Below are positions 1-64,000 of a stretch of DNA of 64,000 nucleotides, one piece after another. Position 1 is the stretch's first letter; each line of letters opens with the position of its first letter. Location: the NCBI GenBank assembly GCA_017541205.1, contig JAFXZO010000086.1, positions 89,652 to 153,651 of the forward strand, read 5' to 3'. Source of the stretch: Clostridia bacterium. GTDB lineage: Bacteria; Bacillota; Clostridia; Christensenellales; Aristaeellaceae. The notes beneath the pieces are model-generated. The model was given only the letters and a program-made list of their open reading frames with translations, searched no databases and was not told the DNA's origin. A program made the position numbers and the translations under genes.

Positions 1-678
1 CAGGAGATACGTGCCGCGCGCGTCTTCCTCGATGGGCCAATATTCCCCGGGCCGCTTCTTTTCTTCCAATACATATTCCCAGCGGCAGGGCTGGGCGCAC
101 GCGCCGCGGTTGCCGCCCCGGCCGGTCAGATGGTCGCTGAGCATACAGCGGCCCGAATAGCTCATGCACATGGCCCCGTGCGCGAACGCTTCCATTTCCA
201 GCGCCTTTGGCAGAGCCTTGCGCAGTTCGCCGATGCGCCGGAGCGACAGCTCCCGCGCCAGCACCACCCGCTGCGCGCCTTTTTCAAAATAGAATTTCGC
301 GGCCTCGGCGTTCAGGGTGTTCGCCTGGGTGCTGATGTGAAGCGGGAGCGACGGCACGCACCGCCTTAGCATCAGGAACGCGCCTAAATCGCTGACCAGC
401 GCCGCGTCCACGCCCATTTCAGCCGCCCTGCGCGCCGTTTCCCGCAGGCTGTCCATCTCATCCTGATAGGGCAGGATGTTCAGCGTCAGATAGAATTTTT
501 TGCCAAGGCCGTGGGTATATTTCAGCGCGCGCTCTAATTCCTCCCACGTGAAGTTGCCCGCGAACGCGCGCAGGCCGAAAGCGGGCAGCGCGCCGTAGAC
601 CGCGTCCGCGCCGAAGCGCAGCGCCGCCTTCAATTGGGGCATGCCCCCCGCGGGAGCCAGCAATTCAAGCAAGGCCAT
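1..678 (-). CDS. Peptidase U32 family protein (C-terminus cut off by window edge)
   Basis: The first 226 residues of a U32-family protein are visible; the rest lies beyond the left edge. The N-terminus (MALLELLAPAGGMPQLKAAL) is the typical U32 opening, and the family signature with clustered cysteines follows around residues 185-210 (AHGAMCMSYSGRCMLSDHL, then GGNRGACAQPCRW). These cysteines are thought to bind an Fe-S cluster in related RlhA/TrhP/UbiU proteins. Family members include collagenase-like proteases and tRNA/rRNA hydroxylation proteins; the sequence alone does not decide which applies. The start is the ATG at 678 with GGAGGAAACC just upstream. A TTGCAT-N17-TATGAT promoter lies at 709-737. 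The gene is divergent from the Gfo/Idh/MocA gene. Confidence 0.9.
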   Translation of the reverse strand, partial: MALLELLAPAGGMPQLKAALRFGADAVYGALPAFGLRAFAGNFTWEELERALKYTHGLGKKFYLTLNILPYQDEMDSLRETARRAAEMGVDAALVSDLGAFLMLRRCVPSLPLHISTQANTLNAEAAKFYFEKGAQRVVLARELSLRRIGELRKALPKALEMEAFAHGAMCMSYSGRCMLSDHLTGRGGNRGACAQPCRWEYVLEEKKRPGEYWPIEEDARGTYLL

Positions 679-708
679 GGTTTCCTCCTGCAAAGCTTGG
701 ATGCGCCT

Positions 709-737
709 ATCATAACGCATGCGGCGCCAAAATGCAA
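709..737 (-). promoter_or_regulatory. Sigma-A-type promoter for the U32 gene
   Basis: On the minus strand TTGCAT (737-732), a 17-bp spacer and TATGAT (714-709) precede the U32 start by about 30 bp. Confidence 0.65.
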
Positions 738-861
738 CAGAGCGGGAAAGCGGCGGGGCGGTCGGCGCAGCGCCGCTTATTAGATCTCAAATACGAAACC
801 AATCCGATTTTCATTGTCTTTCTCCCGTAACATGAACGATCGTTGAGAAGTGAATACACCC

Positions 862-890
862 TTGACGAAAGGACAAAAACTGCGTATGAT
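862..890 (+). promoter_or_regulatory. Sigma-A-type promoter for the Gfo/Idh/MocA gene
   Basis: TTGACG at 862-867, a 17-bp spacer and TATGAT at 885-890, with the start codon at 918. Confidence 0.7.
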
Positions 891-917
891 GGAGGGCGAC
901 CAAGGAGGGAAAGAAGC

Positions 918-1904
918 ATGTTTCAGGTAGGAATCGTCGGGTGCGGCGGGATTGCCCAGGTCCACGCGCAGGTCCTTGGCGACTGGGCGGAAACGTCGCT
1001 CGCCGCCTGTGCGGATATCAGGCCGGAGCGCGCCCGGGCCATGGCGGAAAAGTACGGGTGCCGGGCGTATGGCAGCATGGAAGAAATGCTGGAGAAGGAG
1101 CGTCTGGACGCCGTTCACCTCTGCACGCCGCATTATCTGCATCCCACGATGGCGCTGGAGGCGGCAAAGCGCGGCGCGGCGGTTTTTACGGAAAAGCCGC
1201 CGGCGATCGACGAGGAGGGCTGGGCGCAGATCAGGGAAGCGGCGGCGATAAGGCCGCTTGGCGTCTGCTTCCAGAACCGGTATAACGCCAACGTTTTGGA
1301 ATGCCGCCGCATGCTGGACGCGGGGGAATACGGAAAGCTGCGAGGCCTAAGAGCCTTTGTTACCTGGAACCGCACGCCGCAATATTACACCGGCACCGAT
1401 TGGAAGGGCAAATGGGCCACGGAGGGCGGCGGCGCGCTGATCAACCAGGCCGTGCACACGCTGGATCTGGCCGTCTGGCTTTGCGGCATGCCGGACCGGG
1501 TGGAATCCACGCTGCGCAACCACCACCTGAAAAACGTGGTCGAGGTGGAGGACACGGCGGAAATCTACCTGAAAAGCCGGGACAAGACCGCGCTGCTGTA
1601 TTTTTCCACCGCCTACACGGAGGATTCCCCCGTGCTGATCGATTTGCAGCTGGAGCGCGCCTCGCTCCGCCTGGAGGATGACCGGCTCCAGATCCGGGAG
1701 GACGGCGGCGTGCGCACGATCGAATTTGCGAAAGAAACCCGCATGGGCCGGGCCTACTGGGGCGCGGGGCACAGCAAGTGCATCCGGGATTTTTACCGCA
1801 GCATCCGGGAGGGCCGGCCTTACCGGAACGACGCGGCCTCCTGCGAAAACACCATGCGGGTGCTGCTGGATATTTACGCGCAGAACGGAAGGGACCTCGC
1901 CTGA
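918..1904 (+). CDS. Gfo/Idh/MocA family NAD(P)-dependent oxidoreductase
   Basis: A cytoplasmic 328-residue dehydrogenase of the glucose-fructose oxidoreductase / inositol dehydrogenase family. The Rossmann glycine motif GIVGCGGIAQVHA is at the N-terminus. The family's EKP motif is near residue 93 (FTEKPPAID), and the GGGALINQAVHTLDL segment that carries the catalytic His region is near residue 175. Such enzymes oxidise or epimerise sugars, inositols or sugar derivatives; the substrate cannot be told from sequence. I chose the ATG at 918 because AAGGAGGGA lies 8 bases upstream. The frame is open further upstream, but that extension would overlap the promoter. It converges with the Rrf2 gene, leaving only 7 bp between stops. 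Confidence 0.9.
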   Translation: MFQVGIVGCGGIAQVHAQVLGDWAETSLAACADIRPERARAMAEKYGCRAYGSMEEMLEKERLDAVHLCTPHYLHPTMALEAAKRGAAVFTEKPPAIDEEGWAQIREAAAIRPLGVCFQNRYNANVLECRRMLDAGEYGKLRGLRAFVTWNRTPQYYTGTDWKGKWATEGGGALINQAVHTLDLAVWLCGMPDRVESTLRNHHLKNVVEVEDTAEIYLKSRDKTALLYFSTAYTEDSPVLIDLQLERASLRLEDDRLQIREDGGVRTIEFAKETRMGRAYWGAGHSKCIRDFYRSIREGRPYRNDAASCENTMRVLLDIYAQNGRDLA

Positions 1905-1911
1905 ACGCGGA

Positions 1912-2328
1912 TCATTCGGCCTTTTGTTCCATCAGATCCGCCAGCGTGACCCCTTCAAAGAACTGCCGGATCAGGGCGCTGAGCCGCTCCCACAGGGGGA
2001 AGGTTGAGCATTCTTCCCTGCGCGGGCAGGGCGCGCTGCCGCTTTCCAGGCAGGAAACGGGGGCCAGTTCGCCCTCCGTTTGCAGCAGGATCTCCGCGAC
2101 GGTATAGGCCTCCGGCTTCCGGGTGAGCCGATAGCCGCCGCCCTTGCCCCGAACGCCGATCAGTATCCGGGACTGCACCAAGCCCTTCAGGATGCTTTCC
2201 AGATATTTTTCGGATATCTCCTGGCGCTTGGCGATCTCCTTGAGCGGCAGATAGCCCTCGCCCTGATGCTGCGCCAGGTCCACCATTACGCGAAGGGCAT
2301 ATCGGCCCTTGGTAGAAATCATAATCAC
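1912..2328 (-). CDS. Rrf2 family transcriptional regulator
   Basis: About 138 residues: an N-terminal winged helix (ISTKGRYALRVMVDLAQH) with the recognition region around KEIAKRQEISEKYLESILKGL, the hallmark of Rrf2/IscR/CymR proteins. Three cysteines spaced C-x7-C-x5-C (CLESGSAPCPRREEC) match the cluster-ligand region of IscR-type members, so it may sense Fe-S status or cysteine supply; that is inference. The GTG at 2328 is preceded by GGAGGAGG at good spacing. The ATG two codons later (2322) is the alternative start. It is transcribed alone from a TTGAAA-N17-TATAAT promoter. A loose dyad (CCCATTATACC / GGTTAGTGGG) covers the -10 and could be an autoregulatory operator. Confidence 0.9.
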   Translation of the reverse strand: MIMISTKGRYALRVMVDLAQHQGEGYLPLKEIAKRQEISEKYLESILKGLVQSRILIGVRGKGGGYRLTRKPEAYTVAEILLQTEGELAPVSCLESGSAPCPRREECSTFPLWERLSALIRQFFEGVTLADLMEQKAE

Positions 2329-2359
2329 GGTCGGGATTCCTCCTCCAGTTGATAAACCC

Positions 2360-2388
2360 ATTATACCGCAAGGTTAGTGGGATTTCAA
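2360..2388 (-). promoter_or_regulatory. Promoter of the Rrf2 gene, overlapped by an imperfect dyad
   Basis: On the minus strand TTGAAA (2388-2383), 17 bp, TATAAT (2365-2360). An imperfect inverted repeat at about 2357-2382 overlaps the -10 and spacer and may be an operator. Confidence 0.65.
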
Positions 2389-2425
2389 CCGGCGGGAGCA
2401 AAAACGGAGAAAGGATTGAAAGCAC

Positions 2426-4633
2426 ATGCAGGAGCAGGAATTACAGGCGTTATTATCCCAGCTTTCCCCGGAGGAAAAGATCGGCCAGCTGGTCCAGCTG
2501 CCCGCCTCCTTCCAGGAGGAAGGCAACGCGACGGGCCCCGCCATGCAGATGGGGCTGACGCAGGAGGACCTGGCGCTCGCGGGCAGCTATTTGGGCCTCA
2601 TCGGGGCGAAAAAGCTGCGCAAATTGCAGGAAACCTATATGGCGCGGCACCCGCACCATATCCCGCTCCTCTTTATGGCGGATATCATCAACGGCTATCG
2701 CACGGTATTCCCGATCCCGCTGGCGCAAAGCTGCATGTTCGATCCCGCGCTGGTGGAAGCGTGCGCGTCCATCGCCGCGAAGGAAACCGCCGCGTCCGGC
2801 GTGCACGTGACCTTTTCGCCCATGGCCGATCTGAGCCGGGACGCGCGGTGGGGCCGCGTGATGGAGGGCGGCGGCGAAGACCCCTTCGTGAGCGGCCAGA
2901 CGGCGGCGGCCATGGTGCGCGGATATCAGGGCAAGGATATCCGGGATAAAGGAAAAATCGGGGCGTGCCTGAAGCATTTCGCGGGCTACGGCGCGCCGGA
3001 GGGCGGGCGCGATTACAACAACGCCGAGCTTTCCGAGCGCACGCTGCGGGAGGATTACCTGCCCGCCTACCGGGCCGCGGTCGACGCGGGCTGCGCGCTG
3101 GTGATGCCCTCGTTCAACACGCTGGACCGCGTTCCTTCCGCCGCCAACGCCTGGCTGCTAAAGGACATCCTGCGCAAGGAAATGGGCTTTTCCGGCATGG
3201 TGATTTCCGATTGGAGCGCCGTGGCGGAGCTGATCCCCCACGGCATCGCCCGGGACGAAAAGGAGGCCGCGTATCTGGCCTTGCGCGCCGGCGTGGATAT
3301 GGACATGTCGAGCCCCGTCTACATCAAAAACCTCAAAGCGCTCGTGGAAGCGGGCAAAATCCCCCTGCAGTGGATCGACGAAGCGGTGCTGCGCGTTTTG
3401 ACGCTCAAAAACAAGCTGGGCCTGTTTGAAAACCCGTTCAAGGATCTGGACGAAAACGAGGAAAGCGCGCTGCATCTGTGCGAAGCGCACCGGCAGGCGG
3501 CGCGAAAATGCGCGGAAAAATCGTTCGTGCTCCTCAAAAACGAGGGCAGCCTTCTGCCCCTTGCCGAGCCCGGGGAGACCGCGTGGATCGGGCCGTACGT
3601 GGATACGCAGATGCTCAACGGCGCCTGGTCGATCTTCGCGGACGACGGGGATACGCTGTCCCTCCGCTCCGCCCTGGCGCTGCACGAAAAGACAAAGAAC
3701 GCCCCCACGGCCGTTGGCTGCGCCATCGCCGATCCGGACAGCCCGGTGCAGGGCTTCATGTCGGCCGTTTCGCTGTCCGGGGTGGATGAAGCGCAGGCGC
3801 TCCGGGAAGCGGCCGCCCTCGCCCAAAAGGCCAAAAACGTCGTCCTTGCGCTGGGCGAACACCGCGAATGCTCCGGCGAGGCCGCGAGCCGCGGAACGCT
3901 GACGCTGCCCAAGTGCCAGCTAAAGCTCCTCGACAGCATTGCCGAGGTGAACCCGAATATCATCGTGCTCCTTTTTACGGGCCGGCCGCTGGACATCCGC
4001 GCCGTGCAGGAAAAAGCGAAAGCCATCCTGCTGTGCTGGCTGCCCGGAACGGAAGGGGCAAGCGCCGCCGTCCGCACCGTGCTCGGGGAGGCGAGCCCCT
4101 CCGGCAGGCTTTCCATGGCTTTCCCGTACTGCGTGGGCCAGCTTCCTTTGCACTATAACCATTTGCGCACCGGCAGGCCGTATTCCGGCGATTACAAGGC
4201 GGGCCGCTTCGGCTCCAAATACCAGGATATCCCCAACGACCCGCTCTATCCCTTCGGCTTTGGGCTGACGTATACGGAATTTGCCTACGGCCCCGTCACG
4301 CTCAGCCAAAGCAGCATCAAAAAAGGAGGCGGGCTGACCGCCTCCGTCACGGTCACCAACGTGGGCAAACGCCCGGGCGAAGAGACCGTGCAATTGTACC
4401 TAAGGGACGAATGCGGCAGCGTGGCCCGGCCTGTGCGGACGCTCAAGGCGTTTGAGCAGGTGACGCTCAAGCCGGGCGAAAGCCGCCGGGTTTCCTTCCG
4501 GATTGATGAAAGCATGCTGCGCTTTTATGACATCCATATGGCCTATACCAGCGAGCCCGGGGATTTCACCGTCTTCATCGGCCCGGACAGCCGCACGGAA
4601 AAAGGGGCCCGCTTTACGCTCAAGGAGGAATGA
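2426..4633 (+). CDS. Glycoside hydrolase family 3 beta-glycosidase
   Basis: A 735-residue GH3 enzyme with the full three-part layout: N-terminal TIM barrel, alpha/beta sandwich and C-terminal fibronectin-III-like domain (EETVQLYLRDECGSVARPVR). The nucleophile is D262 in GMVISDWSAV; the substrate-binding KHFAGYGAPEGGRDYN segment is also present. There is no signal peptide, so it should act in the cytosol on imported beta-linked oligosaccharides such as gluco- or xylo-oligosaccharides. Closest in layout to BglX-type beta-glucosidases; exact specificity is unknown. The start at 2426 has a GAGAAAGGA-type ribosome site. It converges with the thioesterase gene, with stops one base apart. Confidence 0.93.
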   Translation: MQEQELQALLSQLSPEEKIGQLVQLPASFQEEGNATGPAMQMGLTQEDLALAGSYLGLIGAKKLRKLQETYMARHPHHIPLLFMADIINGYRTVFPIPLAQSCMFDPALVEACASIAAKETAASGVHVTFSPMADLSRDARWGRVMEGGGEDPFVSGQTAAAMVRGYQGKDIRDKGKIGACLKHFAGYGAPEGGRDYNNAELSERTLREDYLPAYRAAVDAGCALVMPSFNTLDRVPSAANAWLLKDILRKEMGFSGMVISDWSAVAELIPHGIARDEKEAAYLALRAGVDMDMSSPVYIKNLKALVEAGKIPLQWIDEAVLRVLTLKNKLGLFENPFKDLDENEESALHLCEAHRQAARKCAEKSFVLLKNEGSLLPLAEPGETAWIGPYVDTQMLNGAWSIFADDGDTLSLRSALALHEKTKNAPTAVGCAIADPDSPVQGFMSAVSLSGVDEAQALREAAALAQKAKNVVLALGEHRECSGEAASRGTLTLPKCQLKLLDSIAEVNPNIIVLLFTGRPLDIRAVQEKAKAILLCWLPGTEGASAAVRTVLGEASPSGRLSMAFPYCVGQLPLHYNHLRTGRPYSGDYKAGRFGSKYQDIPNDPLYPFGFGLTYTEFAYGPVTLSQSSIKKGGGLTASVTVTNVGKRPGEETVQLYLRDECGSVARPVRTLKAFEQVTLKPGESRRVSFRIDESMLRFYDIHMAYTSEPGDFTVFIGPDSRTEKGARFTLKEE

Positions 4634-4634
4634 A

Positions 4635-5078
4635 TCATCTGCCCAGCCGGATCTTCCGCCGCTCCAGGGCGGCGGCGTATTCCGCTTTTTCTTCTTCCGT
4701 TTCGGGCGTATAGGCCGGCACGGCCTTGGGCTGGTCGTTATCGTCCAGGGCGACGAACACGGCGTAGGCGCGGTTGACGAGGGCGCGCTCGCCGTTCAAT
4801 TGCTCCACGAAGCTGTCCACGCGCACCTCCAGGCTGGTGCGGCCCGTCCAGGTGACGCGCGCCTCCTGCACGATGGTATCGTTCAGATACGCCGGGGCGA
4901 TAAAGTTCAGGTTATCGACGCATACGGTGGTGACCGCGCTGTTGGTGAACCGCCGGGCCGCCACCGCGCCGACGATGTCGATCCACGCCATGATCTGCCC
5001 GCCGAACAGGCGGGGCTTGGCGTAGCCGTTGCAGTGCTGCGGCAGCACGATCTGCACGTTGGATGTAATGAACGCCAT
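4635..5078 (-). CDS. Acyl-CoA thioesterase, hotdog fold (YciA/ACOT type)
   Basis: A 147-residue single-hotdog thioesterase that should hydrolyse acyl-CoA to free acid and CoA in the cytosol. The segment GGQIMAWIDIVGAVAARR is the typical active-site helix, with the conserved Asp in WIDIVG. The VDNLNFIAPAYLNDTI strand follows as in YciA-like enzymes. I chose the ATG at 5078, preceded by AAGGGAG at 8 bases. The frame is open further upstream, but that part has no ribosome binding site. Confidence 0.88.
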   Translation of the reverse strand: MAFITSNVQIVLPQHCNGYAKPRLFGGQIMAWIDIVGAVAARRFTNSAVTTVCVDNLNFIAPAYLNDTIVQEARVTWTGRTSLEVRVDSFVEQLNGERALVNRAYAVFVALDDNDQPKAVPAYTPETEEEKAEYAAALERRKIRLGR

Positions 5079-5160
5079 ATGGACCGCTCCCTTGCTCTTT
5101 TCTGTGTTTCCAATATACGCCGTGTTTCGGCTTGATTCCTGTAAAAACTGCAAATTTTTC

Positions 5161-5190
5161 TTGCCCGCGGGCGTGTTTTCATTGTATACT
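5161..5190 (+). promoter_or_regulatory. Promoter of the polysaccharide deacetylase gene
   Basis: TTGCCC at 5161-5166, an 18-bp spacer and TATACT at 5185-5190; the CDS begins at 5236. Confidence 0.6.
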
Positions 5191-5235
5191 GTTTGAGAAA
5201 ATCCGGTCGGGATTTTTGTACGGAGGAAGCAGGAA

Positions 5236-7017
5236 ATGAAGCGCTTTTTATCGATCTTTTTTGTTTTGATCCTGTGCGCGGGGCTTTTTGCCCCGGCAAG
5301 GACGGAGGACGCGCCGACCTATACCGGCACCGTGAAGGGGACCAGCCTGCACCTGCGCAAGCAGCCCAACGCGTCCGCTGCGGTCATCAACACCTACAAG
5401 CAGGGCACGCAGGTGACGGTCCTGGAAAACGACGGCACCTGGTGCAAGGTGCAGATCGGGAAAAAGGTCGGCTACATGATGGCCCAGTACCTGGAAATTT
5501 CCGCCAATTACAAGCACGTGGGCTGGGGCAGGACGCAGGCGGACGGCACGGTGCTCAATATCCGCGGCGGCGCGGGCACCACCTTCCCCATCCTGCAAAA
5601 GGCGTTGAGCGGCGGGGTGTACGAGCTGACGCAGGAATTGGACGGCTGGTACCAGGTGAAGATCGGGGACCGGTTCGGGTACATCGAAAAAACGAAAATC
5701 ACGGTCTTTGAGGGCGATTTTGCCCTGGGCTTTTCCGCCGCGGACAATGCCGAAGCGTGGACCATGGCCCGCATGAACATCGCGCCCCGGGAAGCGGGCA
5801 GCCCGCTGACCATGACCCGGTCCGAGGGCGATTTTACCTATTCCCTTTCATACCCCGAGCTGGGCGTTCCCGCGGCGGATGCCAAGATTTCCGGCTGGGT
5901 CAGATCCACCCTGCGCGCGTTTGAAGCCGATTATCAGCAAAACCACGCGGGTCAGCAGGCGTCCTTTGCCCTGCAATACCAATCCCTGCAATTGGACGAA
6001 CAGTACATGAGCGTGTTCCTCTACGGCGAATACACGGTAGGGGCGCATACGGTGGAATGCGTGCTAACGGTGAACGCGGACGCGAAAGCGGGCAAGGCGC
6101 TGGACGGCGAAAGCCTTTTTGAAAGCCTGGATTGGCCGCTTTTCTGCCTGGAAAGCGCCGCGACATCGCTCATGAGCGTCGGAACGGACGGGTATTCCGG
6201 CAAGCCCGACCGCTCCTGGCTGCAATACGCGGCGCTTGGGCGCGACGGGGTGCAGGTGTATCTGCCGCGCGGGCTGTATCTGCCCTATGATCTGGGCACG
6301 AGGAAGCTGACCCTCAAATACCAGCAGGTGGGCGAATACATGAAGATTTCTTCCGCCGCCGTCACCCGCCATATCCGCGTGATCGATCCCGGCAAGCCCA
6401 TGATCGCCCTGACCTTTGACGACGGCCCTTCCGAGGAAACGGAAAGGATCCTGGCTGTGCTGGAGGAATACAACGCCCGCGCCACCTTCTGCGTGATCGG
6501 CAACAAGGTGGAAAACTATGTGAACGTCGTAAAGCGCACCCTGGCCGGCGGCAACGAGATCGCCTCCCACACCTGGAACCATTCCAAGCTGACCAGCCTT
6601 TCCGCCGCCTCCATCCGCTCGCAATTGCAAAAGACCAACGACCTTATCAGGGAACTGACGGGCTATGAGGTCAAGGTGCTCAGGCCCCCCTACGGCTCGG
6701 TGAACAAAAACGTGCGCAGCGTCTGCGCGGAGCTGGGCATGACGATCGCCCTGTGGCAGGTGGACACCGAGGACTGGGAGACCCGCAATGCCAACAAAAC
6801 CTATAACGCCCTGAAGAAAGGCGCAAAGGACGGGGTCATCGTCCTCTTCCACGATCTGTACAAGACCACCGCCAGCGCCGTGGAAAAGGCCATTCCCGAG
6901 CTGATCGAAAAAGGCTATCAGCTCGTCACCGTGTCCGAGCTCCTTTCCTTCCTGGAGGAAGGCGCAAAGCCCGGCGCCGTGTATACGAAGGTTTCGCCGG
7001 AAAACCGGGTCAAATAA
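5236..7017 (+). CDS. Secreted SH3b-domain polysaccharide deacetylase (NodB, PdaC-like)
   Basis: A 593-residue exported protein. A signal peptide spans residues 1-23. Two bacterial SH3 domains follow (about 30-82 and 95-155; LHLRKQPNASAAVINTYKQG, LNIRGGAGTTFPIL), then a DUF3298/PdaC-like region (about 190-370), then a NodB deacetylase domain (about 385-580). The metal-binding motifs are intact: TFDDGPS near residue 391, HTWNH, the RPPYGS catalytic arginine loop and the final VIVLFHD. The SH3 domains probably hold it on peptidoglycan, and the likely reaction is N-deacetylation of GlcNAc or MurNAc in the wall, which gives lysozyme resistance. The ribosome site is CGGAGGAAGC. The secreted gene at 7064 lies just downstream in the same direction. 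Confidence 0.9.
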   Translation: MKRFLSIFFVLILCAGLFAPARTEDAPTYTGTVKGTSLHLRKQPNASAAVINTYKQGTQVTVLENDGTWCKVQIGKKVGYMMAQYLEISANYKHVGWGRTQADGTVLNIRGGAGTTFPILQKALSGGVYELTQELDGWYQVKIGDRFGYIEKTKITVFEGDFALGFSAADNAEAWTMARMNIAPREAGSPLTMTRSEGDFTYSLSYPELGVPAADAKISGWVRSTLRAFEADYQQNHAGQQASFALQYQSLQLDEQYMSVFLYGEYTVGAHTVECVLTVNADAKAGKALDGESLFESLDWPLFCLESAATSLMSVGTDGYSGKPDRSWLQYAALGRDGVQVYLPRGLYLPYDLGTRKLTLKYQQVGEYMKISSAAVTRHIRVIDPGKPMIALTFDDGPSEETERILAVLEEYNARATFCVIGNKVENYVNVVKRTLAGGNEIASHTWNHSKLTSLSAASIRSQLQKTNDLIRELTGYEVKVLRPPYGSVNKNVRSVCAELGMTIALWQVDTEDWETRNANKTYNALKKGAKDGVIVLFHDLYKTTASAVEKAIPELIEKGYQLVTVSELLSFLEEGAKPGAVYTKVSPENRVK

Positions 7018-7063
7018 CGCGCCCCGCGGCCGGATGAGAACACGAAGCCAAGGAGGGATCCTT

Positions 7064-8956
7064 ATGCGGAAAACAGCGTGCTTCTTCTTTCTTTTCCTTG
7101 CGTTCGCGCTTGCGGCTCCAGGCCAGGCCAGCCAAATGAGCCGCGAGGATACCTTGTGGCTCTTCAAATCCATCGGCGATATGCCGCTGATCGCCGCCTC
7201 CGGGGCGGGGGCGTGGGAAGGGCGGCTGAAGGTCAGCGCCAACGGCAGCTTCACCGGCACCTATTACGACGCGGACGCGGATATGGTGTACGAGGTCTCC
7301 TTCGCCGGCTCTTTCAGCCGGAACGCGCAGGTGCACGGGCACAGCTATTGGCTGTGGGTGGAGGAGCTGACCACCCAGCAGACGCCCGGGACCGTGTCGG
7401 CGGACGAATATGGCGACCCCGTCACCTATATTGACGCGCCCTTTGCCAGGCATACCTACATGGTGCTGACCCTGCCCGGGACCCCCGGCGAGGAGATCCC
7501 CGAAATGGTGCGGGGGGAAATCGGCGGCACGTACGGCGAATGGGAGGATTATTCCCGCTTCTTTACCCTGACCCGGCTGGAAGACGGCTGGGGCTTCTTT
7601 GCCGATCCCTCGCTGCTCCCCGCGGACGGGGAAGCAGACGGCGGGGAGGATCCGCAAAGCCGGGACGGGGGCCTCGCGGTCACGCCCGTTCCCGCGGGAA
7701 CGCCCGCGTCCTTTGATCCGTCTGCCTGGGTCGGCTATTGGATGACCCGCGACGATTCCCTTGCTGAATTGGTGATTTTCGGCGGCGCGGACGGAAGCCC
7801 TCTGCGCGCGCAGGCGTTTTTCCTTAGGACGATGGAAATGAACGCGGCCCTGACGCCCCAGGCGGACGGCAGCCTGCGCTTTGAAAGCGACGACGGCGCG
7901 TATATCGGAAGGCTGGCCAAGCTTGAAAGCGGCGGGCTGAGCCTGATCTTTACCGGCGGATACGCCTATGAGGACGAGGAGGCAACGGAATATCAGGCCT
8001 ATTTTTCCCGCGGCTTCGTCTATGATATCGCGCTGTACGACGAACTGTGGTTCGATGAACGGGGGAACGCGGGCGCGTCCGACAGCGATTGGGTGGGCAC
8101 GTGGAGCGTGGAGAAAAACGGCCGGGAATCCACCCTGCGCATCGGGATGCAAAACGGCGGGCTGTATCTGCGCGTCGCCCTGGGCAACGGGTATTCCTTC
8201 GAGGGCCCGCTGGACAAAAACGGCGAAACCGATATGGATTTCTTTGGCGGCGATTTTTTCTGCATGCTGACGCTGAGCCGCAAGCAGGGCAAAATCGCCA
8301 TGTCGGAGGTCGGCTCCGAAATCGACGGGGTATATGAATGGCTGGAGGATTTCTATTACGGGGTCGCGGAGTTTCAGTTCGTTTCCTCGGACGAAACGCC
8401 TTACACCGCGGAAATGGATCTGCCCGAGCCCGTCGCCCTGCTGCCCATTCCCGGCAAAACAGGCTATTTGCAGGTGCCCGTCGCCTGGGTGGACGCCACC
8501 AGCTATCTCATCGGCAAAAACGACGAAACCGCCTACGCGCCCTTCCGCATGATCGACGGCGACGAAACCACGGCCTTCCAGTTTTCCACCCAGACCACCC
8601 CGCTGGGCCAGGCGTATCTGTATTTTGATTTTGACGGGCCGGTTACCCTCGACGAGCTTTGGATGAAAAACGGCTTCTGGAAAATCACCGCGGGGCTGGA
8701 CCAGTACACCCGCAACAGCCGGGTCAAACAGATGACCATTTTCGTGCGCTATTACGGCGACGACGACTATCAGGAACTGAAAACCGTGACCCTGAAGGAC
8801 GACAGCGCCCGCAGGGATTGGAAAACCATCCATCTGAACGGCGTTGAAAACGTGACCGGCGTGCGCATCCGCATCGACCAAATCTATACCGGCTCCAAGT
8901 TCAAAACCGACGTGTGCATCTCCGAGATCATGTTCGTGCAGGCCGCGGGGCAGTAA
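7064..8956 (+). CDS. Secreted protein with C-terminal NADase-type glycan-binding domain
   Basis: A 630-residue exported protein with a signal peptide (MRKTACFFFLFLAFALAAPGQA). Residues about 20-190 form an uncharacterised beta-rich domain, followed by a low-complexity Pro/Asp linker (about 195-225) and one or two lipocalin/beta-sandwich-like repeats (VGYWMTRDDS..., VGTWSVEKNG...). The last 160 residues (from about VPVAWVDATSYLIGKNDETA) resemble the discoidin-like NADase-type glycan-binding domain found in many clostridial envelope proteins. No catalytic motif is visible. A role in wall or glycan binding fits its position 46 bp after the deacetylase, probably in one transcript. The start at 7064 is fixed by AAGGAGGG six bases upstream. 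Confidence 0.75.
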   Translation: MRKTACFFFLFLAFALAAPGQASQMSREDTLWLFKSIGDMPLIAASGAGAWEGRLKVSANGSFTGTYYDADADMVYEVSFAGSFSRNAQVHGHSYWLWVEELTTQQTPGTVSADEYGDPVTYIDAPFARHTYMVLTLPGTPGEEIPEMVRGEIGGTYGEWEDYSRFFTLTRLEDGWGFFADPSLLPADGEADGGEDPQSRDGGLAVTPVPAGTPASFDPSAWVGYWMTRDDSLAELVIFGGADGSPLRAQAFFLRTMEMNAALTPQADGSLRFESDDGAYIGRLAKLESGGLSLIFTGGYAYEDEEATEYQAYFSRGFVYDIALYDELWFDERGNAGASDSDWVGTWSVEKNGRESTLRIGMQNGGLYLRVALGNGYSFEGPLDKNGETDMDFFGGDFFCMLTLSRKQGKIAMSEVGSEIDGVYEWLEDFYYGVAEFQFVSSDETPYTAEMDLPEPVALLPIPGKTGYLQVPVAWVDATSYLIGKNDETAYAPFRMIDGDETTAFQFSTQTTPLGQAYLYFDFDGPVTLDELWMKNGFWKITAGLDQYTRNSRVKQMTIFVRYYGDDDYQELKTVTLKDDSARRDWKTIHLNGVENVTGVRIRIDQIYTGSKFKTDVCISEIMFVQAAGQ

Positions 8957-9008
8957 GATGGGGATAAGATGATACCTGCGTAAAACCGCTCTATTTATAT
9001 TTTGTTGC

Positions 9009-9058
9009 AAGACCGGCGCGGAACAGGGCCGCATGGCGTTCCGCGCCGGTCTTTTTAT
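9009..9058. terminator. Bidirectional intrinsic terminator
   Basis: A perfect 16-bp stem (AAGACCGGCGCGGAAC, 9009-9024, pairing with 9038-9053) with TTTTTATA after it on the plus strand. It lies between the converging gene at 7064-8956 and ypeB and can serve both. Confidence 0.85.
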
Positions 9059-9066
9059 AGAAGGTT

Positions 9067-10362
9067 TTATACCGCTTCCAGGCCGCTGTTTTCTTCCACG
9101 ACCTTGAGCAGCTGCTCCTGACGCCCGGTCTGGGCGTTGATGTAGACGAGGTAGGTGCCGCCCTGATATGTGCCCTTGAATTCATAGCAGAGCTTCTCTC
9201 CGCTGTCGGTGGGGATCAGGCAGAGCTGGGACGAATCCACATCCAGGCGGGCGCTCACGCGCGCGCGGGCCTCGTCCTCCGTCCAGGCGGGGGTCAGGGG
9301 CGGACGGGCCGTATGGTTCTGCAGATACCCCCTTGCCTCCCAGCCCACCACCTGGGCGGTGTCCATACGCAGCTGCACCTTGATCAGATCCGGATAAAGC
9401 ACGGTGCTGCCTTGGGTGGCCGCGAAGGAGATCACCATTACGCCTTCATACGCCTGGAAATAGGTATCGCGCATCTGCGCATAGCCGTTCCTTTCCAGGA
9501 AATACCGCGCGTTTTCCCGGCATTCTTCGATGGTTTTGCTCGGCTCAAAACCCGCGCTGTCCGGGGCCATCCACAGCATCTTGCCGCCCTGCTTGGTGAC
9601 GGCGGCCTGGAGCACGCCGTCTTTGAGTTTCAGCGTCACGCCCCAGCAGGGCATCAGCCCGCCCGTATCCGTGCCGGGGCTCGCCTCCGCGACCCGGTCC
9701 GCGCCGACAAAGTCCCGCGCGATTTGAAGCGCTTCCTCCCGCGAGATCTTCCTATCCGGCAGGCCCTTGACGGTCCCCGTATCCCGAGCGTCCGAAAACG
9801 GGCCGTCATAGATCAGCGTCGGGTAGGATACGCCGCTGTCATACGCGTTTCCGTTCGTGTCCTCGCTTTGGTCGTAGAACGTGTATTCGCCGGACGCCGC
9901 CTGGGCGGCCAGCGTTTCCCGGGCGCCGTACAGGGCCTGCGCGTACTGCCCGCAGGCGTCGATCAGGGCGTTCAGCTGCCTTGCGTCCGCTTGGGTCACC
10001 TGCCCGGTCCGCAGCAGCGCGCCCGCGTAATCCGCCGCCTGATTGGCGAATTTGACCGCCGCCTGGGTCGCGGTGTGCCGGAGCGGCAAAAGCGATAAGC
10101 TGCGCTGAACCTGGCCCGCCCCGGCGCTCACCTGGTTCAGATACCGCGCCATTTCGCCCGTTTCCTGGGAGAGCAGCGCTTTATTGAGCGACAGCTCCAT
10201 ATCCTCCATCTGCCGCAGCGCGGAGAGCACCGCCCCATCGTACATTTCCCGAAGCCGCGTTTGGTAAGCGTTCGCGTTCCAGGCGCTTCTGGCCGCGGCC
10301 CCGCCAAGCGCCGCAAGCGCCACGGCCATCAAGACCAGCGTGGTTTTCCATTTCTTTTCCAT
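9067..10362 (-). CDS. ypeB: Spore germination protein YpeB
   Basis: A 431-residue protein with one N-terminal membrane anchor (TTLVLMAVALAALGGAAA), a helical region rich in Gln/Ala, and C-terminal PepSY-like domains (ISREEALQIARDFVGADRVAEASPG; YLVYINAQTGRQEQLL). YpeB sits in the spore inner membrane and is mutually required with SleB for cortex lysis at germination. The start at 10362 has GAGGGAAGC just upstream. The gene follows sleB by 7 bp, the arrangement seen in Bacillus and Clostridia. Expression in the forespore under sigma-G is expected from the family and agrees with the candidate promoter upstream of sleB. Confidence 0.92.
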   Translation of the reverse strand: MEKKWKTTLVLMAVALAALGGAAARSAWNANAYQTRLREMYDGAVLSALRQMEDMELSLNKALLSQETGEMARYLNQVSAGAGQVQRSLSLLPLRHTATQAAVKFANQAADYAGALLRTGQVTQADARQLNALIDACGQYAQALYGARETLAAQAASGEYTFYDQSEDTNGNAYDSGVSYPTLIYDGPFSDARDTGTVKGLPDRKISREEALQIARDFVGADRVAEASPGTDTGGLMPCWGVTLKLKDGVLQAAVTKQGGKMLWMAPDSAGFEPSKTIEECRENARYFLERNGYAQMRDTYFQAYEGVMVISFAATQGSTVLYPDLIKVQLRMDTAQVVGWEARGYLQNHTARPPLTPAWTEDEARARVSARLDVDSSQLCLIPTDSGEKLCYEFKGTYQGGTYLVYINAQTGRQEQLLKVVEENSGLEAV

Positions 10363-10369
10363 GCTTCCC

Positions 10370-11029
10370 TCATATCGCAAAGCAGTGCGCGCCGATGCAC
10401 AGCCGCACCTCGCGGCTCCAGATCCAGGCGCTGGTTGCAGTGGCGGGATTATAATAATAGACGCAGCCGCCGGTCGGGTCCCAGCCGTTCATGGCGTCGC
10501 GCGCGGCGCGGATGGCGTCCCCGTCCGGGCTCAGGTTGATCTGCCCGTCCGCCACGCAGTCAAAGGCGCCGGCCTGGTAGATCACGGCGCTGATGGTGTT
10601 GGGAAAAAACGAGGAGCGCACGCGGTTGAGCACCACCGCCGCCACCGCCACCTGGCCCACGTACGGCTCGCCCCGCGCTTCCGCGTGCACCAGCCGCGCC
10701 AGCGTGTAGACTTCGCTTTCGTTATAGCTGACAGCCGTCTGCGTGCCGGTGCCGTTCAGCCGGATGCCCAGCGCCGCCGCCGTCGCCGGGCCGACCACGC
10801 CATCCGCCTTCAGCCCGTTCTTCTTTTGGAACCAGATCACCGCGTTGTATGTTTCCTGCCCGAAGATCCCGTCCGCGGGCGCGTCCATATAGCCGTACTG
10901 CTTCAGGCGCGTCTGGATCTTCACCACGTTTTCCCCTTTGTCGCCCCACGCCACCGCCGCCCGGCCCTGGACCGCAAAGCATAGCGCCAGCAGCAGCGCC
11001 GCCGCCGCCGTTCCGTGCATCCTTCTCAC
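10370..11029 (-). CDS. sleB: Spore cortex-lytic enzyme SleB
   Basis: A 219-residue exported cortex hydrolase (lytic transglycosylase). A signal peptide covers about residues 1-24. A PG_binding_1 domain follows (about 28-88; GENVVKIQTRLKQYGYMDAPADGIFG), then the hydrolase_2 (SleB/CwlJ) domain (about 100-219). The conserved catalytic glutamate is in LARLVHAEARGEPYVGQVAVAAVVLNRV. It degrades the muramic-delta-lactam cortex during germination and depends on YpeB, encoded directly downstream. A GTG start at 11029 fits the GGAAG ribosome site; the ATG at 11020 is the alternative. Confidence 0.94.
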   Translation of the reverse strand: MRRMHGTAAAALLLALCFAVQGRAAVAWGDKGENVVKIQTRLKQYGYMDAPADGIFGQETYNAVIWFQKKNGLKADGVVGPATAAALGIRLNGTGTQTAVSYNESEVYTLARLVHAEARGEPYVGQVAVAAVVLNRVRSSFFPNTISAVIYQAGAFDCVADGQINLSPDGDAIRAARDAMNGWDPTGGCVYYYNPATATSAWIWSREVRLCIGAHCFAI

Positions 11030-11051
11030 TTTGCCACTTCCTTTCCTCGCC

Positions 11052-11080
11052 TATTCTGCGCGTTTTTTCCATTTCCATAC
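11052..11080 (-). promoter_or_regulatory. Candidate sigma-G promoter of sleB-ypeB
   Basis: On the minus strand GTATG (11080-11076), 17 bp and CAGAATA (11058-11052) resemble the forespore sigma-G consensus (GHATR, CATnHTA) with one mismatch in the -10. The location and the genes fit; the match itself is not strong proof. Confidence 0.45.
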
Positions 11081-11092
11081 GCCCGCGCGCGC

Positions 11093-11128
11093 AAAAAAGG
11101 CCGAAGGAAACGCTGTTCCTTCAGCCTT
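11093..11128 (-). terminator. Intrinsic terminator of the liv operon
   Basis: Stem of 13 bp with one mismatch (11097-11109 with 11116-11128) followed by a T6 tract on the minus strand, 21 bp after the livF stop. Confidence 0.8.
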
Positions 11129-11148
11129 GTGCGGGCGAGAGCCGCTTT

Positions 11149-11877
11149 TTACGATCCCAAATACGCTTTTTGCACCGCGTCGTTTTGCAGCAATTCTTCC
11201 GCCGGCCCCTGCATGGTGATGAGGCCGGTTTCCATCACGTAGGCGCGGTTGGCGACGTGGAGGGCCATCTGCGCGTTTTGTTCGATCAGGAGGATGGTGA
11301 CGCCGGAGGCGTGGAGCTCGCTGATGATGGAAAAAATCTGTTCGACCAGGATGGGGGCCAGGCCCATGGACGGCTCGTCCAGCATCAGCAGCTTCGGGCG
11401 CGACATGAGCGCGCGGGCCATGGCCAGCATCTGCTGTTCGCCGCCGCTCAAGGTGCCGGCGATCTGTTTTTCACGCTCTTTGAGGCGGGGGAAGCGCTCG
11501 AACATTTCCTCCAGCGAGGCGCTGATCTCGTTCAGGGGCCGGGTGAACGCGCCCATTTCAAGGTTTTCCCGCACCGTCATCTGCTGAAAGATGCGGCGGC
11601 CTTCGGGGCAGAGGCTCAGGCCCTTGGGCACGATCTTGCTCGCGCCAAGGCCGTTCAAGACTTCCCCGTTCAATTCCACCGTGCCCTGGCGCGGCTTAAG
11701 GAGGCCCGCGATGGTGTTGAGCGTGGTGGATTTGCCCGCGCCGTTCGCGCCGATCAGGGTGACGATCTCGTTCTCGTACACCTCCAGGGAAATCCCCTTG
11801 ATGGCGTGGATGGCCCCGTAATACACATGGATATCATTGACTTTCAGAAGGGGCGCGGCCTGCATTATTTCCGTCAT
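11149..11877 (-). CDS. livF: Branched-chain amino-acid-type ABC transporter ATPase LivF
   Basis: A 242-residue ATPase of the LivF subfamily. It has Walker A GANGAGKST, the signature LSGGEQQMLAMARAL, Walker B LLMLDEPSMGLAP (the MGL after the D-loop is typical of LivF) and the switch His region. It powers import through LivH/LivM together with LivG. The ATG overlaps the livG stop in an ATGA, indicating translational coupling. It is the last gene of the livJHMGF cluster. The actual substrate could be branched-chain amino acids or a related amide; sequence does not settle this. Confidence 0.92.
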   Translation of the reverse strand: MTEIMQAAPLLKVNDIHVYYGAIHAIKGISLEVYENEIVTLIGANGAGKSTTLNTIAGLLKPRQGTVELNGEVLNGLGASKIVPKGLSLCPEGRRIFQQMTVRENLEMGAFTRPLNEISASLEEMFERFPRLKEREKQIAGTLSGGEQQMLAMARALMSRPKLLMLDEPSMGLAPILVEQIFSIISELHASGVTILLIEQNAQMALHVANRAYVMETGLITMQGPAEELLQNDAVQKAYLGS

Positions 11878-12737
11878 GCCTGTGCCTCCTTTTTCTTGCC
11901 CAGATAGGCTTCGATCACCACGGGGTTGCGCTGGATCTCATCCGCCGTGCCCTTGGCGATCACGCGGCCGAAATTCAGCACGCAGATGCCCTCGCACACG
12001 CCCATGACCAGGTTCATATCGTGCTCGATCAAAAGGATGGCGATCTGGAATTGATCCCTGATCTTGGCGATGTTCTCCATCAGCTCTTCGGTCTCGCGGG
12101 GGTTCATGCCCGCGGCCGGCTCGTCCAGCAAAAGGAGCTTGGGGTTCGTCGCCAGCGCGCGCACGATCTCCAGCCGGCGCTGTACGCCGTAGGGCAGGCT
12201 GCCCGCGCGCTCGTCCGCCAGCTTTTCCATATCGAAAATGTGCAGCAGCTCCAGCGTTTTTTCGTGCTGCTTGTTTTCCTGGATCCAGTACCGGGGCAGG
12301 CGCAGGATGCCGCTGAACATATCGTATTTGATCTGGTTATGCAGGCCGATGCGCACGTTTTCCTCCACCGTCATGTTGCCGAACAGGCGGATGTTCTGGA
12401 ACGTGCGCGCCAGGCCCAGCTTGCTCGCCTGCACGATGTTCAGCCCGTGCAGATCGCGCCCGTTGATGAGGGCCGCGCCGCTGGTCGGCTCATAGACCTT
12501 GGTGATGAGGTTGAACACGGTGGTCTTGCCTGCGCCGTTGGGGCCGATCAGGCCGGCGATCTCCGTTTTGCCGATGGTCAGGTTAAAATCGTCCACGGCT
12601 TTGAGCCCGCCGAACTCGATGCCAAGGTGCCGGGTTTCGAGCACGGGGATCTCGTTAAAATCACGCTCGGGCACGATGGACCCGGACGGAACGGGCACCA
12701 TTTTGGTGTTGGAGCGATGCTTGGATTGGTTACTCAT
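11874..12737 (-). CDS. livG: Branched-chain amino-acid-type ABC transporter ATPase LivG
   Basis: A 287-residue ATPase with Walker A GPNGAGKTTVFNLI, the LivG-type signature LPYGVQRRLEIVRAL (YGxQR in place of SGGQ) and Walker B LLLLDEPAAGMNP. About 30 extra N-terminal residues precede the first strand (ETRHLGIEFGGLKAV), slightly longer than usual. The gene overlaps livM by 8 bp and livF by 4 bp, so the operon is tightly coupled. Confidence 0.92.
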   Translation of the reverse strand: MSNQSKHRSNTKMVPVPSGSIVPERDFNEIPVLETRHLGIEFGGLKAVDDFNLTIGKTEIAGLIGPNGAGKTTVFNLITKVYEPTSGAALINGRDLHGLNIVQASKLGLARTFQNIRLFGNMTVEENVRIGLHNQIKYDMFSGILRLPRYWIQENKQHEKTLELLHIFDMEKLADERAGSLPYGVQRRLEIVRALATNPKLLLLDEPAAGMNPRETEELMENIAKIRDQFQIAILLIEHDMNLVMGVCEGICVLNFGRVIAKGTADEIQRNPVVIEAYLGKKKEAQA

Positions 12738-13863
12738 GCTTCTGCTCCTCCCCTTCTTCTTCGCCGCCCAATTCCTTCACGGCGCCGCCCACGGCCGGGG
12801 CGTATTTGGCCGCCCTGCGAAAGAAGCTTTTCAGCGGCGCAAACAGGCGGCTGGTGATGGCGCGGATGGTGGGGTTGTTGGTAAAGATCATGACCAGGAT
12901 CAGCACGACCGCGTACACCAGCATCCGGTAATCCGCGAACGCGCGGAGGACCTCGGGCAGCACGGTCAGCGCCGTGGCGGAAATGACGGAGCCCAGGATA
13001 TTGCCAAGCCCGCCGAGCACCACGAACACCAGCACGTTGATCGACTGGTTGAACGTAAACTGCGTGGGCACCACCGTGGAGGAGTTGAGGCCGTAAAGCG
13101 CGCCCGCCATGCCGGCCAGCACCGCGGCGGTCACGAACGCCATCATTTTATACTTTGTCACGTTCACGCCCATGGATTCGGCGGCGATGCGGTTGTCGCG
13201 CGTCGCCTTGATGGCGCGGCCCGCGCGGGAATTGACCAGGTTCAATACCACCACCAGGGTGATGAGGATCAGGATAAAGCCCGCCATGAACGTGGAAATG
13301 GGCTTGATCTTGACCGCGCCCTTGGCCCCATCCACCAGCATGGTGACGCCCTCGGGCAGCTTTTTATTCAAAATGGACGAATATACCCGGCCGTCGCCGG
13401 TGCCGATATAGAGCACGTTCACCAGGTTTCTGATGATTTCGCCGAAGGCCAGCGTCACGATCGCCAGATAGTCGCCCCGCAGCCGCAGCACGGGAATGCC
13501 GATCAGCGCGCCGACGATCCCGGCCATCACGCCGCCCGCGGCAATGGCGATCACCAGCCGCAGCGTGGTGTCCTGCACGCCGTAGAGGTTCACGAGCACG
13601 CCGCTGATCACCGCGCCCGTGTACGCGCCCACGCTCATAAAGCCCGCGTGGCCCAGCGAAAGCTCGCCGGAAATGCCGATCACCAGGTTCAGCGATACGG
13701 CCATCACGATCCAGCAGCAGATGGGCACCAATTGGCCCTTCAGGGACCGGCTGATGGTCTTGGCATCGATCATGGACTGCAGGATGAAGAACGCGCCGAT
13801 CACCAGCGCGAAGGTGACGATGTTGTAGATGATCTTGCTGCGCTTGGCTCTTGTCATTTTCAT
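12730..13863 (-). CDS. livM: Branched-chain amino-acid-type ABC transporter permease LivM
   Basis: A 377-residue multi-pass permease with the conserved LivM segments (LSLGHAGFMSVGAYTGA near residue 70, RLRGDYLAIVTLAFGEIIRNL, and GGLGNILGSVISATAL). About nine hydrophobic segments are visible. The C-terminus has an acidic, Lys-rich tail (GGEEEGEEQKHE). It pairs with LivH to form the membrane channel. A 4-bp gap separates it from livH. Confidence 0.92.
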   Translation of the reverse strand: MKMTRAKRSKIIYNIVTFALVIGAFFILQSMIDAKTISRSLKGQLVPICCWIVMAVSLNLVIGISGELSLGHAGFMSVGAYTGAVISGVLVNLYGVQDTTLRLVIAIAAGGVMAGIVGALIGIPVLRLRGDYLAIVTLAFGEIIRNLVNVLYIGTGDGRVYSSILNKKLPEGVTMLVDGAKGAVKIKPISTFMAGFILILITLVVVLNLVNSRAGRAIKATRDNRIAAESMGVNVTKYKMMAFVTAAVLAGMAGALYGLNSSTVVPTQFTFNQSINVLVFVVLGGLGNILGSVISATALTVLPEVLRAFADYRMLVYAVVLILVMIFTNNPTIRAITSRLFAPLKSFFRRAAKYAPAVGGAVKELGGEEEGEEQKHE

Positions 13864-13867
13864 CGCC

Positions 13868-14746
13868 TTACACCTTCTCCCTGATCTGCTTGCCCAGCAG
13901 CCCGGAGGGCTTCACCAGCAGCACCACGATCAGCACGGCGAACACGATCGCGTCGCCCAGCTCGGTCGAAATATAGGCCTTGCCGAAAATTTCGATCACG
14001 CCCAGCAGCACGCCGCCCAGCATGGCCCCGGGGATGGACCCGATGCCGCCGAACACGGCCGCGGTGAACGCCTTGATGCCCGGCATGGAGCCGGTGGTCG
14101 GCTGCAGGATCGGGTAGCTGGAGCACAGCAGCACGCCCGCGATGGCGGCCAGGGCCGAGCCGATGGCGAACGTGACGGAGATGGTGCGGTTCACGTTGAT
14201 GCCCATCAATTCCGCCGCGCCCCGGTCCTCGCTGACGCAGCGCATGGCCTTGCCCATCTTGGTTTTCGCCGTGAACAGGGTCAGCGCGATCATGATGACG
14301 ATGTTCGCCAGGATCGTGATGATGGTCGCGCTGGAAACGCTCAGCTGGCCGATCCTCAGCGTCGTGCCGTTGATGAACGTGCGCGGGAAGGACTTGGGGT
14401 TCGCGCCCCAAATCATCAGCGCGGTGTTCTGCAGCAGATAGCTCATGCCGATGGCGGTGATCAGCACCGCCAGGCTGGCCGCCTGCCGCAGCGGCCGATA
14501 GGCCAGGCCTTCGATGGTGACGCCCAGCGCCGTGCAGACCGCCATGGCGGCTACGATCGCCAGCACCGGGGGGAAGCCCCAATACTGCAAGGCGCAGAAG
14601 GCGATGTACGCGCCGACCATGATCACATCGCCATGCGCGAAGTTCAGCATCTTGGCGATGCCGTACACCATCGTATACCCCAGGGCAATGATGGCGTAAA
14701 TGCTGCCAAGGCTCAGGCCGTTTATCAGGTTATCGAGAAAAATCAT
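13868..14746 (-). CDS. livH: Branched-chain amino-acid-type ABC transporter permease LivH
   Basis: A 292-residue permease beginning MIFLDNLINGLSLGSIYAII, with the family motifs LNFAHGDVIMVGAYIAF, AITAIGMSYLLQN and KAFTAAVFGGIGSIPGAMLGG. Roughly eight membrane helices. The ATG at 14746 is preceded by GGGAG at 10 bases; an in-frame start 36 bases upstream lacks a site. It is the first gene after the attenuator-like hairpin that follows the binding-protein gene. Confidence 0.92.
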   Translation of the reverse strand: MIFLDNLINGLSLGSIYAIIALGYTMVYGIAKMLNFAHGDVIMVGAYIAFCALQYWGFPPVLAIVAAMAVCTALGVTIEGLAYRPLRQAASLAVLITAIGMSYLLQNTALMIWGANPKSFPRTFINGTTLRIGQLSVSSATIITILANIVIMIALTLFTAKTKMGKAMRCVSEDRGAAELMGINVNRTISVTFAIGSALAAIAGVLLCSSYPILQPTTGSMPGIKAFTAAVFGGIGSIPGAMLGGVLLGVIEIFGKAYISTELGDAIVFAVLIVVLLVKPSGLLGKQIREKV

Positions 14747-14803
14747 CTTGCCGCATCTCCCAAACGATGGATTGTGCCCCAAAGAAGAACCGGGAAATAA
14801 ACG

Positions 14804-14842
14804 AAAAGGCGGGACTGGCCCTTTTTACGGAGCCAGCCCGCT
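14804..14842 (-). terminator. Attenuating terminator between livJ and livH
   Basis: On the minus strand GCGGGCTGGC (14841-14832) pairs with GCCAGTCCCGCC (14819-14808), followed by TTTT. Such a hairpin would let the binding protein be made in excess over the membrane subunits. Confidence 0.7.
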
Positions 14843-14864
14843 TCTTCACCCCAGGGATGAAGGA

Positions 14865-15995
14865 TTATTCAAACACGTATTCGCCGTTGACGATGGTGGC
14901 GGCCATGGGGGTCTTGGAGACGGCGCCGGTTTCGTCCCAGGTCATGGTGCCGGTCAGGCCGGAAACTTGCAGCTCCAGCATGGCGGCGATCATCAATTCG
15001 CACGCTTCCTCGGCGGACATATCGGCGGTGATGCCGGCCTTTTCGGCGGCGGCGATCAGGATGTAGATGCCGTCATAGGCGTCGGCGGCGAACTGGATCG
15101 GGATCTCGTTGTACGCGGCCTGGTACTTGGCAACGAAGCTCACGGTCAGGTCGTCCTGCGCGGTGGCGACGAAGGGGGTCAGCAGCATGACGCCCTCGGC
15201 CAGGGAGGTGTCGAAGCCTTCCACGCTCAGGATGCCGTCCATGCCGTCCACGCCGAAGAACACGGGATGGTATTCCTTATCCGCGGCGGTCTTGAGGATC
15301 AGGGAAGCGGGGGTGTAGTACATGGGCAGGAACACGATTTCCGCGCCCTTATTCTGGGCGTCGGCCACCTGAACGGTGAAGTCGGTGGTTTCATCGGTGA
15401 AGGTGGTTTCGGAAACGATTTCCAGGCCCAGCTTGGCGGCTTCCGCCACAAAGGTATCGCGGATACCGGTGGAGTATACGTCGGCGTTGTTATAGATCAC
15501 GGCGATCTTGGTGCCCAGGCTGTGGCCGGCGATGTACTGGGCGGAGGCGAGGCCCTGGTTGGGGTCGCTGAAGCAGATCTGGAACACGTTGTCCTTATCC
15601 TCGGTCACGGCGGGGGAGGAGGCGGAGGGGGTCAGGAAGAACACGCGGTCCACATAGCCCTGAGCGCCGGCGGCTTCGCAGGGCTTGGAGGTGGTGGTGC
15701 CCAGGATCATCTGCGCGCCGGCGTCCAAAGCGGCGTTATAAGCGTTGATGACCTTTTCCACGTTGTGCTCGTCGTCTTCGTTGATCAGCTCGATGCGGTA
15801 TTTGCCGCCCGCGGCGTTGATTTCTTCCACGGCGATTTCCGCGCCGTGCAGGGTGGCCAGGCCGTACAGGGCGGCCGCGCCGGTGGTGGGGCCGATGTGG
15901 GCGACCTTCAGGGTGATCACGTCATCCTCGGCAAAAACGGTGGTCACGCTCATCAGCATGACCGCGGCAAGCAGCAGGGCAAACAGCTTTTTCAT
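14865..15995 (-). CDS. Branched-chain amino-acid-type ABC transporter binding protein (LivJ/BraC-like)
   Basis: A 376-residue type I periplasmic-binding-fold protein (Peripla_BP_6), with VAHIGPTTGAAALYG at the start of the fold and GTTTSKPCEAAGAQGYVDRVFFLTPSASSPAVT in the ligand cleft. The signal peptide ends TVFA-EDD and looks like a signal-peptidase I site. There is no lipobox cysteine, which is unusual for a Gram-positive binding protein. It heads the liv operon with a strong promoter, and AGGAGG lies just before the ATG. Confidence 0.9.
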   Translation of the reverse strand: MKKLFALLLAAVMLMSVTTVFAEDDVITLKVAHIGPTTGAAALYGLATLHGAEIAVEEINAAGGKYRIELINEDDEHNVEKVINAYNAALDAGAQMILGTTTSKPCEAAGAQGYVDRVFFLTPSASSPAVTEDKDNVFQICFSDPNQGLASAQYIAGHSLGTKIAVIYNNADVYSTGIRDTFVAEAAKLGLEIVSETTFTDETTDFTVQVADAQNKGAEIVFLPMYYTPASLILKTAADKEYHPVFFGVDGMDGILSVEGFDTSLAEGVMLLTPFVATAQDDLTVSFVAKYQAAYNEIPIQFAADAYDGIYILIAAAEKAGITADMSAEEACELMIAAMLELQVSGLTGTMTWDETGAVSKTPMAATIVNGEYVFE

Positions 15996-16053
15996 TCGTC
16001 AGATCCTCCTTGTATTCTTATACGCATTCAACCGCTTTCCGGTGAACAGACCT

Positions 16054-16082
16054 ATTATAAGGAAAACAAACGCGCAGGGCAA
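16054..16082 (-). promoter_or_regulatory. Promoter of the liv operon
   Basis: On the minus strand TTGCCC (16082-16077), 17 bp, TATAAT (16059-16054). The expected leader to the binding-protein ATG is about 50 nt. Confidence 0.7.
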
Positions 16083-16166
16083 GCGTTTTTCGCGATTTTC
16101 CTGCATTTTCTCGGTTTTTTCCGCACGCGAAGCGCTTTGCGCCCGATGGGACGCCGCGCGCGGGGA

Positions 16167-16382
16167 TCAATAGATCGTTTTCACGCTGTCGAGCTTCAGG
16201 CTGCGCAGCACGCTTTCCAGCGTTTCCCGGTCCACCAGCATGACGTCGTGAAATTGGCCTGTCGCCTTGTCGATCAGGCCCAGGGTCATTTCTCCCGTGC
16301 AGATGCTTCTGCGGACGGCCACCTCCTGCGTTTCGGGATCATAGGAAACGGCGGGCGGCGTTTTTCTGCGGAACAAAGGCAC
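16167..16382 (-). CDS. Small conserved-looking protein of unknown function (71 aa)
   Basis: I chose a GTG start at 16382 because AAGGGGGAAA lies 5-10 bases upstream. The frame runs on further upstream, but that part lies antisense to the next gene's promoter and leader. The product (VPLFRRKTPPAVSYDPETQE...) has no signal peptide or membrane segment. Its centre, RRSICTGEMTLGLIDKATGQFHDVMLV, carries a single cysteine in an SICTGE motif that I recall from short clostridial hypothetical proteins. I do not know the function. It stands alone between the liv operon and the divergent transporter genes. Confidence 0.6.
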   Translation of the reverse strand: MPLFRRKTPPAVSYDPETQEVAVRRSICTGEMTLGLIDKATGQFHDVMLVDRETLESVLRSLKLDSVKTIY

Positions 16383-16479
16383 TTGTGTTTCCCCCTTTTC
16401 CTGTTTTTCCCGATTATACCAAGCGCGGGGAGGAATGGCAAGGCCCGTTTTTTCCGGCCGCCGATCCTGAAACATTTGG

Positions 16480-16508
16480 TTGCATTCCGGCCATAAATGT
16501 GATAGAAT
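16480..16508 (+). promoter_or_regulatory. Promoter of the Afu/Fbp-type transporter genes
   Basis: TTGCAT at 16480-16485, 17 bp, TAGAAT at 16503-16508, about 50 bp before the binding-protein ATG. Confidence 0.65.
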
Positions 16509-16560
16509 AGGGCTATCAAAAATGGATGGCATATCCATCATATTAAAGGAGGGTTTTCTC

Positions 16561-17589
16561 ATGAAGAAACTGACTGCTCTGCTTCTTGCGCTTATCATGC
16601 TGATGAGCGTGAGCACCGTATTTGCGGATGACGAGCGCGTGCTGAATATCTGCACCCCCAACAGCGACGGCTTACGCTCTATTTACGCGCTGTTTGAACA
16701 GGAAACCGGCATCAAGGTCAATTCCGAGTCCCTGGGCACCGGCGACTGCATGAAGCGCATCGACGCCGAAAAGGAACAGGAATACTGCTCCTTCGACCTC
16801 ATGTACGGCGGCAGCCTGGCCAACTTCGTGGCCAATAAAGACCTGTTCCAGGATTACTATTCCCCCGAGGATGAATTCCTGATGGAAGCGTACCAGAACA
16901 AGCTGGGCTTCTGCACCAACTACACCGTGGACGGCAGCGTGCTGCTGGTGAACGACGATCTGCTCAAGGAAATGGGCATCGAAGTGAAGGGCTACGCCGA
17001 TCTGCTGCAGCCCGAGCTCAAGGGCAAGATCGTGTCCGCCGATCCTTCCGCTTCTTCTTCCGCCTTCTGCCAGCTGACCAACTGGCTGCTGGTGATGGGC
17101 GAGGGCGAAACCGCCGCGGAACGCTATGAGAGCGACGCCGCCTGGAAGTACACCGAGGACCTGCTCAAGGGCCAGGACGTGAAGATCACCTCTTCCTCCT
17201 CCGCCGTGTACAAGGGAGTTATCAACGGCGAATACGCCGTGGGCCTGACCTATGAAGATCCCTGCGTCACCATGATCAAGGACGGCGCCACGAACGTGCA
17301 CATCGTGTACCCCGTGGAAGGCACCGTGTTCCTGCCCGCCCAGATCGGCATCCCCAAGAACTGCAAGAACATTGACGAGGCCCAGGCGTTCGTGGACTTC
17401 ATGCTCTCCGAAGTGGCCCAGAAATTCCTGGCCGAGCAGACCACCAGCCGCAACATCCGCCCCGTGGAATACACCAACGATGTCATGACCCCGCTGGCCG
17501 ACATCGTTCTGGCGTATGAGGACAGCGACTACGTGATCGCCCACACCGCCGAGCTCAAGACCCGCGTGCTCGATATCATGAATAAGTAA
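16561..17589 (+). CDS. ABC transporter substrate-binding protein, FbpA/AfuA type
   Basis: A 342-residue type II binding-fold protein. The signal peptide (MKKLTALLLALIMLMSVSTVFA) has no lipobox cysteine. The mature part starts LNICTPNSDGLRSIYALFEQETGIKV, typical of the iron(III)/sugar-phosphate binding family, and GIPKNCKNIDEAQAFVDFML near the C-terminus is also family-like. Members bind ferric ion (FbpA), aminoethylphosphonate or hexose phosphates (AfuA). The neighbouring fused permease and phospho-sugar mutase make an organic phosphate ligand attractive, but this is inference. AAAGGAGGG precedes the ATG. Confidence 0.87.
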   Translation: MKKLTALLLALIMLMSVSTVFADDERVLNICTPNSDGLRSIYALFEQETGIKVNSESLGTGDCMKRIDAEKEQEYCSFDLMYGGSLANFVANKDLFQDYYSPEDEFLMEAYQNKLGFCTNYTVDGSVLLVNDDLLKEMGIEVKGYADLLQPELKGKIVSADPSASSSAFCQLTNWLLVMGEGETAAERYESDAAWKYTEDLLKGQDVKITSSSSAVYKGVINGEYAVGLTYEDPCVTMIKDGATNVHIVYPVEGTVFLPAQIGIPKNCKNIDEAQAFVDFMLSEVAQKFLAEQTTSRNIRPVEYTNDVMTPLADIVLAYEDSDYVIAHTAELKTRVLDIMNK

Positions 17590-17606
17590 ACCTCCCGGTC
17601 TCAAAC

Positions 17607-17642
17607 GGTGCGCAATCGGTTTGCCGGTTGCGCACCCGCTTT
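17607..17642 (+). terminator. Attenuating hairpin between binding-protein and ATPase genes
   Basis: GGTGCGCAA (17607-17615) pairs with TTGCGCACC (17628-17636), with additional CGG/CCG pairing in the loop region, followed by CGCTTTTATA. It probably lowers readthrough into the ATPase and permease genes. Confidence 0.65.
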
Positions 17643-17700
17643 TATACGGAAATGAAAAGCATGTCCGGCCATGAAAAAAGGGAAAGGATTGCAAGGTACT

Positions 17701-18804
17701 ATGAGCGTCAGCATCAATTTCGATCATGTGGTGAAGCGGTACGGCGACAACGTCATCATTCCGGATCTGTCGCTGCAGGTGAAGGAGGGCGAGTTTTTTA
17801 CGCTGCTCGGCCCCTCCGGCTGCGGCAAAACGACCCTGCTGAGGATGGTGGCGGGCTTTAACAGCATCGAAGGAGGCACGATCTCCTTCGATTCCCAGGT
17901 GATCAACGACATCGCCCCGTCCAAGCGCAACATCGGCATGGTGTTCCAGAACTATGCCGTGTTCCCGCATATGACGGTGCGCAAGAACGTGGAATTCGGC
18001 CTGAAAAACAGAAAGCTGCCCAAGGAAGAAATCAAAAAGCGGGTGGACGATATCCTGGACACGGTGAAGATCACCCAGTACGCGGACCGGCTGCCCGAGC
18101 GCCTCTCCGGCGGCCAGCAGCAGCGCGTGGCCCTGGCCCGCGCCATCGTGATCCGGCCCAACCTGCTTTTGATGGACGAGCCGCTTTCCAACCTGGACGC
18201 CAAGCTGCGCATCGAAATGCGCAACGCCATCAAGCTGATCCAGAACGAGGTGGGCATTACCACCATCTACGTCACCCACGACCAGGAGGAGGCCATGGCG
18301 GTGTCGGACCGCATCGCGGTCATGAACAACGGCGTGATCCAGCACATTTCTTCGCCCAAATCCATTTACCAGCGGCCCGCGAACCTGTTCGTCGCCAACT
18401 TCATCGGCCACAGCAACACCCTGAAGGCCAAGGCGGACGTGCAGGGCAAAAAGCTTGTGTTTGAAAACGGGTACGCCCTCTCCTACGACGGCTTTTCCGA
18501 AAAGGCGAAGGACGGGGATGTGAAGGTTTCCGTCCGTCCGGAGGAATTCGTCATCCAGCAGGCGGACCGGCCCGGCGTGCCCGCCACCGTGAAATCCAGT
18601 ATTTTCCTGGGCCTGATGACCACGTATTTCGTGGAGCTCTTCTCCGGCGAAACGGTGGAGATCACCGACGTCAGCTCCATTTCCAACATCCTGCCCAACG
18701 GAACGAAGGTCAGCCTGACGTTCGACGCGGAAAAGATCAACGTCTTTACGACCGACGGCGAAACCAGCCTCACAAAGGGGGTCCACGACGATGCGCACGC
18801 CTAA
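17701..18804 (+). CDS. ABC transporter ATPase, FbpC/AfuC/PotA type
   Basis: A 367-residue ATPase with a C-terminal regulatory OB (TOBE) domain. Motifs: Walker A GPSGCGKTTLLRMVAG, signature LSGGQQQRVALARAI, Walker B LLLMDEPLSNLDAKL, and the switch His in YVTHDQEEAMAVSDR. It energises the fused permease encoded next, whose start overlaps this gene by 14 bp. The ATG at 17701 (MSVSINFDHVVKRYG) fits the family N-terminus. An upstream in-frame ATG at 17671 is possible; neither has a strong ribosome site. Confidence 0.9.
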   Translation: MSVSINFDHVVKRYGDNVIIPDLSLQVKEGEFFTLLGPSGCGKTTLLRMVAGFNSIEGGTISFDSQVINDIAPSKRNIGMVFQNYAVFPHMTVRKNVEFGLKNRKLPKEEIKKRVDDILDTVKITQYADRLPERLSGGQQQRVALARAIVIRPNLLLMDEPLSNLDAKLRIEMRNAIKLIQNEVGITTIYVTHDQEEAMAVSDRIAVMNNGVIQHISSPKSIYQRPANLFVANFIGHSNTLKAKADVQGKKLVFENGYALSYDGFSEKAKDGDVKVSVRPEEFVIQQADRPGVPATVKSSIFLGLMTTYFVELFSGETVEITDVSSISNILPNGTKVSLTFDAEKINVFTTDGETSLTKGVHDDAHA

Positions 18805-20791
18805 CGTGATCCGGCCCCGGAAAACGGGCGTCATGATCCTGGGGATCATGCTGCTGGTGGCGGGCATCGTGCTGGGGTCCCTGGGCCTGATGGGCCGGAG
18901 CCAGACGGACTATTATTCCAGGAAGGCGAAGCTGTCCGCCGGGGAATGGATCGAATACGCCACCGGCAAAAAGGCCGTGGAGCCCCTGACAGACGAGGAC
19001 TACAACGGGCGCAACCTGAACGCGTCGGGCAAAGCCAAGCAGACGCTCAACGAGCTGCTGGCCAAGGTGACCGGCCTGGACAAGGTCATCATGCCCTATC
19101 GCTATATCGGCCTCGTTTTCGGCGCGCTGATGCTGATCGCCGGGGCCTGGCTGCTGATCGCCAACGACGTATGGCCCATGGTGACGGTGCTGGCCATCAT
19201 CTTCTACCTGGTGTTCCTGATGTACCCGCTGTACATGCTGCTGCGGCAGGCGCTGCTCAACAGCGAAGGGCAGCTGTCCTTTGAAATGTACGAAAAGATC
19301 TTCAGCCGCGCGTATTACAGCAACGCCATCTGGCATTCGCTGCTGATTTCCGCGGTGGTCACGCTGGTGTCCGTATTGATCGCGACGCCCATGGCGTACA
19401 TCATGTCCACCATGAAGATCAAGGGCGCGGGCGCTTTGCAGATCCTGATCCTGGTATCCTCCATGTCCGCCCCCTTCATCGGGGCCTACGCATGGATCCA
19501 GCTGTGCGGCCGCAACGGCATCGTGACCAACCTGCTGACCAATATCGGCATCAACATCGGCGATATATACGGGTTCAAGGGCTGCGTGATCGTGATGAGC
19601 TTCCAGCTCTACAGCCTGGTGTTCATGTTCATTTCCGGCGCGTTCAAGAGCATGGACAACAGCCTGATCGAGGCGTGCGAAAGCCTGGGCTGCGCCGGCA
19701 TCAAAAAGGTGTTCAAGGTGGTTTTGCCCCTCATGCTGCCCACGCTTCTGGCCGGCGCGCTGCTGGTGTTCATGCGCGCGTTCGCGGACTACGGCACGCC
19801 CATGCTGATCGGCGAAAACTACATCACCCTGCCCGTGCTGGTGTACAAGGAATTCTTCAGCGAGCTGGGCGGCTCGGAAAACCTGGCGGCGGCGGTCTCG
19901 CTCATTGCCATCGTCATCACCACCAGCGTATTCCTGCTGCAAAAGTACATCTCCAACCGGAAGATCTTTTCCATCAGCGCGCTGCATCCGGTGGAAGCGC
20001 ATCCGGCCAAGGGCGTGCGCGGCGTGCTGGCCCATCTGTACTGCTATGTGATGGTGGGCATCGCCATCATGCCGCAGGGCCTGGTCATCTTCAATTCCTT
20101 CCGCAACACCAGCGGCCGCATGTTCGCCCCGGGCTTCTCGCTCAAGAGCTATGCCGAGGCGTTTGAAACCGTCAGCCGCTCGATCTGGATGACCTACCTC
20201 ATGTCCATCATCGCCATCGTGTGCATCGTGGTGATCGCGTGCATGATCGCCTACCTCGTGGTGCGGCGCAGGAACGTCTTTAACGCGTCCGTGGACGTGA
20301 TGAGCATGTTCCCCGAAACCGTGGCCGGCTCCATCCTGGGCATCGCGCTGCTGACCGCGTTCAACAAGCGCCCCCTGCTCCTGTCCGGCGGCATGTTCAT
20401 CATGATCCTAAGCTACGTCATCCGCCGCCTGCCCTACACCATCCGTTCCTCGGCGGCCATCCTGCGCAATATCCCGCTGTCCATCGAGGAAGCGGCCATC
20501 AGCCTGGGCACCAGCAACGTGAAGACCTTCTTCCGGGTGACGACGCCCATGATGATGCCCGGCGTCGTTTCCGGCGCGATCCTGAGCTGGATCATGATTA
20601 TCACCGAGCTGTCCACCTCCATCATCCTCTATAACCCCACCACCAAAACCATGACCCTGGAAATCTACAGCCAGGTCATCCGCGGCAACGACGGCGTGGC
20701 CTCGGCCATCTCCGCCATCCTGACCTTCTCCACCGTGATCGCCCTGGCCCTGTTCTTCAAGATCAGCGGTAAAAAGGAAATCACCATGTAA
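18791..20791 (+). CDS. ABC transporter permease with two fused BPD domains, FbpB/AfuB type
   Basis: A 666-residue membrane protein carrying two permease domains in one chain. The first is at about residues 170-400, with the EAA loop in LIEACESLGCAGIKKVFKVVLPLM. The second is at about 430-655, with its EAA loop in SIEEAAISLGTSNVKTFFRVTTPMM. An N-terminal extension has one helix, a 70-residue hydrophilic segment (about 36-105), then further helices before the first domain. I do not recognise that extension. Double permeases are known in FbpB and AfuB. The start overlaps the ATPase gene. Confidence 0.9.
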   Translation: MRTPNVIRPRKTGVMILGIMLLVAGIVLGSLGLMGRSQTDYYSRKAKLSAGEWIEYATGKKAVEPLTDEDYNGRNLNASGKAKQTLNELLAKVTGLDKVIMPYRYIGLVFGALMLIAGAWLLIANDVWPMVTVLAIIFYLVFLMYPLYMLLRQALLNSEGQLSFEMYEKIFSRAYYSNAIWHSLLISAVVTLVSVLIATPMAYIMSTMKIKGAGALQILILVSSMSAPFIGAYAWIQLCGRNGIVTNLLTNIGINIGDIYGFKGCVIVMSFQLYSLVFMFISGAFKSMDNSLIEACESLGCAGIKKVFKVVLPLMLPTLLAGALLVFMRAFADYGTPMLIGENYITLPVLVYKEFFSELGGSENLAAAVSLIAIVITTSVFLLQKYISNRKIFSISALHPVEAHPAKGVRGVLAHLYCYVMVGIAIMPQGLVIFNSFRNTSGRMFAPGFSLKSYAEAFETVSRSIWMTYLMSIIAIVCIVVIACMIAYLVVRRRNVFNASVDVMSMFPETVAGSILGIALLTAFNKRPLLLSGGMFIMILSYVIRRLPYTIRSSAAILRNIPLSIEEAAISLGTSNVKTFFRVTTPMMMPGVVSGAILSWIMIITELSTSIILYNPTTKTMTLEIYSQVIRGNDGVASAISAILTFSTVIALALFFKISGKKEITM

Positions 20792-20860
20792 CCCGGCTTC
20801 GCGCTTGCGGCGGAAAAAACACGGCACAATAAAACCAAATATAGAAGGGAGCAATTCATC

Positions 20861-22573
20861 ATGGGCTACAGGGAAGAATACCAGCGTTGGCTGGAGCTTT
20901 TTGCCAACGATGCGGAAACCATCCGGGAACTCCAATCCATCGCGGGCGATGAAAAAGAAATCGAGGATCGCTTCTATACCGAACTGGCCTTTGGCACGGC
21001 GGGCCTGCGCGGCGTGCTGGGCATGGGCACCAACCGCATGAACGTCTATAACGTCCGGCGCGCCACCATGGGCCTGGCCAAATACCTGATCGCCCAGGGC
21101 GTGCAGGATCAGGGCGTCGCCATCGCCTATGACAGCCGCATCAAGAGCGATGTGTTCGCCAAGGAAACCGCGCTCACGCTGGCCGGCGCGGGCGTGAAGG
21201 CGTATCTGTTCGACGCGCTGCGCCCCGTGCCCGTGCTTTCCTATACGGTGCGGCATTTGGGCTGCGCCGCGGGCGTCGTCATCACCGCCAGCCATAACCC
21301 GCCGCAGTACAACGGCTATAAGGTCTACGCCGCGGACGGCGCGCAGCTTGGCCCCGAGGCCGCCGACGCCGTGACCGGCTATATCCGCGCCCTCCAATAC
21401 AGCGACTGTAAGCCCATGGATGAAAAAAAGGCCCTCGAAAGCGGCCTGCTCAAGATCATCGGCAACAAAGAAGTGGACGACGATTATATCGCCATGATCA
21501 AGACCCTGGCCCAGCGGCCTGAATTGCTCGCCGCCCGCGGCAAGGATCTGAACATCGTGTATACCCCGCTCCACGGCTCCGGCAATGTGCCCGTGCAGCG
21601 CCTGCTTAAGGAATTGGGCGTGCATTATACCGTCGTGCCCGAGCAGGAAAAGCCCGACGGGCATTTCCCCACCGTCAAGGCCCCCAACCCCGAAGACCCC
21701 AACGCCTTCACCCTGGCGATCCCCCTGGCCCAGAAGGTAGGCGCGACCGTCGTTTTCGGCACGGACCCGGACTGCGACCGCCTGGGCGCCGCCGTGCAGG
21801 ACGGCGAGGGCGTCTTCCATACCCTCACCGGCAACCAGATCGCCTGCCTCATGCTTCACCACATCCTCTCCAGCAAGAAGGAAAACGGCACCCTGCCCAA
21901 GAACGGCGCGGTGGTCAAATCCGTGGTGTCCTCCGAAATGGCCCGGGCCATCGCCGAAAGCTATGGCGCGGTCATGATCGAGGTGCTGACCGGCTTCAAA
22001 TTCATCGGCGAACAGATCCAGCGCTTTGAAGAGACCGGCGAGCATACCTTCCTCTTCGGGTTTGAGGAATCCTACGGCTATCTTTCCGGCACGCAGGTGC
22101 GCGATAAGGACGGCGTCAACGCGTCCCTGCTGCTGTGCGAGGCCGTCTGCGCCGCCGCCGAACGCGGCGAAACGCTCTATGATACCCTGCAGAAGCTGTA
22201 CCGGCAATACGGCTATTTCAAGGAAAAGGGCGTGTCCGTCACCCTGCCCGGCAAGGACGGCGTGGCCAAGATCGCAGGCATCATGAACAATCTGCGCGAA
22301 AACCCGCCCAAGGAAGTGGCGGGCCTGAAGATCACCGGCGTGCGCGATTTCAGCAAGGGCGTCCGCATCGCCGGCGGCAAGGAGGAAAAGCTCGACTATC
22401 CCAAGTCCAACGTGCTGTACTATGAGATCGAAAACGGCAACTGGATCTGCGTGCGCCCCAGCGGCACCGAGCCCAAGATCAAGCTCTACGTGGCCGCCCG
22501 CGCCGATACCCAGGCCGCGGTCGACGCCCTCAACGACAGAATGGCCGCCGACGCCCAGGAATGGATGAAATAA
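20861..22573 (+). CDS. Phospho-sugar mutase (alpha-phosphoglucomutase, PgcA type)
   Basis: A 570-residue enzyme of the alpha-D-phosphohexomutase superfamily that interconverts hexose 1- and 6-phosphates, most likely glucose. All four signature loops are intact: the phosphoserine loop TASHNPPQYNG (about residue 143-153), the Mg loop GTDPDCDRLG (about 300), the sugar-specificity loop GFEESYGYLSG (about 400) and the phosphate-binding loop RPSGTEPKIKLY near the C-terminus. The length fits the 570-580-residue Firmicutes PgcA group. AGAAGGGAG precedes the ATG. Its place right after an AfuABC-like transporter suggests it handles imported or derived sugar phosphates. Confidence 0.93.
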   Translation: MGYREEYQRWLELFANDAETIRELQSIAGDEKEIEDRFYTELAFGTAGLRGVLGMGTNRMNVYNVRRATMGLAKYLIAQGVQDQGVAIAYDSRIKSDVFAKETALTLAGAGVKAYLFDALRPVPVLSYTVRHLGCAAGVVITASHNPPQYNGYKVYAADGAQLGPEAADAVTGYIRALQYSDCKPMDEKKALESGLLKIIGNKEVDDDYIAMIKTLAQRPELLAARGKDLNIVYTPLHGSGNVPVQRLLKELGVHYTVVPEQEKPDGHFPTVKAPNPEDPNAFTLAIPLAQKVGATVVFGTDPDCDRLGAAVQDGEGVFHTLTGNQIACLMLHHILSSKKENGTLPKNGAVVKSVVSSEMARAIAESYGAVMIEVLTGFKFIGEQIQRFEETGEHTFLFGFEESYGYLSGTQVRDKDGVNASLLLCEAVCAAAERGETLYDTLQKLYRQYGYFKEKGVSVTLPGKDGVAKIAGIMNNLRENPPKEVAGLKITGVRDFSKGVRIAGGKEEKLDYPKSNVLYYEIENGNWICVRPSGTEPKIKLYVAARADTQAAVDALNDRMAADAQEWMK

Positions 22574-22602
22574 TACGACTGGCTGAAAAAGCAAATAAAA
22601 GC

Positions 22603-22637
22603 GGAACCCGCTCTTTGGCTTCCAAGGAGCGGGTTCC
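22603..22637 (-). terminator. Terminator between pgcA-like gene and asnA
   Basis: Perfect 11-bp stem GGAACCCGCTC / GAGCGGGTTCC. On the minus strand CTTTTATTTG follows, so it ends asnA transcripts; on the plus strand the tail is weak (TTCC). Confidence 0.7.
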
Positions 22638-22655
22638 TTCCGTGATATGAAGCTT

Positions 22656-23663
22656 TTACAGCAGCACGATCCCCGCCTGTTCGCAGGTTTCGCGGGTTTT
22701 TTCATCCCAATAGCTGGACTGGACCTCGCCGATATGGGCCTTGCCAAGCAGCAGCATGCACATGCGGCTCTGGCCGATGCCGCCGCCGACGGTGTAGGGC
22801 AGCTCGCCCTTGAGCAGGGCCTGGTGGAAGGGCAGGCTGCGGCGCTCCTCCTTGCCCGCCAGCTTCAATTGCTTGTCCAGCGACTGGGGCGAAACGCGGA
22901 TGCCCATGGACGAAATCTCAAACGCGCAGCCCAGCACGTCGTTCCAGAACATGATATCGCCGTTGAGCTCCCAATCGTCGTAGTCGGGCGCGCGGCCGTC
23001 ATGCGGCTGGCCGGAGCGGAGCTTGCCGCCGATTTGCAGGATGCACGCGGTGCGGTGCTCGCGCAGGAACAGGTTTTCCCGCTCCTTGGCCGTTTTGCCG
23101 GGGTAGAGGTCCTCCAGCTCCTGGGTGGTGATGAAGCTTACGTCCCGGCACAGCGCGGTGCTGATCCGGGGATATTCCCACTTGATGCGGTCCAGGGTGA
23201 TGCAGATGGCGGTCACGATGCGGGTCATGACCTCCTTCAAGGTTTCCATGGTGCGGTCTTCTTCCCGGATCACCTTTTCCCAGTCCCACTGGTCCACGTA
23301 AACCGAGTGCAGATTATCCAGGGTTTCATCGCGCCGGATGGCATTCATATCGGTATACAGGCCTTCGCCCACCGGGAAATGATACCGCTGCAAAGCGTAG
23401 CGCTTCCATTTGGCCAGGGAATGCACCACCTGTGCTTCCTCGCCCGTTTCCAGCATGTCAAAGGAGACGGGGCGCTCCACGCCGTTCAAATCGTCGTTCA
23501 AACCCGAATTCCCGTCCACGAACAGCGGCGCGGACACGCGCTTCAAATTCAGCGCGTGGCTCAGATTGCTTTCAAACGTCTTTTTGATCAGGGCGATCGC
23601 TTCCTGGGTTTCATACAGGGACAGCGTGGATTGATATCCCGCCGGAACGATCACGTTGCTCAT
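22656..23663 (-). CDS. asnA: Aspartate--ammonia ligase (asparagine synthetase A)
   Basis: A 335-residue class II aminoacyl-tRNA-synthetase-like enzyme that makes asparagine from aspartate, ammonia and ATP. The sequence matches AsnA throughout: STLSLYETQEAIALIKKTFE, VSAPLFVDGNSGLNDDLNGVERPVSFD, KWKRYALQRYHFPVGEGLYTDMNAIRRDE, and the C-terminal GGGIGQSRMCMLLLGKAHIGEVQ. AAGGAGG lies 8 bases before the ATG at 23663. Monocistronic, with its own consensus promoter and a following terminator. Confidence 0.97.
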   Translation of the reverse strand: MSNVIVPAGYQSTLSLYETQEAIALIKKTFESNLSHALNLKRVSAPLFVDGNSGLNDDLNGVERPVSFDMLETGEEAQVVHSLAKWKRYALQRYHFPVGEGLYTDMNAIRRDETLDNLHSVYVDQWDWEKVIREEDRTMETLKEVMTRIVTAICITLDRIKWEYPRISTALCRDVSFITTQELEDLYPGKTAKERENLFLREHRTACILQIGGKLRSGQPHDGRAPDYDDWELNGDIMFWNDVLGCAFEISSMGIRVSPQSLDKQLKLAGKEERRSLPFHQALLKGELPYTVGGGIGQSRMCMLLLGKAHIGEVQSSYWDEKTRETCEQAGIVLL

Positions 23664-23692
23664 GCCTTTCGCCTCCTTCATTCACAGGGAAA

Positions 23693-23721
23693 AGCATAGC
23701 AAGTTCCCTTCTCTTTGTCAA
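23693..23721 (-). promoter_or_regulatory. asnA promoter
   Basis: On the minus strand a perfect TTGACA (23721-23716), 17 bp, TATGCT (23698-23693), about 30 bp before the asnA start. No T-box-like leader fits in this short space. Confidence 0.8.
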
Positions 23722-23906
23722 TCTGTCCGCTGTTTTTTCCGTGGCTTTTCATGGACTTTCCTGATGCTGCGCCATACGGAACAGCCATCCGGATTTTTCT
23801 TTTTTATCACTCCGGGCTCCCTCCGAGAAAGGCGATCATTCATATTCTAAAAAACGATTGTTGTAAAACCATCGTGCTTTTTTATATGGCTTTCTTGGAT
23901 GGGGGT

Positions 23907-23951
23907 CTGGGGGAAACCATTCTTTGGCCGCCAAAGAATGGTTTCCCCCAG
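23907..23951. repeat. GGGGGAAACC hairpin repeat, copy A
   Basis: Perfect 21-bp inverted arms (23907-23927 and 23931-23951) with a 3-base loop. The outer half, CTGGGGGAAACC, is shared with copies at 44946-44991 and 63340-63384. It lies just beyond the spmB stop, in the otherwise featureless 300-bp space between asnA and spmB. Confidence 0.8.
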
Positions 23952-23963
23952 TTACGTGAATCG

Positions 23964-24467
23964 TTACCATCCCGGCGTCAGTAGCCCCGCCGCGATGCTG
24001 CCCGCGAGCCACGCAAGGAGGGCGCAGGGGATCGTATGCCGGGATCTGCGGACGCCCGCTGCGCCGAGATAGACGCAGCAGGTATAGAATACGGTTTCGC
24101 TGCTGCCCATCATCACGCTGGCGACGAGGCCGATGCGGCTGTCGGGGCCGTACGTGTGCAGGATCTCTTTGAGCATGGCGAGGGACGCGGACCCGCTGAG
24201 CGGGCGCAGAAGCATCAGCGGCAGGGTTTCTTTGGGGATGCGTGCCCCTTGGAGGGCCGGGGCGAGGAAGGCGCTGAGCGCGTCGGTCAGCCCGCTTGCG
24301 GAAAAGGCGCGGATGGCGCAGAGCATGGCGATCAGCGGCGGCAGGATGCGTTTTGCCGTTTGCAGGCCTTCCTTCGCGCCGTCCGCAAACGCGTCGTAGA
24401 GCGGGGTGCGCCGCGCGGCGCCGACGCCGACGCAGAGAAGGAAAAACAGCGAAAGCGGGATATTCAT
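23964..24467 (-). CDS. spmB: Spore maturation protein B
   Basis: A 167-residue membrane protein of the nucleoside-recognition (Gate) family. It begins MNIPLSLFFLLCVGVGAARR and contains GAKEGLQTAKRILPPLIAMLCAIRAF, LMLLRPLSGSASLAMLKEIL and the final ASVMMGSSETVFYTCCVYLGAAGVR, all SpmB hallmarks. SpmA and SpmB are needed for spore core dehydration and heat resistance. The start overlaps the spmA stop by ATGA (24464-24467), so the two are coupled. B. subtilis SpmB is of similar length (about 178 residues). Confidence 0.93.
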   Translation of the reverse strand: MNIPLSLFFLLCVGVGAARRTPLYDAFADGAKEGLQTAKRILPPLIAMLCAIRAFSASGLTDALSAFLAPALQGARIPKETLPLMLLRPLSGSASLAMLKEILHTYGPDSRIGLVASVMMGSSETVFYTCCVYLGAAGVRRSRHTIPCALLAWLAGSIAAGLLTPGW

Positions 24468-25027
24468 GCGCGTTTTTCCATCAGCTTGCACGAAAGCACG
24501 CCCACCAGCGTGGAAATGCCGGTCGCCGCGATGGCGGGCAGGATCACAGCCCCGGGGTTTGAGGAGCCCTCCGCCGCGCGAAGGGACAGCACGGTGGTCG
24601 GCAGCAATTGCACCGAGGACGCGTTGATCACCAGAAACATGCACAGCGCGTTGCTGGCTTCGTCCATCCCCCGGGCCATCCTGCGCGCGGCTTCCACGCC
24701 CATGGGCGTCGCCGCGTTGCCAAGGCCGAGCAGGTTCGCCGTCAGGTTCATCGCCGCGTATTCCAGCGCATCGCCGGGCATCGCCGGGCCAAGCAGCAGG
24801 CGCAGCGCGGGCCGGAGCTTCTTTCCAAGCCATTGTGCAGCCCCGGCGCGCGTCAGGATTTCGCCCATTCCGCAAAACAGCGCGAACATGCCCGCCATGT
24901 CCAGCGCGCTTTTGACCGCGTCGCCCGCGCCCTGCAGCACCGCGCCCGTCACCGCGTCCGCCCGGCCCCGCAGCAAGCCGTACAGCAGCGCCGCGCCAAG
25001 CATCAGCCCAAAGAGCACATTCAGCAT
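24464..25027 (-). CDS. spmA: Spore maturation protein A
   Basis: A 187-residue SpmA with four to five membrane segments. Conserved parts are GAGDAVKSALDMAGMFALFCGMGEIL, MNLTANLLGLGNAATPMGVEAARRM and MCMFLVINASSVQLLPTTVLSLRAAEGSSNP-like sequence. It acts with SpmB in the sporulating cell to dehydrate the spore core. Ribosome site AGGGGG lies very close (4 bases) to the ATG. Divergent from the abrB-type gene. Confidence 0.93.
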   Translation of the reverse strand: MLNVLFGLMLGAALLYGLLRGRADAVTGAVLQGAGDAVKSALDMAGMFALFCGMGEILTRAGAAQWLGKKLRPALRLLLGPAMPGDALEYAAMNLTANLLGLGNAATPMGVEAARRMARGMDEASNALCMFLVINASSVQLLPTTVLSLRAAEGSSNPGAVILPAIAATGISTLVGVLSCKLMEKRA

Positions 25028-25054
25028 ACATCCCCCTGACTGTAAGGATAAAAG

Positions 25055-25083
25055 TTGACAGAAAATCGGATTTATGTTAAAAT
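25055..25083 (+). promoter_or_regulatory. Promoter of the AbrB-type regulator
   Basis: TTGACA at 25055-25060, 17 bp, TAAAAT at 25078-25083. The surrounding sequence is clearly more AT-rich than the genes. Confidence 0.75.
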
Positions 25084-25145
25084 AATCTTTGGCGTAAGAA
25101 AAATCAAACCAAATAAATCACAAAAGTTTCATTGGAGGGGAAAAA

Positions 25146-25391
25146 ATGAAATCAACGGGTGTCGTGCGGAAACTGGACGATTTGGGACGGATCGTGATTC
25201 CAATCGAGCTGCGCAGAACCATGGATATTGGGCTAAGGGATACGCTTGAAATCTTCGTGGAAGACGACAAGATCATCCTGAAAAAGTATCATCCAGCCTG
25301 CATATTCTGCAATGACGCGCGGGACGTGGTTCGCTACAAGGACAAGCTGATTTGCAAAAAATGCCTGGAGCAGATAAAGAGCGAGCTCTGA
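25146..25391 (+). CDS. AbrB-family transition-state regulator with C-terminal zinc-ribbon-like motif
   Basis: An 81-residue DNA-binding protein. Residues 1-48 form the AbrB/SpoVT swapped-hairpin domain (MKSTGVVRKLDDLGRIVIPIELRRTMDIG), almost identical to Bacillus AbrB/Abh. The C-terminus carries two CxxC pairs (CIFCNDARDV...ICKKC), a zinc-ribbon-like finish common in clostridial homologues. Probably a global regulator of the transition to stationary phase and sporulation. GGAGGGG precedes the ATG. Confidence 0.9.
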   Translation: MKSTGVVRKLDDLGRIVIPIELRRTMDIGLRDTLEIFVEDDKIILKKYHPACIFCNDARDVVRYKDKLICKKCLEQIKSEL

Positions 25392-25402
25392 CCGCTGAAT
25401 CT

Positions 25403-25437
25403 CCGCGCCCTCCGCGTCAAAGGGCGCGGGTTTTTTT
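25403..25437 (+). terminator. Terminator of the AbrB-type gene
   Basis: CGCGCCCT (25404-25411) pairs with AGGGCGCG (25421-25428), followed by GGTTTTTTT. Confidence 0.85.
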
Positions 25438-25519
25438 GCGGCCGTTTTATCGATATGCGTCGCCAAGCCCGGAAACAACCTTCCCGCAAAAAAACATTTC
25501 CGGAAAGGACCCGGACGGC

Positions 25520-25558
25520 AAAACAGCGGGCGTCCGCAGAAAGGACGCCCGCTGTTTT
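25520..25558. terminator. Bidirectional terminator between abrB-type gene and esterase gene
   Basis: Perfect 16-bp stem AAAACAGCGGGCGTCC (25520-25535) with 25543-25558; the TTTT/AAAA ends allow function on either strand. Its main use is probably the minus-strand esterase gene. Confidence 0.8.
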
Positions 25559-25615
25559 GCGATACGTTTGGCCCTTATTTCATACCGCAAAGACGGTATT
25601 TTTATGCACGCGACG

Positions 25616-26827
25616 TCAATCCTCCGCGCCGCCGAACAGACGCGCGAAGTTGTAGAACCCCAGATACCACACCCCGAAATCGTGCCCGCCGGGAACGAGC
25701 TGGACAATGTAATTGCTTTCGTCGAGCTGATCGGTCATTTCGTCCAGACGTTCCATGGCGGCGGAAGCGCTGGCGAGCGCGATATTGTCCTCGGTGCCGC
25801 AGATATTATAGAACCAGCGGACGGGCCATTCGGGGTGCGCGGTCAGCTGCGCGGCGGTCAGGGCCGCCACGTTGGTGGTGGGACAGGCGGAAAACGCGCC
25901 GAATGCGCTGAACAGATCCAGGCATTTGCCGATGCCCAGGTTGATCGTCTGCATGCCGCCCATGGAAAGCCCGGCCATGGCGCAGCGGTTCCGGTCCGTG
26001 ATATCGACGGAATAGGCCGCGGCAAGGGCGGGCATCAGGTCATTTCGCAGCTCCTGGTCGAAGGCGTAGAAAGCGCTGTAGTCGCTGGATTTGCCCGCGC
26101 GGCCGTTGGGCGTTACCACGATGAAGGGCCTGATTTCGCCCTTGTCGATCAGGTTATCCATGATGCGCTTGACGCGGGAATCCTCGCCCGTCATGCCCCA
26201 TTCGTATTCGCTGCCGCCGATGCCGTGGCAGAGGATCAGCAGATCGTAGGTCTCCGATTCATCATAGCCGTAGGGCAGATAGACGAAGGCGGTCTTTTCG
26301 TATACGGCGTTATCATTGATATAGTCGTGGGCTTCATAGACAAATTTATCGATGGTGCCGCCGTGCTCGCAGAGCTTGGTATAGGCGAAGGGCACCTTGT
26401 CCTCGTACACGGTGTTCCTTTCCGCGCGAACGGCGGCGTCGATTTCGTCCTGGGAGGTGAAGGCCTGCCAGGAAACGAACGTGCCGCTGCCTTCAAAGGT
26501 AAAATACAGATCGTGCACGCCGGATAAGCTGATCTTGTATCGGTAATCCTGGGTGGCGGGAGAGAAGACCATGGTGGCGAAGGGGCTGCCTTCCAGGCTG
26601 TCGGCGAATACGCGGATGGTCAGCTTTTCCTGGGACGCCGCCTTGACGCGCAGGTACGCGGCGCCCTGCGCGAAATCAGCGCCTGTCACCGTGACCGTAT
26701 CCTCCGCCGGGTTTTCGCTGATCGTCAGCGCTACCGGGTTTTCCGCAAACGGATTCACGCTTTCCGCCAGGGCGGGGCAAAGGGGCAAAAGCAGCAGGGA
26801 CAAAAGCAGCGGGAGGATTCTTTTCAT
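25616..26827 (-). CDS. Secreted carbohydrate esterase, feruloyl-esterase-like (CE1/esterase D family)
   Basis: A 403-residue exported alpha/beta hydrolase. The signal peptide is MKRILPLLLSLLLLPLCPALA. Residues about 22-130 form a beta-sandwich (NPVALTISENPAEDTVTVTG...) that is probably carbohydrate-binding, and the esterase domain fills about 150-400. The nucleophile serine is in AMAGLSMGGMQTIN; the oxyanion/strand region YDLLILCHGIGGSEYEWG and the likely catalytic His in VPGGHDFGVWYLGFYNF are present. Such enzymes release ferulate or acetate from xylan. AGGAGG lies before the ATG at 26827. The next gene upstream is the divergent spoIIIA operon. Confidence 0.87.
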   Translation of the reverse strand: MKRILPLLLSLLLLPLCPALAESVNPFAENPVALTISENPAEDTVTVTGADFAQGAAYLRVKAASQEKLTIRVFADSLEGSPFATMVFSPATQDYRYKISLSGVHDLYFTFEGSGTFVSWQAFTSQDEIDAAVRAERNTVYEDKVPFAYTKLCEHGGTIDKFVYEAHDYINDNAVYEKTAFVYLPYGYDESETYDLLILCHGIGGSEYEWGMTGEDSRVKRIMDNLIDKGEIRPFIVVTPNGRAGKSSDYSAFYAFDQELRNDLMPALAAAYSVDITDRNRCAMAGLSMGGMQTINLGIGKCLDLFSAFGAFSACPTTNVAALTAAQLTAHPEWPVRWFYNICGTEDNIALASASAAMERLDEMTDQLDESNYIVQLVPGGHDFGVWYLGFYNFARLFGGAED

Positions 26828-26931
26828 AGCGCGGGGCCTCCTAACGAATTTGATCGGGTCCACGTCGATTATACCACATCCCGCGCGTCATGCATTGCCA
26901 AGTTCGCCAAAAACGTTGCGAAAATCTTCGG

Positions 26932-26960
26932 GCATATTCCGTATCCTTCCCACATACATA
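26932..26960 (+). promoter_or_regulatory. Sigma-E-type promoter of the spoIIIA operon
   Basis: GCATATT (26932-26938), a 14-bp spacer and CATACATA (26953-26960) match the mother-cell sigma-E consensus (KMATATT, 14-15 bp, CATACAnT) with at most one deviation. Only five bases separate the -10 from the spoIIIAA ATG. Confidence 0.75.
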
Positions 26961-26965
26961 TTTGC

Positions 26966-27796
26966 ATGGATTGGGAAGCGATTTTGCCCGGCGAAGCGGT
27001 TTTTTCACAGGTGGACTGGACGCGGGCGCGGGAGGTGCGGCTTCGCGCGGGCAGCCCGGTTTTCGTACTGTGCGAAAGCGGGCCGAAGCAGGGCGCGCGT
27101 CCGCTGACGGCGCGGGAGGTAAGTCAGGCCGCGCAGGCGCTGAGCGGCTATGGCCTGGCCGCGCGGCAGAAGGAGCTGCGCAGGGGCTTTCTGGCCCTGC
27201 CCGGCGGGCACCGGCTGGGCGTCTGCGGCGTGATGGGCGAGGGCGGGCTCATCGAGATCACGAGCTTATGCCTCCGCCTGGCGCATGCAATGCCCGGCGT
27301 CGGCGAAACCGTGTTTTCCCGCGTCCGGGGAAAAAGCGCCCTGATCCTGGGCCCGCCGGGATCGGGGAAAACCACGCTGCTGCGGGACCTGATCCGCCTC
27401 TATTCCATGGCCGGGCATCCCGTTTCCGTCGCCGACGAGCGCGGCGAAATCGCGGCCTGCCGGGAGGGGAAGGCGCAATTGGACGTCGGCCCGCTGACCG
27501 ACGTGATTTCCGGGATGGAAAAAGGAAAGGCGCTGCCCCTGCTCATCCGCGCCATGGCTCCCCGGGTCGCGGCGGCGGATGAGATCGGCGGCGAGGACGA
27601 CGCCAGGGCCGTGCTGGAGGCCCGCCGCTGCGGCGTGCTGATGCTGGCGACGGCGCACGGAAGCAGCGTTGAGGAAGTGAAAAAACGCGCGGGCATGCAG
27701 CCGCTGCTTGGGCCGGACGGGTTCGACTGCGCGGTGACCCTGGCCGCGCTCGGCGCGCCGCCCCGGGTGACGCCGCTTGGGGAGGAACGCGGATGA
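26966..27796 (+). CDS. spoIIIAA: Stage III sporulation ATPase SpoIIIAA
   Basis: A 276-residue secretion-type ATPase that powers the SpoIIIA-SpoIIQ feeding channel between mother cell and forespore. Walker A GPPGSGKTT is at residues 129-137 and Walker B VAAADEIGG near 205-213. The family's DERGEIAACREG and ATAHG segments are present. About 20 N-terminal residues of the B. subtilis protein are missing. The ATG at 26966 has no Shine-Dalgarno sequence and lies just 5 bases after the sigma-E -10, so translation could be leaderless. It overlaps spoIIIAB by ATGA. Confidence 0.93.
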   Translation: MDWEAILPGEAVFSQVDWTRAREVRLRAGSPVFVLCESGPKQGARPLTAREVSQAAQALSGYGLAARQKELRRGFLALPGGHRLGVCGVMGEGGLIEITSLCLRLAHAMPGVGETVFSRVRGKSALILGPPGSGKTTLLRDLIRLYSMAGHPVSVADERGEIAACREGKAQLDVGPLTDVISGMEKGKALPLLIRAMAPRVAAADEIGGEDDARAVLEARRCGVLMLATAHGSSVEEVKKRAGMQPLLGPDGFDCAVTLAALGAPPRVTPLGEERG

Positions 27797-28290
27797 GCCT
27801 TCATCTTTTTTTCGCGCTCGGCGCGGCGGCATCCTGCGCTGCCCTGGGCGCGCATTTTTCCCGGCGGCTGTCCCGGCGGCTGGAGGCGCTTTCCCAATGG
27901 GACAAGGCCTTATCCGCCCTGGAAGGCGCCGTCCGCTACCAGGAAATGTCCGCCCTGCAGGCGATCGACCGGGGAGCGCGGGAAGAAGGGCTCACCCTGC
28001 CCGCGCTTTCGGAAAGGATGCGGGCGCGCCCTTGCCAATCGTCCGCCGCGCTCCTTGACGGACTGCCCTGGCATCCGCTCCTTCCCAAGGAGGCGCAAGC
28101 CGCCCTGGCCGACTGCCTGCTCTCGCTTTTTGAGCCGACCCTGCCCCAGCAGGCGCGCGGCATAGCCCTGGCCAAGCCGCCCTTTACCCGCTGCCTGCGC
28201 TCCGCCCAGGCGGCCAGGGACGCGTACGGCAGGCTGTATATCAGCCTTGGCTGGATGGCCGGCGCGGCGCTGTTCATCCTGTTATGCTGA
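27793..28290 (+). CDS. spoIIIAB: Stage III sporulation protein SpoIIIAB
   Basis: A 165-residue protein with an N-terminal hydrophobic segment (SLHLFFALGAAASCAALGAHF) and a C-terminal one (LYISLGWMAGAALFILLC), the usual SpoIIIAB layout with GspF-like character. It is part of the mother-cell side of the SpoIIIA-SpoIIQ channel. The start overlaps the spoIIIAA stop (ATGA). Confidence 0.88.
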   Translation: MSLHLFFALGAAASCAALGAHFSRRLSRRLEALSQWDKALSALEGAVRYQEMSALQAIDRGAREEGLTLPALSERMRARPCQSSAALLDGLPWHPLLPKEAQAALADCLLSLFEPTLPQQARGIALAKPPFTRCLRSAQAARDAYGRLYISLGWMAGAALFILLC

Positions 28291-28302
28291 GTGGAGGAAA
28301 GA

Positions 28303-28500
28303 ATGCAAATCGACGTGCTGCTCAAAATTGCCGGGGTGGGCCTGCTTGTGACGGCGATCTGCCAGGTGCTAACCCGCGCCGGGCGGGAGGATATGGCGAC
28401 CCTGGCCACGGTGGCGGGGGTGATCGTGGTGATGTGGATGGTGGTGAATCTGGCGGGGGATCTGCTCAACCAGGTACAGGCGGTGTTCCATCTGCCATGA
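28303..28500 (+). CDS. spoIIIAC: Stage III sporulation protein SpoIIIAC
   Basis: A 65-residue, two-helix membrane protein (MQIDVLLKIAGVGLLVTAICQVL; TLATVAGVIVVMWMVVNLAGDL), matching SpoIIIAC in length and sequence. GGAGGAAAGA sets the start at 28303; the frame is open 12 bases further but without a site. It overlaps spoIIIAD by ATGA. Confidence 0.92.
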   Translation: MQIDVLLKIAGVGLLVTAICQVLTRAGREDMATLATVAGVIVVMWMVVNLAGDLLNQVQAVFHLP

Positions 28501-28886
28501 CGGACGCGCTGCGGGCCGCGGGCTTTACGATCGTTGCGGCGCTGGCCGCGTTCGCGCTTCGCGCCGTGCACCGGCAGTCCGGCGCGGCGGTGGCCCTTGC
28601 GGCGGGGCTGATGCTGTTTTTTTCCGCGGTGACGCAGCTGGAAAAGGCGGCCGGAGCGCTGGAAAGCCTGTCCAGCCGCGCGGGCGTCGGGCAGGAAACG
28701 GTGGGCATGATCCTCAAATTGCTCGGCATGGCGTATGTGACGGAGTTTGCCGTGCAGTCCTGTCGGGACGCGGGCGAAGAGGGCCTGGCCGCGAAGGCTG
28801 CGCTCTGCGGAAAAATGCTTTTGCTGCTCCAAACCCTGCCCCTGATCCTGGAAATCGGCGATCTGACGCTGTCGCTTTTGCCATGA
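28497..28886 (+). CDS. spoIIIAD: Stage III sporulation protein SpoIIIAD
   Basis: A 129-residue membrane protein with four hydrophobic segments. The parts GLMLFFSAVTQLEKAAGALESLSSRAGVG, MILKLLGMAYVTEFAVQSCRDAGEEGLAAKAALCGK and LPLILEIGDLTLSLLP are typical. The ATG overlaps the spoIIIAC stop, and its stop overlaps spoIIIAE. Confidence 0.92.
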   Translation: MTDALRAAGFTIVAALAAFALRAVHRQSGAAVALAAGLMLFFSAVTQLEKAAGALESLSSRAGVGQETVGMILKLLGMAYVTEFAVQSCRDAGEEGLAAKAALCGKMLLLLQTLPLILEIGDLTLSLLP

Positions 28887-30025
28887 AGCGGATGGTTTGG
28901 ATGGCCGCGCTGCTTTTGTTCCTGCTCCCTGCCGCCGCCCGCGCCGAAAGCCTGAACGAAACGCTGCAAAGCACCCTGCAGTCCCTGCCGCTAAAGGAAT
29001 GGCAGCAGGCGTATGAGCGGGCGTTTCCGGAGGGCGAGGATTTGGAAACGCTGCTGATGCGCCTGACGCGCGGCGAAAGGACGATGGAGCCCGAAGCGCT
29101 GCTGCGCGCCTTGGCGGGGGGCTTGCTCAGCGCGCTGACCGGCAGCGTTTGGCGCCTGGCGAGGCTTGTCGCGCCCGCGGTGGTGTGCGGCGTCCTGCAG
29201 CGGATGAAGGGCGCGTTCGCCCGCCCTGCGCTGGAGGAAGCGGTGAACGGGGCATGCTATCTGCTGCTCGCCGGGTGCATGGCGCAGGACCTGTCCCAGC
29301 ATATCGCGCTGGCGCAGGAGGCGGTACAGCGGATCGCCGATCTGATGCAGACGCTGTTCCCGCTGCTGCTGACCCTGCTTGCGGCAGTCGGCGGCACGGC
29401 CGGCGCGGCGATGTTCCAGCCCGCGGTGGTGGCGGCGAGCGGCACGATGACGCACCTTGTGCGCTCGGTCACGCTGCCGCTTGCGCTGGCCGCGGGGGTC
29501 GTGACGGTGCTGCGCCACGTATCGCCCAAGGTGCAGATCGGCAGGCTCGCGAGCCTGCTCAAAACCGCGGCCGGCTGGACGCTCGGCGTGGGGTTCACGG
29601 TGTTCATCTCCGTCGAAGCCCTGCAGACCCTGGGCGCGGCGGCGGCGGACGGCGTTTCCATCCGCACGGCCAAGTACGCGGTGGATCATTTCGTGCCGGT
29701 GGTGGGCGGAATGGTGGCCGATACGATGGATACGCTGGTAGGCGCGTCGCTGCTCATCAAAAACGCGCTGGGCTTCACGGGGCTCATGCTCCTTTTGTCC
29801 ACGGCGGCGGGGCCCATGCTGCAAACCCTGGCCGCGGCCATGATCTACCGGGCCGGCGCAGCGCTGCTGGAGCCGCTCAGCGACGGGCGCTCCAGCGCGT
29901 GCCTCCAGGATTTTTCGGATATCCTGATGCTGCTGTTTGTGATCCAGCTCTCCGTAGGCGCGATGTTTCTGCTGCTGGTGGCGCAGCTGCTGGTGGTGGG
30001 GAATTTGACGGTGATGCTTCGATGA
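28883..30025 (+). CDS. spoIIIAE: Stage III sporulation protein SpoIIIAE
   Basis: A 380-residue polytopic protein with an N-terminal signal sequence (MKRMVWMAALLLFLLPAAARA), an amphipathic region, then about seven to eight hydrophobic stretches. Conserved segments include LLTLLAAVGGTAGAAMFQPAVV, SLLKTAAGWTLGVGFTVFISVEALQTLGAAAADGVSIRTAKYAVDHFVPVVGGMVADTMDT and RSSACLQDFSDILMLLFVIQL-like sequence. Length is close to B. subtilis SpoIIIAE (about 399). Confidence 0.93.
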   Translation: MKRMVWMAALLLFLLPAAARAESLNETLQSTLQSLPLKEWQQAYERAFPEGEDLETLLMRLTRGERTMEPEALLRALAGGLLSALTGSVWRLARLVAPAVVCGVLQRMKGAFARPALEEAVNGACYLLLAGCMAQDLSQHIALAQEAVQRIADLMQTLFPLLLTLLAAVGGTAGAAMFQPAVVAASGTMTHLVRSVTLPLALAAGVVTVLRHVSPKVQIGRLASLLKTAAGWTLGVGFTVFISVEALQTLGAAAADGVSIRTAKYAVDHFVPVVGGMVADTMDTLVGASLLIKNALGFTGLMLLLSTAAGPMLQTLAAAMIYRAGAALLEPLSDGRSSACLQDFSDILMLLFVIQLSVGAMFLLLVAQLLVVGNLTVMLR

Positions 30026-30189
30026 GCGCGTTTTTGAAAACCATTGTCGGCCTTTGTCTGATCCGTGTGGTGCTCGACGCGGCGCTGCCCCAGGGCGACA
30101 CCGCGCGCTGCGCCGTGCTGGGCGTGGAGCTCGCCGCGATGCTGTGCATGCTCAGGGCCCTCAAATGGCTGCTTTCGGCAGGAGGTTAA
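30022..30189 (+). CDS. spoIIIAF: Minimal SpoIIIAF: two membrane segments only, ring domain absent
   Basis: Only 55 residues (MSAFLKTIVGLCLIRVVLDA...CMLRALKWLLSAGG). They align with the N-terminal double-membrane part of SpoIIIAF, including the conserved Leu-Pro (ALPQGDTARCAVLGVELAAMLCML against VIDMLLPSSSMQKYAKMVVSLLLIV in B. subtilis). The B. subtilis protein is about 206 residues and carries a C-terminal EscJ-like ring-building domain; here the frame ends after helix two. The TAA at 30187 is followed six bases later by spoIIIAG, and AGGAGG for that gene overlaps the end of this one, so there is no space for a lost domain. The start overlaps spoIIIAE by ATGA. Confidence 0.85.
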   Translation: MSAFLKTIVGLCLIRVVLDAALPQGDTARCAVLGVELAAMLCMLRALKWLLSAGG

Positions 30190-30195
30190 GGGGAC

Positions 30196-30567
30196 ATGAA
30201 AAGCCTGCTGGAAAAGCTCAAGGGCTGGAAGGGCGGCGTCTGGGTGCTGGTGCTCCTTGCGTGCGCGGCGGCGTGCCTGCTGCTGCCGGGCGGCGGCGCG
30301 TCCGGCCCGGGAATGACCGAGGAGGAGCAGCGCATCAGCGCCACGCTCTCCCAGATCTCCGGCGCGGGCCAAACCCGGGTGTCCATTTACTATGCCCGGG
30401 CCGCGTCCGCGTTTTCGGGCGAGGGGCAAAGCCCCGTCGGCGCGGTGATCGTTTCGCAAGGCGCGAGAGACGTGGGGGTTCGGCTGCGCCTGATGCGGGC
30501 GGCGCAAACGCTGCTGGGCCTTCAGCCGGGCGAGGTGGAGGTGTTTTCCATGGAGGATGAAAAGTGA
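30196..30567 (+). CDS. spoIIIAG: Compact SpoIIIAG
   Basis: A 123-residue protein: cytoplasmic Lys-rich start, one membrane helix (GVWVLVLLACAAACLLLPGG), then a small ring-building domain (TEEEQRISATLSQISGAGQTRVSIYYAR...GVRLRLMRAAQTLLGLQPGEVEVFSM). B. subtilis SpoIIIAG is about 229 residues because a long beta insertion interrupts the ring domain. Here only a short loop (ASAFSGEGQSP) remains. AGGAGG precedes the ATG; the stop overlaps spoIIIAH. Confidence 0.88.
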   Translation: MKSLLEKLKGWKGGVWVLVLLACAAACLLLPGGGASGPGMTEEEQRISATLSQISGAGQTRVSIYYARAASAFSGEGQSPVGAVIVSQGARDVGVRLRLMRAAQTLLGLQPGEVEVFSMEDEK

Positions 30568-31052
30568 AGGACAGGATATTGAACGCGCTGATGCTGCTGG
30601 CCGTCGCCGCGGCGCTGATCGTGACGTGGATCCGGGGCGGCGCGGAAAAACAGCCGGAGATCCTGCCCATGAACCTGGCCGCGCAGGCTGCGCCCGAGCC
30701 CACGCTGCATCCCGCGGACGCTTACAAGCAAACCCGGCTTAAGACCCGGGACAGGGAGCAGACGGCCCTGACGGCGCTCCTGAACGCCACGGATACGGAC
30801 GCCGAGGTGCGTTTGCAGGCGCAAAAGCAGTTGGCCGAGCTCGTGCAAAACAGCGAAATCGAATTGGCGGCCGAGGCGGCGCTCCTGGCCCGGGGCTATG
30901 AAAAGGCGCTGTGCGTCTCGCGCGCGGGGGAGGCGATCGTCTTCGTTTCCGGCGAAATCGGCGCGCAGGACGCCGCCCTGATCCTTGAAATATTGGAAGA
31001 GGCGTCCGGCCTGCCGCGGGAAAATATCCGCGTGTCGGGCTATGCTTTTTGA
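30564..31052 (+). CDS. spoIIIAH: Stage III sporulation protein SpoIIIAH
   Basis: A 162-residue protein with one N-terminal helix (NALMLLAVAAALIVTWIRGG), a Pro/Ala linker, a charged helix (AYKQTRLKTRDREQTALTALL) and the EscJ/ring-building domain (ELVQNSEIELAAEAALLARGYEKALCVSRAGEAIVFVSGEI...ENIRVSGYAF). Its extracellular domain should contact the forespore protein SpoIIQ, which is not in this window. Last gene of the operon. Confidence 0.92.
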   Translation: MKDRILNALMLLAVAAALIVTWIRGGAEKQPEILPMNLAAQAAPEPTLHPADAYKQTRLKTRDREQTALTALLNATDTDAEVRLQAQKQLAELVQNSEIELAAEAALLARGYEKALCVSRAGEAIVFVSGEIGAQDAALILEILEEASGLPRENIRVSGYAF

Positions 31053-31106
31053 TCGATTTATGCTATACTGAGGAAAAATCAGCGCAACGGCAGGAGGAAA
31101 CCCGGC

Positions 31107-31520
31107 ATGATACGCACAGGCAAGGTTGTTTCCGCACAGGACGGGGTCATGGAGGTGTGTTTCGCGCGGCCTGAAATGTGCGCCCATTGCGGCCAATGCG
31201 CGGGCCAGAAGGAAGAAACGCTGGTCAAGCTCCCCGGCAGCGTGCCCGTCGGCCGCTGGATCGATGTGGATATGCCGGAAGGGCAGGTGCTCAAGGCCTC
31301 CGTGCTCGCGTATGTGATGCCGCTGCTGATGCTGCTTGGCGGGCTCGCCCTGGGCAGCGTTCTGTTTGAAAAGGAAGCGCTCCGGGCCCTGACTGGCATC
31401 CTCTTTATGGGCGGCGCGTGGCTGATCCTGCGCCTGATCGAAAAAAAGATGCGCGGGAAGAATGCCTGGCAGCCCAGGATCGTCCGCGTGCGCGGCGAAG
31501 GGGAAGGCCCGGAAGCATAA
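31107..31520 (+). CDS. RseC/SoxR-reducing-system family membrane protein
   Basis: A 137-residue protein of the RseC_MucC family. The N-terminal domain (GKVVSAQDGVMEVCF) contains a compact cysteine cluster, CAHCGQCAG at about residues 25-33. Two hydrophobic segments follow (SVLAYVMPLLMLLGGLALGSVLF; LTGILFMGGAWLILRLI). Relatives accompany Rnf or sigma-E regulatory genes; in Firmicutes they often stand alone and the role is unclear, perhaps redox-linked. It has its own ribosome site (CAGGAGGAAA) and an extended -10 (TGCTATACT, 31061-31069), 12 bases after spoIIIAH. Confidence 0.85.
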   Translation: MIRTGKVVSAQDGVMEVCFARPEMCAHCGQCAGQKEETLVKLPGSVPVGRWIDVDMPEGQVLKASVLAYVMPLLMLLGGLALGSVLFEKEALRALTGILFMGGAWLILRLIEKKMRGKNAWQPRIVRVRGEGEGPEA

Positions 31521-31533
31521 ATGCTGAGCATAG

Positions 31534-31572
31534 GAAAAACCGTGCCGGACAGCGCTTCGGCACGGTTTTTTA
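31534..31572. terminator. Bidirectional terminator between RseC-like gene and sortase
   Basis: Perfect 13-bp stem AAAAACCGTGCCG (31535-31547) with CGGCACGGTTTTT (31558-31570); T tracts occur on both strands. Confidence 0.85.
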
Positions 31573-31583
31573 CGCAAGGCGTT

Positions 31584-32747
31584 TTATTTCTTTCTGGTCT
31601 TCTGCACCAGTTTCCTCAGTTCGCTTTCCGTTTCCGTATCGCGGACGCGGCGGGCGGCGACGACGCGGCGCTCGTTGTCATTGTCCACGCAGGTGACGAG
31701 CAGGAGCAATTGGTCCTCCGGGCTCACGTCGATCGTGCAGGTATGCACGGAGCAGCCGATCAGGGTGGCGATGGCCTTCTGACGCCCGCCGATCGCAGTG
31801 GAATACAGATCGAAGAAATCCACGTAATCCGGGCTGTCTTCCTCCTCCACGTTGATGATGCCCACGGCGAAGATGACGTAGCGGCCGTCCTCGTACAGGG
31901 TATCGAAGGTGATGAAGGGGCTCCGGTGGTAATACGTGCTGTTTTCAAAATTGCGCAGCGACCCAAACATCGCGCCGCTTTTCATGTTGTGCCCGTAGAT
32001 CACCAGGGAATAGGGCCGGGTTTTCAAATTGGCGCTCGCGTCCAGGAACAGCGCGCCGTTCACGTTGGTTTTCCCGTTCACGTCATGGTTCAGGTAAAAC
32101 ACGTTGTTCCGCTGCATCACGGGCTCATCCACCAGCCGGTTCACATTCAGCCAGCCGACGATATATTTGCTTTCCCGCTGCAGGGCCTTGAAACGGCTGC
32201 TGATCTCGAGGCCCTCGTTGTCCGGATACGGCAGGGGATCCAATTTCGGTATGGGCGTTTGCGGCAGGCCGGAGGTCACGGTGGGGCCGAGGGTCGGCGC
32301 CGGGGTGGGTGCAGCGGTGGGCAGGGGCAGCGCGGTCTCCGTCGGAACAGGCGCGGTTTCCCAGGGGGAAGGGGCCGGGGCGGATTCGGAGGGCGTCAGC
32401 GCCGGGGCGGCCGTGCTTTCGCCGAAAGGCGTTTCCGAAGGCGAAGGCGCCTGGGAGGCTGCGGGCGTTGGCGTGGGCGGTTCTTCGGTCGGCGCGGCGG
32501 TGGGCGGCAGGGTCGCGGGGACAGGCGTTTGGGTCGGCGCGTTGTAATACAGTTCGCGCAGGTCCTTGACGCTGTTGCGGGATCGGATCCATTCCGCGGC
32601 ATAGCCGATGATCTTGACCATGCCGAAAAGGAGGACGGCTGCAAGGGCCAGGGCCAAAATCACCCGGGGGACGGAAAGCTTGCGCCCTCCCGTCTGCTTG
32701 TAACGGCTGCGCGGATCATCCTTTCCCTTCCGTGGCTGCCATTGCAT
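31584..32747 (-). CDS. Class B sortase with long Pro/Thr/Ala-rich stalk
   Basis: A 387-residue membrane transpeptidase. A short basic start is followed by one helix (VPRVILALALAAVLLFGMVKII), a stalk of about 110 residues (about 70-180) dominated by Pro, Thr, Ala, Ser and Glu, and the SrtB-type barrel (about 185-375). Catalytic residues are visible: H253 in YGHNMKSGAMFG, C353 in LLVTCVDND and the Arg pair at 360-361. The YGHNM motif and the length of the 6/7-8 region favour class B. It lies downstream of the giant LPXTG-like surface protein, which is its obvious partner. Such a long stalk is uncommon for sortases. Confidence 0.9.
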   Translation of the reverse strand: MQWQPRKGKDDPRSRYKQTGGRKLSVPRVILALALAAVLLFGMVKIIGYAAEWIRSRNSVKDLRELYYNAPTQTPVPATLPPTAAPTEEPPTPTPAASQAPSPSETPFGESTAAPALTPSESAPAPSPWETAPVPTETALPLPTAAPTPAPTLGPTVTSGLPQTPIPKLDPLPYPDNEGLEISSRFKALQRESKYIVGWLNVNRLVDEPVMQRNNVFYLNHDVNGKTNVNGALFLDASANLKTRPYSLVIYGHNMKSGAMFGSLRNFENSTYYHRSPFITFDTLYEDGRYVIFAVGIINVEEEDSPDYVDFFDLYSTAIGGRQKAIATLIGCSVHTCTIDVSPEDQLLLLVTCVDNDNERRVVAARRVRDTETESELRKLVQKTRKK

Positions 32748-32780
32748 GGGGCCGCCTCCTTATTTCGTCGTTTCAAAATG

Positions 32781-32810
32781 GCGTTTCCGGCCCTTTCGCG
32801 CCGGAAACGC
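32781..32810 (-). terminator. Hairpin between adhesin and sortase genes
   Basis: Perfect 10-bp stem GCGTTTCCGG / CCGGAAACGC, followed on the minus strand by CATTTTG. It may partly terminate the adhesin message or set the ratio of adhesin to sortase. Confidence 0.5.
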
Positions 32811-32846
32811 TCATGTTATCTTCCGTATGGATCCCTTTGATCCGGA

Positions 32847-35800
32847 TCAGCCGTTTTGCCTGCGGCGCTTGCGGGCCGTAACGCCGAGCGCGGCCAGGCC
32901 CGCGAACGCGAGGGCCGTCAGGCCGATCCACAGGCCGATGCTGGTTTCGTCGCCGGTCTTGGGCACCTTATAGTTGATGATCTTGCCGCCGTTATAGCAG
33001 CGGTCGGTCTCCCCGGCGTGGTCGCCAATGTTTTCATAGCGCACCTTGTAGCCGTCCACGGGCGTTTCCACCACGTAGAATTCCGACCAATCGGAGAACC
33101 AGGCTTCGTACAGATACTCGGTTTCGCTGATCTTGGTCTTGTTGAAGCTCTTGCGGCGGATGGAGCCGTTGGGGTTATAGAGGGTAAAATCGATGGATTC
33201 CTCCACGTCGCCCAGCCATTCCTTGGTGAAATAGAAGCGGTTGCGGTAGCCCTTCTGATCGTTCGCCGGCGCGTCGGAGCTGCGTTCGTTGATGATCGTG
33301 GTGCGCAGGTTCATCGTTTCGCTGTCGCAGCGGATGGTCACGGCGGTGGAATCCGTTTCGGCGGAAAGGCCGGTCAGCACCAGGGAGCGGGTATAGAGGT
33401 TGTTGTTCCATTCCGCGTCGTGCGTTGCGGAGATGGTGAATTCAACGGGCGTGGAAAGCACATAGCCGGAGGGAGCCTTCGTCTCGGTGAGGAGATAGCG
33501 GCCGTCGTCCAGGCCACGGAAGGAGAAGGCCGTTTCCGTGGAGGTGTTCACATCCAGCGGGATCTGCTTCTTGTCGCCGTTTGCCAGGATCTTTTCCAGC
33601 TTGAAGGCCGCGCCTTCCAGGGGCTTTCCGCTTTCGTTCGCCTTGGTGACGGTGAAGCGGTAGGTGAAGACCACGGCGCGCTGCTTTTCGGTTTCGGCCT
33701 CGGTTTCTTCCTCGGGGCTGTTGGAATAGCGCATCACGGCTGTGTTCACGTTGCCTTCGTCGCCCACCCAGGCGCGTTCGTTCAGCTGTGCGGTGTACTG
33801 CACCAGCACTTCCGCGCCGCTGAGCTGCTCGGTGATCGCATCCCCGCTCCAGGCCAGGGTGATTTCAAAGCTGTGCTCGTCTTCTTTTTGGACGGTAAAG
33901 CCGCTGAACTCCCTGCCGTTGACGGTGACGCGGTAATCCTTGTTGTTGGTGAGGCCCTCTTCCATGGTATCCGCAAAGGTCAGGTGGAATTTCGGGTAGG
34001 AAGCGAAGTTGACGGGCAGCTTCGTGCGCAGAAGGAAGCGCACGTTATCGCCGATGTCATAGTCCGCCGAATCGGCCCATACCACGGCGTCCTCGGTGTT
34101 GGCGGAGTCGTTGAGGTCGTCCACCTTCTTTTCAAACAGCGGGTTTTCCACGTTGAGCACTTCGGCGGCCAGGACGCCCTCGGCCTTATTTGCGGTGATC
34201 TGCATATCGCCGGCAGGCTTTGCGGCGGTCAGGGAAGTGAGCATATACGCGCGGGTGTAAAGATCGCCGTTCCAGACGGCCGTGTGATCCCCGCGGATGG
34301 TAAAGGTCATGGCGCTTGCGGCGATATGCCCGTCGGGCGCCTGGGTCTGCGTCAGGACGTAATCGCCGTCGTCCAGGCCGTAGAACACGGCCAGGGTATC
34401 GGTGGAAAGCGTCTCGCTCCGGTCAACGGGCTGTAAGCTGCCGTCGGCCAGCTTCTTTTCGAGGGTGAAGGCCGCGCCGGAGAGTGGCTGGCCCAGCACG
34501 TTCACGCTGGCGACGTTGAGCCGGTAGGTGAATACCAGCACGCGGCTTTCGTCCGTTTCGCCCTCCAGATCGCCGGACGCGTTCAGCGCGTAGCGCATGC
34601 GCACCGCGCTCAGGTTGCCCTGCGCGCCGGTACGGGCGGCGGAGGTGAGGGTCGCGGTGTAATAGACGATCACCTCGGCGTTGTTCATTTCTTCCGGCAG
34701 CGGCGTTTCGCCGTCGCCCCAGGTGATGGTCAGATCAAAGCCCCTGTCCGTATCCGTCACGGTGTAATCGGTGATCTGCCGGCCGTTCAAAAACACCTGA
34801 TAATCTTTGTTGTTGGCAAGGCCTTCTTCGAGCGTACCGGCAAAGGTGACGTGATAGCGCGCGCAGCGGCTTACGTTGCCGACCAGGGTCGCGCTGACGC
34901 GCAGCGGGACCGTATCGCCCACGTCATAATCGGCGGTATCCACCCACAGGGCGGTATCGCGCGCCGCGGTGGAATCGTTTTTATCGATCACCTTATGGGA
35001 GAGGGTCGGCGCGGGCACGTTGGCGACCGTGCCGACGGCCATGCCGTCCTGCCGGCTGACAGACAGCGCCGTATCGCCGGCGGTCAGGCTCGCGCCCAGG
35101 GCGTCCAGCGCGGCCGCGTGATCGGCGCGCAGGGTAAAGGCGATGGGCTCCGCGGTCACATAGCCCGCGGGCGTGCGGGTCTCGGTCAGGAGGTATTCGC
35201 CGTCGTCCAGGCCCAGGAAAACGAAGGAAGAAACGGTGGAGCGCGCGTTCGTCACGGGGATGAAGGCGGTCGTGCCGTCCAGCAGCTTCTTTTCCAGCCG
35301 GAACGCAGCGCCGGAGAGCGGCGCGCCGCCCTCGTCCGTCTTGCTGACGGTCAGCCCGTAGGTGTAGACCGTGCAGCGGCTGGGCGCGGTTTCTGCTTCC
35401 GTTTCGTCGGCGGGGTTCATCGGATAGCGGAGCGTGAGCGCGCAGGCATTGCCTTTTTCGCCCAGCACAGCCTGATCGCCCAGCGTCGCGGTGAAGGTGA
35501 GGACCACTTCCTGATTGGCGAGCGACGCGGGAAGCGTTTCCCCGCCGCCGTCCCAGGCGACCGTCACTTCAAAGCCCGCCGCGGTTTCCTGAACGGTAAA
35601 GCCCGCGTACGGCTCGCCGCCGACCGTGACGGCCCAATCGCGGTTGCCGGTCAGCCCGGCGTCCATGGTATGAAGGAAGGTGAAACGGTATTGGCGATAG
35701 GAGGCGATATTGCCGGGCAGGGCGGTGGAGGCGCGGAAAGGCACGCTGTCGCCGATGTCATGGTCGGCGGTCTGCTGCCAGGTCAGCTCCGCTTCGGTGG

Positions 35801-38800
35801 AATCGTTGATGTCGCCCACCTGGAGCAAAAGCGCGCGCTCCTTGACGTTCATGAGCGAAGAAACGATCAGGCCGGTTTCCAGATCCGCCTGCGCGTCCAG
35901 AAGATCCGGCTGTGTTTCGATGCCCAGGGAAAGCAGCGGCGCGTCCGCTTCCTCCGCAAGCAGCGCGGAATGCGCGGCAGTGAGCGTGAATTCGATTGGC
36001 GCAGCGGGCAGACAGCCCTCCGGCGCGGAGGTTTCGGTGAGCAGGTATACGCCGTCGTCCAGGCCCGGGAAAACAAAGACGGAATCCGTGGACTGCGTTT
36101 CGTTCAGCGGCATGGCCTTCCGTGTCCCGTCGGCCAGCTTCTTTTCCAGTTTGAAAGCCGCGCCGGGCAGCGCCGCGCCGGCCTCGTCCAGCTTTTTCAG
36201 CGTCAGGCCGTAGGTATAGATCACTGCGGTATCGGGGCCGAGGGTGATTTCCCCGTCCGCGCCGCCCGCGTAGGTGATAGAAGCGGCGCACGCGTTGCCG
36301 CTGCCGCCGAGGATCGCCTGGCTGTTCAGGACGGCGGTAAAGTCGATCAGGATCTCGGCGCCGTTTAATGCCTCGGGCAGCGCCTGCGTCCCGTCGCCAA
36401 AGGCGAAGGCCAGGGCAAAGGCGCCTTCGTCCGCGTCCTCCACGGTGAAGGAGGCGGCGTCTTCGCCCGGCAGCGTCACCTGGTAATCCTTGTTGCTGGT
36501 CAGGCCCGCTGGCAGGGCGGCGTTTACCGTCATGCGGAAGGCCGAGAAAGCGGATACGTTCGGGGGCAGCGCGATCCGGATGCGGAAGGGCACGCTGTCG
36601 CCGATGTCATAGTCCGCGGTATCCGCCCAGGCGGCGTCCTGCGGGGCTTCCAGGGAATCGTTCACATCCAGGGTCTTGAGGGAGAATTCGGCGGCTTTCA
36701 CGTTCACAACGTCTTCGCCCAGGATCAGGCCCACGGCCTTGTCCGCCGTCAGGGCGACATCGCCGTATTCCGTTTCCGCCTGCAGGTCCAGGAGCGTTTC
36801 CGCGCGGGTTTCCTCTTTGTTATCCCAGGCTGCGGCGTGATCGGCGCGGATGACGAAGCGCAGCGGCTCCGCGCCCAGATAACCGGCGGGCGCACGCGTC
36901 TCCGTCAGGATATATTCGCCGTCGTCCAGGCCGGTGAACACGAAATCGGTATCGGTGGAGGAAAGGGCGTCCAGCGGCATTTCCTTGAAGGTTTCTTCCC
37001 GGCCTTCCTGACGCGGGGCAATCACCTTTTCCAGCGTGAAGGAAGCGCCGGAAAGGGGCTGGCCGTCCTGATCCGCCTTGCCAAAGCGGAACTGATAGGA
37101 ATACACGATGGCCTTGTAATCGCCGGTATGCGCGGTTTGGACCGGCGCGCCGGTTTCCTCCGCGCTTTCTTCGGGATACACGCTGTATTCCAGCCGCGCG
37201 GCGTTCACGTTGCCCTGCCCGCCGACGGTCAGGTTTTCGTTGAGCGCGGCGCTGAAATAGACCCGCACCAGCGCGCCGTTCAAATCATGCGGCAGGAGGG
37301 CGACGCCGTCGCCCAATTCCACCTTGATGCGGAAGGAATGGTCGTCCTGGCCGATCACCTGCCAGAAGGAAGCGTCCGCCTGCGTCTCCACGCCGCCTCG
37401 CACGATGGTCACGGTATAGTCCTTCAGGTTCGTCAGGCCCGCTTCCATCGTATCGGCGAAGGTGATTTGGTACTGGCGGCAGGACGAAACGCTGTTGGAA
37501 AGCTTCGCTTCCAGGCGGAAGGGCACGGCGTCGCCCAGGTCATGGTCGGAGGAATCCGTCCACACCACAGGATCCTGCGCCGGGTCGGAATCGTTATCAT
37601 CGTCGGTTTTCACGTTCAGGGTGGGGGGAATGGCGATGCCCGGCTCTTCCAGCATGCCCACTTCCTTGTGCGTGATCCAGATCACTTCGCCCTCGGGCAG
37701 CACCCCCGTCAGGGTATACATGGCGTAGCGGAAAGCTTCGGGCGTGCCCCACCAAAGCACCGTGTGCTCCTGCGTCACGGAGAATTCCTGCGGCGCGGCC
37801 AGCACATAGCCCTCGGGCGCGGCGGTCTCGGTGAGCAGATATTCGCCGGGGGCCAGGCTTTCATAGGCGAAGGTGACGCCGTCCGTCCTGCTTTCATCCT
37901 GCGCGATCAGGCACAGGGAGCCGTCGTCCAGCTTTTCCTCCAGGCGGTAGGCCGCGCCGGCAAGGGGCTTGCCCTCGCGGTCGATCTTGCGGACGGTGAA
38001 GACGGGGTTTTCCTGCCCCGCTTCCGCGTCAAAGCGCGCGTACACGACGGCGTTATGGAGCGATTCGTGCAGCAGGGTGCTGCTTTCGCCCCATGCGGCG
38101 GTCACGAGGAAATCAGAGGCGGCTTCGCTTTCCGCCGCTTTCCCGCCTTCTTCCGGCACGGCGTAATAATGGATCACAAGCTCCTGCTGATCCGTCATGG
38201 CGGGAAGGGTGAACTGGAAGGAAACGTCCGTGATGCGCTGCACCGTGATCCCGCATTCGGAAAGGCTCAGCGTTTGGCGCGTTTCCCCGCCGTTTTCATC
38301 GCGGGACACGCGCTCGACGAAGAAGCTGTCCGGCTCAATGCGCGCGCCGGGCACGTCCAGCTGCTCCCGCACCGTGGAGCCCTGGGGCACGACGCCGAAG
38401 ATCGAGACGTGCAATTCCCGGGGAATATAGTTTTTGACCGCGCGTCCGTTGTATTCGCCCTGGGCAAGGAGCCCGTCGTCAGCGGGCAGGCCGTCGCCAA
38501 AGGCCATTTTCTGGTACAGGGCAAGGGACACGCCGACATGATACCCGCCGCCAAAGTCGAGGCTTTCGCCGCCCAGGTAAAGAACGGGCACATCCACGGT
38601 AAACTGCCTGCCCTGCGCGGAAATCAGGCGCGCGTAATAGGGGCTTTCCGCATCCCAGCGCACGGTCACGGTGCGCTCCTGCGCGTCCAAGGCGTACAGG
38701 GCGCGGGCCAGCACGCTGCCCGCCCATACGGAGAAAGCGTGCTCCTGCCCGTCGGAAACGGGGATCATTCCTTCGGGAAGACGGTACACCATGGGCTGCC

Positions 38801-39080
38801 CGTCCCGCGCAAAGGCGTTTTCCGCCGTTTCTTCAAAGGTCAGCCGCAGGGTATAGGCCATGCCGGGCTTGAGCGCCCATGGCCGCGAAAGCTGCTCGGA
38901 CCAGTGGGAATATAATTCGGGCGCTTTGCCGAGCAGCGCGTTCAGGCTGATCGCTTCCTCGGCCAGGGCCCCCGGCAGCAGCGAAAGCAGCAGCACCGCC
39001 GCCAGCAGCAGCACAAGCGGCGCGCGGGCCCCCCTCTTTTTCAATGATCTTCTATTTTCAGGCAGAATGCTCTGCTTCAT
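32847..39080 (-). CDS. Giant sortase-anchored repeat adhesin with SpaA and isopeptide-type domains
   Basis: A 2,077-residue surface protein. The signal peptide has a basic start and VLLLAAVLLLSLLPGALA. An N-terminal region (about 45-360) is followed by a SpaA/prealbumin-like domain (about 363-450). Then come five tandem units of about 275-320 residues, starting near residues 490, 807, 1092, 1368 and 1655. Each unit has a fimbrial isopeptide-type domain (opening D-x-NDS ... D-x-D-x-GD-x-V) and a SpaA domain (KxDxxGxPLxGAxFxLEK ... DDGxYLLTETxAPxGY). A Cna-B-like module (about 1935-2030) precedes VPKTG at 2039-2043, a hydrophobic helix and RKRRRQ. The Glu in LTETxAP is the usual isopeptide catalyst. 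This looks like a stalk adhesin or major pilin built for mechanical strength. GGAGGG precedes the ATG. Confidence 0.92.
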   Translation of the reverse strand: MKQSILPENRRSLKKRGARAPLVLLLAAVLLLSLLPGALAEEAISLNALLGKAPELYSHWSEQLSRPWALKPGMAYTLRLTFEETAENAFARDGQPMVYRLPEGMIPVSDGQEHAFSVWAGSVLARALYALDAQERTVTVRWDAESPYYARLISAQGRQFTVDVPVLYLGGESLDFGGGYHVGVSLALYQKMAFGDGLPADDGLLAQGEYNGRAVKNYIPRELHVSIFGVVPQGSTVREQLDVPGARIEPDSFFVERVSRDENGGETRQTLSLSECGITVQRITDVSFQFTLPAMTDQQELVIHYYAVPEEGGKAAESEAASDFLVTAAWGESSTLLHESLHNAVVYARFDAEAGQENPVFTVRKIDREGKPLAGAAYRLEEKLDDGSLCLIAQDESRTDGVTFAYESLAPGEYLLTETAAPEGYVLAAPQEFSVTQEHTVLWWGTPEAFRYAMYTLTGVLPEGEVIWITHKEVGMLEEPGIAIPPTLNVKTDDDNDSDPAQDPVVWTDSSDHDLGDAVPFRLEAKLSNSVSSCRQYQITFADTMEAGLTNLKDYTVTIVRGGVETQADASFWQVIGQDDHSFRIKVELGDGVALLPHDLNGALVRVYFSAALNENLTVGGQGNVNAARLEYSVYPEESAEETGAPVQTAHTGDYKAIVYSYQFRFGKADQDGQPLSGASFTLEKVIAPRQEGREETFKEMPLDALSSTDTDFVFTGLDDGEYILTETRAPAGYLGAEPLRFVIRADHAAAWDNKEETRAETLLDLQAETEYGDVALTADKAVGLILGEDVVNVKAAEFSLKTLDVNDSLEAPQDAAWADTADYDIGDSVPFRIRIALPPNVSAFSAFRMTVNAALPAGLTSNKDYQVTLPGEDAASFTVEDADEGAFALAFAFGDGTQALPEALNGAEILIDFTAVLNSQAILGGSGNACAASITYAGGADGEITLGPDTAVIYTYGLTLKKLDEAGAALPGAAFKLEKKLADGTRKAMPLNETQSTDSVFVFPGLDDGVYLLTETSAPEGCLPAAPIEFTLTAAHSALLAEEADAPLLSLGIETQPDLLDAQADLETGLIVSSLMNVKERALLLQVGDINDSTEAELTWQQTADHDIGDSVPFRASTALPGNIASYRQYRFTFLHTMDAGLTGNRDWAVTVGGEPYAGFTVQETAAGFEVTVAWDGGGETLPASLANQEVVLTFTATLGDQAVLGEKGNACALTLRYPMNPADETEAETAPSRCTVYTYGLTVSKTDEGGAPLSGAAFRLEKKLLDGTTAFIPVTNARSTVSSFVFLGLDDGEYLLTETRTPAGYVTAEPIAFTLRADHAAALDALGASLTAGDTALSVSRQDGMAVGTVANVPAPTLSHKVIDKNDSTAARDTALWVDTADYDVGDTVPLRVSATLVGNVSRCARYHVTFAGTLEEGLANNKDYQVFLNGRQITDYTVTDTDRGFDLTITWGDGETPLPEEMNNAEVIVYYTATLTSAARTGAQGNLSAVRMRYALNASGDLEGETDESRVLVFTYRLNVASVNVLGQPLSGAAFTLEKKLADGSLQPVDRSETLSTDTLAVFYGLDDGDYVLTQTQAPDGHIAASAMTFTIRGDHTAVWNGDLYTRAYMLTSLTAAKPAGDMQITANKAEGVLAAEVLNVENPLFEKKVDDLNDSANTEDAVVWADSADYDIGDNVRFLLRTKLPVNFASYPKFHLTFADTMEEGLTNNKDYRVTVNGREFSGFTVQKEDEHSFEITLAWSGDAITEQLSGAEVLVQYTAQLNERAWVGDEGNVNTAVMRYSNSPEEETEAETEKQRAVVFTYRFTVTKANESGKPLEGAAFKLEKILANGDKKQIPLDVNTSTETAFSFRGLDDGRYLLTETKAPSGYVLSTPVEFTISATHDAEWNNNLYTRSLVLTGLSAETDSTAVTIRCDSETMNLRTTIINERSSDAPANDQKGYRNRFYFTKEWLGDVEESIDFTLYNPNGSIRRKSFNKTKISETEYLYEAWFSDWSEFYVVETPVDGYKVRYENIGDHAGETDRCYNGGKIINYKVPKTGDETSIGLWIGLTALAFAGLAALGVTARKRRRQNG

Positions 39081-39515
39081 CTTCTTGCGCCCTCCATTTG
39101 TACGTACTACCAGACATAGTATATTCCGTCATATTGTAACACAATATGCGGATTATTCAAGAAGCGGCGGGGCGAAACGGGCGGAATCCGGTCTGCTTGT
39201 GTCAAATTTAAGAACAGCGCAAAAATTGCTACACATAAGATTAACGATATAAAACAAATAAGAAAAACTAATTCAAAATATCCTTAATATTTTCGTTACA
39301 CTTTTGACGCGGGCTGCCGGCGCCTTTCAAATTGGGAAAAAATAGGATTTCCCTTTGTTCGGAATGCGTTCATGCGCCGGCCAGGGCGCACCGCGTTCCC
39401 GCTCCGGCGTTATCGTCCGGAAAGAGAAAAGCCCCAATTATATCATCGTTCCGTCACGATTTTGTTATGATTATTCCACAGGAAATGGGCGGCGGGCCAT
39501 AACAAGAAAAAGCCG

Positions 39516-39699
39516 GTTCTTCACGGTTTGTTAGGGAATCGTTCAATCAACCCAAAATTCTTTGATGTCATCCCGACCGAAGCGGAGTGGAGGGATCTCC
39601 CTCTCGGCTGGGCAATTGACTGTGAGATCCCTCGGCTGCGCTTCACTTCGCTCGGGATGACATTTGAGGGCTCTCTTTCCCTAAGTTTCCGTGAAGAAC
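39516..39699. mobile_element. MITE-like nested palindromic element (184 bp)
   Basis: Outer inverted repeats of 23 bp (39516-39538, beginning GTTCTTCACGG; 39677-39699) match at 19 of 23 positions. Inside them is a second pair of arms, 39566-39597 and 39625-39662, built on TGTCATCCCGA and GAGGGATCT. No coding capacity. The structure suggests a non-autonomous miniature element or a mobile palindromic repeat; no transposase is in the window. Confidence 0.65.
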
Positions 39700-39700
39700 G

Positions 39701-39737
39701 AAAAAACCTGGCGCGGAAGGCGAAGCTCCGTGCCAGG
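39701..39737 (-). terminator. Terminator of the aminotransferase gene
   Basis: CCTGGCACGGA pairs with TCCGCGCCAGG on the minus strand (one mismatch), followed by TTTTTT. It abuts the MITE-like element. Confidence 0.8.
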
Positions 39738-39784
39738 CGGCAAAGGCTTTTATGCGGCGCGATTGAAAGGAGATCCCTGCCGGA

Positions 39785-41083
39785 TCACTGCTTTTCGGCC
39801 AGGATCTTCTTGGCGCTGGAAATGCGCACGCACAGCGTGAACAGCTCCATCGCGGTGCTCAGATCGGTCAGGTTGGGGTAGGTCGGCGCGATGCGGATGT
39901 TGGAATCGTTGGGATCGTTATGGTAGGGCCATGTGGAGCCCGCGGGGGTCATGACCACGCCGGCTTTCTTGGCGCGGGCCACGATGTCCTTTGCGCAGCC
40001 GGGCAGGGAATCGAACATGATGAAGTATCCGCCCAGCGGCTTGGTCCAGGTGCCGATTTCCAGGCCGGCCAGGTTTTTTTCCATGATGTTTTCCGCGGCC
40101 TCGAACTTGGGGCGGATGATGTCGGCGTGCTTGCGCATGTGCTCCACCATCCCGTGGATGTTGCCGAAAAAGCGCACGTGGCGCAGCTGGTTCACCTTGT
40201 CGTGGCCCAGGGTCTGGCGGCGCAGGTCTTCGATAAAGTCCACCATGTTGTTGGGGCTGGTGGCCAGGGCGGCGATGCCGCTGCCGGGGAAAGTGATCTT
40301 GGAGGTGGAGGAGAATTTGTACACCATATCCGGGTTGCCTGCGCGCTTGCATTCGGCCAGGATCTCGATCAGGTAATCCTGCTGATGGTCGTAGAGGTGA
40401 TGCATGCCGTAGGCGTTGTCCCAGAAGATGCGGAAATCCGGGGCCGCGGGCTCCAGGCGCGCGAAGCGGCGCACCGTTTCATCGGAATAGGAGATGCCCT
40501 GCGGGTTGGAATACTTGGGCACGCACCAGATGCCCTTGATGGTTTCATCCTCGCGCACCAGGCGCTCCACCGTGTCCATATCCGGGCCGGTGGGGGTCAT
40601 GAGCACGGGGATCATCTTGATGCCGAAATATTCGGTGATGGCGAAATGCCGGTCGTAGCCCGGCACGGGGCAGAGGAATTTCACCTCCGGCAGACGGCAC
40701 CAGGGGGTATTGCCCATAATGCCGTGCGTCCAGGCGCGGCTGATGGTATCGAACATCACGTTCAAAGAGGAGTTGCCGTAGATCACGATGTCCTTGGGGT
40801 TGTTTTCCATCATGTCGCCCAGCAGCTCCCGCGCTTCCTCGATGCCCGTCAGCTGGCCGTAATTGCGGCAGTCGGTGCCGTCCTCGCACGTTAAATCGGA
40901 GGACGAATCCAATACGTCCATCATCGCCATGGAAAGGTCCAATTGCTCCTGGCAGGGGATGCCGCGGGTCATATTCAGCTGCATGCCCAGGGCCTGGATC
41001 TTTTTATATTCGGTTTTGAGCTGCCTGAGTTCCTCGTTGAGTTCTTCTACGGTCATATCCTTGTAAGGCTTCACGATTTCCAT
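39785..41083 (-). CDS. PLP-dependent aminotransferase, AAT type Ic (Aminotran_MocR family)
   Basis: A 432-residue fold-type I enzyme, probably an aspartate or aromatic aminotransferase of the Ic group. Seen: LNMTRGIPCQEQLDLS near the N-terminus, NSSLNVMFDTISRAW, YSNPQGISYSDETVRR, IFWDNAYGMHHLY (the Asp/Tyr cofactor contacts) and the Schiff-base lysine in YKFSSTSKITFPGSGIAAL at about residue 263. This family is common in anaerobic Firmicutes and sits apart from classical AspC. The start at 41083 has a purine-rich site (AGGGCAAGAGAGGG). Monocistronic with promoter and terminator. Confidence 0.92.
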   Translation of the reverse strand: MEIVKPYKDMTVEELNEELRQLKTEYKKIQALGMQLNMTRGIPCQEQLDLSMAMMDVLDSSSDLTCEDGTDCRNYGQLTGIEEARELLGDMMENNPKDIVIYGNSSLNVMFDTISRAWTHGIMGNTPWCRLPEVKFLCPVPGYDRHFAITEYFGIKMIPVLMTPTGPDMDTVERLVREDETIKGIWCVPKYSNPQGISYSDETVRRFARLEPAAPDFRIFWDNAYGMHHLYDHQQDYLIEILAECKRAGNPDMVYKFSSTSKITFPGSGIAALATSPNNMVDFIEDLRRQTLGHDKVNQLRHVRFFGNIHGMVEHMRKHADIIRPKFEAAENIMEKNLAGLEIGTWTKPLGGYFIMFDSLPGCAKDIVARAKKAGVVMTPAGSTWPYHNDPNDSNIRIAPTYPNLTDLSTAMELFTLCVRISSAKKILAEKQ

Positions 41084-41182
41084 CCCTCTCTTGCCCTGAT
41101 TGGGGAACCGTCCGCTTTCATCCTATGCGCAGAGCCCGAAAAAGGCGAAACGCGCGAAAGCGTGAAATGCGTCCGTTGATAA

Positions 41183-41211
41183 AGAGTATCACAGCCCGCC
41201 CTGTTTTTCAA
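41183..41211 (-). promoter_or_regulatory. Aminotransferase promoter
   Basis: On the minus strand TTGAAA (41211-41206), 17 bp, TACTCT (41188-41183). Confidence 0.6.
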
Positions 41212-41295
41212 GCCCCGAACGCCCAGGAAACCGTTCAAAACCCGAACATTTTTTGCGAAAATCCAAAATAAATGCAGCTTTTGAGGCGTGAGCGC

Positions 41296-41322
41296 AAAAA
41301 AGGGACGGCGAAACGCCGCCCC
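41296..41322 (-). terminator. Terminator of the glycyl-tRNA synthetase gene
   Basis: GGGGCGGC pairs with GCCGTCCC (one G-T type mismatch) on the minus strand, then TTTTTTG. Confidence 0.8.
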
Positions 41323-41354
41323 GGGGTGTCGAAAAATGTTCAGGATCCAGGCGC

Positions 41355-42746
41355 TCAGAACTGCTGCATATCTTCGATATACTGCTTGAGCTCGCTCACG
41401 GCGATCCGCTTTTGCTCCATGGTGTCGCGGTCGCGCACGGTGACGGTGCCGTTTTCCTCGGTTTCAAAGTCCACGGTGATGCACACGGGGGTGCCCACCT
41501 CGTCCTGGCGGCGATAACGCTTGCCGATGGAGCCGGTCTCATCGTAATCCACCATGAAATACCGGCTCAGCTCCTCATGGATCTGGCTGGCCAGGCCGCC
41601 CAGCTTGTTCTTTTGCAGGGGCAGAACGGCGGCCTTGAAGGGCGCGAGCGCGGGATGCAGATGCAGCACCGTGCGCACGTCGCCGCCCTCGAGCGCCTCT
41701 TCCTCATACGCGTTGCACAGGAAGGCCAGCGTCACGCGGTCCGCGCCCAGGGAGGGCTCGATCACGTAGGGGATGTAGCGCTCGTTGGTGACGGGATCGA
41801 TGTATTCCATGGATTCGCCGGAGGTGTTCTGGTGCTGCGTCAGGTCGTAATCCGTGCGGTCCGCGATGCCCCACAGCTCGCCCCAGCCGAAGGGGAAGAG
41901 GTATTCAAAGTCCGTGGTCGCCTTGGAATAGAAGGCCAATTCTTCCTTGCTGTGGTCGCGCAGGCGCAGGGACTCTTCCTTGATGCCCAGCTTCAGCAGC
42001 CAGTCGCGGCAGAAGGAGCGCCAATAATCGAACCATTCCAGATCGGTGCCGGGCTTGCAGAAGAATTCCAGCTCCATCTGTTCAAACTCGCGGATGCGGA
42101 AGATGAAGTTGCCCGGGGTGATCTCGTTGCGGAAGGATTTGCCCACCTGCGCGACGCCCATGGGCAGCTTGCGGCGGGTGGCGCGCACGATGTTCTTAAA
42201 GTTCACAAAAATGCCCTGGGCGGTCTCGGGGCGCAGGTAGATCTCATTCGCGCTGTCCTCGGTGACGCCCTGGTGGGTCTTGAACATCAGGTTGAATTTG
42301 CGGATGCCCGTAAAATCCTTCTTGCCGCAGGTGGGGCACACGATATCGTGCTCCGCGATGAAGGATTCATACTGCTCGTTGGTCCAGCCGTCGGCCTGGA
42401 TCTCCTGGCCGTTGGCCTTGCCCCAGTCCTCGATCAGCTTATCCGCGCGGAAACGGGCCTTGCAGGCGCGGCAGTCCATGAGCGGGTCGTTGAAGGTGCC
42501 CACGTGGCCGGACGCCACCCACACCATCCGGTTCATCAGGATCGCGCTGTCCAGGCCCACGTTGGTCTTGCTCTCCTGCACGAATTTTTTGAGCCACGCC
42601 TTTTTCACGTTGTTCTTGAATTCCACGCCCAGGGGGCCGTAATCCCAGGAATTGGCCAGGCCGCCGTAAATTTCGCTGCCCGGAAAAATAAACCCGCGCA
42701 CTTTGCACAGGGCAACCAGCTTGTCCATCGTCAATTCAGCCATCAT
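41355..42746 (-). CDS. glyQS: Glycine--tRNA ligase (alpha2, single-chain type)
   Basis: A 463-residue class II synthetase of the eukaryote-like dimeric type. Features: [28 protein letters not shown] at the N-terminus, two CxxC zinc pairs (CRACKARF and CPTCGKKDF), motif 2 ([25 protein letters not shown]) and motif 3 near [15 protein letters not shown]. It charges tRNA-Gly with glycine. The C-terminal anticodon-binding domain is complete. I use the ATG at 42746 with AAGGA seven bases upstream. The leader is too short for a T-box. Confidence 0.96.
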
Positions 42747-42776
42747 CAATCAGTCCTTCCTACATATGTTCGCTTC

Positions 42777-42805
42777 ATTATGCCCATTTTGGGCCTGTTT
42801 GTCAA
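42777..42805 (-). promoter_or_regulatory. Glycyl-tRNA synthetase promoter
   Basis: On the minus strand TTGACA (42805-42800), 17 bp, CATAAT (42782-42777). It is divergent from the GH31 promoter 24 bp away. Confidence 0.75.
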
Positions 42806-42828
42806 GGTATCTGCAACCACAATTTTCC

Positions 42829-42857
42829 TTGTCAGAAGGAGCGGAATAGGCTATAAT
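42829..42857 (+). promoter_or_regulatory. GH31 gene promoter
   Basis: TTGTCA at 42829-42834, 17 bp, TATAAT at 42852-42857; CDS starts at 42895. Confidence 0.75.
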
Positions 42858-42894
42858 GGCAGCGGAGGCCAAATGAACAGGAAAGGATGTTCTT

Positions 42895-44919
42895 ATGATT
42901 TTTTTGAAAGAGGAGAACGCCCTGATCGCCAAGCGGCAGGGAGAGCTTTTGCGGATCGAAGCCTGGGGCCCGGACAGCCTGCGCGTGCGCGCGACCATGT
43001 ATCCCGAATGGACCGGGCGGGACTGGGCGCTGACCGAAGCGCCCGCGGACACCCGCGCGGCGGTCGGGATCGGCGCGCAGTCCCTGCGCGCGGGGGACGG
43101 CAGCTTCTGGGACGCGCCGCTTGCGAGCATTGAAAACGGCCGGATCAAGGCGACGGTCAACCACAGCGGCGTCATCACCTTTTACCGCGACGGCAAGGAG
43201 CTCCTGCGCGAATACAGCCGGTTTTACGATGGCTCCGTCACCCGGGAAAGCCACTGCCTGAAGGTGGCCAGCCGCGAATGGCTCCCTTACACCGCGGGCG
43301 ATTATAAGCTGACCGTGCGTTTCCAGCCCAACGACGGCGAAAAGCTCTTCGGCATGGGCCAGTACCAGCAGCCGTACATGGATATGAAGGGGTGCGTGCT
43401 GGAATTGGCGCAGCGCAATTCCCAGATCACGGTGCCCTTCGCCCTGTCCAACCTGGGCTACGGCTTTTTGTGGAACAATCCGGCGGTGGGCAAGGTTTCC
43501 TTCGGCAGGAACCTGACCGAGTGGGTGGCGCTGGCGTGCAAGGAAATGGACTATTGGATCACCGTCGCGGATAAGCCCAACGAGATCCTCTACAACTACA
43601 CCGCCGTGACCGGCCGCGCGCCCATGATGCGCGAGGACTGCATGGGCCTGTGGCAGTGCAAGCTGCGCTACCGCACACAGGAAGAGGTGCTGTCCGTCGC
43701 GCGCAGGTATCACGAATTGAACATCCCCATCGACGTGATCGTGATCGACTTCTTCCATTGGACGGTGCAGGGCGATTGGAAATTCGACGAAACCTACTGG
43801 CCCGATCCCAAGGCCATGGTGGATGAGCTGCACGGAATGGGCATCAAGGTGATGGTCTCCATCTGGCCGAGCGTCGACCGCCGCAGCGAAAACTTTCATG
43901 AAATGATGGAGCGCGGCCTGCTCATCCGCACGGAGCGCGGCGCGGCCCAGACCTACGATTATCAGGGCGACTGCGTGCAGATCGACCCCTTCAACCCCGA
44001 AACCCGCGCTTATGTCTGGGAAAAGTGCAAGCGGCATTACCACGATTTCGGCATCGATTTCTTCTGGCTGGACAATTCCGAGCCGGACCTGACCAAGTAC
44101 GATTTCGACAACCTGCGCTATTACGCGGGCCCGGCCTTGGAATGCAGCAACCTGTACCCGCAGTATTACAGCCGCGTGTTCTTTGATCCCATGGCTAAAA
44201 ACGGCGAACAGCCCGTGAACCTGCTTCGCTCCGCCTGGGCGGGCAGCCAGAAATACGGCAACGTGGTCTGGAGCGGCGACGTGCCCTCCTCCTGGGAAGC
44301 GCTGCGCGACCAGTTGGCCGCGGGGCTGTCCATCGGCCTTGCCGGCATCCCCTGGTGGAATACGGACATCGGCGGCTTTATGGAAGGCAACGTGAACGAC
44401 CCGGATTTCCGGCAGCTGCTGATCCGCTGGTACGAATGGGCGGTGTTCACGCCCGTGATGCGCCTGCACGGCGACCGCGAGCCCTTTACCATCCCGCCCC
44501 TGGACAACCGCGAGCGCGGCGGCGGATACCTGCATACCGGCCAGCCGACCGAAATGTGGGCCCTGGGCGAGGAAATCTTTGCGATCATGAAGCAGGGGTA
44601 CGACCTGCGCGTGAAGCTCAAGCCGTATTTGAAGCGTTTGTATCAGGACGCGCACGAAAACGGCTCCCCGCTCCTGCGCGCCATGTTCTATGAGTTCCCG
44701 CAGGATCACGCCTGCTGGGATTTGACGGACCAGTACATGTTCGGCCCGGATTACCTGGTCGCCCCCATCCTGACCCCGGACACCTTTGAACGCGCCGTTT
44801 ACCTGCCTGCCGGCCAGTGGGAGGATATCCACACCGGCGAGCAATACGCGGGCGGCCGTACCGTGCGCGTATCCGCCCCGCTGGAATATATCCCCGTGTT
44901 CCGCCGCAGGAACGCCTGA
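42895..44919 (+). CDS. Glycoside hydrolase family 31 (alpha-xylosidase or alpha-glucosidase type)
   Basis: A 674-residue GH31 enzyme without signal peptide. The nucleophile is D393 in DFFWLDNSEPD (YicI-like WLDxxEP). The acid/base is D462 in WSGDVPSSWEALRDQLAAGLSIGLAGIPWWNTDIGGF. The N-terminal galactose-mutarotase-like domain and the C-terminal beta domains (EYIPVFRRRNA) are present. The NSEPD motif and the GIPWWNTDIGGF loop resemble alpha-xylosidases, so release of xylose from imported xyloglucan-type oligosaccharides is plausible but not proven. It begins after a consensus promoter and AGGAAAGG. Confidence 0.92.
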   Translation: MIFLKEENALIAKRQGELLRIEAWGPDSLRVRATMYPEWTGRDWALTEAPADTRAAVGIGAQSLRAGDGSFWDAPLASIENGRIKATVNHSGVITFYRDGKELLREYSRFYDGSVTRESHCLKVASREWLPYTAGDYKLTVRFQPNDGEKLFGMGQYQQPYMDMKGCVLELAQRNSQITVPFALSNLGYGFLWNNPAVGKVSFGRNLTEWVALACKEMDYWITVADKPNEILYNYTAVTGRAPMMREDCMGLWQCKLRYRTQEEVLSVARRYHELNIPIDVIVIDFFHWTVQGDWKFDETYWPDPKAMVDELHGMGIKVMVSIWPSVDRRSENFHEMMERGLLIRTERGAAQTYDYQGDCVQIDPFNPETRAYVWEKCKRHYHDFGIDFFWLDNSEPDLTKYDFDNLRYYAGPALECSNLYPQYYSRVFFDPMAKNGEQPVNLLRSAWAGSQKYGNVVWSGDVPSSWEALRDQLAAGLSIGLAGIPWWNTDIGGFMEGNVNDPDFRQLLIRWYEWAVFTPVMRLHGDREPFTIPPLDNRERGGGYLHTGQPTEMWALGEEIFAIMKQGYDLRVKLKPYLKRLYQDAHENGSPLLRAMFYEFPQDHACWDLTDQYMFGPDYLVAPILTPDTFERAVYLPAGQWEDIHTGEQYAGGRTVRVSAPLEYIPVFRRRNA

Positions 44920-44945
44920 CGCGAAATCGAATCAATGGAAAAAAC

Positions 44946-45000
44946 GCTGGGGGAAACCGCCTGTCAGCCATCGAGGGCGGTTTCCCCCAGCATTCTTTTT
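44946..45000 (+). terminator. GH31 terminator: GGGGGAAACC hairpin repeat, copy B
   Basis: GCTGGGGGAAACCGCC (44946-44961) pairs perfectly with 44976-44991 and is followed by CATTCTTTTTG. The outer half is the same CTGGGGGAAACC as in copies A and C; here the hairpin clearly acts as a terminator. Confidence 0.8.
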
Positions 45001-45008
45001 GCGTTATA

Positions 45009-45178
45009 CTTTTCTCGGGTTAAAAGATTATCAGATTTGGGATGTATTTTTCGTTCCGGCTAAGCTGAACGAAGGGAGGCGCAGCAGCGCTGCGTTGACC
45101 GGGGCAGCGCCGAGCGTTTGAAGCGACGCCGGAGCGGAAAAGACGTCCAAAGATGATGAGATTTTAGCCTGAGAAAAG
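45009..45178. repeat. Large imperfect palindrome filling the GH31-unknown gene gap
   Basis: Arms 45009-45060 and 45128-45178 are inverted copies matching at about 38 of 52 positions (both begin CTTTTCTC and end CTCCGGC or TTCCGGC). The 67-bp centre holds a small palindrome, GCAGCAGCGCTGC-like. It is non-coding and ends two bases before the stop of the next gene. Confidence 0.65.
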
Positions 45179-45180
45179 GA

Positions 45181-45618
45181 TTAAGCGTACGCTTTTGCTT
45201 TCAGCGCCTTGTAGACTTCCTTCTGCGCGGGCAGGCGTTCCCAGCGGCGGTAGCGATGGCCGTATTCCTCGAGCAGCTTTGCCGCGGCTTCCGGGGACAG
45301 AAAAGGGATCAGCGGCAGGACATGGCGCTCGATTGCGCGGAGCATCCATTCCGCGGCGAGGGGCCAGGGCTTGCCGTCGTCCGGCTTAAACAGGAAGCGG
45401 ACGGTTTTTTCGGCGTCTGCAGGCGTCGGCCCGGTGGCGCAGATCGCGTCCACCGCCTTTTTCACGCGTTCGTCCAGCCGCGTATGGCAGGCGTCGTCCT
45501 TGAGGGAGCGCCCGAAGCCCAGCAGCCCTTCGGCCGGCCGCGCCTTCTTCTGATAGTTCTCCAGATCCAGGCGGTAATCCGCGAACGCCTGTTCCAAATC
45601 CGCAAACAATTCTTCCAT
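45181..45618 (-). CDS. Hypothetical protein (145 aa), unrecognised
   Basis: A soluble, mostly helical, charged protein (MEELFADLEQAFADYRLDLENYQ...). Features are a Trp-containing segment GKPWPLAAEWMLRAIERHVLPLIPFLSPEAAAKLLEEYG and a basic end. No signal peptide, membrane helix or catalytic motif is visible. AGGATGAAGCGGG precedes the ATG. It follows the small membrane protein gene by 13 bp and probably shares its transcript. I do not recognise the family. Confidence 0.65.
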   Translation of the reverse strand: MEELFADLEQAFADYRLDLENYQKKARPAEGLLGFGRSLKDDACHTRLDERVKKAVDAICATGPTPADAEKTVRFLFKPDDGKPWPLAAEWMLRAIERHVLPLIPFLSPEAAAKLLEEYGHRYRRWERLPAQKEVYKALKAKAYA

Positions 45619-45631
45619 CCCGCTTCATCCT

Positions 45632-45883
45632 CTACTTCATGCTGCTGTCGTCCTCGGGCGGCTTTTTTTCTTTTTCTTCCTGCAAAGCGCGCTTCCAGAT
45701 CAGGAAGGCGTACACGAAGAGCGCGGCCCCGGACAGCACGAACAGCGCGATGAACGCGAATCGCGCGGGCGTCGACATGGAGGTATCCAGCTCATTCCGA
45801 TCCCGGAACAGCTCATACGCCAAATACACCAGATATCCGCCCACGATCCCGAACATCAAGGACCGCGTTTTTCCGTTGTTCAA
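45632..45883 (-). CDS. Small two-helix membrane protein (83 aa), unrecognised
   Basis: Two hydrophobic segments (RSLMFGIVGGYLVYLAYELF and FAFIALFVLSGAALFVYAFLIW) and a charged cytoplasmic tail (EKEKKPPEDDSSMK). It probably starts with TTG at 45883, since no ATG in frame has a ribosome site and AGGCAGG lies upstream. Resembles small DUF-type envelope proteins of Firmicutes; no function can be assigned. Confidence 0.6.
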   Translation of the reverse strand: MNNGKTRSLMFGIVGGYLVYLAYELFRDRNELDTSMSTPARFAFIALFVLSGAALFVYAFLIWKRALQEEKEKKPPEDDSSMK

Positions 45884-45913
45884 TGCATTTCGCCTGCCTT
45901 TACGACGGATAAG

Positions 45914-45939
45914 CCCCGCGGCTGCCGGCAGCCGCGGGG
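45914..45939. terminator. Perfect GC-rich palindrome after the sugar transporter operon
   Basis: A 26-bp perfect palindrome (CCCCGCGGCTGCC and its complement) 23 bp after the permease stop. The T tracts are weak on both sides, so it may stabilise 3' ends as much as terminate. Confidence 0.55.
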
Positions 45940-45961
45940 ACTTTTGGGAAAATACCGATCA

Positions 45962-47140
45962 TTACTTTTCGCGTTTCTTGGACAGGATGTCGAACACCAC
46001 GGCGGCCAGCAGCACCGCGCCCTTGACCACGCGCTGGTAGTTCTGGTCGAGCTTGATCAGGCTCATGCCCAGGTTGATCACGCCGATCAGCGTGGCGCCG
46101 ATCACCATGCCCAGCACGGATCCCGCGCCGCCGCTGGCGCTGACGCCGCCCACCACGCAGGCGGAAATGGCGTCCATCTCATAGTTCTTGCCGGCGTTGG
46201 CGAAGGCGTTGCCGAAGCGCGCCATGTTCGCCATGGTGGCGATGCTGGTGAGCACGGCCATGTTCAGGTACGCCACAAACATGATCCGCCGCGTGTTGAC
46301 GCCGGAGAGGCGAGCCGCCTCTATGTTGCTGCCCACCACGTAGAAGTGGCGGCCGATGGTGGTTTTGCTGGTGATAAAGCTGTAAATCAGCACGATGCCG
46401 GCCGCCCACAGCAGCGTCGTGGGGAGGCCGCCGCCATAAGCCAGCTTGTAGGTAAGCAGCAGGATGGCCGCGGCGCCGATGCCGCTCTTGGCGGCGGCAG
46501 CCTGGATGGAATCCGCCTCATAGCCCTTTGCCAGCCTGTTTTTCCTGGTCATGAACACGGTGAGCACCACGATGCCCGCCGCCAGCAGGCCGAAGAGGAA
46601 GCACGGCCAGTTGAACACACCCTCCGCGGTGGGGAATACGCGGCCGTAGAAGATGCTTTTGAAGGTATCAGGGAAATTGGTGAGGGATTTGGTGTCCGGG
46701 TTCGCCACGCTCAGGATCTCGGTGCCCAGGCCGCGGAAGGCCAGGAAGCCCGTCAGGGTGGCGATCCACGGCGGAATGTGCACATACGCGATCAGGAAGC
46801 CCAGCACGACGCCGTACCCGATGCCGATGAGCAGCATCAGCAGGATGGATACGCCCGTGCCCATGGCCATGGCCTGGGCGGACATGAACACGCCGCCGAT
46901 CGCGCCAAGCAAACATACCACCGCGCCGCAGCTCAGGTCGATATTGCCGCCGGTGAGCATGCACATCAGCATGCCGGTGCCCAGGATGAACACGTAGGTG
47001 TTTTGGTTGATCAGTTCGCTGAAATTGGCCGAGCTAAAAATGTCGCCATGCGTCAGGAACAGAAACAGAACATACACAAGAACCAGGACAATCAGCATTG
47101 CATTCTTTTTCAAAATGGAAGCAACCGATGTATTTTTCAT
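45962..47140 (-). CDS. Monosaccharide ABC transporter permease, second paralogue (MmsB/GguB type)
   Basis: A 392-residue permease of the BPD_transp_2 (ribose/xylose) family with about nine helices. Family segments are [80 protein letters not shown] and the NYEMDAISACVVGGVSASGGAGSVLGMVIGATL permease signature. It is clearly paralogous to the permease encoded 21 bp upstream, and ends with a Lys-Arg tail (LSKKREK) like its partner. AAGGAGG precedes the ATG. Last gene of the operon. Confidence 0.92.
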   Translation of the reverse strand: MKNTSVASILKKNAMLIVLVLVYVLFLFLTHGDIFSSANFSELINQNTYVFILGTGMLMCMLTGGNIDLSCGAVVCLLGAIGGVFMSAQAMAMGTGVSILLMLLIGIGYGVVLGFLIAYVHIPPWIATLTGFLAFRGLGTEILSVANPDTKSLTNFPDTFKSIFYGRVFPTAEGVFNWPCFLFGLLAAGIVVLTVFMTRKNRLAKGYEADSIQAAAAKSGIGAAAILLLTYKLAYGGGLPTTLLWAAGIVLIYSFITSKTTIGRHFYVVGSNIEAARLSGVNTRRIMFVAYLNMAVLTSIATMANMARFGNAFANAGKNYEMDAISACVVGGVSASGGAGSVLGMVIGATLIGVINLGMSLIKLDQNYQRVVKGAVLLAAVVFDILSKKREK

Positions 47141-47161
47141 GTTTTTGTCCTCCTTCCTGCA

Positions 47162-48511
47162 TTACCGCTTCTGACGTTTGGACAGTACGTCGAACAGCAC
47201 AGCCACCAGAAGCACCAGGCCCTTGACGACCTTCTGATAGTTCTGGGGCGTGCTGATCAGGTTCATGCCCTTGTTGATGATGCCCATCAGCGTGGCGCCG
47301 ATGATCATGCCGGATACCTTGCCGATGCCGCCGTAAGCCGACGCGCCGCCGATGAAGCAGGCGGCGATGGCGTCCATTTCGTATCCGTCGCCGGCGTTCG
47401 CCGGGTCGATGCCCTTGTTGTACCCGGCGGCCAGGATGCCCGCGAGACCGGCCAGCAAGCCGATGTTGGCGTAGGCGAACCAATACACGTTCCGGGTCTT
47501 GACGCCGGAAAGGGCCGTTGCCTTTTCGTTGCCGCCCACGGCGTACAGATGGCGGCCGATGGCGGTTTTATTGGTGACATAAGCGTAAATCCCCAGCACC
47601 AGCGACACCCATACCAGCGCCATGGGGAAGCCGCGGTAGAAGCTCATATCCAGGCACACCCACAGGATCAGCAGGGAAATCAGCACCGTGGAGGCCACCT
47701 GGGCCGGAATGGACTGGCTGATGTTCATTTTCTTCTGCACCAGGATCTTGCGGACCTTGAGCGCGACGAATATCAGCGCCACCACGATGCCGATGCACAT
47801 ACAGGTCACGTTGAAATTCTTTACGCCGTTGAAATTGGTGCCGGGCAGCAAGGCCACCCAGAACCCATCCTTGTTCAGCATCGCCGCTTCCACGTTGGGC
47901 AGCAGGTTTTTCATGAAATCCGGAATGTAGCTGGTCTTCGTGACGCCGAAGAACTGCAGGAAATCGGCAAAATCCGCGTTGCCGCGCTGGCCGCCCAGGA
48001 TGGCGCTGGCGATGCCGCGGAAGGCGTACATGCCCGCCAGGGTGGCGATGAACGCCGGCACCCGGATCTTGGCGATCCAGAAGCCCTGGAAAACGCCGAT
48101 GGCCAGGCCGGTGAGCAGCATCACCAGCACCGCCCACCACATATTGATCCCTGCGGACATCATGATGCAGCCGATGCCGCCGGTAAAACACACCACGGAA
48201 CCGACGGACAAATCGATGTTGCCGCCGGTGAGGATGCACAGCAGCATGCCCGCAGCCAGCACGAACACGTACGCGTTCTCGCCGATCAGGTTGGTGATTT
48301 CCTTATTGGAAAGGATCTTCCAATCCGACATGATGCCAAAGGCGATCACCACCGCCACCAGGGCGATGATCATGGTGTACTTTTGAAGAAATTCCCGAAC
48401 CTTCAATCGCTGCATCAGCTCGATGAACTTCTGCCAGGAGGTAAGCTGCCCTCCGGAATCTCCGCCGCCCCCGGCCGGCTGGGCCAGCATCTCTTTATTG
48501 CTCATTCTCAC
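47162..48511 (-). CDS. Monosaccharide ABC transporter permease, first paralogue (MmsB/GguB type)
   Basis: A 449-residue permease with a hydrophilic N-terminal extension (about 1-40, Gly- and Gln-rich) before the helices. Signature segments are [75 protein letters not shown] and [37 protein letters not shown] at 48511 overlaps the ATPase stop (GTGA); ATG at 48505 is the alternative. Compared with the second permease it has an extra loop of about 50 residues in the middle ([20 protein letters not shown]...). Confidence 0.92.
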
Positions 48512-50052
48512 GCACCCCTTCCCGATCTGAGGATCGCCGTCATGATGCTTTCCTGCGTAGCTTCCGCCGCCTTCATTTCACCGATGATCTTCGCCTCGTT
48601 CATAATATAGATGCGGTCGCTCATGCCCAGCACCTCGGGCAGCTCGGAAGAAATCAGCACCACGCACTTGCCCGCCGCGGCCAGATCGTTGATAATGCAG
48701 TAAATTTCATATTTCGCGCCCACGTCGATGCCGCGGGTAGGCTCGTCCAGCAGCAGGATATCGGGCTCTGCGAACATCCACTTGGCAAGCAGCACCTTCT
48801 GCTGGTTGCCGCCGGACAAATTGCCCACCAGCTGCTCCACGGAAGGCGTTTTGATCTTCAGCTTGCCCCGATATTCCTCCGCCGCGGCGTATTCCTTGTC
48901 GCCGTCGATGACGGAATGGCTGGAGATGGCCTCCAGATTGGCCAGGGACGTATTCACCTTGATGGACTGGCTGAGCACCAGGCCGTTGCCCTTGCGGTCC
49001 TCGGTGACATAGGCGATCTTGTGCTTAATGGCGTCCGAAGCGCTTTTGCGCAGGTGAACGTGCTTCCCGTCCAGCTTCAGTTCGCCGGAAAAATTCACGC
49101 CGTAGCTGCGGCCGAAAATGCTCATGGCCAGCTCCGTGCGCCCGGCGCCCATCAGGCCGTATATGCCGACCACCTCGCCCTGGCGGACGTACATGGAAAC
49201 GTCGTCCACAACTTTGCGCTCTGTATAAAGGGGATGGTGCACGGTCCAGTGATTGACCTCCAGCCGGACGTCCCCGATCTTGACGTTTTCGCGCTTGGGG
49301 AAGCGGTTGGTGATCTCGCGGCCCACCATGCCCCGGATGATCCTTTCTTCGCTCACGGGCTCCTTGCCGTGATTGTCAATGGTTTCGATGGTGGCGCCGT
49401 CGCGCACCACGGTGATCTTGTCCGCCACGTAGGATACTTCGTTCAGCTTGTGGGAAATGATGATCATGGTCATTCCCTGCTTCTTGAAGCTGAGCATCAG
49501 ATCCAACAGCGCCCTCGAATCCTCTTCGTTCAGGGAAGAGGTCGGCTCGTCCAGGATCAGCAGCCGCGCCTTCTTGGCCAGCGCCTTGGCGATTTCTACC
49601 AGCTGCTGCTTGCCCGTTCCGATATTTTTGATCTGTACTTTGGAGCTTTCCTTGAGGCCCACCATTCTCAGGTATTTATCGGCCTCCGCGTAGGTCTTGT
49701 TCCAATTGATGGCCAGGCTGTGGCCGCATTCATTGCCCAGGTACATGTTTTCGCCGATGGTCATTTCCGGCACCAGCGCCAGTTCCTGATGAATGATAAC
49801 GATGCCCAGCTTTTCCGAATCCTTGATATTGGAAAACCTGCACACCTTTCCGTCGTAGATGATATCGCCTTCGTATGTGCCGAAAGGATAGATGCCGCTC
49901 AGCACGTTCATCAGCGTGGATTTGCCCGCGCCGTTTTCGCCCACCAGCGCGTGGATCTCCCCCTCTTCTACCTGAAGGTTGACGTTGTCCAGGGCTTTTA
50001 CGCCGGGAAAGGTTTTGGTAATGTTTTTCATTTCCAGCAAAATCTTTGCCAT
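48508..50052 (-). CDS. Monosaccharide ABC transporter ATPase (MmsA/GguA type, double cassette)
   Basis: A 514-residue ATPase with two cassettes. The first has Walker [17 protein letters not shown] and Walker [18 protein letters not shown]. The second has signature [16 protein letters not shown] and Walker [19 protein letters not shown]; its Walker A is altered to [10 protein letters not shown] as usual for RbsA/MglA-type proteins. The sequence [41 protein letters not shown] is the MmsA/GguA opening. It drives the two permeases with the ChvE-like binding protein. Confidence 0.94.
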
Positions 50053-50134
50053 GGCTCTCCTTCAACTCCAATCCGATGGAATCCCAACCGTATTGTCAAG
50101 CCCCGTTTCAAGGCCGCGGCTTATCAACCTTAAA

Positions 50135-50165
50135 TGATGCAGGCGGGACGGGCCCGCCTGCATCA
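50135..50165 (-). terminator. Attenuating hairpin between chvE-like gene and transporter genes
   Basis: TGATGCAGGCGGG (50135-50147) pairs perfectly with CCCGCCTGCATCA (50153-50165). On the minus strand it is followed by a modest TTTAAGG, so partial readthrough into the ATPase gene is expected. Confidence 0.6.
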
Positions 50166-50184
50166 ATGAGTTCAGTTCGTCCGA

Positions 50185-51249
50185 TTATTCCGCAACCACG
50201 GGATAGCCGGCGTCGTTCAGTACATAGTAACCGGAATCGATCAGCAGCGCCTGCCAGTTGTCCAGGTTGGCGAACACGGGCTCGCACAGGAAGGAGGGCA
50301 CGGTGATCTTGCCGTTGTTGTAGGTCGTGGTGTCGTTCACGTCGACTTCTTCACCCTTGAAGATCTGGCCGACCATCTTGACGACCTGAGCCGCCAGGGT
50401 ACGGGTATCCTTGAACACGGACATGGCCTGCTTGCCGTCGATCATCTTCGCCATGGTGGCAACGTCGCAGTCCTGGCCGGTGATGATGGGCCATTCGCCG
50501 TCGTAGTTGTCTTCCAGAGCATTGATGACGCCCAGAGCGGTGGAGTCGTTGGAGCACAGCCAGGCATCGATGTTGGAGCCGTCGTCATAGTTGGCCAGGA
50601 TGGCATTGGCGCGGTTCTGGGCGGTCTCAGACTTCCAGCCGGGGGTGGCAACCTTGGCGAATTCGATTTCGCCGGACTTCACGATCAGCTTGCCAGCGTC
50701 CATGTAGGGCTGCAGCACGTCGATCGCGCCCTGATAGAAGTAGCCCGCGTTGTTGTCGCCGGGGTCGCCAGCGGTGATTTCCAGGTTGAAGGGGCCTTCC
50801 GCGTTGTCCAGATCCAGTTCCTTCTTGATGTATTCGCCCTGCACGGTGCCGACCATGTAGTTGTCGAAGGTGGCGTAGTAGGAAACAGCGTCGGATTCCA
50901 TCAGCAGACGGTCATAAGCGATGACCGCAACGCCCTTTTCCTTGGCCAGATCCAGCGCGTTGCCCAGGGCGTCGCCGGTGATGGCGGCGATGATAACGAC
51001 CTTGCAGCCGTTATTGATCATGTTGGTCACCTGGTTCAGCTGCTGCTGCTCGTCGTTGGCGGCATACTGCAGGTCAACTTCATAGCCAGCTTCAATGAAC
51101 ATGGCTTCCATGTAGGAGCCGTCCTGGTTCCAGCGCTGCAGGTCCTTGGTGGGCATCGAAATGCCGACCTTCTCGCCTTCAGCGGAAACCATCGCGCAGG
51201 CGCCCAGCACCAGGCACAGCGCCATCAGGATAGCGACGAACTTTTTCAT
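50185..51249 (-). CDS. Multiple-monosaccharide-binding protein (ChvE-like)
   Basis: A 354-residue type I sugar-binding protein, closest to the ChvE family of glucose/galactose/xylose/arabinose receptors. The signal sequence contains LGAC, a borderline lipobox, followed by AMVSAEGEK. Binding-site segments are PTKDLQRWNQDGSYME, IAYDRLL, DPGDNNA, LCSNDSTALGVINAL, ITGQDCD and NNGKITVPSFLCEPV. It heads the operon with a strong promoter and AAGGAGATG ribosome site. Its mature domain was clearly the source of, or a sister to, the C-terminal half of the fusion protein at 54874-56754. Confidence 0.93.
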   Translation of the reverse strand: MKKFVAILMALCLVLGACAMVSAEGEKVGISMPTKDLQRWNQDGSYMEAMFIEAGYEVDLQYAANDEQQQLNQVTNMINNGCKVVIIAAITGDALGNALDLAKEKGVAVIAYDRLLMESDAVSYYATFDNYMVGTVQGEYIKKELDLDNAEGPFNLEITAGDPGDNNAGYFYQGAIDVLQPYMDAGKLIVKSGEIEFAKVATPGWKSETAQNRANAILANYDDGSNIDAWLCSNDSTALGVINALEDNYDGEWPIITGQDCDVATMAKMIDGKQAMSVFKDTRTLAAQVVKMVGQIFKGEEVDVNDTTTYNNGKITVPSFLCEPVFANLDNWQALLIDSGYYVLNDAGYPVVAE

Positions 51250-51307
51250 AGGACACACATCTCCTTTTTTATTTCCGGCATTGAAAAACCGGACAAGATA
51301 TGGTCAT

Positions 51308-51336
51308 ACTATACACCAGCAGGCCCATTTTGTAAA
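51308..51336 (-). promoter_or_regulatory. Promoter of the monosaccharide transporter operon
   Basis: On the minus strand TTTACA (51336-51331), 17 bp, TATAGT (51313-51308). Confidence 0.7.
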
Positions 51337-51427
51337 GTCCTTTTGACAAATATCGCCAAAAATGGTTGCTTTTTTTCGGTTTTTTATGCACGTAGGATGC
51401 CGTGCGCGCCGGGCCGGTCGGTCTTCG

Positions 51428-51456
51428 TTGCGTTTTTTCTGCCGGGGTGGTATAAT
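51428..51456 (+). promoter_or_regulatory. Promoter of the GH13-like gene
   Basis: TTGCGT at 51428-51433, 17 bp, TATAAT at 51451-51456; GTG start at 51494 with GGGAGGG. Confidence 0.7.
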
Positions 51457-51493
51457 CAGCGCAAGAAAGCCTGCCTCAACGGGAGGGATACGC

Positions 51494-52873
51494 GTGAACA
51501 GAAGCGATTGGAAGATGGAGTTTTCCAGCCGTCTGCGCCGGCGCGAGGATGAGCTCCGCTGGCTGTATCTGGAAGCGTTTTCGGACGATTACTGGGCGTA
51601 TGAATATTTTATCGCCATGCTGTACCGCAGGTGGGATTCGCGGCCCGAGCGCTTCAAGCGTCTGGACCGGGCGCGCGAGGAAGCGCCGCGCTGGTATCTT
51701 TCGCCCGGCTTGATCGGCATGCGGCTCGGCCGCGGCGAAAACTGGGATGCGGATCATATCGCCCGCTGCGGCGTGACCTGCCTTTTCCTTCCGGACGGCG
51801 CGGGCGGCGTTCCCGCGCGCGGGGAAGAGGGCCTTTCCGTATGCCTGCCCTTCCGGCTGGAAAAAGCGTGCGGCGAAAACCCCACCGCCTTCAACGATCT
51901 GACGGACAGCCTGCTGCAGTGCGTCAATCAGGGGGCGGACGCGCTGTGCCTGGAAAACGTGCCTTCGCTTCCAAAGCCGCATCCCGTGCTGCGCATGCTG
52001 CGGCTGGCGTGCGAGACCGTATGCCCCTCCGCGCTGCTTATCGGCGGCGAAGGGGCGGACCCGTCCTGGTTCGGGACGGAGCAAAAGCCGGAATGCCACC
52101 TGCTTTTCGACGGAAAAATGGACGCCGTCCTTTGGCACACGGCCGCGACGCGCGATCTGCGTCTGCTTTCGCATGAACTGGAAAGGCGTTTCTCGCCGCA
52201 CAGGGAGCGCGCTTTCCTTTATTCCCTGCGCGGGCAGGACGGCGTTCGGTGGGATCTGGATTACGGGTTCCTTTTTGGGCTCGGCCAGATGGAAACGCCG
52301 CACAGGCAGTACCTGAACGATTATCTGACCGGGAATTGGCCGGACAGCCCCGCCCGGGGCGAATGGAAGGACGGCCGCCTGCGCGGCTCCGTTTCATCCC
52401 TGTGCGGCCTTAAAGCAGCCCGGGAGACGGGCGATCCCGAAGCGGCGGAAAAGGCCGTGCGCCTGCACCTTCTGCTGCACGCCCTGCTGTATACGCTCGG
52501 AGGGGCGCCCGTTTTGCAAAGCGGCGATGAAAGCGCGCGGGATACGGGCGAAACATGGGCAGAACCGGACGCGGCGGGGCGGCGGGTCTATTCCGCGATC
52601 CAAAGGATGCACGCCGTGCGCGCCGAAAACCCCGCCTTTTCCGCCCGCGCCGACGCCTGGCTGTGGGATACGGAAAACGAAGCGGTGCTCGGCATCGGCC
52701 GGCGCACCGCGAACGAACAGCTCCTTGCGCTGTTCAATTTTTCCGATGAGACCCAGACCGCCTGGACGCTGGACCCCAACGATTATCAGAACCTGGTGAC
52801 CGGCGAAAGGACGGACGGCGGCTCCGTGCTGCTGCCGCCGGGCGAATTCCGGTGGCTGCTGCGCCGCTGCTGA
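51494..52873 (+). CDS. Amylosucrase-like GH13 protein with degraded catalytic motifs
   Basis: A 459-residue protein that follows the amylosucrase-type GH13 plan: helical N-terminus (WLYLEAFSDDYWAYEYFIAMLYRRWDSRPERFKRLD), then EEAPRWYLSPGLIGMRLG and a barrel strand GVTCLFLPDG, and a C-terminal beta domain (NEQLLALFNFSDETQTAWTL). True members have over 550 residues. The region between strand 1 and the nucleophile strand is much shortened. The nucleophile strand reads GADALCLENV instead of xxxLRMDAV, and the HDD motif region reads RGQDGVRWD. The enzyme is therefore probably inactive or changed in function. A GTG start with GGGAGGG, cytosolic. It is divergent from the sugar transporter operon, so it may have a sensing role. 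Confidence 0.75.
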   Translation: MNRSDWKMEFSSRLRRREDELRWLYLEAFSDDYWAYEYFIAMLYRRWDSRPERFKRLDRAREEAPRWYLSPGLIGMRLGRGENWDADHIARCGVTCLFLPDGAGGVPARGEEGLSVCLPFRLEKACGENPTAFNDLTDSLLQCVNQGADALCLENVPSLPKPHPVLRMLRLACETVCPSALLIGGEGADPSWFGTEQKPECHLLFDGKMDAVLWHTAATRDLRLLSHELERRFSPHRERAFLYSLRGQDGVRWDLDYGFLFGLGQMETPHRQYLNDYLTGNWPDSPARGEWKDGRLRGSVSSLCGLKAARETGDPEAAEKAVRLHLLLHALLYTLGGAPVLQSGDESARDTGETWAEPDAAGRRVYSAIQRMHAVRAENPAFSARADAWLWDTENEAVLGIGRRTANEQLLALFNFSDETQTAWTLDPNDYQNLVTGERTDGGSVLLPPGEFRWLLRRC

Positions 52874-52880
52874 GGCCCCT

Positions 52881-54146
52881 TTATTCGCGCGCTTCCCGTG
52901 CTTCTTCCTCGGGCGGCCGCACCGCGACGGTGACGGTCTCCACCCGGCGGTCGTCCAGCTTGGTGACGGTGACGGTCAGGTTTTCGTAGTCGAACCGGTC
53001 GCCCTCCTCGGGGATGCGGCCCATTTCCTCCATGACCCAGCCGCCCAGGGACACGCAGTCCGAATCGATCGCGACGCTGAAATGCTCGCGGAAATCGTCC
53101 AGGGACACGGAGCAGTCCACCGTCCACACGCCGTTTTCCATCAGGCGGAAGGCTTCCTCGACCTCGTCGTGCTCATCCCAGATATCGCCGACGATTTCTT
53201 CCAATATATCTTCCATCGTCACGATGCCCAGCGTGCCGCCGTACGCGTCGATCACCACGGCCACGTGGGATTTATTGGCCTGCAGGATGCGCAGCAGGTT
53301 GCCGATCTTTTCGGTCTGGTACACGTAAACGGGGGTGGCCATGATATTGCGGATGCTGCCGCGGAAAAGGCCGGTGCCCTGGTAAAAATCCTTCAGGTGG
53401 ATGACGCCCACGATCTTATCGATCGTATCCTCGTACACCAGCAGCCGCGAATACCGGGATTCGGTGAACACGCGGGCGATCTTTTCCTTGCTGTCGGTGA
53501 TGCTGACGGCCTCCAGATCCACCCGGTGGGTCAGGATATCCTTGGCCTCCAGATCGCCGAATTCCACGGCGTTGCGAAGGAGCTCGCCCTCCTCCTGGTC
53601 CAATTCGCCTTCCTTTTCCGCTTCCTCCAGCAGCATCAGCAATTCTTCCTGCGAAATGCCGGCGCTTTTCCTGCCGCCAAACAGGCGGCTGACCATCCGC
53701 TTCCAGAGGGAAAATACATAATTGAGCGGGGCAAAGGCCCACATCGCCGCGCGAATGATGGGCGAAGCGAACATGGCGAACGCTTCCGGATAATCCTTGG
53801 CGATGCTCTTGGGCGTGATCTCGCTGAAGATCAGCACCACGATGGTGGTCACCACCGTGGAGACCGTGGGGCCGATGCCGCCCAGCAGGGATACGAAGAA
53901 GATCGTCGCGATGGCGGAGGCGGCGATGTTCACCACGTTGTTGCCGATCAGGATGGTGGAAATCAGCTTGTCATAATCGCCGCTGAGCGTAAGGGCCAGG
54001 CTCGCCCTGCTGTTTCCCTTTTCCGCCAGCACCTTGAGCCGGGTTTTGTTCAGGGAGGAAAAGGCCGTTTCCGTCGCGGAAAAAAACGCGGATAAAAGCA
54101 CGCAGACCGCGATGGCGATCAAATTGGACGCCTGCTCAGAAATCAT
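52881..54146 (-). CDS. CNNM/CorC-type transporter with CBS pair and CorC_HlyC domain
   Basis: A 421-residue membrane protein. The CNNM domain has about four helices (IAIAVCVLLSAFFSATETAFSSLNKTRLKVLAEKG; GNNVVNIAASAIATIFFVSLLGG; VLIFSEITPKSIAKDYPE). A CBS pair follows at about 200-325 (DILTHRVDLEAVSITDS; NIMATPVYVYQTEK; GTLGIVTMEDILEEIVGDIWDE), then a C-terminal CorC_HlyC domain. The SATETAFSS and EITPKS motifs are the conserved Mg2+/Na+-coordinating parts. Likely exports Mg2+ or another divalent ion. Preceded by a strong promoter and a 130-nt structured leader. Confidence 0.93.
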   Translation of the reverse strand: MISEQASNLIAIAVCVLLSAFFSATETAFSSLNKTRLKVLAEKGNSRASLALTLSGDYDKLISTILIGNNVVNIAASAIATIFFVSLLGGIGPTVSTVVTTIVVLIFSEITPKSIAKDYPEAFAMFASPIIRAAMWAFAPLNYVFSLWKRMVSRLFGGRKSAGISQEELLMLLEEAEKEGELDQEEGELLRNAVEFGDLEAKDILTHRVDLEAVSITDSKEKIARVFTESRYSRLLVYEDTIDKIVGVIHLKDFYQGTGLFRGSIRNIMATPVYVYQTEKIGNLLRILQANKSHVAVVIDAYGGTLGIVTMEDILEEIVGDIWDEHDEVEEAFRLMENGVWTVDCSVSLDDFREHFSVAIDSDCVSLGGWVMEEMGRIPEEGDRFDYENLTVTVTKLDDRRVETVTVAVRPPEEEAREARE

Positions 54147-54279
54147 ACGAGGTTCCTTTCTTGGGGATCATAATAGAAAAAGCACGCCCTGCCTTTCCGT
54201 GCGCGGCGGGCATGCGGAAAAATGATCGGATCGGGGGCCGCCGTCCATCGAAGGCGGGGCCTCCTTCCCTCGGGTCACA
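54147..54279 (-). promoter_or_regulatory. GC-rich structured leader of the CNNM gene (possible attenuator or riboswitch)
   Basis: Between the promoter and the ATG lie about 130 nt. Complementary G- and C-rich stretches (for example GGAGGCCCCGCCTTC) are followed by a terminator-like stem GCACG/CGTGC with TTTTTCTATT, then the AAAGGAAC ribosome site. I cannot match it to a riboswitch class I know. Confidence 0.4.
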
Positions 54280-54286
54280 CGCTGAC

Positions 54287-54315
54287 ATTATAGCGAAAAG
54301 CGCAGGTTTCGTCAA
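54287..54315 (-). promoter_or_regulatory. CNNM gene promoter
   Basis: On the minus strand TTGACG (54315-54310), 17 bp, TATAAT (54292-54287). Confidence 0.8.
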
Positions 54316-54331
54316 GGCGGCGCGCGGGGGA

Positions 54332-54360
54332 TTGCTCAAAACGGGAAAGCATGATACAAT
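54332..54360 (+). promoter_or_regulatory. msrC promoter
   Basis: TTGCTC at 54332-54337, 17 bp, TACAAT at 54355-54360, 26 bp before the GTG start. Confidence 0.7.
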
Positions 54361-54386
54361 GACTGGCAAAGCCAAAGGAGACCGAG

Positions 54387-54851
54387 GTGATACGGATGGA
54401 TTACGCGCTTTTGAACGCGCAAATGGAAGCCATCGCGCAGGAGGAAGGCTGGTTCGCGGCGCTGATGGCGAACGCGTCCGCGCTGCTGTGGGAAACGCTG
54501 GACAGGATCAATTGGGCGGGGTTTTACATCGCGCGGGACGGAGGGCTGACCCTCGGGCCCTTCCAGGGAAAGACGGCCTGCATCCATATCGCCCGCGGCA
54601 AGGGCGTGTGCGGCACGGCGCTGAAGGAAAACCGCACCGTGCTGGTGCCGGACGTGCACGCGTTTCCCGGGCACATCGCCTGCGACAGCGTTTCCCGGTC
54701 GGAGATCGTGGTGCCGCTGCGGGACGAAAACGGGCGGGCCGTGGCGGTGCTGGATATCGACAGCCCGGAGCTCGCCCGCTTCGACGCGGAGGATCAAAAG
54801 GGGCTGGAGCAGTTTGCCCGGATTTTGGAAAAAGCGCTGAAAGGCCTGTGA
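54387..54851 (+). CDS. msrC: Free methionine-(R)-sulfoxide reductase (GAF type)
   Basis: A 154-residue GAF-domain enzyme of the YebR/fRMsr family that reduces free methionine-R-sulfoxide. The three catalytic-region cysteines are C65, C75 and C99 (GKTACIHIARGKGVCGTA...HIACDSVSRSEIVVPL). Their spacing of +10 and +24 equals that of E. coli MsrC (84, 94, 118). A GTG start at 54387 fits AAAGGAG; ATG at 54396 is too far from it. Its natural partner msrA lies 2.1 kb downstream, separated by the inserted fusion gene, and a copy of this gene's 3' end remains in front of msrA. Confidence 0.95.
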   Translation: MIRMDYALLNAQMEAIAQEEGWFAALMANASALLWETLDRINWAGFYIARDGGLTLGPFQGKTACIHIARGKGVCGTALKENRTVLVPDVHAFPGHIACDSVSRSEIVVPLRDENGRAVAVLDIDSPELARFDAEDQKGLEQFARILEKALKGL

Positions 54852-54866
54852 ACAGCGGAAAAGACG
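54767..54866 (+). repeat. Direct repeat, left copy (msrC 3' end plus msrA-start remnant)
   Basis: One hundred bp that match 56866-56965 without gaps and with about 14 mismatches. It covers the last 28 codons of msrC, its stop, and GGAAAAGACG, which in the right copy belongs to the start of msrA. Confidence 0.85.
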
Positions 54867-54873
54867 GTGGATC

Positions 54874-56754
54874 TTAACGCAGCTGATCGGCGGAGTAATA
54901 GCCGGTTTCGATCAGCAGTTCCTCATAGTTTTCAGCACTGCCGATCACGGGCGCGCACAGGAAGGAGGGCACGGTGATCTTTCCGTTGTTAACGGTCTCG
55001 GTGTCATTCACGTCGACTTCTTCGCCGCTGAAGATCTGGCCCGCCATCCTGAAGGCCTGGGCAACCAGGATACGGGTATCCTTGAACACGGACATGGCCT
55101 GCCTGCCTTCGATCATCTTCCTGACGTTGAGGAGGTCGCAGTCCTGGCCGGTGATGACGGGCCAAGCGCCGCGATAGCTTTCTTCCAGCGCGCTGATGAC
55201 GCCCAGGGCGGTGGAGTCGTTGGAGCAGAGCCAGGCGTCGATGCCGGAGCCGTTGGCATAAAATGCGGACAGGATGGAGCTGGCGCGGTCCTGGGCAACC
55301 TGGGGCCTCCACGTGGGGGTAGCAACGTCGGAAAAATCGAGCTGGCCGGACTTGACGACGAGCTTGCCCGCTTGGATGTAGGGTTCCAGCACGTCCATCG
55401 CGCCGCGGTAAAAGGTTCTGGCGTTGTTGTCATTGGGGTCGCCGGCGGTGATTTCCATGCAGAAGGGGCCTTCCGCATGATCCAGGTCCAAAGCGTCTTT
55501 GATGTAGGCGCCCTGCACGGCGCCGACCAGGTAGTTGTCGAAGGTGACATAGTAAGAAACAGCGTCGGATTCCGTCAGCAGGCGGTCATAAGCGATGACC
55601 GCAACGCCCTTTTCCTTGGCCAGCTCCAGAGCGGGGCCCAGGGAGGAACCTTCAACGGCGGCGATGATAACGACCTTGCAGCCGTTGTTTATCATGTTGG
55701 CCACCTGGTTCAGCTGCTGCTGCACGTCGTTGTCGGCATACCGCAGGTCAACCGCGCAGCCGGCTTCGGTGAACATGGATTCCATATAGGAGCCGTCCAG
55801 ATGCCAGCGCTGGAGGGACTTGGTGGGCAGGGATACGCCGACTTTCCTGCTTTCAAAGGAAGCGGCCGCGCCGCTGCTTCCATCTGCCTTCGCCGCTTCT
55901 TGCGCCTGGAGGGCGGAGCGGGCCTCTTTTTCCTCCGGGGCCCGGAGCGCTTCGCCCTTCGCCTGGCTCAGCGCGGCAGCGACGGCTTCCTTCACGGCGA
56001 CGGAGGTTATGGTCGCGCCGGACATGCCGTCCACGGCGTCCGCGTCGGCCTGTCCCACGCAGGCTTCCGCCAGCAGGGGGAGGGCCGCGCCGCCCAGCCC
56101 GGGCGTTTCGTTATCGCCGGTGATTTCGATGGCGGTGATGGCGTTTTCATCGACCGTCAGCACCACCTTGATTTCGCCCCCAAAGCCCTGCGCGGCGGCT
56201 TCATAGGTGCCGGGAAGAAAAATGCCGGGAACTGCGGCTTCTTCGGCAGCCTGCGCATTGCGGGCCTTTTCTTCCTCCAGGGCCCGGAGCGCTTCCTCCA
56301 ATTGCTGGCGCAGGGCCTCGTTTTCCGCGGCCAAAATGTCCTGCGCGCTGGCGACCTGCACCTGAAAGGCTGAGAAAGTCAAGCCGTCCACCAGATTTTC
56401 ATTGATGTCGGCTGCCTGCTCCACAAGGATCTGGATCTCGTATACGCCGCCCGGGGCGTTCGGCCGTACGGTAAAGGATACCGGCACGAATTCCCCGACC
56501 GGGATGCCCAGGATATTGAGACTGATAATGGGCGCGTCGTTCTGCACATTGCTGGAGGGGATCAATTCAAATACGTCGTGGTCGTAACGCAGCTTCAGCG
56601 TCGCGCCGACCGCGCGATTCGGGTTCTCCGTTACGGTGAACACCAATTCAAACGTATCCCCGGGCTGATAGGAGGGGATCTCCTCGCCCAGCGCGAAGGA
56701 AGGAACGAGCAGCATCAGCGCAAGCAGCAGCGCGGCGCATTTTTTGTGGAACAC
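54874..56754 (-). CDS. Exported fusion: cohesin-like domain + coiled coil + FMN-binding domain + ChvE-type sugar-binding domain
   Basis: A 626-residue exported protein. The order is: signal peptide (1-23); cohesin-like beta domain (about 27-135; PGDTFELVFTVTENPNRAVG, LKLRYDHDVFEL); coiled coil (about 137-172); FMN_bind domain (about 176-263); Glu/Ala linker (264-300); sugar-binding domain (304-626). The FMN_bind part carries DGMSGATITS, the ApbE flavinylation motif, with the acceptor Thr at 248. The binding domain is by eye about two-thirds identical to the ChvE-like protein at 50185-51249 and keeps QRW, CSNDSTALG, ITGQDCD and NNGKITVPSFLC. The linkers before and after the FMN domain are similar (EALRALEEEKARNAQAAEEA; EALRAPEEKEARSALQAQEA). 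I know of no described protein with this layout. It has its own promoter and is flanked by direct repeats. No permease or apbE gene is adjacent. Confidence 0.9.
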   Translation of the reverse strand: MFHKKCAALLLALMLLVPSFALGEEIPSYQPGDTFELVFTVTENPNRAVGATLKLRYDHDVFELIPSSNVQNDAPIISLNILGIPVGEFVPVSFTVRPNAPGGVYEIQILVEQAADINENLVDGLTFSAFQVQVASAQDILAAENEALRQQLEEALRALEEEKARNAQAAEEAAVPGIFLPGTYEAAAQGFGGEIKVVLTVDENAITAIEITGDNETPGLGGAALPLLAEACVGQADADAVDGMSGATITSVAVKEAVAAALSQAKGEALRAPEEKEARSALQAQEAAKADGSSGAAASFESRKVGVSLPTKSLQRWHLDGSYMESMFTEAGCAVDLRYADNDVQQQLNQVANMINNGCKVVIIAAVEGSSLGPALELAKEKGVAVIAYDRLLTESDAVSYYVTFDNYLVGAVQGAYIKDALDLDHAEGPFCMEITAGDPNDNNARTFYRGAMDVLEPYIQAGKLVVKSGQLDFSDVATPTWRPQVAQDRASSILSAFYANGSGIDAWLCSNDSTALGVISALEESYRGAWPVITGQDCDLLNVRKMIEGRQAMSVFKDTRILVAQAFRMAGQIFSGEEVDVNDTETVNNGKITVPSFLCAPVIGSAENYEELLIETGYYSADQLR

Positions 56755-56833
56755 GCAGGAAGCCTCCTTTCAGGGAAGGAAAAACGGATGTTTTCAGCGG
56801 TTCGCCGCAGTTTGTATTATAGAGACCTCATCA

Positions 56834-56862
56834 ATTATGGCATACGCGCCCTGGGCTGTCAA
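56834..56862 (-). promoter_or_regulatory. Promoter of the FMN/sugar-binding fusion gene
   Basis: On the minus strand TTGACA (56862-56857), 17 bp, CATAAT (56839-56834). The -35 ends 3 bp from the right direct repeat, so the insert carries a complete transcription unit. Confidence 0.75.
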
Positions 56863-56865
56863 TAA

Positions 56866-56950
56866 GGAACTTTCCAGCTTTGACGCGGGGGATCAAAAGG
56901 GGCTGGAGCGGTTTGCCGGGATCTTGGAAAAAGCGATGAAAGGACTGTGA
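56866..56950 (+). pseudogene. 3' fragment of msrC preceding msrA
   Basis: In frame this reads ELSSFDAGDQKGLERFAGILEKAMKGL and stop. It is the C-terminal 27-28 residues of MsrC with a few changes, many DNA differences being at third positions. There is no start or GAF core, so it is a leftover of an msrC copy. Its end supplies the AAAGGA ribosome site of msrA. Confidence 0.85.
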
Positions 56951-56965
56951 GCTGTGGAAAAGACG
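56866..56965 (+). repeat. Direct repeat, right copy
   Basis: Partner of 54767-54866 (offset exactly 2,099 bp, no gaps, about 86% identical). It includes the first four codons of msrA. Confidence 0.85.
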
Positions 56966-57427
56966 ATTTATCTGGCGGGCGGCTGCTTCTGGGGCTGCCA
57001 AAAGTATTTTGATCTGATGGACGGCGTATTGGAAACCGAGGTCGGCTACGCCAACGGGCCGACCCCCAACCCGACCTACGAGGAGGTCAAGCGCCACGCG
57101 GGGCACGCGGAAACGGTCAGGATCCGATATGAATCGGACACGCTGCCGCTCAAAACCCTGCTTGAAAAGTATTTCCTGGTGATCGATCCCACGGCGGTGA
57201 ACCGCCAGGGCGAGGACCACGGCATCCAGTACCGCACGGGGATCTATTGCCTCGATCCCGAGGACTTTCCCGTTGCCCGGCAGGCGCTCGACGCCCTCGC
57301 CGCGCAGTATGAAAAGCCTCTGGCCGTGGAGCTGGAGCCCTTGCGGAATTTTTACCCGGCGGAGGAATACCATCAGAAATACCTGGAAAAACACCCGGAC
57401 GGCTATTGCCATATCCACTTTGACTGA
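56954..57427 (+). CDS. msrA: Peptide methionine-(S)-sulfoxide reductase MsrA
   Basis: A 157-residue enzyme that reduces the S-epimer of methionine sulfoxide in proteins. The catalytic cysteine is C11 in AGGCFWGCQKYFD; the substrate-binding Glu/Tyr set (EVGYANG, GHAETVRI, GIYC) and YHQKYLEKHPDGYCHI are intact. It starts with GTG three bases after the stop of the msrC fragment, preserving what seems to be the original msrC-msrA junction. A weak TATTAT at 56815-56820 could give it a promoter now that it is cut off from the msrC promoter. Confidence 0.96.
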   Translation: MEKTIYLAGGCFWGCQKYFDLMDGVLETEVGYANGPTPNPTYEEVKRHAGHAETVRIRYESDTLPLKTLLEKYFLVIDPTAVNRQGEDHGIQYRTGIYCLDPEDFPVARQALDALAAQYEKPLAVELEPLRNFYPAEEYHQKYLEKHPDGYCHIHFD

Positions 57428-57438
57428 AATGAACGCAG

Positions 57439-57476
57439 GAAGAACGCGCCGGAGCAAATTTTCCGGCGCGTTCTTC
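57439..57476 (+). terminator. Hairpin after msrA
   Basis: Perfect 14-bp stem GAAGAACGCGCCGG / CCGGCGCGTTCTTC. The T tract is poor (GTCTCC), so termination may be incomplete. The following 120 bp (57482-57597) are AT-rich and include a small CGTAATAT/ATATTACG hairpin. Confidence 0.6.
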
Positions 57477-57597
57477 GTCTCCTGATCTCCACAATACTAA
57501 TAAAATTGAATGATTTATAAACTAAATTAACCACTGGTGCGTAATATTTATAGATATTACGGCTTGTAATCTCCCTTTTAACAGGATCAGCGCCCTC

Positions 57598-58248
57598 TTA
57601 CAGTTGCAGATCCATCTGCTCGAAGCGTTTGATGGAAACGCGGACGCTCAGGACCGTCGCGGCGGCGTAGAAAACGGCGCAGGCGGCGGTAAAAAGCAGC
57701 TTTTCCGTCTGGTGCTCCGGATCGGGGGTATCGAGGGTATCCCGGACGAAGGGCACGGCGTAGGTAAAGACGACCGAGAGGACGATGTAGAGGAACACCG
57801 CACAGGACGCGACGGCAAACGCCTTGCCCACCTGGTTCAGATCGCGGTACAGCCGCGGGAAGAACAGAAGGTGGAACAGGCCGTACACCAGGAACGCTTC
57901 GCCAAGCAGCGCCAGGTTCGCGTCCATGCCCGCGGCGTTTTGCTCATAGCCGATCTTGCTTTTGAGGAAGAGGAAGACCGCGAGCAGGAGCATCTGCGCC
58001 GTTTCGACGCAGCAGCTGAGCAGCACCCGCCCTTTCACCGCGTCCTTCCTGGCCACGGGCAGGGACAGGGTATAAGCGGCGTCGTGGTTCTCACGGGCGC
58101 TCAGGCAGATGAAGAAAATGCTGAGCGTCACATAGAAGCAGCTGACGGTGTAGGGGTAATTGGGCACCAGGATCAGGGCGCTCAGCAGCGGCATCAGGTA
58201 TGCCGTCGGGTGCAAGCACAGGCGGAGTTCTTTTTTGAGCAGCTTCAT
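57598..58248 (-). CDS. ABC-2-type exporter permease
   Basis: A 216-residue membrane protein with six helices (YLMPLLSALILVPNYPYTVSCFYVTLSIFFICLS; the basic, export-type loop LSLPVARKDAVKGRV; C-terminal LLFTAACAVFYAAATVLSVRVSIKRFEQMDL). The SLPVSRxDxVxGR-type segment is typical of ABC2_membrane_5 permeases. The ATG at 58248 overlaps the ATPase stop (ATGA) and has GGAGGAAGAA. Substrate unknown; the operon with an XRE regulator suggests a stress or peptide exporter. Confidence 0.88.
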   Translation of the reverse strand: MKLLKKELRLCLHPTAYLMPLLSALILVPNYPYTVSCFYVTLSIFFICLSARENHDAAYTLSLPVARKDAVKGRVLLSCCVETAQMLLLAVFLFLKSKIGYEQNAAGMDANLALLGEAFLVYGLFHLLFFPRLYRDLNQVGKAFAVASCAVFLYIVLSVVFTYAVPFVRDTLDTPDPEHQTEKLLFTAACAVFYAAATVLSVRVSIKRFEQMDLQL

Positions 58249-59099
58249 CGTTCTTCCTCCTTTTCCAGGTGCACCATGATTTCCTCCAATTCCGGCCTGC
58301 GCACGGGCAGCGCGGCAGCCTGCGCGTCCTGGCGCCGGATGAGCACCGTGCGGCCCTTGCGCGTGCGGCGCTCGCCGAGGGAAAGCGCCTGCGCCTGCGC
58401 GGGAACGTCCCCTTCGCATTCCAGCAGCCGATACGCGTCGGTGAATTCGTCGATGGGCATATCCGCGGTGAGGCGGCCCTTCTGGATGAACAGGATCTGA
58501 TCGGCGCACTTTTCCAGGTCAGAGGTGATATGCGTGGAAAAAAGGATGGTTTTGCCTTCATCGCGGAGCTTGAGGAAGATTTCCACCAGCTCCTCGCGGG
58601 ATACGGGGTCCAGGCCGCTGGTCGGCTCGTCCAGGATCAGCAGCTCCGCCCGGTGGGACAGGGCCAGCGCCAGGGCGTACTTGATCTTCATGCCGTTGGA
58701 GAGCGCGGCGGGCGTCTTGCTTTCCTCCAGGCCGAAGCGCTTTAAGGCGTTCTGATACGCCGCACCGTCCCAGGCGGGATAGAAGGAACGGGTGACGGCG
58801 GTGATGGCTTTGAGGGGCTTGCGGGTGTAATAGGTCATGCCCGCGGAAACAAAGCCGATGCGCTGCTTGATCCGGTCGGCGTCCCGCTCCATATCCAGGC
58901 CCCAAAAGCGCACCTCGCCCGCGTCCTTTTTGACGTAGCCCAGGATGCTGTTGAGCGTGGTGGTTTTTCCCGCGCCGTTCCTGCCGATGAAGCCGGTGAT
59001 CGCGCCGGGCCGCAGGGAAAAGGATACGCTTTGCAGCGTAAACGAGGGATAATTTTTCGTCAGGCCCTGTACATCCAGGGGGGAATCATTTGCCGCCAT
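58245..59099 (-). CDS. ABC exporter ATPase (YtrB/BcrA-like)
   Basis: A 284-residue ATPase: Walker A GRNGAGKTTTLNSILG, signature LSNGMKIKYALALAL (SNGM variant seen in YtrB-like exporters), Walker [16 protein letters not shown], switch STHITSDLEKCADQIL. The last 70 residues form a C-terminal accessory part. It overlaps the regulator gene by 14 bp and the permease by 4 bp. Confidence 0.92.
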   Translation of the reverse strand: MAANDSPLDVQGLTKNYPSFTLQSVSFSLRPGAITGFIGRNGAGKTTTLNSILGYVKKDAGEVRFWGLDMERDADRIKQRIGFVSAGMTYYTRKPLKAITAVTRSFYPAWDGAAYQNALKRFGLEESKTPAALSNGMKIKYALALALSHRAELLILDEPTSGLDPVSREELVEIFLKLRDEGKTILFSTHITSDLEKCADQILFIQKGRLTADMPIDEFTDAYRLLECEGDVPAQAQALSLGERRTRKGRTVLIRRQDAQAAALPVRRPELEEIMVHLEKEEER

Positions 59100-59502
59100 G
59101 CTGAATCGCCTCCGCCATTTCCAGAATAAATTTCGCGTCCACGAGGGCCAGGCCCCGCCCTTCGTCCCCCAGGACCATCAGTTGGTCCCCGGGAGAAATA
59201 TGAAACACGCGCCGGGCCTGCACCGGGATCACGATCTGGCCCTTATCGCCCACCGTGACCAGGCCGAACATATGCTTGCCCTTGACCGGATTGAGCGCGC
59301 CGTCGTACAGCGGCTCGTTCACCAGCGTGTCCAGGCTCACGTCCAGCGCCTGGACCAGCCTGGAGGACATGTCCAGATCCGGCGTGCTTTCCCCCGCCTC
59401 CCATTTGGCGATGGTCTGGCGGGAAACGCCGATCTTTTCCGCCAGGCTTTCCTGGCTCAGGCTGCGTTTTTTCCGTAAATACTGAATGTTCTCACCAATC
59501 AT
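59086..59502 (-). CDS. XRE-family regulator fused to an AbrB-type domain
   Basis: A 138-residue protein. Residues 1-60 form an XRE helix-turn-helix (IGENIQYLRKKRSLSQESLAEKIGVSRQTIAKWEAGESTPDLDMSSRLVQAL). After a short linker, residues about 82-128 form an AbrB/SpoVT swapped-hairpin (GLVTVGDKGQIVIPVQARRVFHISPGDQLMVLGDEGRGLALV). The two DNA-binding folds in one chain imply an unusual operator or dimer form. It is first in the ABC exporter operon and probably autoregulates it. I start at 59502 (MIGENIQ). Confidence 0.9.
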   Translation of the reverse strand: MIGENIQYLRKKRSLSQESLAEKIGVSRQTIAKWEAGESTPDLDMSSRLVQALDVSLDTLVNEPLYDGALNPVKGKHMFGLVTVGDKGQIVIPVQARRVFHISPGDQLMVLGDEGRGLALVDAKFILEMAEAIQHGGK

Positions 59503-59524
59503 ACTTTTCTCACCGCCGATGGAT

Positions 59525-59553
59525 ATTATATCTCGAAAAATAGGGCCGTACAA
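59525..59553 (-). promoter_or_regulatory. Promoter of the regulator-exporter operon
   Basis: On the minus strand TTGTAC (59553-59548), 17 bp, TATAAT (59530-59525). Confidence 0.75.
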
Positions 59554-59600
59554 TCGATAAATGCATACATTTTTTGCGAACGATGTTAATTTTCATTGAC

Positions 59601-59648
59601 AAAAAAACGTCCCCTTCCGCCGCGCGGGAGGGGAGCGGAGGGGCCGTT
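59601..59648 (-). terminator. Terminator of the FMN-dependent enzyme gene
   Basis: On the minus strand ACGGCCCCTCCGC pairs imperfectly with GCGGAAGGGGACGT, followed by TTTTTTT. It begins at the stop codon. Confidence 0.75.
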
Positions 59649-60523
59649 CAGCGGTCCTTTTCCCAAAGGACGGAAGGATCGATGTGCTTAAGGTCGGGCG
59701 AGCCGGTGCGGTACATCATGGCGAGCAGCTGGTTGGTCATGGCGGTGATCACATCGCAAACGCCCTGCGCGCCGTTTTCTTTGAGCGCGGGCATGAGCGC
59801 CCTGCCCACGGTGACGGCGTCCGCGCCCAAGGCAAGCGCCTTGAAGGCGTCGTACCCGCTTTCCATGCCGCCGTCCGCGATCAGGAGCAGGTCCTTGCCG
59901 ACCGCCGCGCGGATCTTGGGCAGCAGGCGCACGGGCGGCACGGCGCAGCGCATCAGGCCGTTGTGGTGGCTGAGCACGATCCCGGCGCAGCCCAGCTCCA
60001 GGCAGCGCCGCGCGTCCTGAACGCTCAAAGCGCCTTTGATGAAAAAGGGCAGGCTGGTGGACCGGATGAAGGATTTCAAATCGTCCAGGCTGGGCAGCTT
60101 CATTTGCAGGCCGTTGATATTGTCCGCTTCCGGGCTGTCGGCGCGGATGGCGTGCTCCACGTCCATGCCCACGGCGAGGGCCCCGTGCTCCTGGGCAAAG
60201 CGGATGCGGCTGAACACCTCGCCGTGGTCCGCGTAGGGCTTGATGATCTTGATGACCTTCGCCCCGGTGGAGAGCACCTTCCCCATTTCGTCGTTGCCGC
60301 CCATGCCGATGGAAACAGGCGCGTTGGCCATGCGCGCGCCTTCCGCCATGCCGGATAGATCCAGATGGCTCAGCGCCGCGGTCATGATGGGGGTGTCAAA
60401 GGTGCAGCCCAGAAAATCAAAGCGGGCGGAGGGCCGGGACGCGCCGACGATCCGGCTTTCCACCAGCAGGGAGTCCAGGTATTCCCGCGCGATTCGGATG
60501 GAGTCCCCCGGAAGACTTGCCAT
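59648..60523 (-). CDS. FMN-dependent alpha-hydroxy-acid oxidising protein (divergent)
   Basis: A 291-residue TIM-barrel flavoprotein of the lactate oxidase/IMP-dehydrogenase-like group, shorter than the usual 350-380. FMN-binding parts visible: PIMTAALSHLDL, VSIGMGGNDEM, PFFIKGALSVQDARRCLELGCAGIVLSHHNG, then LLLIADGGMESGYDAFKALALGADAVTVGRAL. The catalytic-His segment reads SHHNG where the classical motif is SNHGGRQ, and the Arg-Gln is absent, so substrate and acceptor may differ. No signal peptide. CAGGAGG lies before the ATG; TGGACA-N16-TACAAT (60588-60561, minus) is a plausible promoter. Confidence 0.85.
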   Translation of the reverse strand: MASLPGDSIRIAREYLDSLLVESRIVGASRPSARFDFLGCTFDTPIMTAALSHLDLSGMAEGARMANAPVSIGMGGNDEMGKVLSTGAKVIKIIKPYADHGEVFSRIRFAQEHGALAVGMDVEHAIRADSPEADNINGLQMKLPSLDDLKSFIRSTSLPFFIKGALSVQDARRCLELGCAGIVLSHHNGLMRCAVPPVRLLPKIRAAVGKDLLLIADGGMESGYDAFKALALGADAVTVGRALMPALKENGAQGVCDVITAMTNQLLAMMYRTGSPDLKHIDPSVLWEKDR

Positions 60524-60654
60524 GCTTCATTCCTCCTGATTCATAGTCGATGCTGTGTCTATTGTACCAGAAATCGGCAGGATGTCCAGCGGTTTTCCCC
60601 GGGAGGCCGGACGCGGCGCTGCGGGACGCGAAAACGATTCCTGGAGGAATGTGC

Positions 60655-61251
60655 GTGTACACCTATTGCCTGTTTTGCGATACGGTCAAATGCCAGGCTG
60701 TGGCCAGGGCCATGATGCAGAAGATCGACTGCCGCGCGTTTTCCCCCAAGCAGGTGCAGCACACCTGGTCCAAGGGAAAGATGGTCGATCTCGCGCACGA
60801 TCTGCTGCCGGGCTATGTGTTTGTGTACCTGAAGGACGAGCCGCTGGACATTTCGCTGCTCCGCTCCATCCAGGGGGTCATCCGGTGCCTTTCCTCCCAG
60901 GACAGGCAGTACGAGCTGAGCGGTGCGGATGAACAGTTCGCCCTGATGCTGCTGCAAAAGGACGGCGTGATCGGAAAAACCCAGGTCTATGAGGAAGGCC
61001 AGCTGATCCGCATCTGCGAGGGCGCGTCTGAGGGCGTGGAAACCAGGATCCTTAAGGTCAACCGCCGCAACATGCGCATGCAGATCGAAATCCCCTTCGC
61101 GGGCCGCCCCGCGCGCACCTGGGTGGAATATGGAATAAAACGCATTATGCGCCGGCGTGTTCATGCGCAAGCAGCCACGCCTTTTTTTCGGCGCCGCCGG
61201 CATAGCCGGTCAATCCGCCGTCCGCGCCCAGCACCCGGTGGCAGGGGATGA
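60655..61251 (+). CDS. NusG-family antiterminator, LoaP-like
   Basis: A protein of up to 198 residues. The NGN-type domain (YTYCLFCDTVKCQAVARAMM...DLLPGYVFVYLKDEPLDISLLRSIQGVIRCL) is followed by a KOW-like region (YEEGQLIRICEGASEGVETRILKVNRRNMRMQIEIPF). GTG at 60655 is chosen because GGAGG sits 7 bases upstream; the ATG at 60649 would be too close. After IKRIMRRRV the frame continues 30 codons into the oppositely oriented ogt gene. That Arg-rich tail is probably poorly conserved. Specialised NusG paralogues such as LoaP and UpxY act on long exopolysaccharide or secondary-metabolite operons; no such operon is in view. Confidence 0.8.
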   Translation: MYTYCLFCDTVKCQAVARAMMQKIDCRAFSPKQVQHTWSKGKMVDLAHDLLPGYVFVYLKDEPLDISLLRSIQGVIRCLSSQDRQYELSGADEQFALMLLQKDGVIGKTQVYEEGQLIRICEGASEGVETRILKVNRRNMRMQIEIPFAGRPARTWVEYGIKRIMRRRVHAQAATPFFRRRRHSRSIRRPRPAPGGRG

Positions 61252-61642
61252 TGATAGAAACGGGATTGCGGCTGACCGCCCCGCCCACGGCCCGGGCGGA
61301 CAGGCGGGCGAGCCCTCTTTGCGCGGCGAGCGCGCGGGCGATTTCGCCGTACGTCGCCGTATGCCCAAAGGGGACCGTAAGCAGGGCCTGCCAGACCGCC
61401 TGCTGGAAGGCGGTTCCCCGCGGACGCAGGGGCGGGACATGATCCGGCGCACTTCCGCCGAAATATAGGTCCAGCCAGCGTTCGGCCAGGCCGAATACGG
61501 GCAGGGCTTTTTCGATGGACGTTTCATCCAGCCCGGCGGCAAAATACTTTTGCCCGTCGAACCAAAGCCCGATCAGGCTTTCCCCGTCGCTCGCGAGCGT
61601 GATGCCGCCCAGCGGGGATTCGTAACGGTGTGTGTAGTCCAC
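61145..61642 (-). CDS. ogt: Methylated-DNA--protein-cysteine methyltransferase
   Basis: A 165-residue suicide DNA-repair protein that removes alkyl groups from O6-guanine. The acceptor is C134 in IIIPCHRVLG; the recognition helix RGTAFQQAVWQALLTVPFGHTATYGEIAR and the Arg-finger region (SARAVGGAVSRNP) are complete. I start at GTG 61642 (VDYTHRYESPLG), 5 bases after AAGGAGG. Its 3' end overlaps the convergent NusG-like gene by 107 bp. Confidence 0.95.
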   Translation of the reverse strand: MDYTHRYESPLGGITLASDGESLIGLWFDGQKYFAAGLDETSIEKALPVFGLAERWLDLYFGGSAPDHVPPLRPRGTAFQQAVWQALLTVPFGHTATYGEIARALAAQRGLARLSARAVGGAVSRNPVSIIIPCHRVLGADGGLTGYAGGAEKKAWLLAHEHAGA

Positions 61643-61741
61643 GCGCGCGCCTCCTTTCGCAATACAGTATACCACGGCCCAATATGCGAAAACCGGGCTT
61701 TGAGCACAAAAAATAATGTAGAAAAATGACGAAGAATATGC

Positions 61742-61747
61742 TATAAT
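61742..61747 (+). promoter_or_regulatory. Extended -10 element of the GGDEF gene
   Basis: TGC directly followed by TATAAT (61742-61747); the -35 is poor. The leader to the ATG at 61893 is about 140 nt. I looked for a c-di-GMP riboswitch there and saw no match. Confidence 0.5.
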
Positions 61748-61892
61748 GAACTGTCAACGCATTCCTTTCCGGTCTGTTCGGAACGAGTGCATATCCCATA
61801 TAAACAGACGCAAGAAGGTTTTTTTCGTTTTGCCGCAGCGCGACGGGGCGCCGTATCGCCGGGGAAAGCGAACAGGGGGGAGCGCATACGCA

Positions 61893-63242
61893 ATGGAAAA
61901 GATCGATAAAAAGATCGGGGGCATTTCCGCCAATTCACTGGTCATGCCCATCGTGATCGTTTTGATCATCCTGCATATCCTGATTATCGGGCTTATCGTG
62001 GCCATCAGTTCCTCCAGCAGCAGCCTGTCCACCATCATGCGGAATTCGGGCGCGTACACCCAGGACGCCACCTCGCTGCTGGCGGGCTCCAGCCTGCTTT
62101 CGGAAACCGCAAGCACCTATATCCTGATGCCCGTCAACGAGAACGGGGAAGTGAACGTGGGCCCGCTGAGCACCTACGCCCAGGAGCTTGGCTCGGACAG
62201 AAGGGGCAGCCAGGTGCTCGCCCGGTTCGAGACCTACGATGTGGATGAAAGCGCGGTCGCGCTGCTTTCCTCTGCCGCGGACAGCGCCAATTATATGCTG
62301 GAAGCGCAGATTCACGCCATTTCCCTTGTGCGCACCGTCTATCCCCTGCCCCGGGTGACGCCGCTGACCAGCATCCCCACCGTGGAATTGACCGAAGAAG
62401 AAAAGGCCATGACGCCGGAGGAGAAGATCGCCCTGGCAAGAACGCTGGTGCAGGGCTCCGTTTACGGGCTCAACAAGCAGGCCGTGTCCCAGAACGTGAA
62501 CGGGTGCGTGGAAATCATCCAGCAGAATTCCGCCGTCCGTTCCGCCCAGACCGCCCGGCAAGTCACCATCCTTCGTTCCGTGCTGTGGGGGACCACGCTT
62601 TCGATCATCCTGATCCTGATCTTCACCTTCTCTGCGCTCTACACCCAGATTTTGCTGCCCCTGGGCCGGTTCGTCAAATTGATCCCGGAGGATAAAAAGC
62701 TCAGCGAGGACAAGGGCTTCCGCGAGGTGCGGCTGGTCGCCTCCGCGTACAACGGCGTGCTGGAGCGGCGCAACGCGCTGGATGAGATCCTCCGTTCCGC
62801 CGCGGAAACCGACGCGCTCACCAGCCTGCCCAACCGCTACCGCTTTGAGCAGTATCTGCTCGAGGCGGAGGACAGCGGCTATTCCGTGGCCGCGTTCCTC
62901 TTTGACGTCAACTACCTCAAACGCACCAACGATACCGAGGGCCACCTGGCCGGGGACAAGCTGATCCGCATGGCGGCGGAGTGCATTTCCTCCTGCTTCG
63001 GCGAAAACTGCTTCCGCATCGGCGGGGATGAATTCGCCGCCATCGTGAAAAACTGCACCCCGGACAGCATCCTCAAAACGGTGGACCAATTCGAGAAAAT
63101 CGAAAAAGACGAAAACGTGAGCATTTCCTTGGGCTACGCCTACACCGAGGAAATCGGGAACACCTCCTTCAAGCGCCTCCTGGATGAAGCGGACAAGAAC
63201 ATGTACGCCCAGAAGAAAAATACCCACAGCCAGCGGGAGTGA
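61893..63242 (+). CDS. Membrane-anchored diguanylate cyclase (GGDEF)
   Basis: A 449-residue protein. The first helix (about 18-45; VMPIVIVLIILHILIIGLIVAIS) is followed by an extracytoplasmic helical sensor (about 46-230), a second helix (ILRSVLWGTTLSIILILIFTFSALYTQ), a HAMP-like linker and a GGDEF domain (about 305-440). The active site is intact (RIGGDEFAAIV near residue 378), with the usual DALTSLPNRYRFEQ and FDVNYLKRTNDTEGHLAGDKL motifs. It should make c-di-GMP in response to an outside signal. There is no RxxD inhibitory site just before GGDEF. Start at 61893 with GGGGGAG 10 bases upstream. Confidence 0.92.
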   Translation: MEKIDKKIGGISANSLVMPIVIVLIILHILIIGLIVAISSSSSSLSTIMRNSGAYTQDATSLLAGSSLLSETASTYILMPVNENGEVNVGPLSTYAQELGSDRRGSQVLARFETYDVDESAVALLSSAADSANYMLEAQIHAISLVRTVYPLPRVTPLTSIPTVELTEEEKAMTPEEKIALARTLVQGSVYGLNKQAVSQNVNGCVEIIQQNSAVRSAQTARQVTILRSVLWGTTLSIILILIFTFSALYTQILLPLGRFVKLIPEDKKLSEDKGFREVRLVASAYNGVLERRNALDEILRSAAETDALTSLPNRYRFEQYLLEAEDSGYSVAAFLFDVNYLKRTNDTEGHLAGDKLIRMAAECISSCFGENCFRIGGDEFAAIVKNCTPDSILKTVDQFEKIEKDENVSISLGYAYTEEIGNTSFKRLLDEADKNMYAQKKNTHSQRE

Positions 63243-63339
63243 TTGGAAAGGCGCAAAAAGGCAGGAAGCTTTTATATTTCAATAAAAGCAGACTAAGTGC
63301 AAAGGCCGTATGTCCTATTCGCTTTTGTCGGAAGAGGGT

Positions 63340-63384
63340 CTGGGGGAAACCCCTCTTTGAGCTTCAAAGAGCGGTTTCCCCCAG
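63340..63384. repeat. GGGGGAAACC hairpin repeat, copy C
   Basis: Arms 63340-63360 and 63364-63384 (21 bp, one mismatch) around a GCT loop, with outer half CTGGGGGAAACC as in copies A and B. AAAAATTC follows on the plus side. It lies between the converging GGDEF and copper-ATPase genes. Confidence 0.8.
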
Positions 63385-63405
63385 AAAAATTCTGTGTCAA
63401 TTTCA

Positions 63406-64000
63406 TTACTCCATGCCCAGGTAATCGTATCCCGCGTCCGTGACCGCTGCGCGGACCTCGTTTTCGGCAACGGGGCCGTCCAGCGCGATCACCGCCGTGC
63501 CCAGCTCATGGCTGGCCAGGGCGCTGTGCACGCCGGGAAGCGCTTCCAGGGCTTTTTTGATGTGGGCTTCGCAGTGCGCGCACATCATGCCTTCGATTTT
63601 CACGGTGCGCTTTTCCCGCTCCGCGGGCCTGAGCTTTTGCTGGATCTGCCGAACGCGGGCGCGGAACGAAGCTTCATCGACGGGCGACGCGGCCCTGTCG
63701 CGCTTTCCGTCCCGCAGACGGAAGAGGTTCAGCCTGAGCGCGTTGCTGACCACGCAAAAGCTCGACAGGCTCATCGCCGCTGCGCCGAACATGGGGTTCA
63801 GCTGCCAGCCGAAGAGGCTGATGAACGCGCCCGCGGCCAGGGGGATGCCGAGCAAATTGTAGAAGAACGCCCAGAACAGGTTTTGATGGATATTGCGCAG
63901 GGTCGCGCGGCTCAGGCGCACCGCGGCGGCCACGTCGGACAGCCTGCTGTGCATCAGCACCACGTCCGCCGCGTCGATGGCGACGTCCGTGCCCGCGCCG
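63406..64000 (-). CDS. copA: Copper-translocating P-type ATPase, C-terminal part (cut by window edge)
   Basis: The visible 197 C-terminal residues begin in the conserved GTDVAIDAADVVL hinge of P1B ATPases. Two membrane helices follow (NLFWAFFYNLLGIPLAAGAFISLFG...FGAAAMSLSSFCVVSNALRLN), with the MSxSSxxVVxNALRLN signature of Cu+ pumps. After a basic linker comes a C-terminal heavy-metal-associated domain (TVKIEGMMCAHCEAHIKKALEALPGV), whose CAHC binds Cu+. A C-terminal rather than only N-terminal metal domain is the common arrangement in clostridial CopA. The N-terminal part lies beyond base 64000. Confidence 0.93.
   Translation of the reverse strand, partial: GAGTDVAIDAADVVLMHSRLSDVAAAVRLSRATLRNIHQNLFWAFFYNLLGIPLAAGAFISLFGWQLNPMFGAAAMSLSSFCVVSNALRLNLFRLRDGKRDRAASPVDEASFRARVRQIQQKLRPAEREKRTVKIEGMMCAHCEAHIKKALEALPGVHSALASHELGTAVIALDGPVAENEVRAAVTDAGYDYLGME

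Follow-up and report, generated by a model that had tools for sequence, protein, structure and literature searches.

A candidate surface protein from an uncultured Clostridia lineage that joins a cohesin-like module, an FMN_bind domain and a ChvE-type sugar-binding domain

The window, a 64,000-nucleotide stretch of contig JAFXZO010000086.1 from a Clostridia bacterium, carries a gene for a 626-residue protein in which a signal peptide, a divergent cohesin-like module, an FMN_bind domain and a ChvE-type monosaccharide-binding domain follow one another in one chain. There is a high probability that these parts and their order are real. We regard it as an evenly balanced proposition that the product is a domain-shuffled exported surface protein, which would be docked on a dockerin and hold one covalent flavin and one sugar site. 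Modular surface tethering is our first reading because the gene belongs to a family with exchangeable payloads, because related modules and dockerins share genomes and neighboring genes, and because the gene sits as an insertion between fRMsr and msrA.

Results

One open frame encodes a putative signal peptide and three domains

The fusion gene (54874..56754, minus strand, as are all of its parts) starts with GTG, ends with TAA and is open throughout. This 626-residue frame, together with Pfam and PDB matches, confirms the single chain with FMN_bind, SGAT and a full ChvE-type domain that the initial annotation had claimed. The export that it proposed is supported by a putative signal peptide, read by eye, at residues 1-23 (56686..56754); no lipobox was seen there, and the paralogue C67a starts similarly.

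Residues 25-136 form the cohesin-like module (56347..56682), which was assigned from a sub-threshold Pfam match, wider profiles and gene neighbors. Linker 1 follows at residues 137-175 (56230..56346), and its DNA at 56258-56340 is found in the gene's own family only. A low-confidence predicted model places a helix at residues 137-173; structure predictions were poor, with a mean pLDDT of 40.7 for the cohesin-like module alone and 43.6 for the whole chain. The FMN_bind domain, identified by Pfam, PDB alignment and motif, spans residues 176-263 (55966..56229). Linker 2 (residues about 261-288; 55892..55974) is a repeat of linker 1, with 71% identity over 83 nt in a DNA comparison and a core (55918-55953) that reaches 92% over 36 nt. 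The ChvE-type domain fills residues 304-626 (54877..55845). A promoter-like site on the same strand, TTGACA-17-CATAAT with a TG (56834..56862), is an 11/12 match and lies inside a stretch similar to paralogue C9.

The flavin domain retains its attachment motif and pocket

The assignment of residues 176-263 as FMN_bind, on which the initial annotation had staked its reading, held up: FMN_bind (PF04205) matches residues 190-263 with an E value of 1.6e-17 and 64.3 bits, against a Pfam cut-off of 22. Pfam finds one such domain in the protein, and multi-flavinylated proteins have more than one. The flavinylation motif was likewise read correctly as intact, since SGAT occupies residues 245-248, which makes Thr248 (codon 56011-56013) the acceptor residue. 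By sequence, the best PDB match of the domain is CbFMN4 domain 1 (8p2b; E 5.3e-12). According to an excerpt of PMC10339131, the flavin pocket in the crystal structure of CbFMN4-D1 is made by Tyr11, Thr37, Leu40, Thr67 and Ser69. These residues align in the fusion protein to Phe, Thr, Leu, Thr248 and Thr, so that three of the five are identical and Tyr11 and Ser69 are exchanged for Phe and Thr. Loss of the flavin site was considered and is ruled out by the retained SGAT and pocket residues.

A search for apbE elsewhere in the genome, which had been proposed as a check, gave one match (G000:C101:3818-4672, where G000 is the genome of the window). Beside it are genes for a Proton_antipo_M protein and for another protein that contains two to three FMN_bind stretches. 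Contig C32 of the same genome carries RnfC, NQR2/RnfD and Rnf-Nqr family genes as well as another FMN_bind protein, and the genome has 12 FMN_bind matches. Judged from sequence, covalent flavinylation of the fusion protein at Thr248 is likely.

The FMN domain is closest to FMN_bind domains of congeners' fumarate-reductase-like exoproteins (best matches, 60-77% identity), with which it also groups in a tree with modest support; the architecture of these relatives was established for one, L053. Two other FMN_bind proteins of the genome were observed in passing. A frame running off contig C80 (L047:5936-7048, plus strand) combines FMN_bind with a MacB-type periplasmic core domain, and contig C1 encodes a protein that looks exported and joins FMN_bind to a rhodanese domain (L049:2065-3399, minus strand).

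The sugar-binding domain is complete and lies near a Ggu-type transporter

Peripla_BP_4 (PF13407) covers residues 305-579 over its entire profile (positions 1-258 of 258; E 6.5e-54, 183.6 bits, cut-off 35.1), and solved ChvE-family proteins can be aligned with the C-terminal domain over its whole length (4ys6, E 2.9e-129; ChvE 3urm, E 1.5e-89). ChvE (NF040907) is the best NCBIfam family both for the fusion and for a stand-alone gene in the window, with scores of 402.9 and 420.2 that both fall below the equivalog cut-off of 460. The fused domain would bind a monosaccharide as its ligand.

The stand-alone ChvE-type binding protein (50185..51258, minus strand) was assigned by Pfam, NCBIfam and homologue comparison. 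It is accompanied by a GguA-type ABC ATPase (48508..50052, minus strand; 813.7 bits, cut-off 810) and a GguB-type permease (47162..48511, minus strand; 387.8 bits, below the cut-off of 450). The three genes lie 3.6-7.7 kb from the fusion gene on the same strand, the GguA- and GguB-type genes at 4.8-7.7 kb. Adjoining the ChvE gene is a 503-aa frame (51362-52873, plus strand) with only a weak match to a beta-galactosidase C-terminal domain; its homologues are 615 aa long and lie near ChvE in L102 and L105. Elsewhere, a ChvE-like match (G342:C3:20498-21487, minus strand) sits in a frame whose 505 aa exceed the length of most other matches.

These neighbors, together with the complete ChvE-type domain and its mostly retained motifs, are what would be expected of an accessory binding protein of the nearby Ggu-type ABC transporter, in which the ChvE domain hands sugar to GguA/GguB, the N-terminal parts serve as an anchor and the FMN domain is carried along passively. 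A precedent may exist in ANME archaea, for which an excerpt of PMC9012536 mentions dockerin-containing ABC binding proteins. We nevertheless find this account doubtful, because the SGAT motif and flavin pocket are intact, which is unexpected for a passive spacer, and because the transporter loci of the ten relatives examined have only stand-alone ChvE genes.

The fused sugar domain has 67-74% identity with its homologues in the comparison and is changed at 17 of the 157 positions that are invariant in 11 homologues. Three of the changed positions (313, 318 and 319) surround the RW motif and another, 441, belongs to the DP(G/N)DNN motif; we take both motifs to be located at the sugar. In a control with 162 positions invariant in 10 relatives, 19 are changed in the fused domain versus 5 in the stand-alone gene. 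This faster change fits relaxed constraint and a new specificity equally well. The dN/dS ratio is 0.47 for the fused sugar domain versus the stand-alone ChvE gene, 0.33 for module plus linker versus C67a, 0.28 for the module versus C9 and 0.33 for the FMN domain versus G007, and most of this signal may be older than the fusion. Descent of the fused domain from the stand-alone gene was considered. The dS between them is the lowest at 0.39, but it is 0.43 against L105 of congener G021, and with these values and a weakly supported tree we do not claim that origin.

Paralogues of the N-terminal module carry different payloads

Searched with a profile built from the N-terminal module (A1), its own genome gives nine modules, spread over eight genes, and the other 99 genomes give only two more, in G021 and G025. 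Five family genes carry BspA-type LRR (LRR_5) payloads, one on contig C9 and four in tandem on contig C67 (L041:3614-9003, minus strand), where each of the four consists of a cohesin-like module, the linker and the repeats. One C67 family gene is cut by the contig end; its payload by eye resembles what we presume to be a 5'-nucleotidase C-terminal motif, and the family gene on C94 carries two modules.

At the DNA level, residues 1-164 of the fusion gene match C67a with 88.6% identity. Of the six paralogues compared, five lose similarity at codon 164/165: besides C67a these are C9, C67b, C67c and C67e, whose matches reach residue 164 or 165, with a gap ahead of the linker in three of the four. 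The match to C67d, the sixth paralogue, stops at residue 107. The C94 paralogue, which is outside this set of six, had no DNA match to the fusion gene when 14 loci of the genome were compared. The linker stands out from the sequence ahead of it: residues 139-164 are identical to C67a at 77 of 78 nt, versus 358 of 414 for residues 1-138 (p 0.0007, Fisher's test, with a boundary picked after the data were seen). Searching the genome with the linker DNA gives eight matches, all within the module family, two of which lie in the fusion gene and flank its FMN domain. From the shared breakpoint at codon 164/165, the confinement of linker DNA to the family and the near-identical linker of C67a, we infer that payloads were joined at the linker.

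The same similarities could in principle mislead an assembler, and the genome (3.0 Mb, 84.9% complete) is a metagenome-type assembly in 121 contigs. The linker and C67a have an exact run of 59 nt in common, and the contig of C67a ends 281 nt past the shared stretch. However, all linker copies found sit in module genes, so a wrong join at linker 1 would merely exchange one cohesin-like module for another, and at the second linker just 36 nt are shared at 92%. When 14 loci of the genome and the ChvE region were compared as DNA, the longest matches had identities of 88.6% and 80.8%; the DNA search of the whole assembly used the linker as its only query, and a protein search of the whole assembly with residues 24-366 found other copies at no more than 72%. 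An assembly chimera is therefore extremely improbable.

The gene looks inserted between fRMsr and msrA

The fusion gene lies between two genes that point the opposite way. One encodes a free methionine-R-sulfoxide reductase-like GAF protein of the YebR family (fRMsr; 54387..54851, plus strand; Pfam), and the other is msrA, for peptide methionine-S-sulfoxide reductase (56954..57427, plus strand; Pfam and NCBIfam). The fRMsr/msrA junction is present twice, in 108-nt direct repeats that are 84% identical. The left copy (54767..54874) holds the fRMsr 3' end and the first bases of msrA, and the right copy (56866..56973) holds a remnant of the fRMsr 3' end and the msrA start. In congeners, MsrA is next to an fRMsr-like gene or in the same frame at 18 of 19 loci; the remaining one, L096, stops 56 nt past fRMsr, which we take as a contig end. 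The unit between the repeats (54875-56865) spans from the strong promoter-like site through the stop codon; position 56865 is also where similarity to paralogue C9 begins. The fusion gene thus looks like a promoter-to-stop unit that was inserted between fRMsr and msrA, which would have occurred by recombination or by duplication with replacement. At L084, L086, L089, L090 and L093, the fRMsr-like and MsrA parts are apparently in one frame and may form a bifunctional methionine sulfoxide reductase.

The full domain order occurs in one of the genomes searched

A search of related genomes for the same order, also proposed in the initial annotation, found no second copy. The full order occurs in its own genome only among 100 relatives, among 300 genomes of the family (best 7 candidates per genome) and among 396 genomes of the order (best 4 candidates per genome), sets that overlap and that each include the genome itself. 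In the set of 396, 34 genomes have matches at E up to 1e-40 among the best 4 candidates per genome, and only the match in the window spans the FMN domain. A genome-contig database scan with the fusion confirmed one locus, which has the FMN domain only, in a database from which records near the source genome may be left out; a viral-contig scan gave no match. Congener G021 encodes a 492-aa protein with a cohesin-like module, FMN_bind (E 2.1e-7, with TGAT) and SH3_3, and without a sugar domain (L112:2873-4351, contig C179, minus strand). Its FMN domain is distant from that of the window in the tree, so that module and FMN_bind seem to have met separately in the two genomes.

The initial annotation knew of no described protein that joins FMN_bind and a ChvE-type domain, which agrees with our literature searches, in which the titles and abstract starts listed gave no such protein. 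The sugar and binding-protein terms looked for are absent from the main texts of PMC8238504 and PMC11334425.

Occurrence in one genome, the faster change of the fused sugar domain and a still visible insertion scar could also mark a young chimera, in which payload shuffling produced a neutral fusion that has no integrated function and still folds in parts. This is unlikely in our view. A neutral chimera sits poorly with 626 codons that are open throughout, with motifs still intact, with a promoter-like site and with a dN/dS below 0.5 in each part, and a congener has a second cohesin-like plus FMN_bind protein.

The module is probably a cohesin, and related modules adjoin dockerin genes

The cohesin-like label given initially is weak as a single-sequence match and is backed by wider profiles and gene neighbors. 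Pfam Cohesin (PF00963) matches residues 30-71 at E 0.0032, with 18.1 bits in the whole protein and 23.0 for the module alone, under the cut-off of 24.1. All nine A1 members of the genome match this family at E up to 1, none of them over the cut-off, and A1 reaches a cohesin in the PDB at E 0.26 only. Of the related modules, those in L113, L147 and L157 pass the same cut-off (30.9, 33.9 and 24.5 bits), and that in L153 fails (18.4). The wider profile A2, which includes members passing Pfam Cohesin and four modules found via their dockerin neighbors, matches 1aoh at E 1.2e-5 and 3kcp at E 1.8e-5. Among its PDB matches at E up to 1, 22 of 31 sequences are named cohesin, scaffoldin or anchoring protein.

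The modules of G021 and G025 were found by A1 without the use of dockerins. Once they are added to A1, matches appear next to dockerin genes in L147, L150 and L153, and weaker ones in L157 and L156, which is 5 of 12 dockerin places examined (the dockerin-positive genomes of the family among the 100 except G000 and G025, plus G062 and G079). A2 modules occur in 12 of 100 genomes, the source genome included, and Dockerin_1 is present in 11 of these 12 versus 11 of the 88 without a module (Fisher p 5e-8, a statistic that counts related genomes as independent). When the four genomes whose modules entered A2 via dockerins are left out, the counts are 7 of 8 versus 11 of 88 (p 2e-5), and for A1 genomes only they are 2 of 3 versus 20 of 97 (p 0.12). 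Module and dockerin are in neighboring genes in nine of the twelve (G000, G002, G008, G025, G041, G046, G062, G070 and G079; G070 by coordinates only and G046 by frame lengths). The nearest pair in G096 is 2.2 kb apart, the two are on different contigs in G001, and a Dockerin_1 search of G021, which has a module, found none. The N-terminal module is probably a divergent cohesin, and docking of the fusion protein through it appears likely. We also observed a recurrent pair in which a gene for a cohesin-like protein lies 13-39 nt behind that of a dockerin protein (L113:1396-5170, plus strand, on contig C8 of G025, and L147, L150, L153 and L157); the dockerin protein of the G025 pair carries an M23 peptidase.

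The sole dockerin match of the source genome (C94:2899-3060) ends a Ser/Thr kinase with Pkinase and ADP_ribosyl_GH domains, which by eye has a transmembrane stretch. The kinase gene comes directly after the two-module gene (L043:2-4934, minus strand, contig C94; dockerin end, L052). There is thus one dockerin match for nine modules in an assembly of the completeness given above, and the fusion protein may dock on this kinase. A cellulosome proper was considered and is ruled out, as the genome has one dockerin match and no multi-cohesin scaffoldin; the family proteins hold one module each, and two in one case.

The kinase raises two further readings. The fusion could be a redox-coupled sugar sensor, in which sugar closes the ChvE domain and thereby alters electron exchange at the FMN or sends a signal to the dockerin-bearing kinase. 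The presence of all three parts in a single chain and the position of the only dockerin found, on a kinase that adjoins a two-module protein, are consistent with such coupling, but the domains are separated by linkers and the architecture is a single example, and we rate a sensor as quite unlikely. More broadly, the locus could belong to an inverted cellulosome for sensing. Here the transmembrane Ser/Thr kinase with its ADP-ribosylglycohydrolase domain would show a dockerin outside, on which interchangeable, linker-recombined, cohesin-tagged receptors dock; one of these would be a flavinylated receptor for sugar, and the kinase would read both its redox state and its ligand state. We attach a correspondingly small probability to this arrangement.

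Discussion

Taken together, these observations lead us to favor a tethered surface protein, and the following steps outline how it might arise and work. Payloads would have been joined at the linker and the finished unit then inserted between fRMsr and msrA. The product would be secreted through its signal peptide, and its divergent cohesin would dock on an extracellular dockerin, which in the source genome may be the tail of the membrane Ser/Thr kinase; further dockerins are perhaps missing from the assembly. The helical linker would keep the payload away from the dock. ApbE, whose gene is present, would attach FMN to Thr248, where motif and pocket residues are retained, and the resulting one-flavin carrier could take electrons from the Rnf complex and the multi-flavin proteins of the cell. 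The ChvE-type domain, by its homology and motifs, would bind a monosaccharide. Its most likely role would be to capture sugar from a tethered position and to hold a flavin in that surface complex. Redox-sugar coupling within the chain, which the initial annotation proposed beside a sugar receptor that feeds electrons or signals to the envelope, we put forward as a hypothesis.

If this model is correct, sugar-binding proteins of the ABC type can carry a covalent flavin and be docked in surface complexes, and sugar capture can be physically linked to extracytosolic electron transfer. The locus may also show how exoproteins are built from modules in an uncultured lineage, with a common tag and linker, an exchangeable payload and insertion as a promoter-to-stop unit. 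Because the gene looks as if it was built from spare parts and then inserted, it may illustrate the way in which bacteria put together new surface machines. The link between cohesin, dockerin and kinase opens a direct binding test.

Several known systems come close to the fusion protein. The binding protein of the ChvE/Ggu multiple-monosaccharide ABC transporter (NF040907; 3urm) is homologous over its full length to residues 305-625, whereas the fusion carries two further modules, scores 402.9 against the equivalog cut-off of 460 and shows no visible lipobox. Flavinylated fumarate-reductase-like exoproteins, which combine FMN_bind with FAD_binding_2 in the excerpt of PMC8238504, share the exported type and a similar FMN_bind domain, but the fusion has a sugar-binding domain in place of the reductase. 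The multi-flavinylated secreted proteins SaFMN3 and CbFMN4 (PDB 8p2b), as far as the excerpt of PMC10339131 describes them, are alike in FMN_bind domain and pocket; in the fusion, a single FMN domain is flanked on both sides by other domains. Finally, in non-cellulosomal cohesin/dockerin proteins such as the ANME ABC binding proteins, as presented in the excerpt of PMC9012536, a binding protein also holds one half of the pair. There it is the dockerin, whereas the fusion holds the cohesin-like half together with a flavin domain, and the dockerin is found on a membrane kinase.
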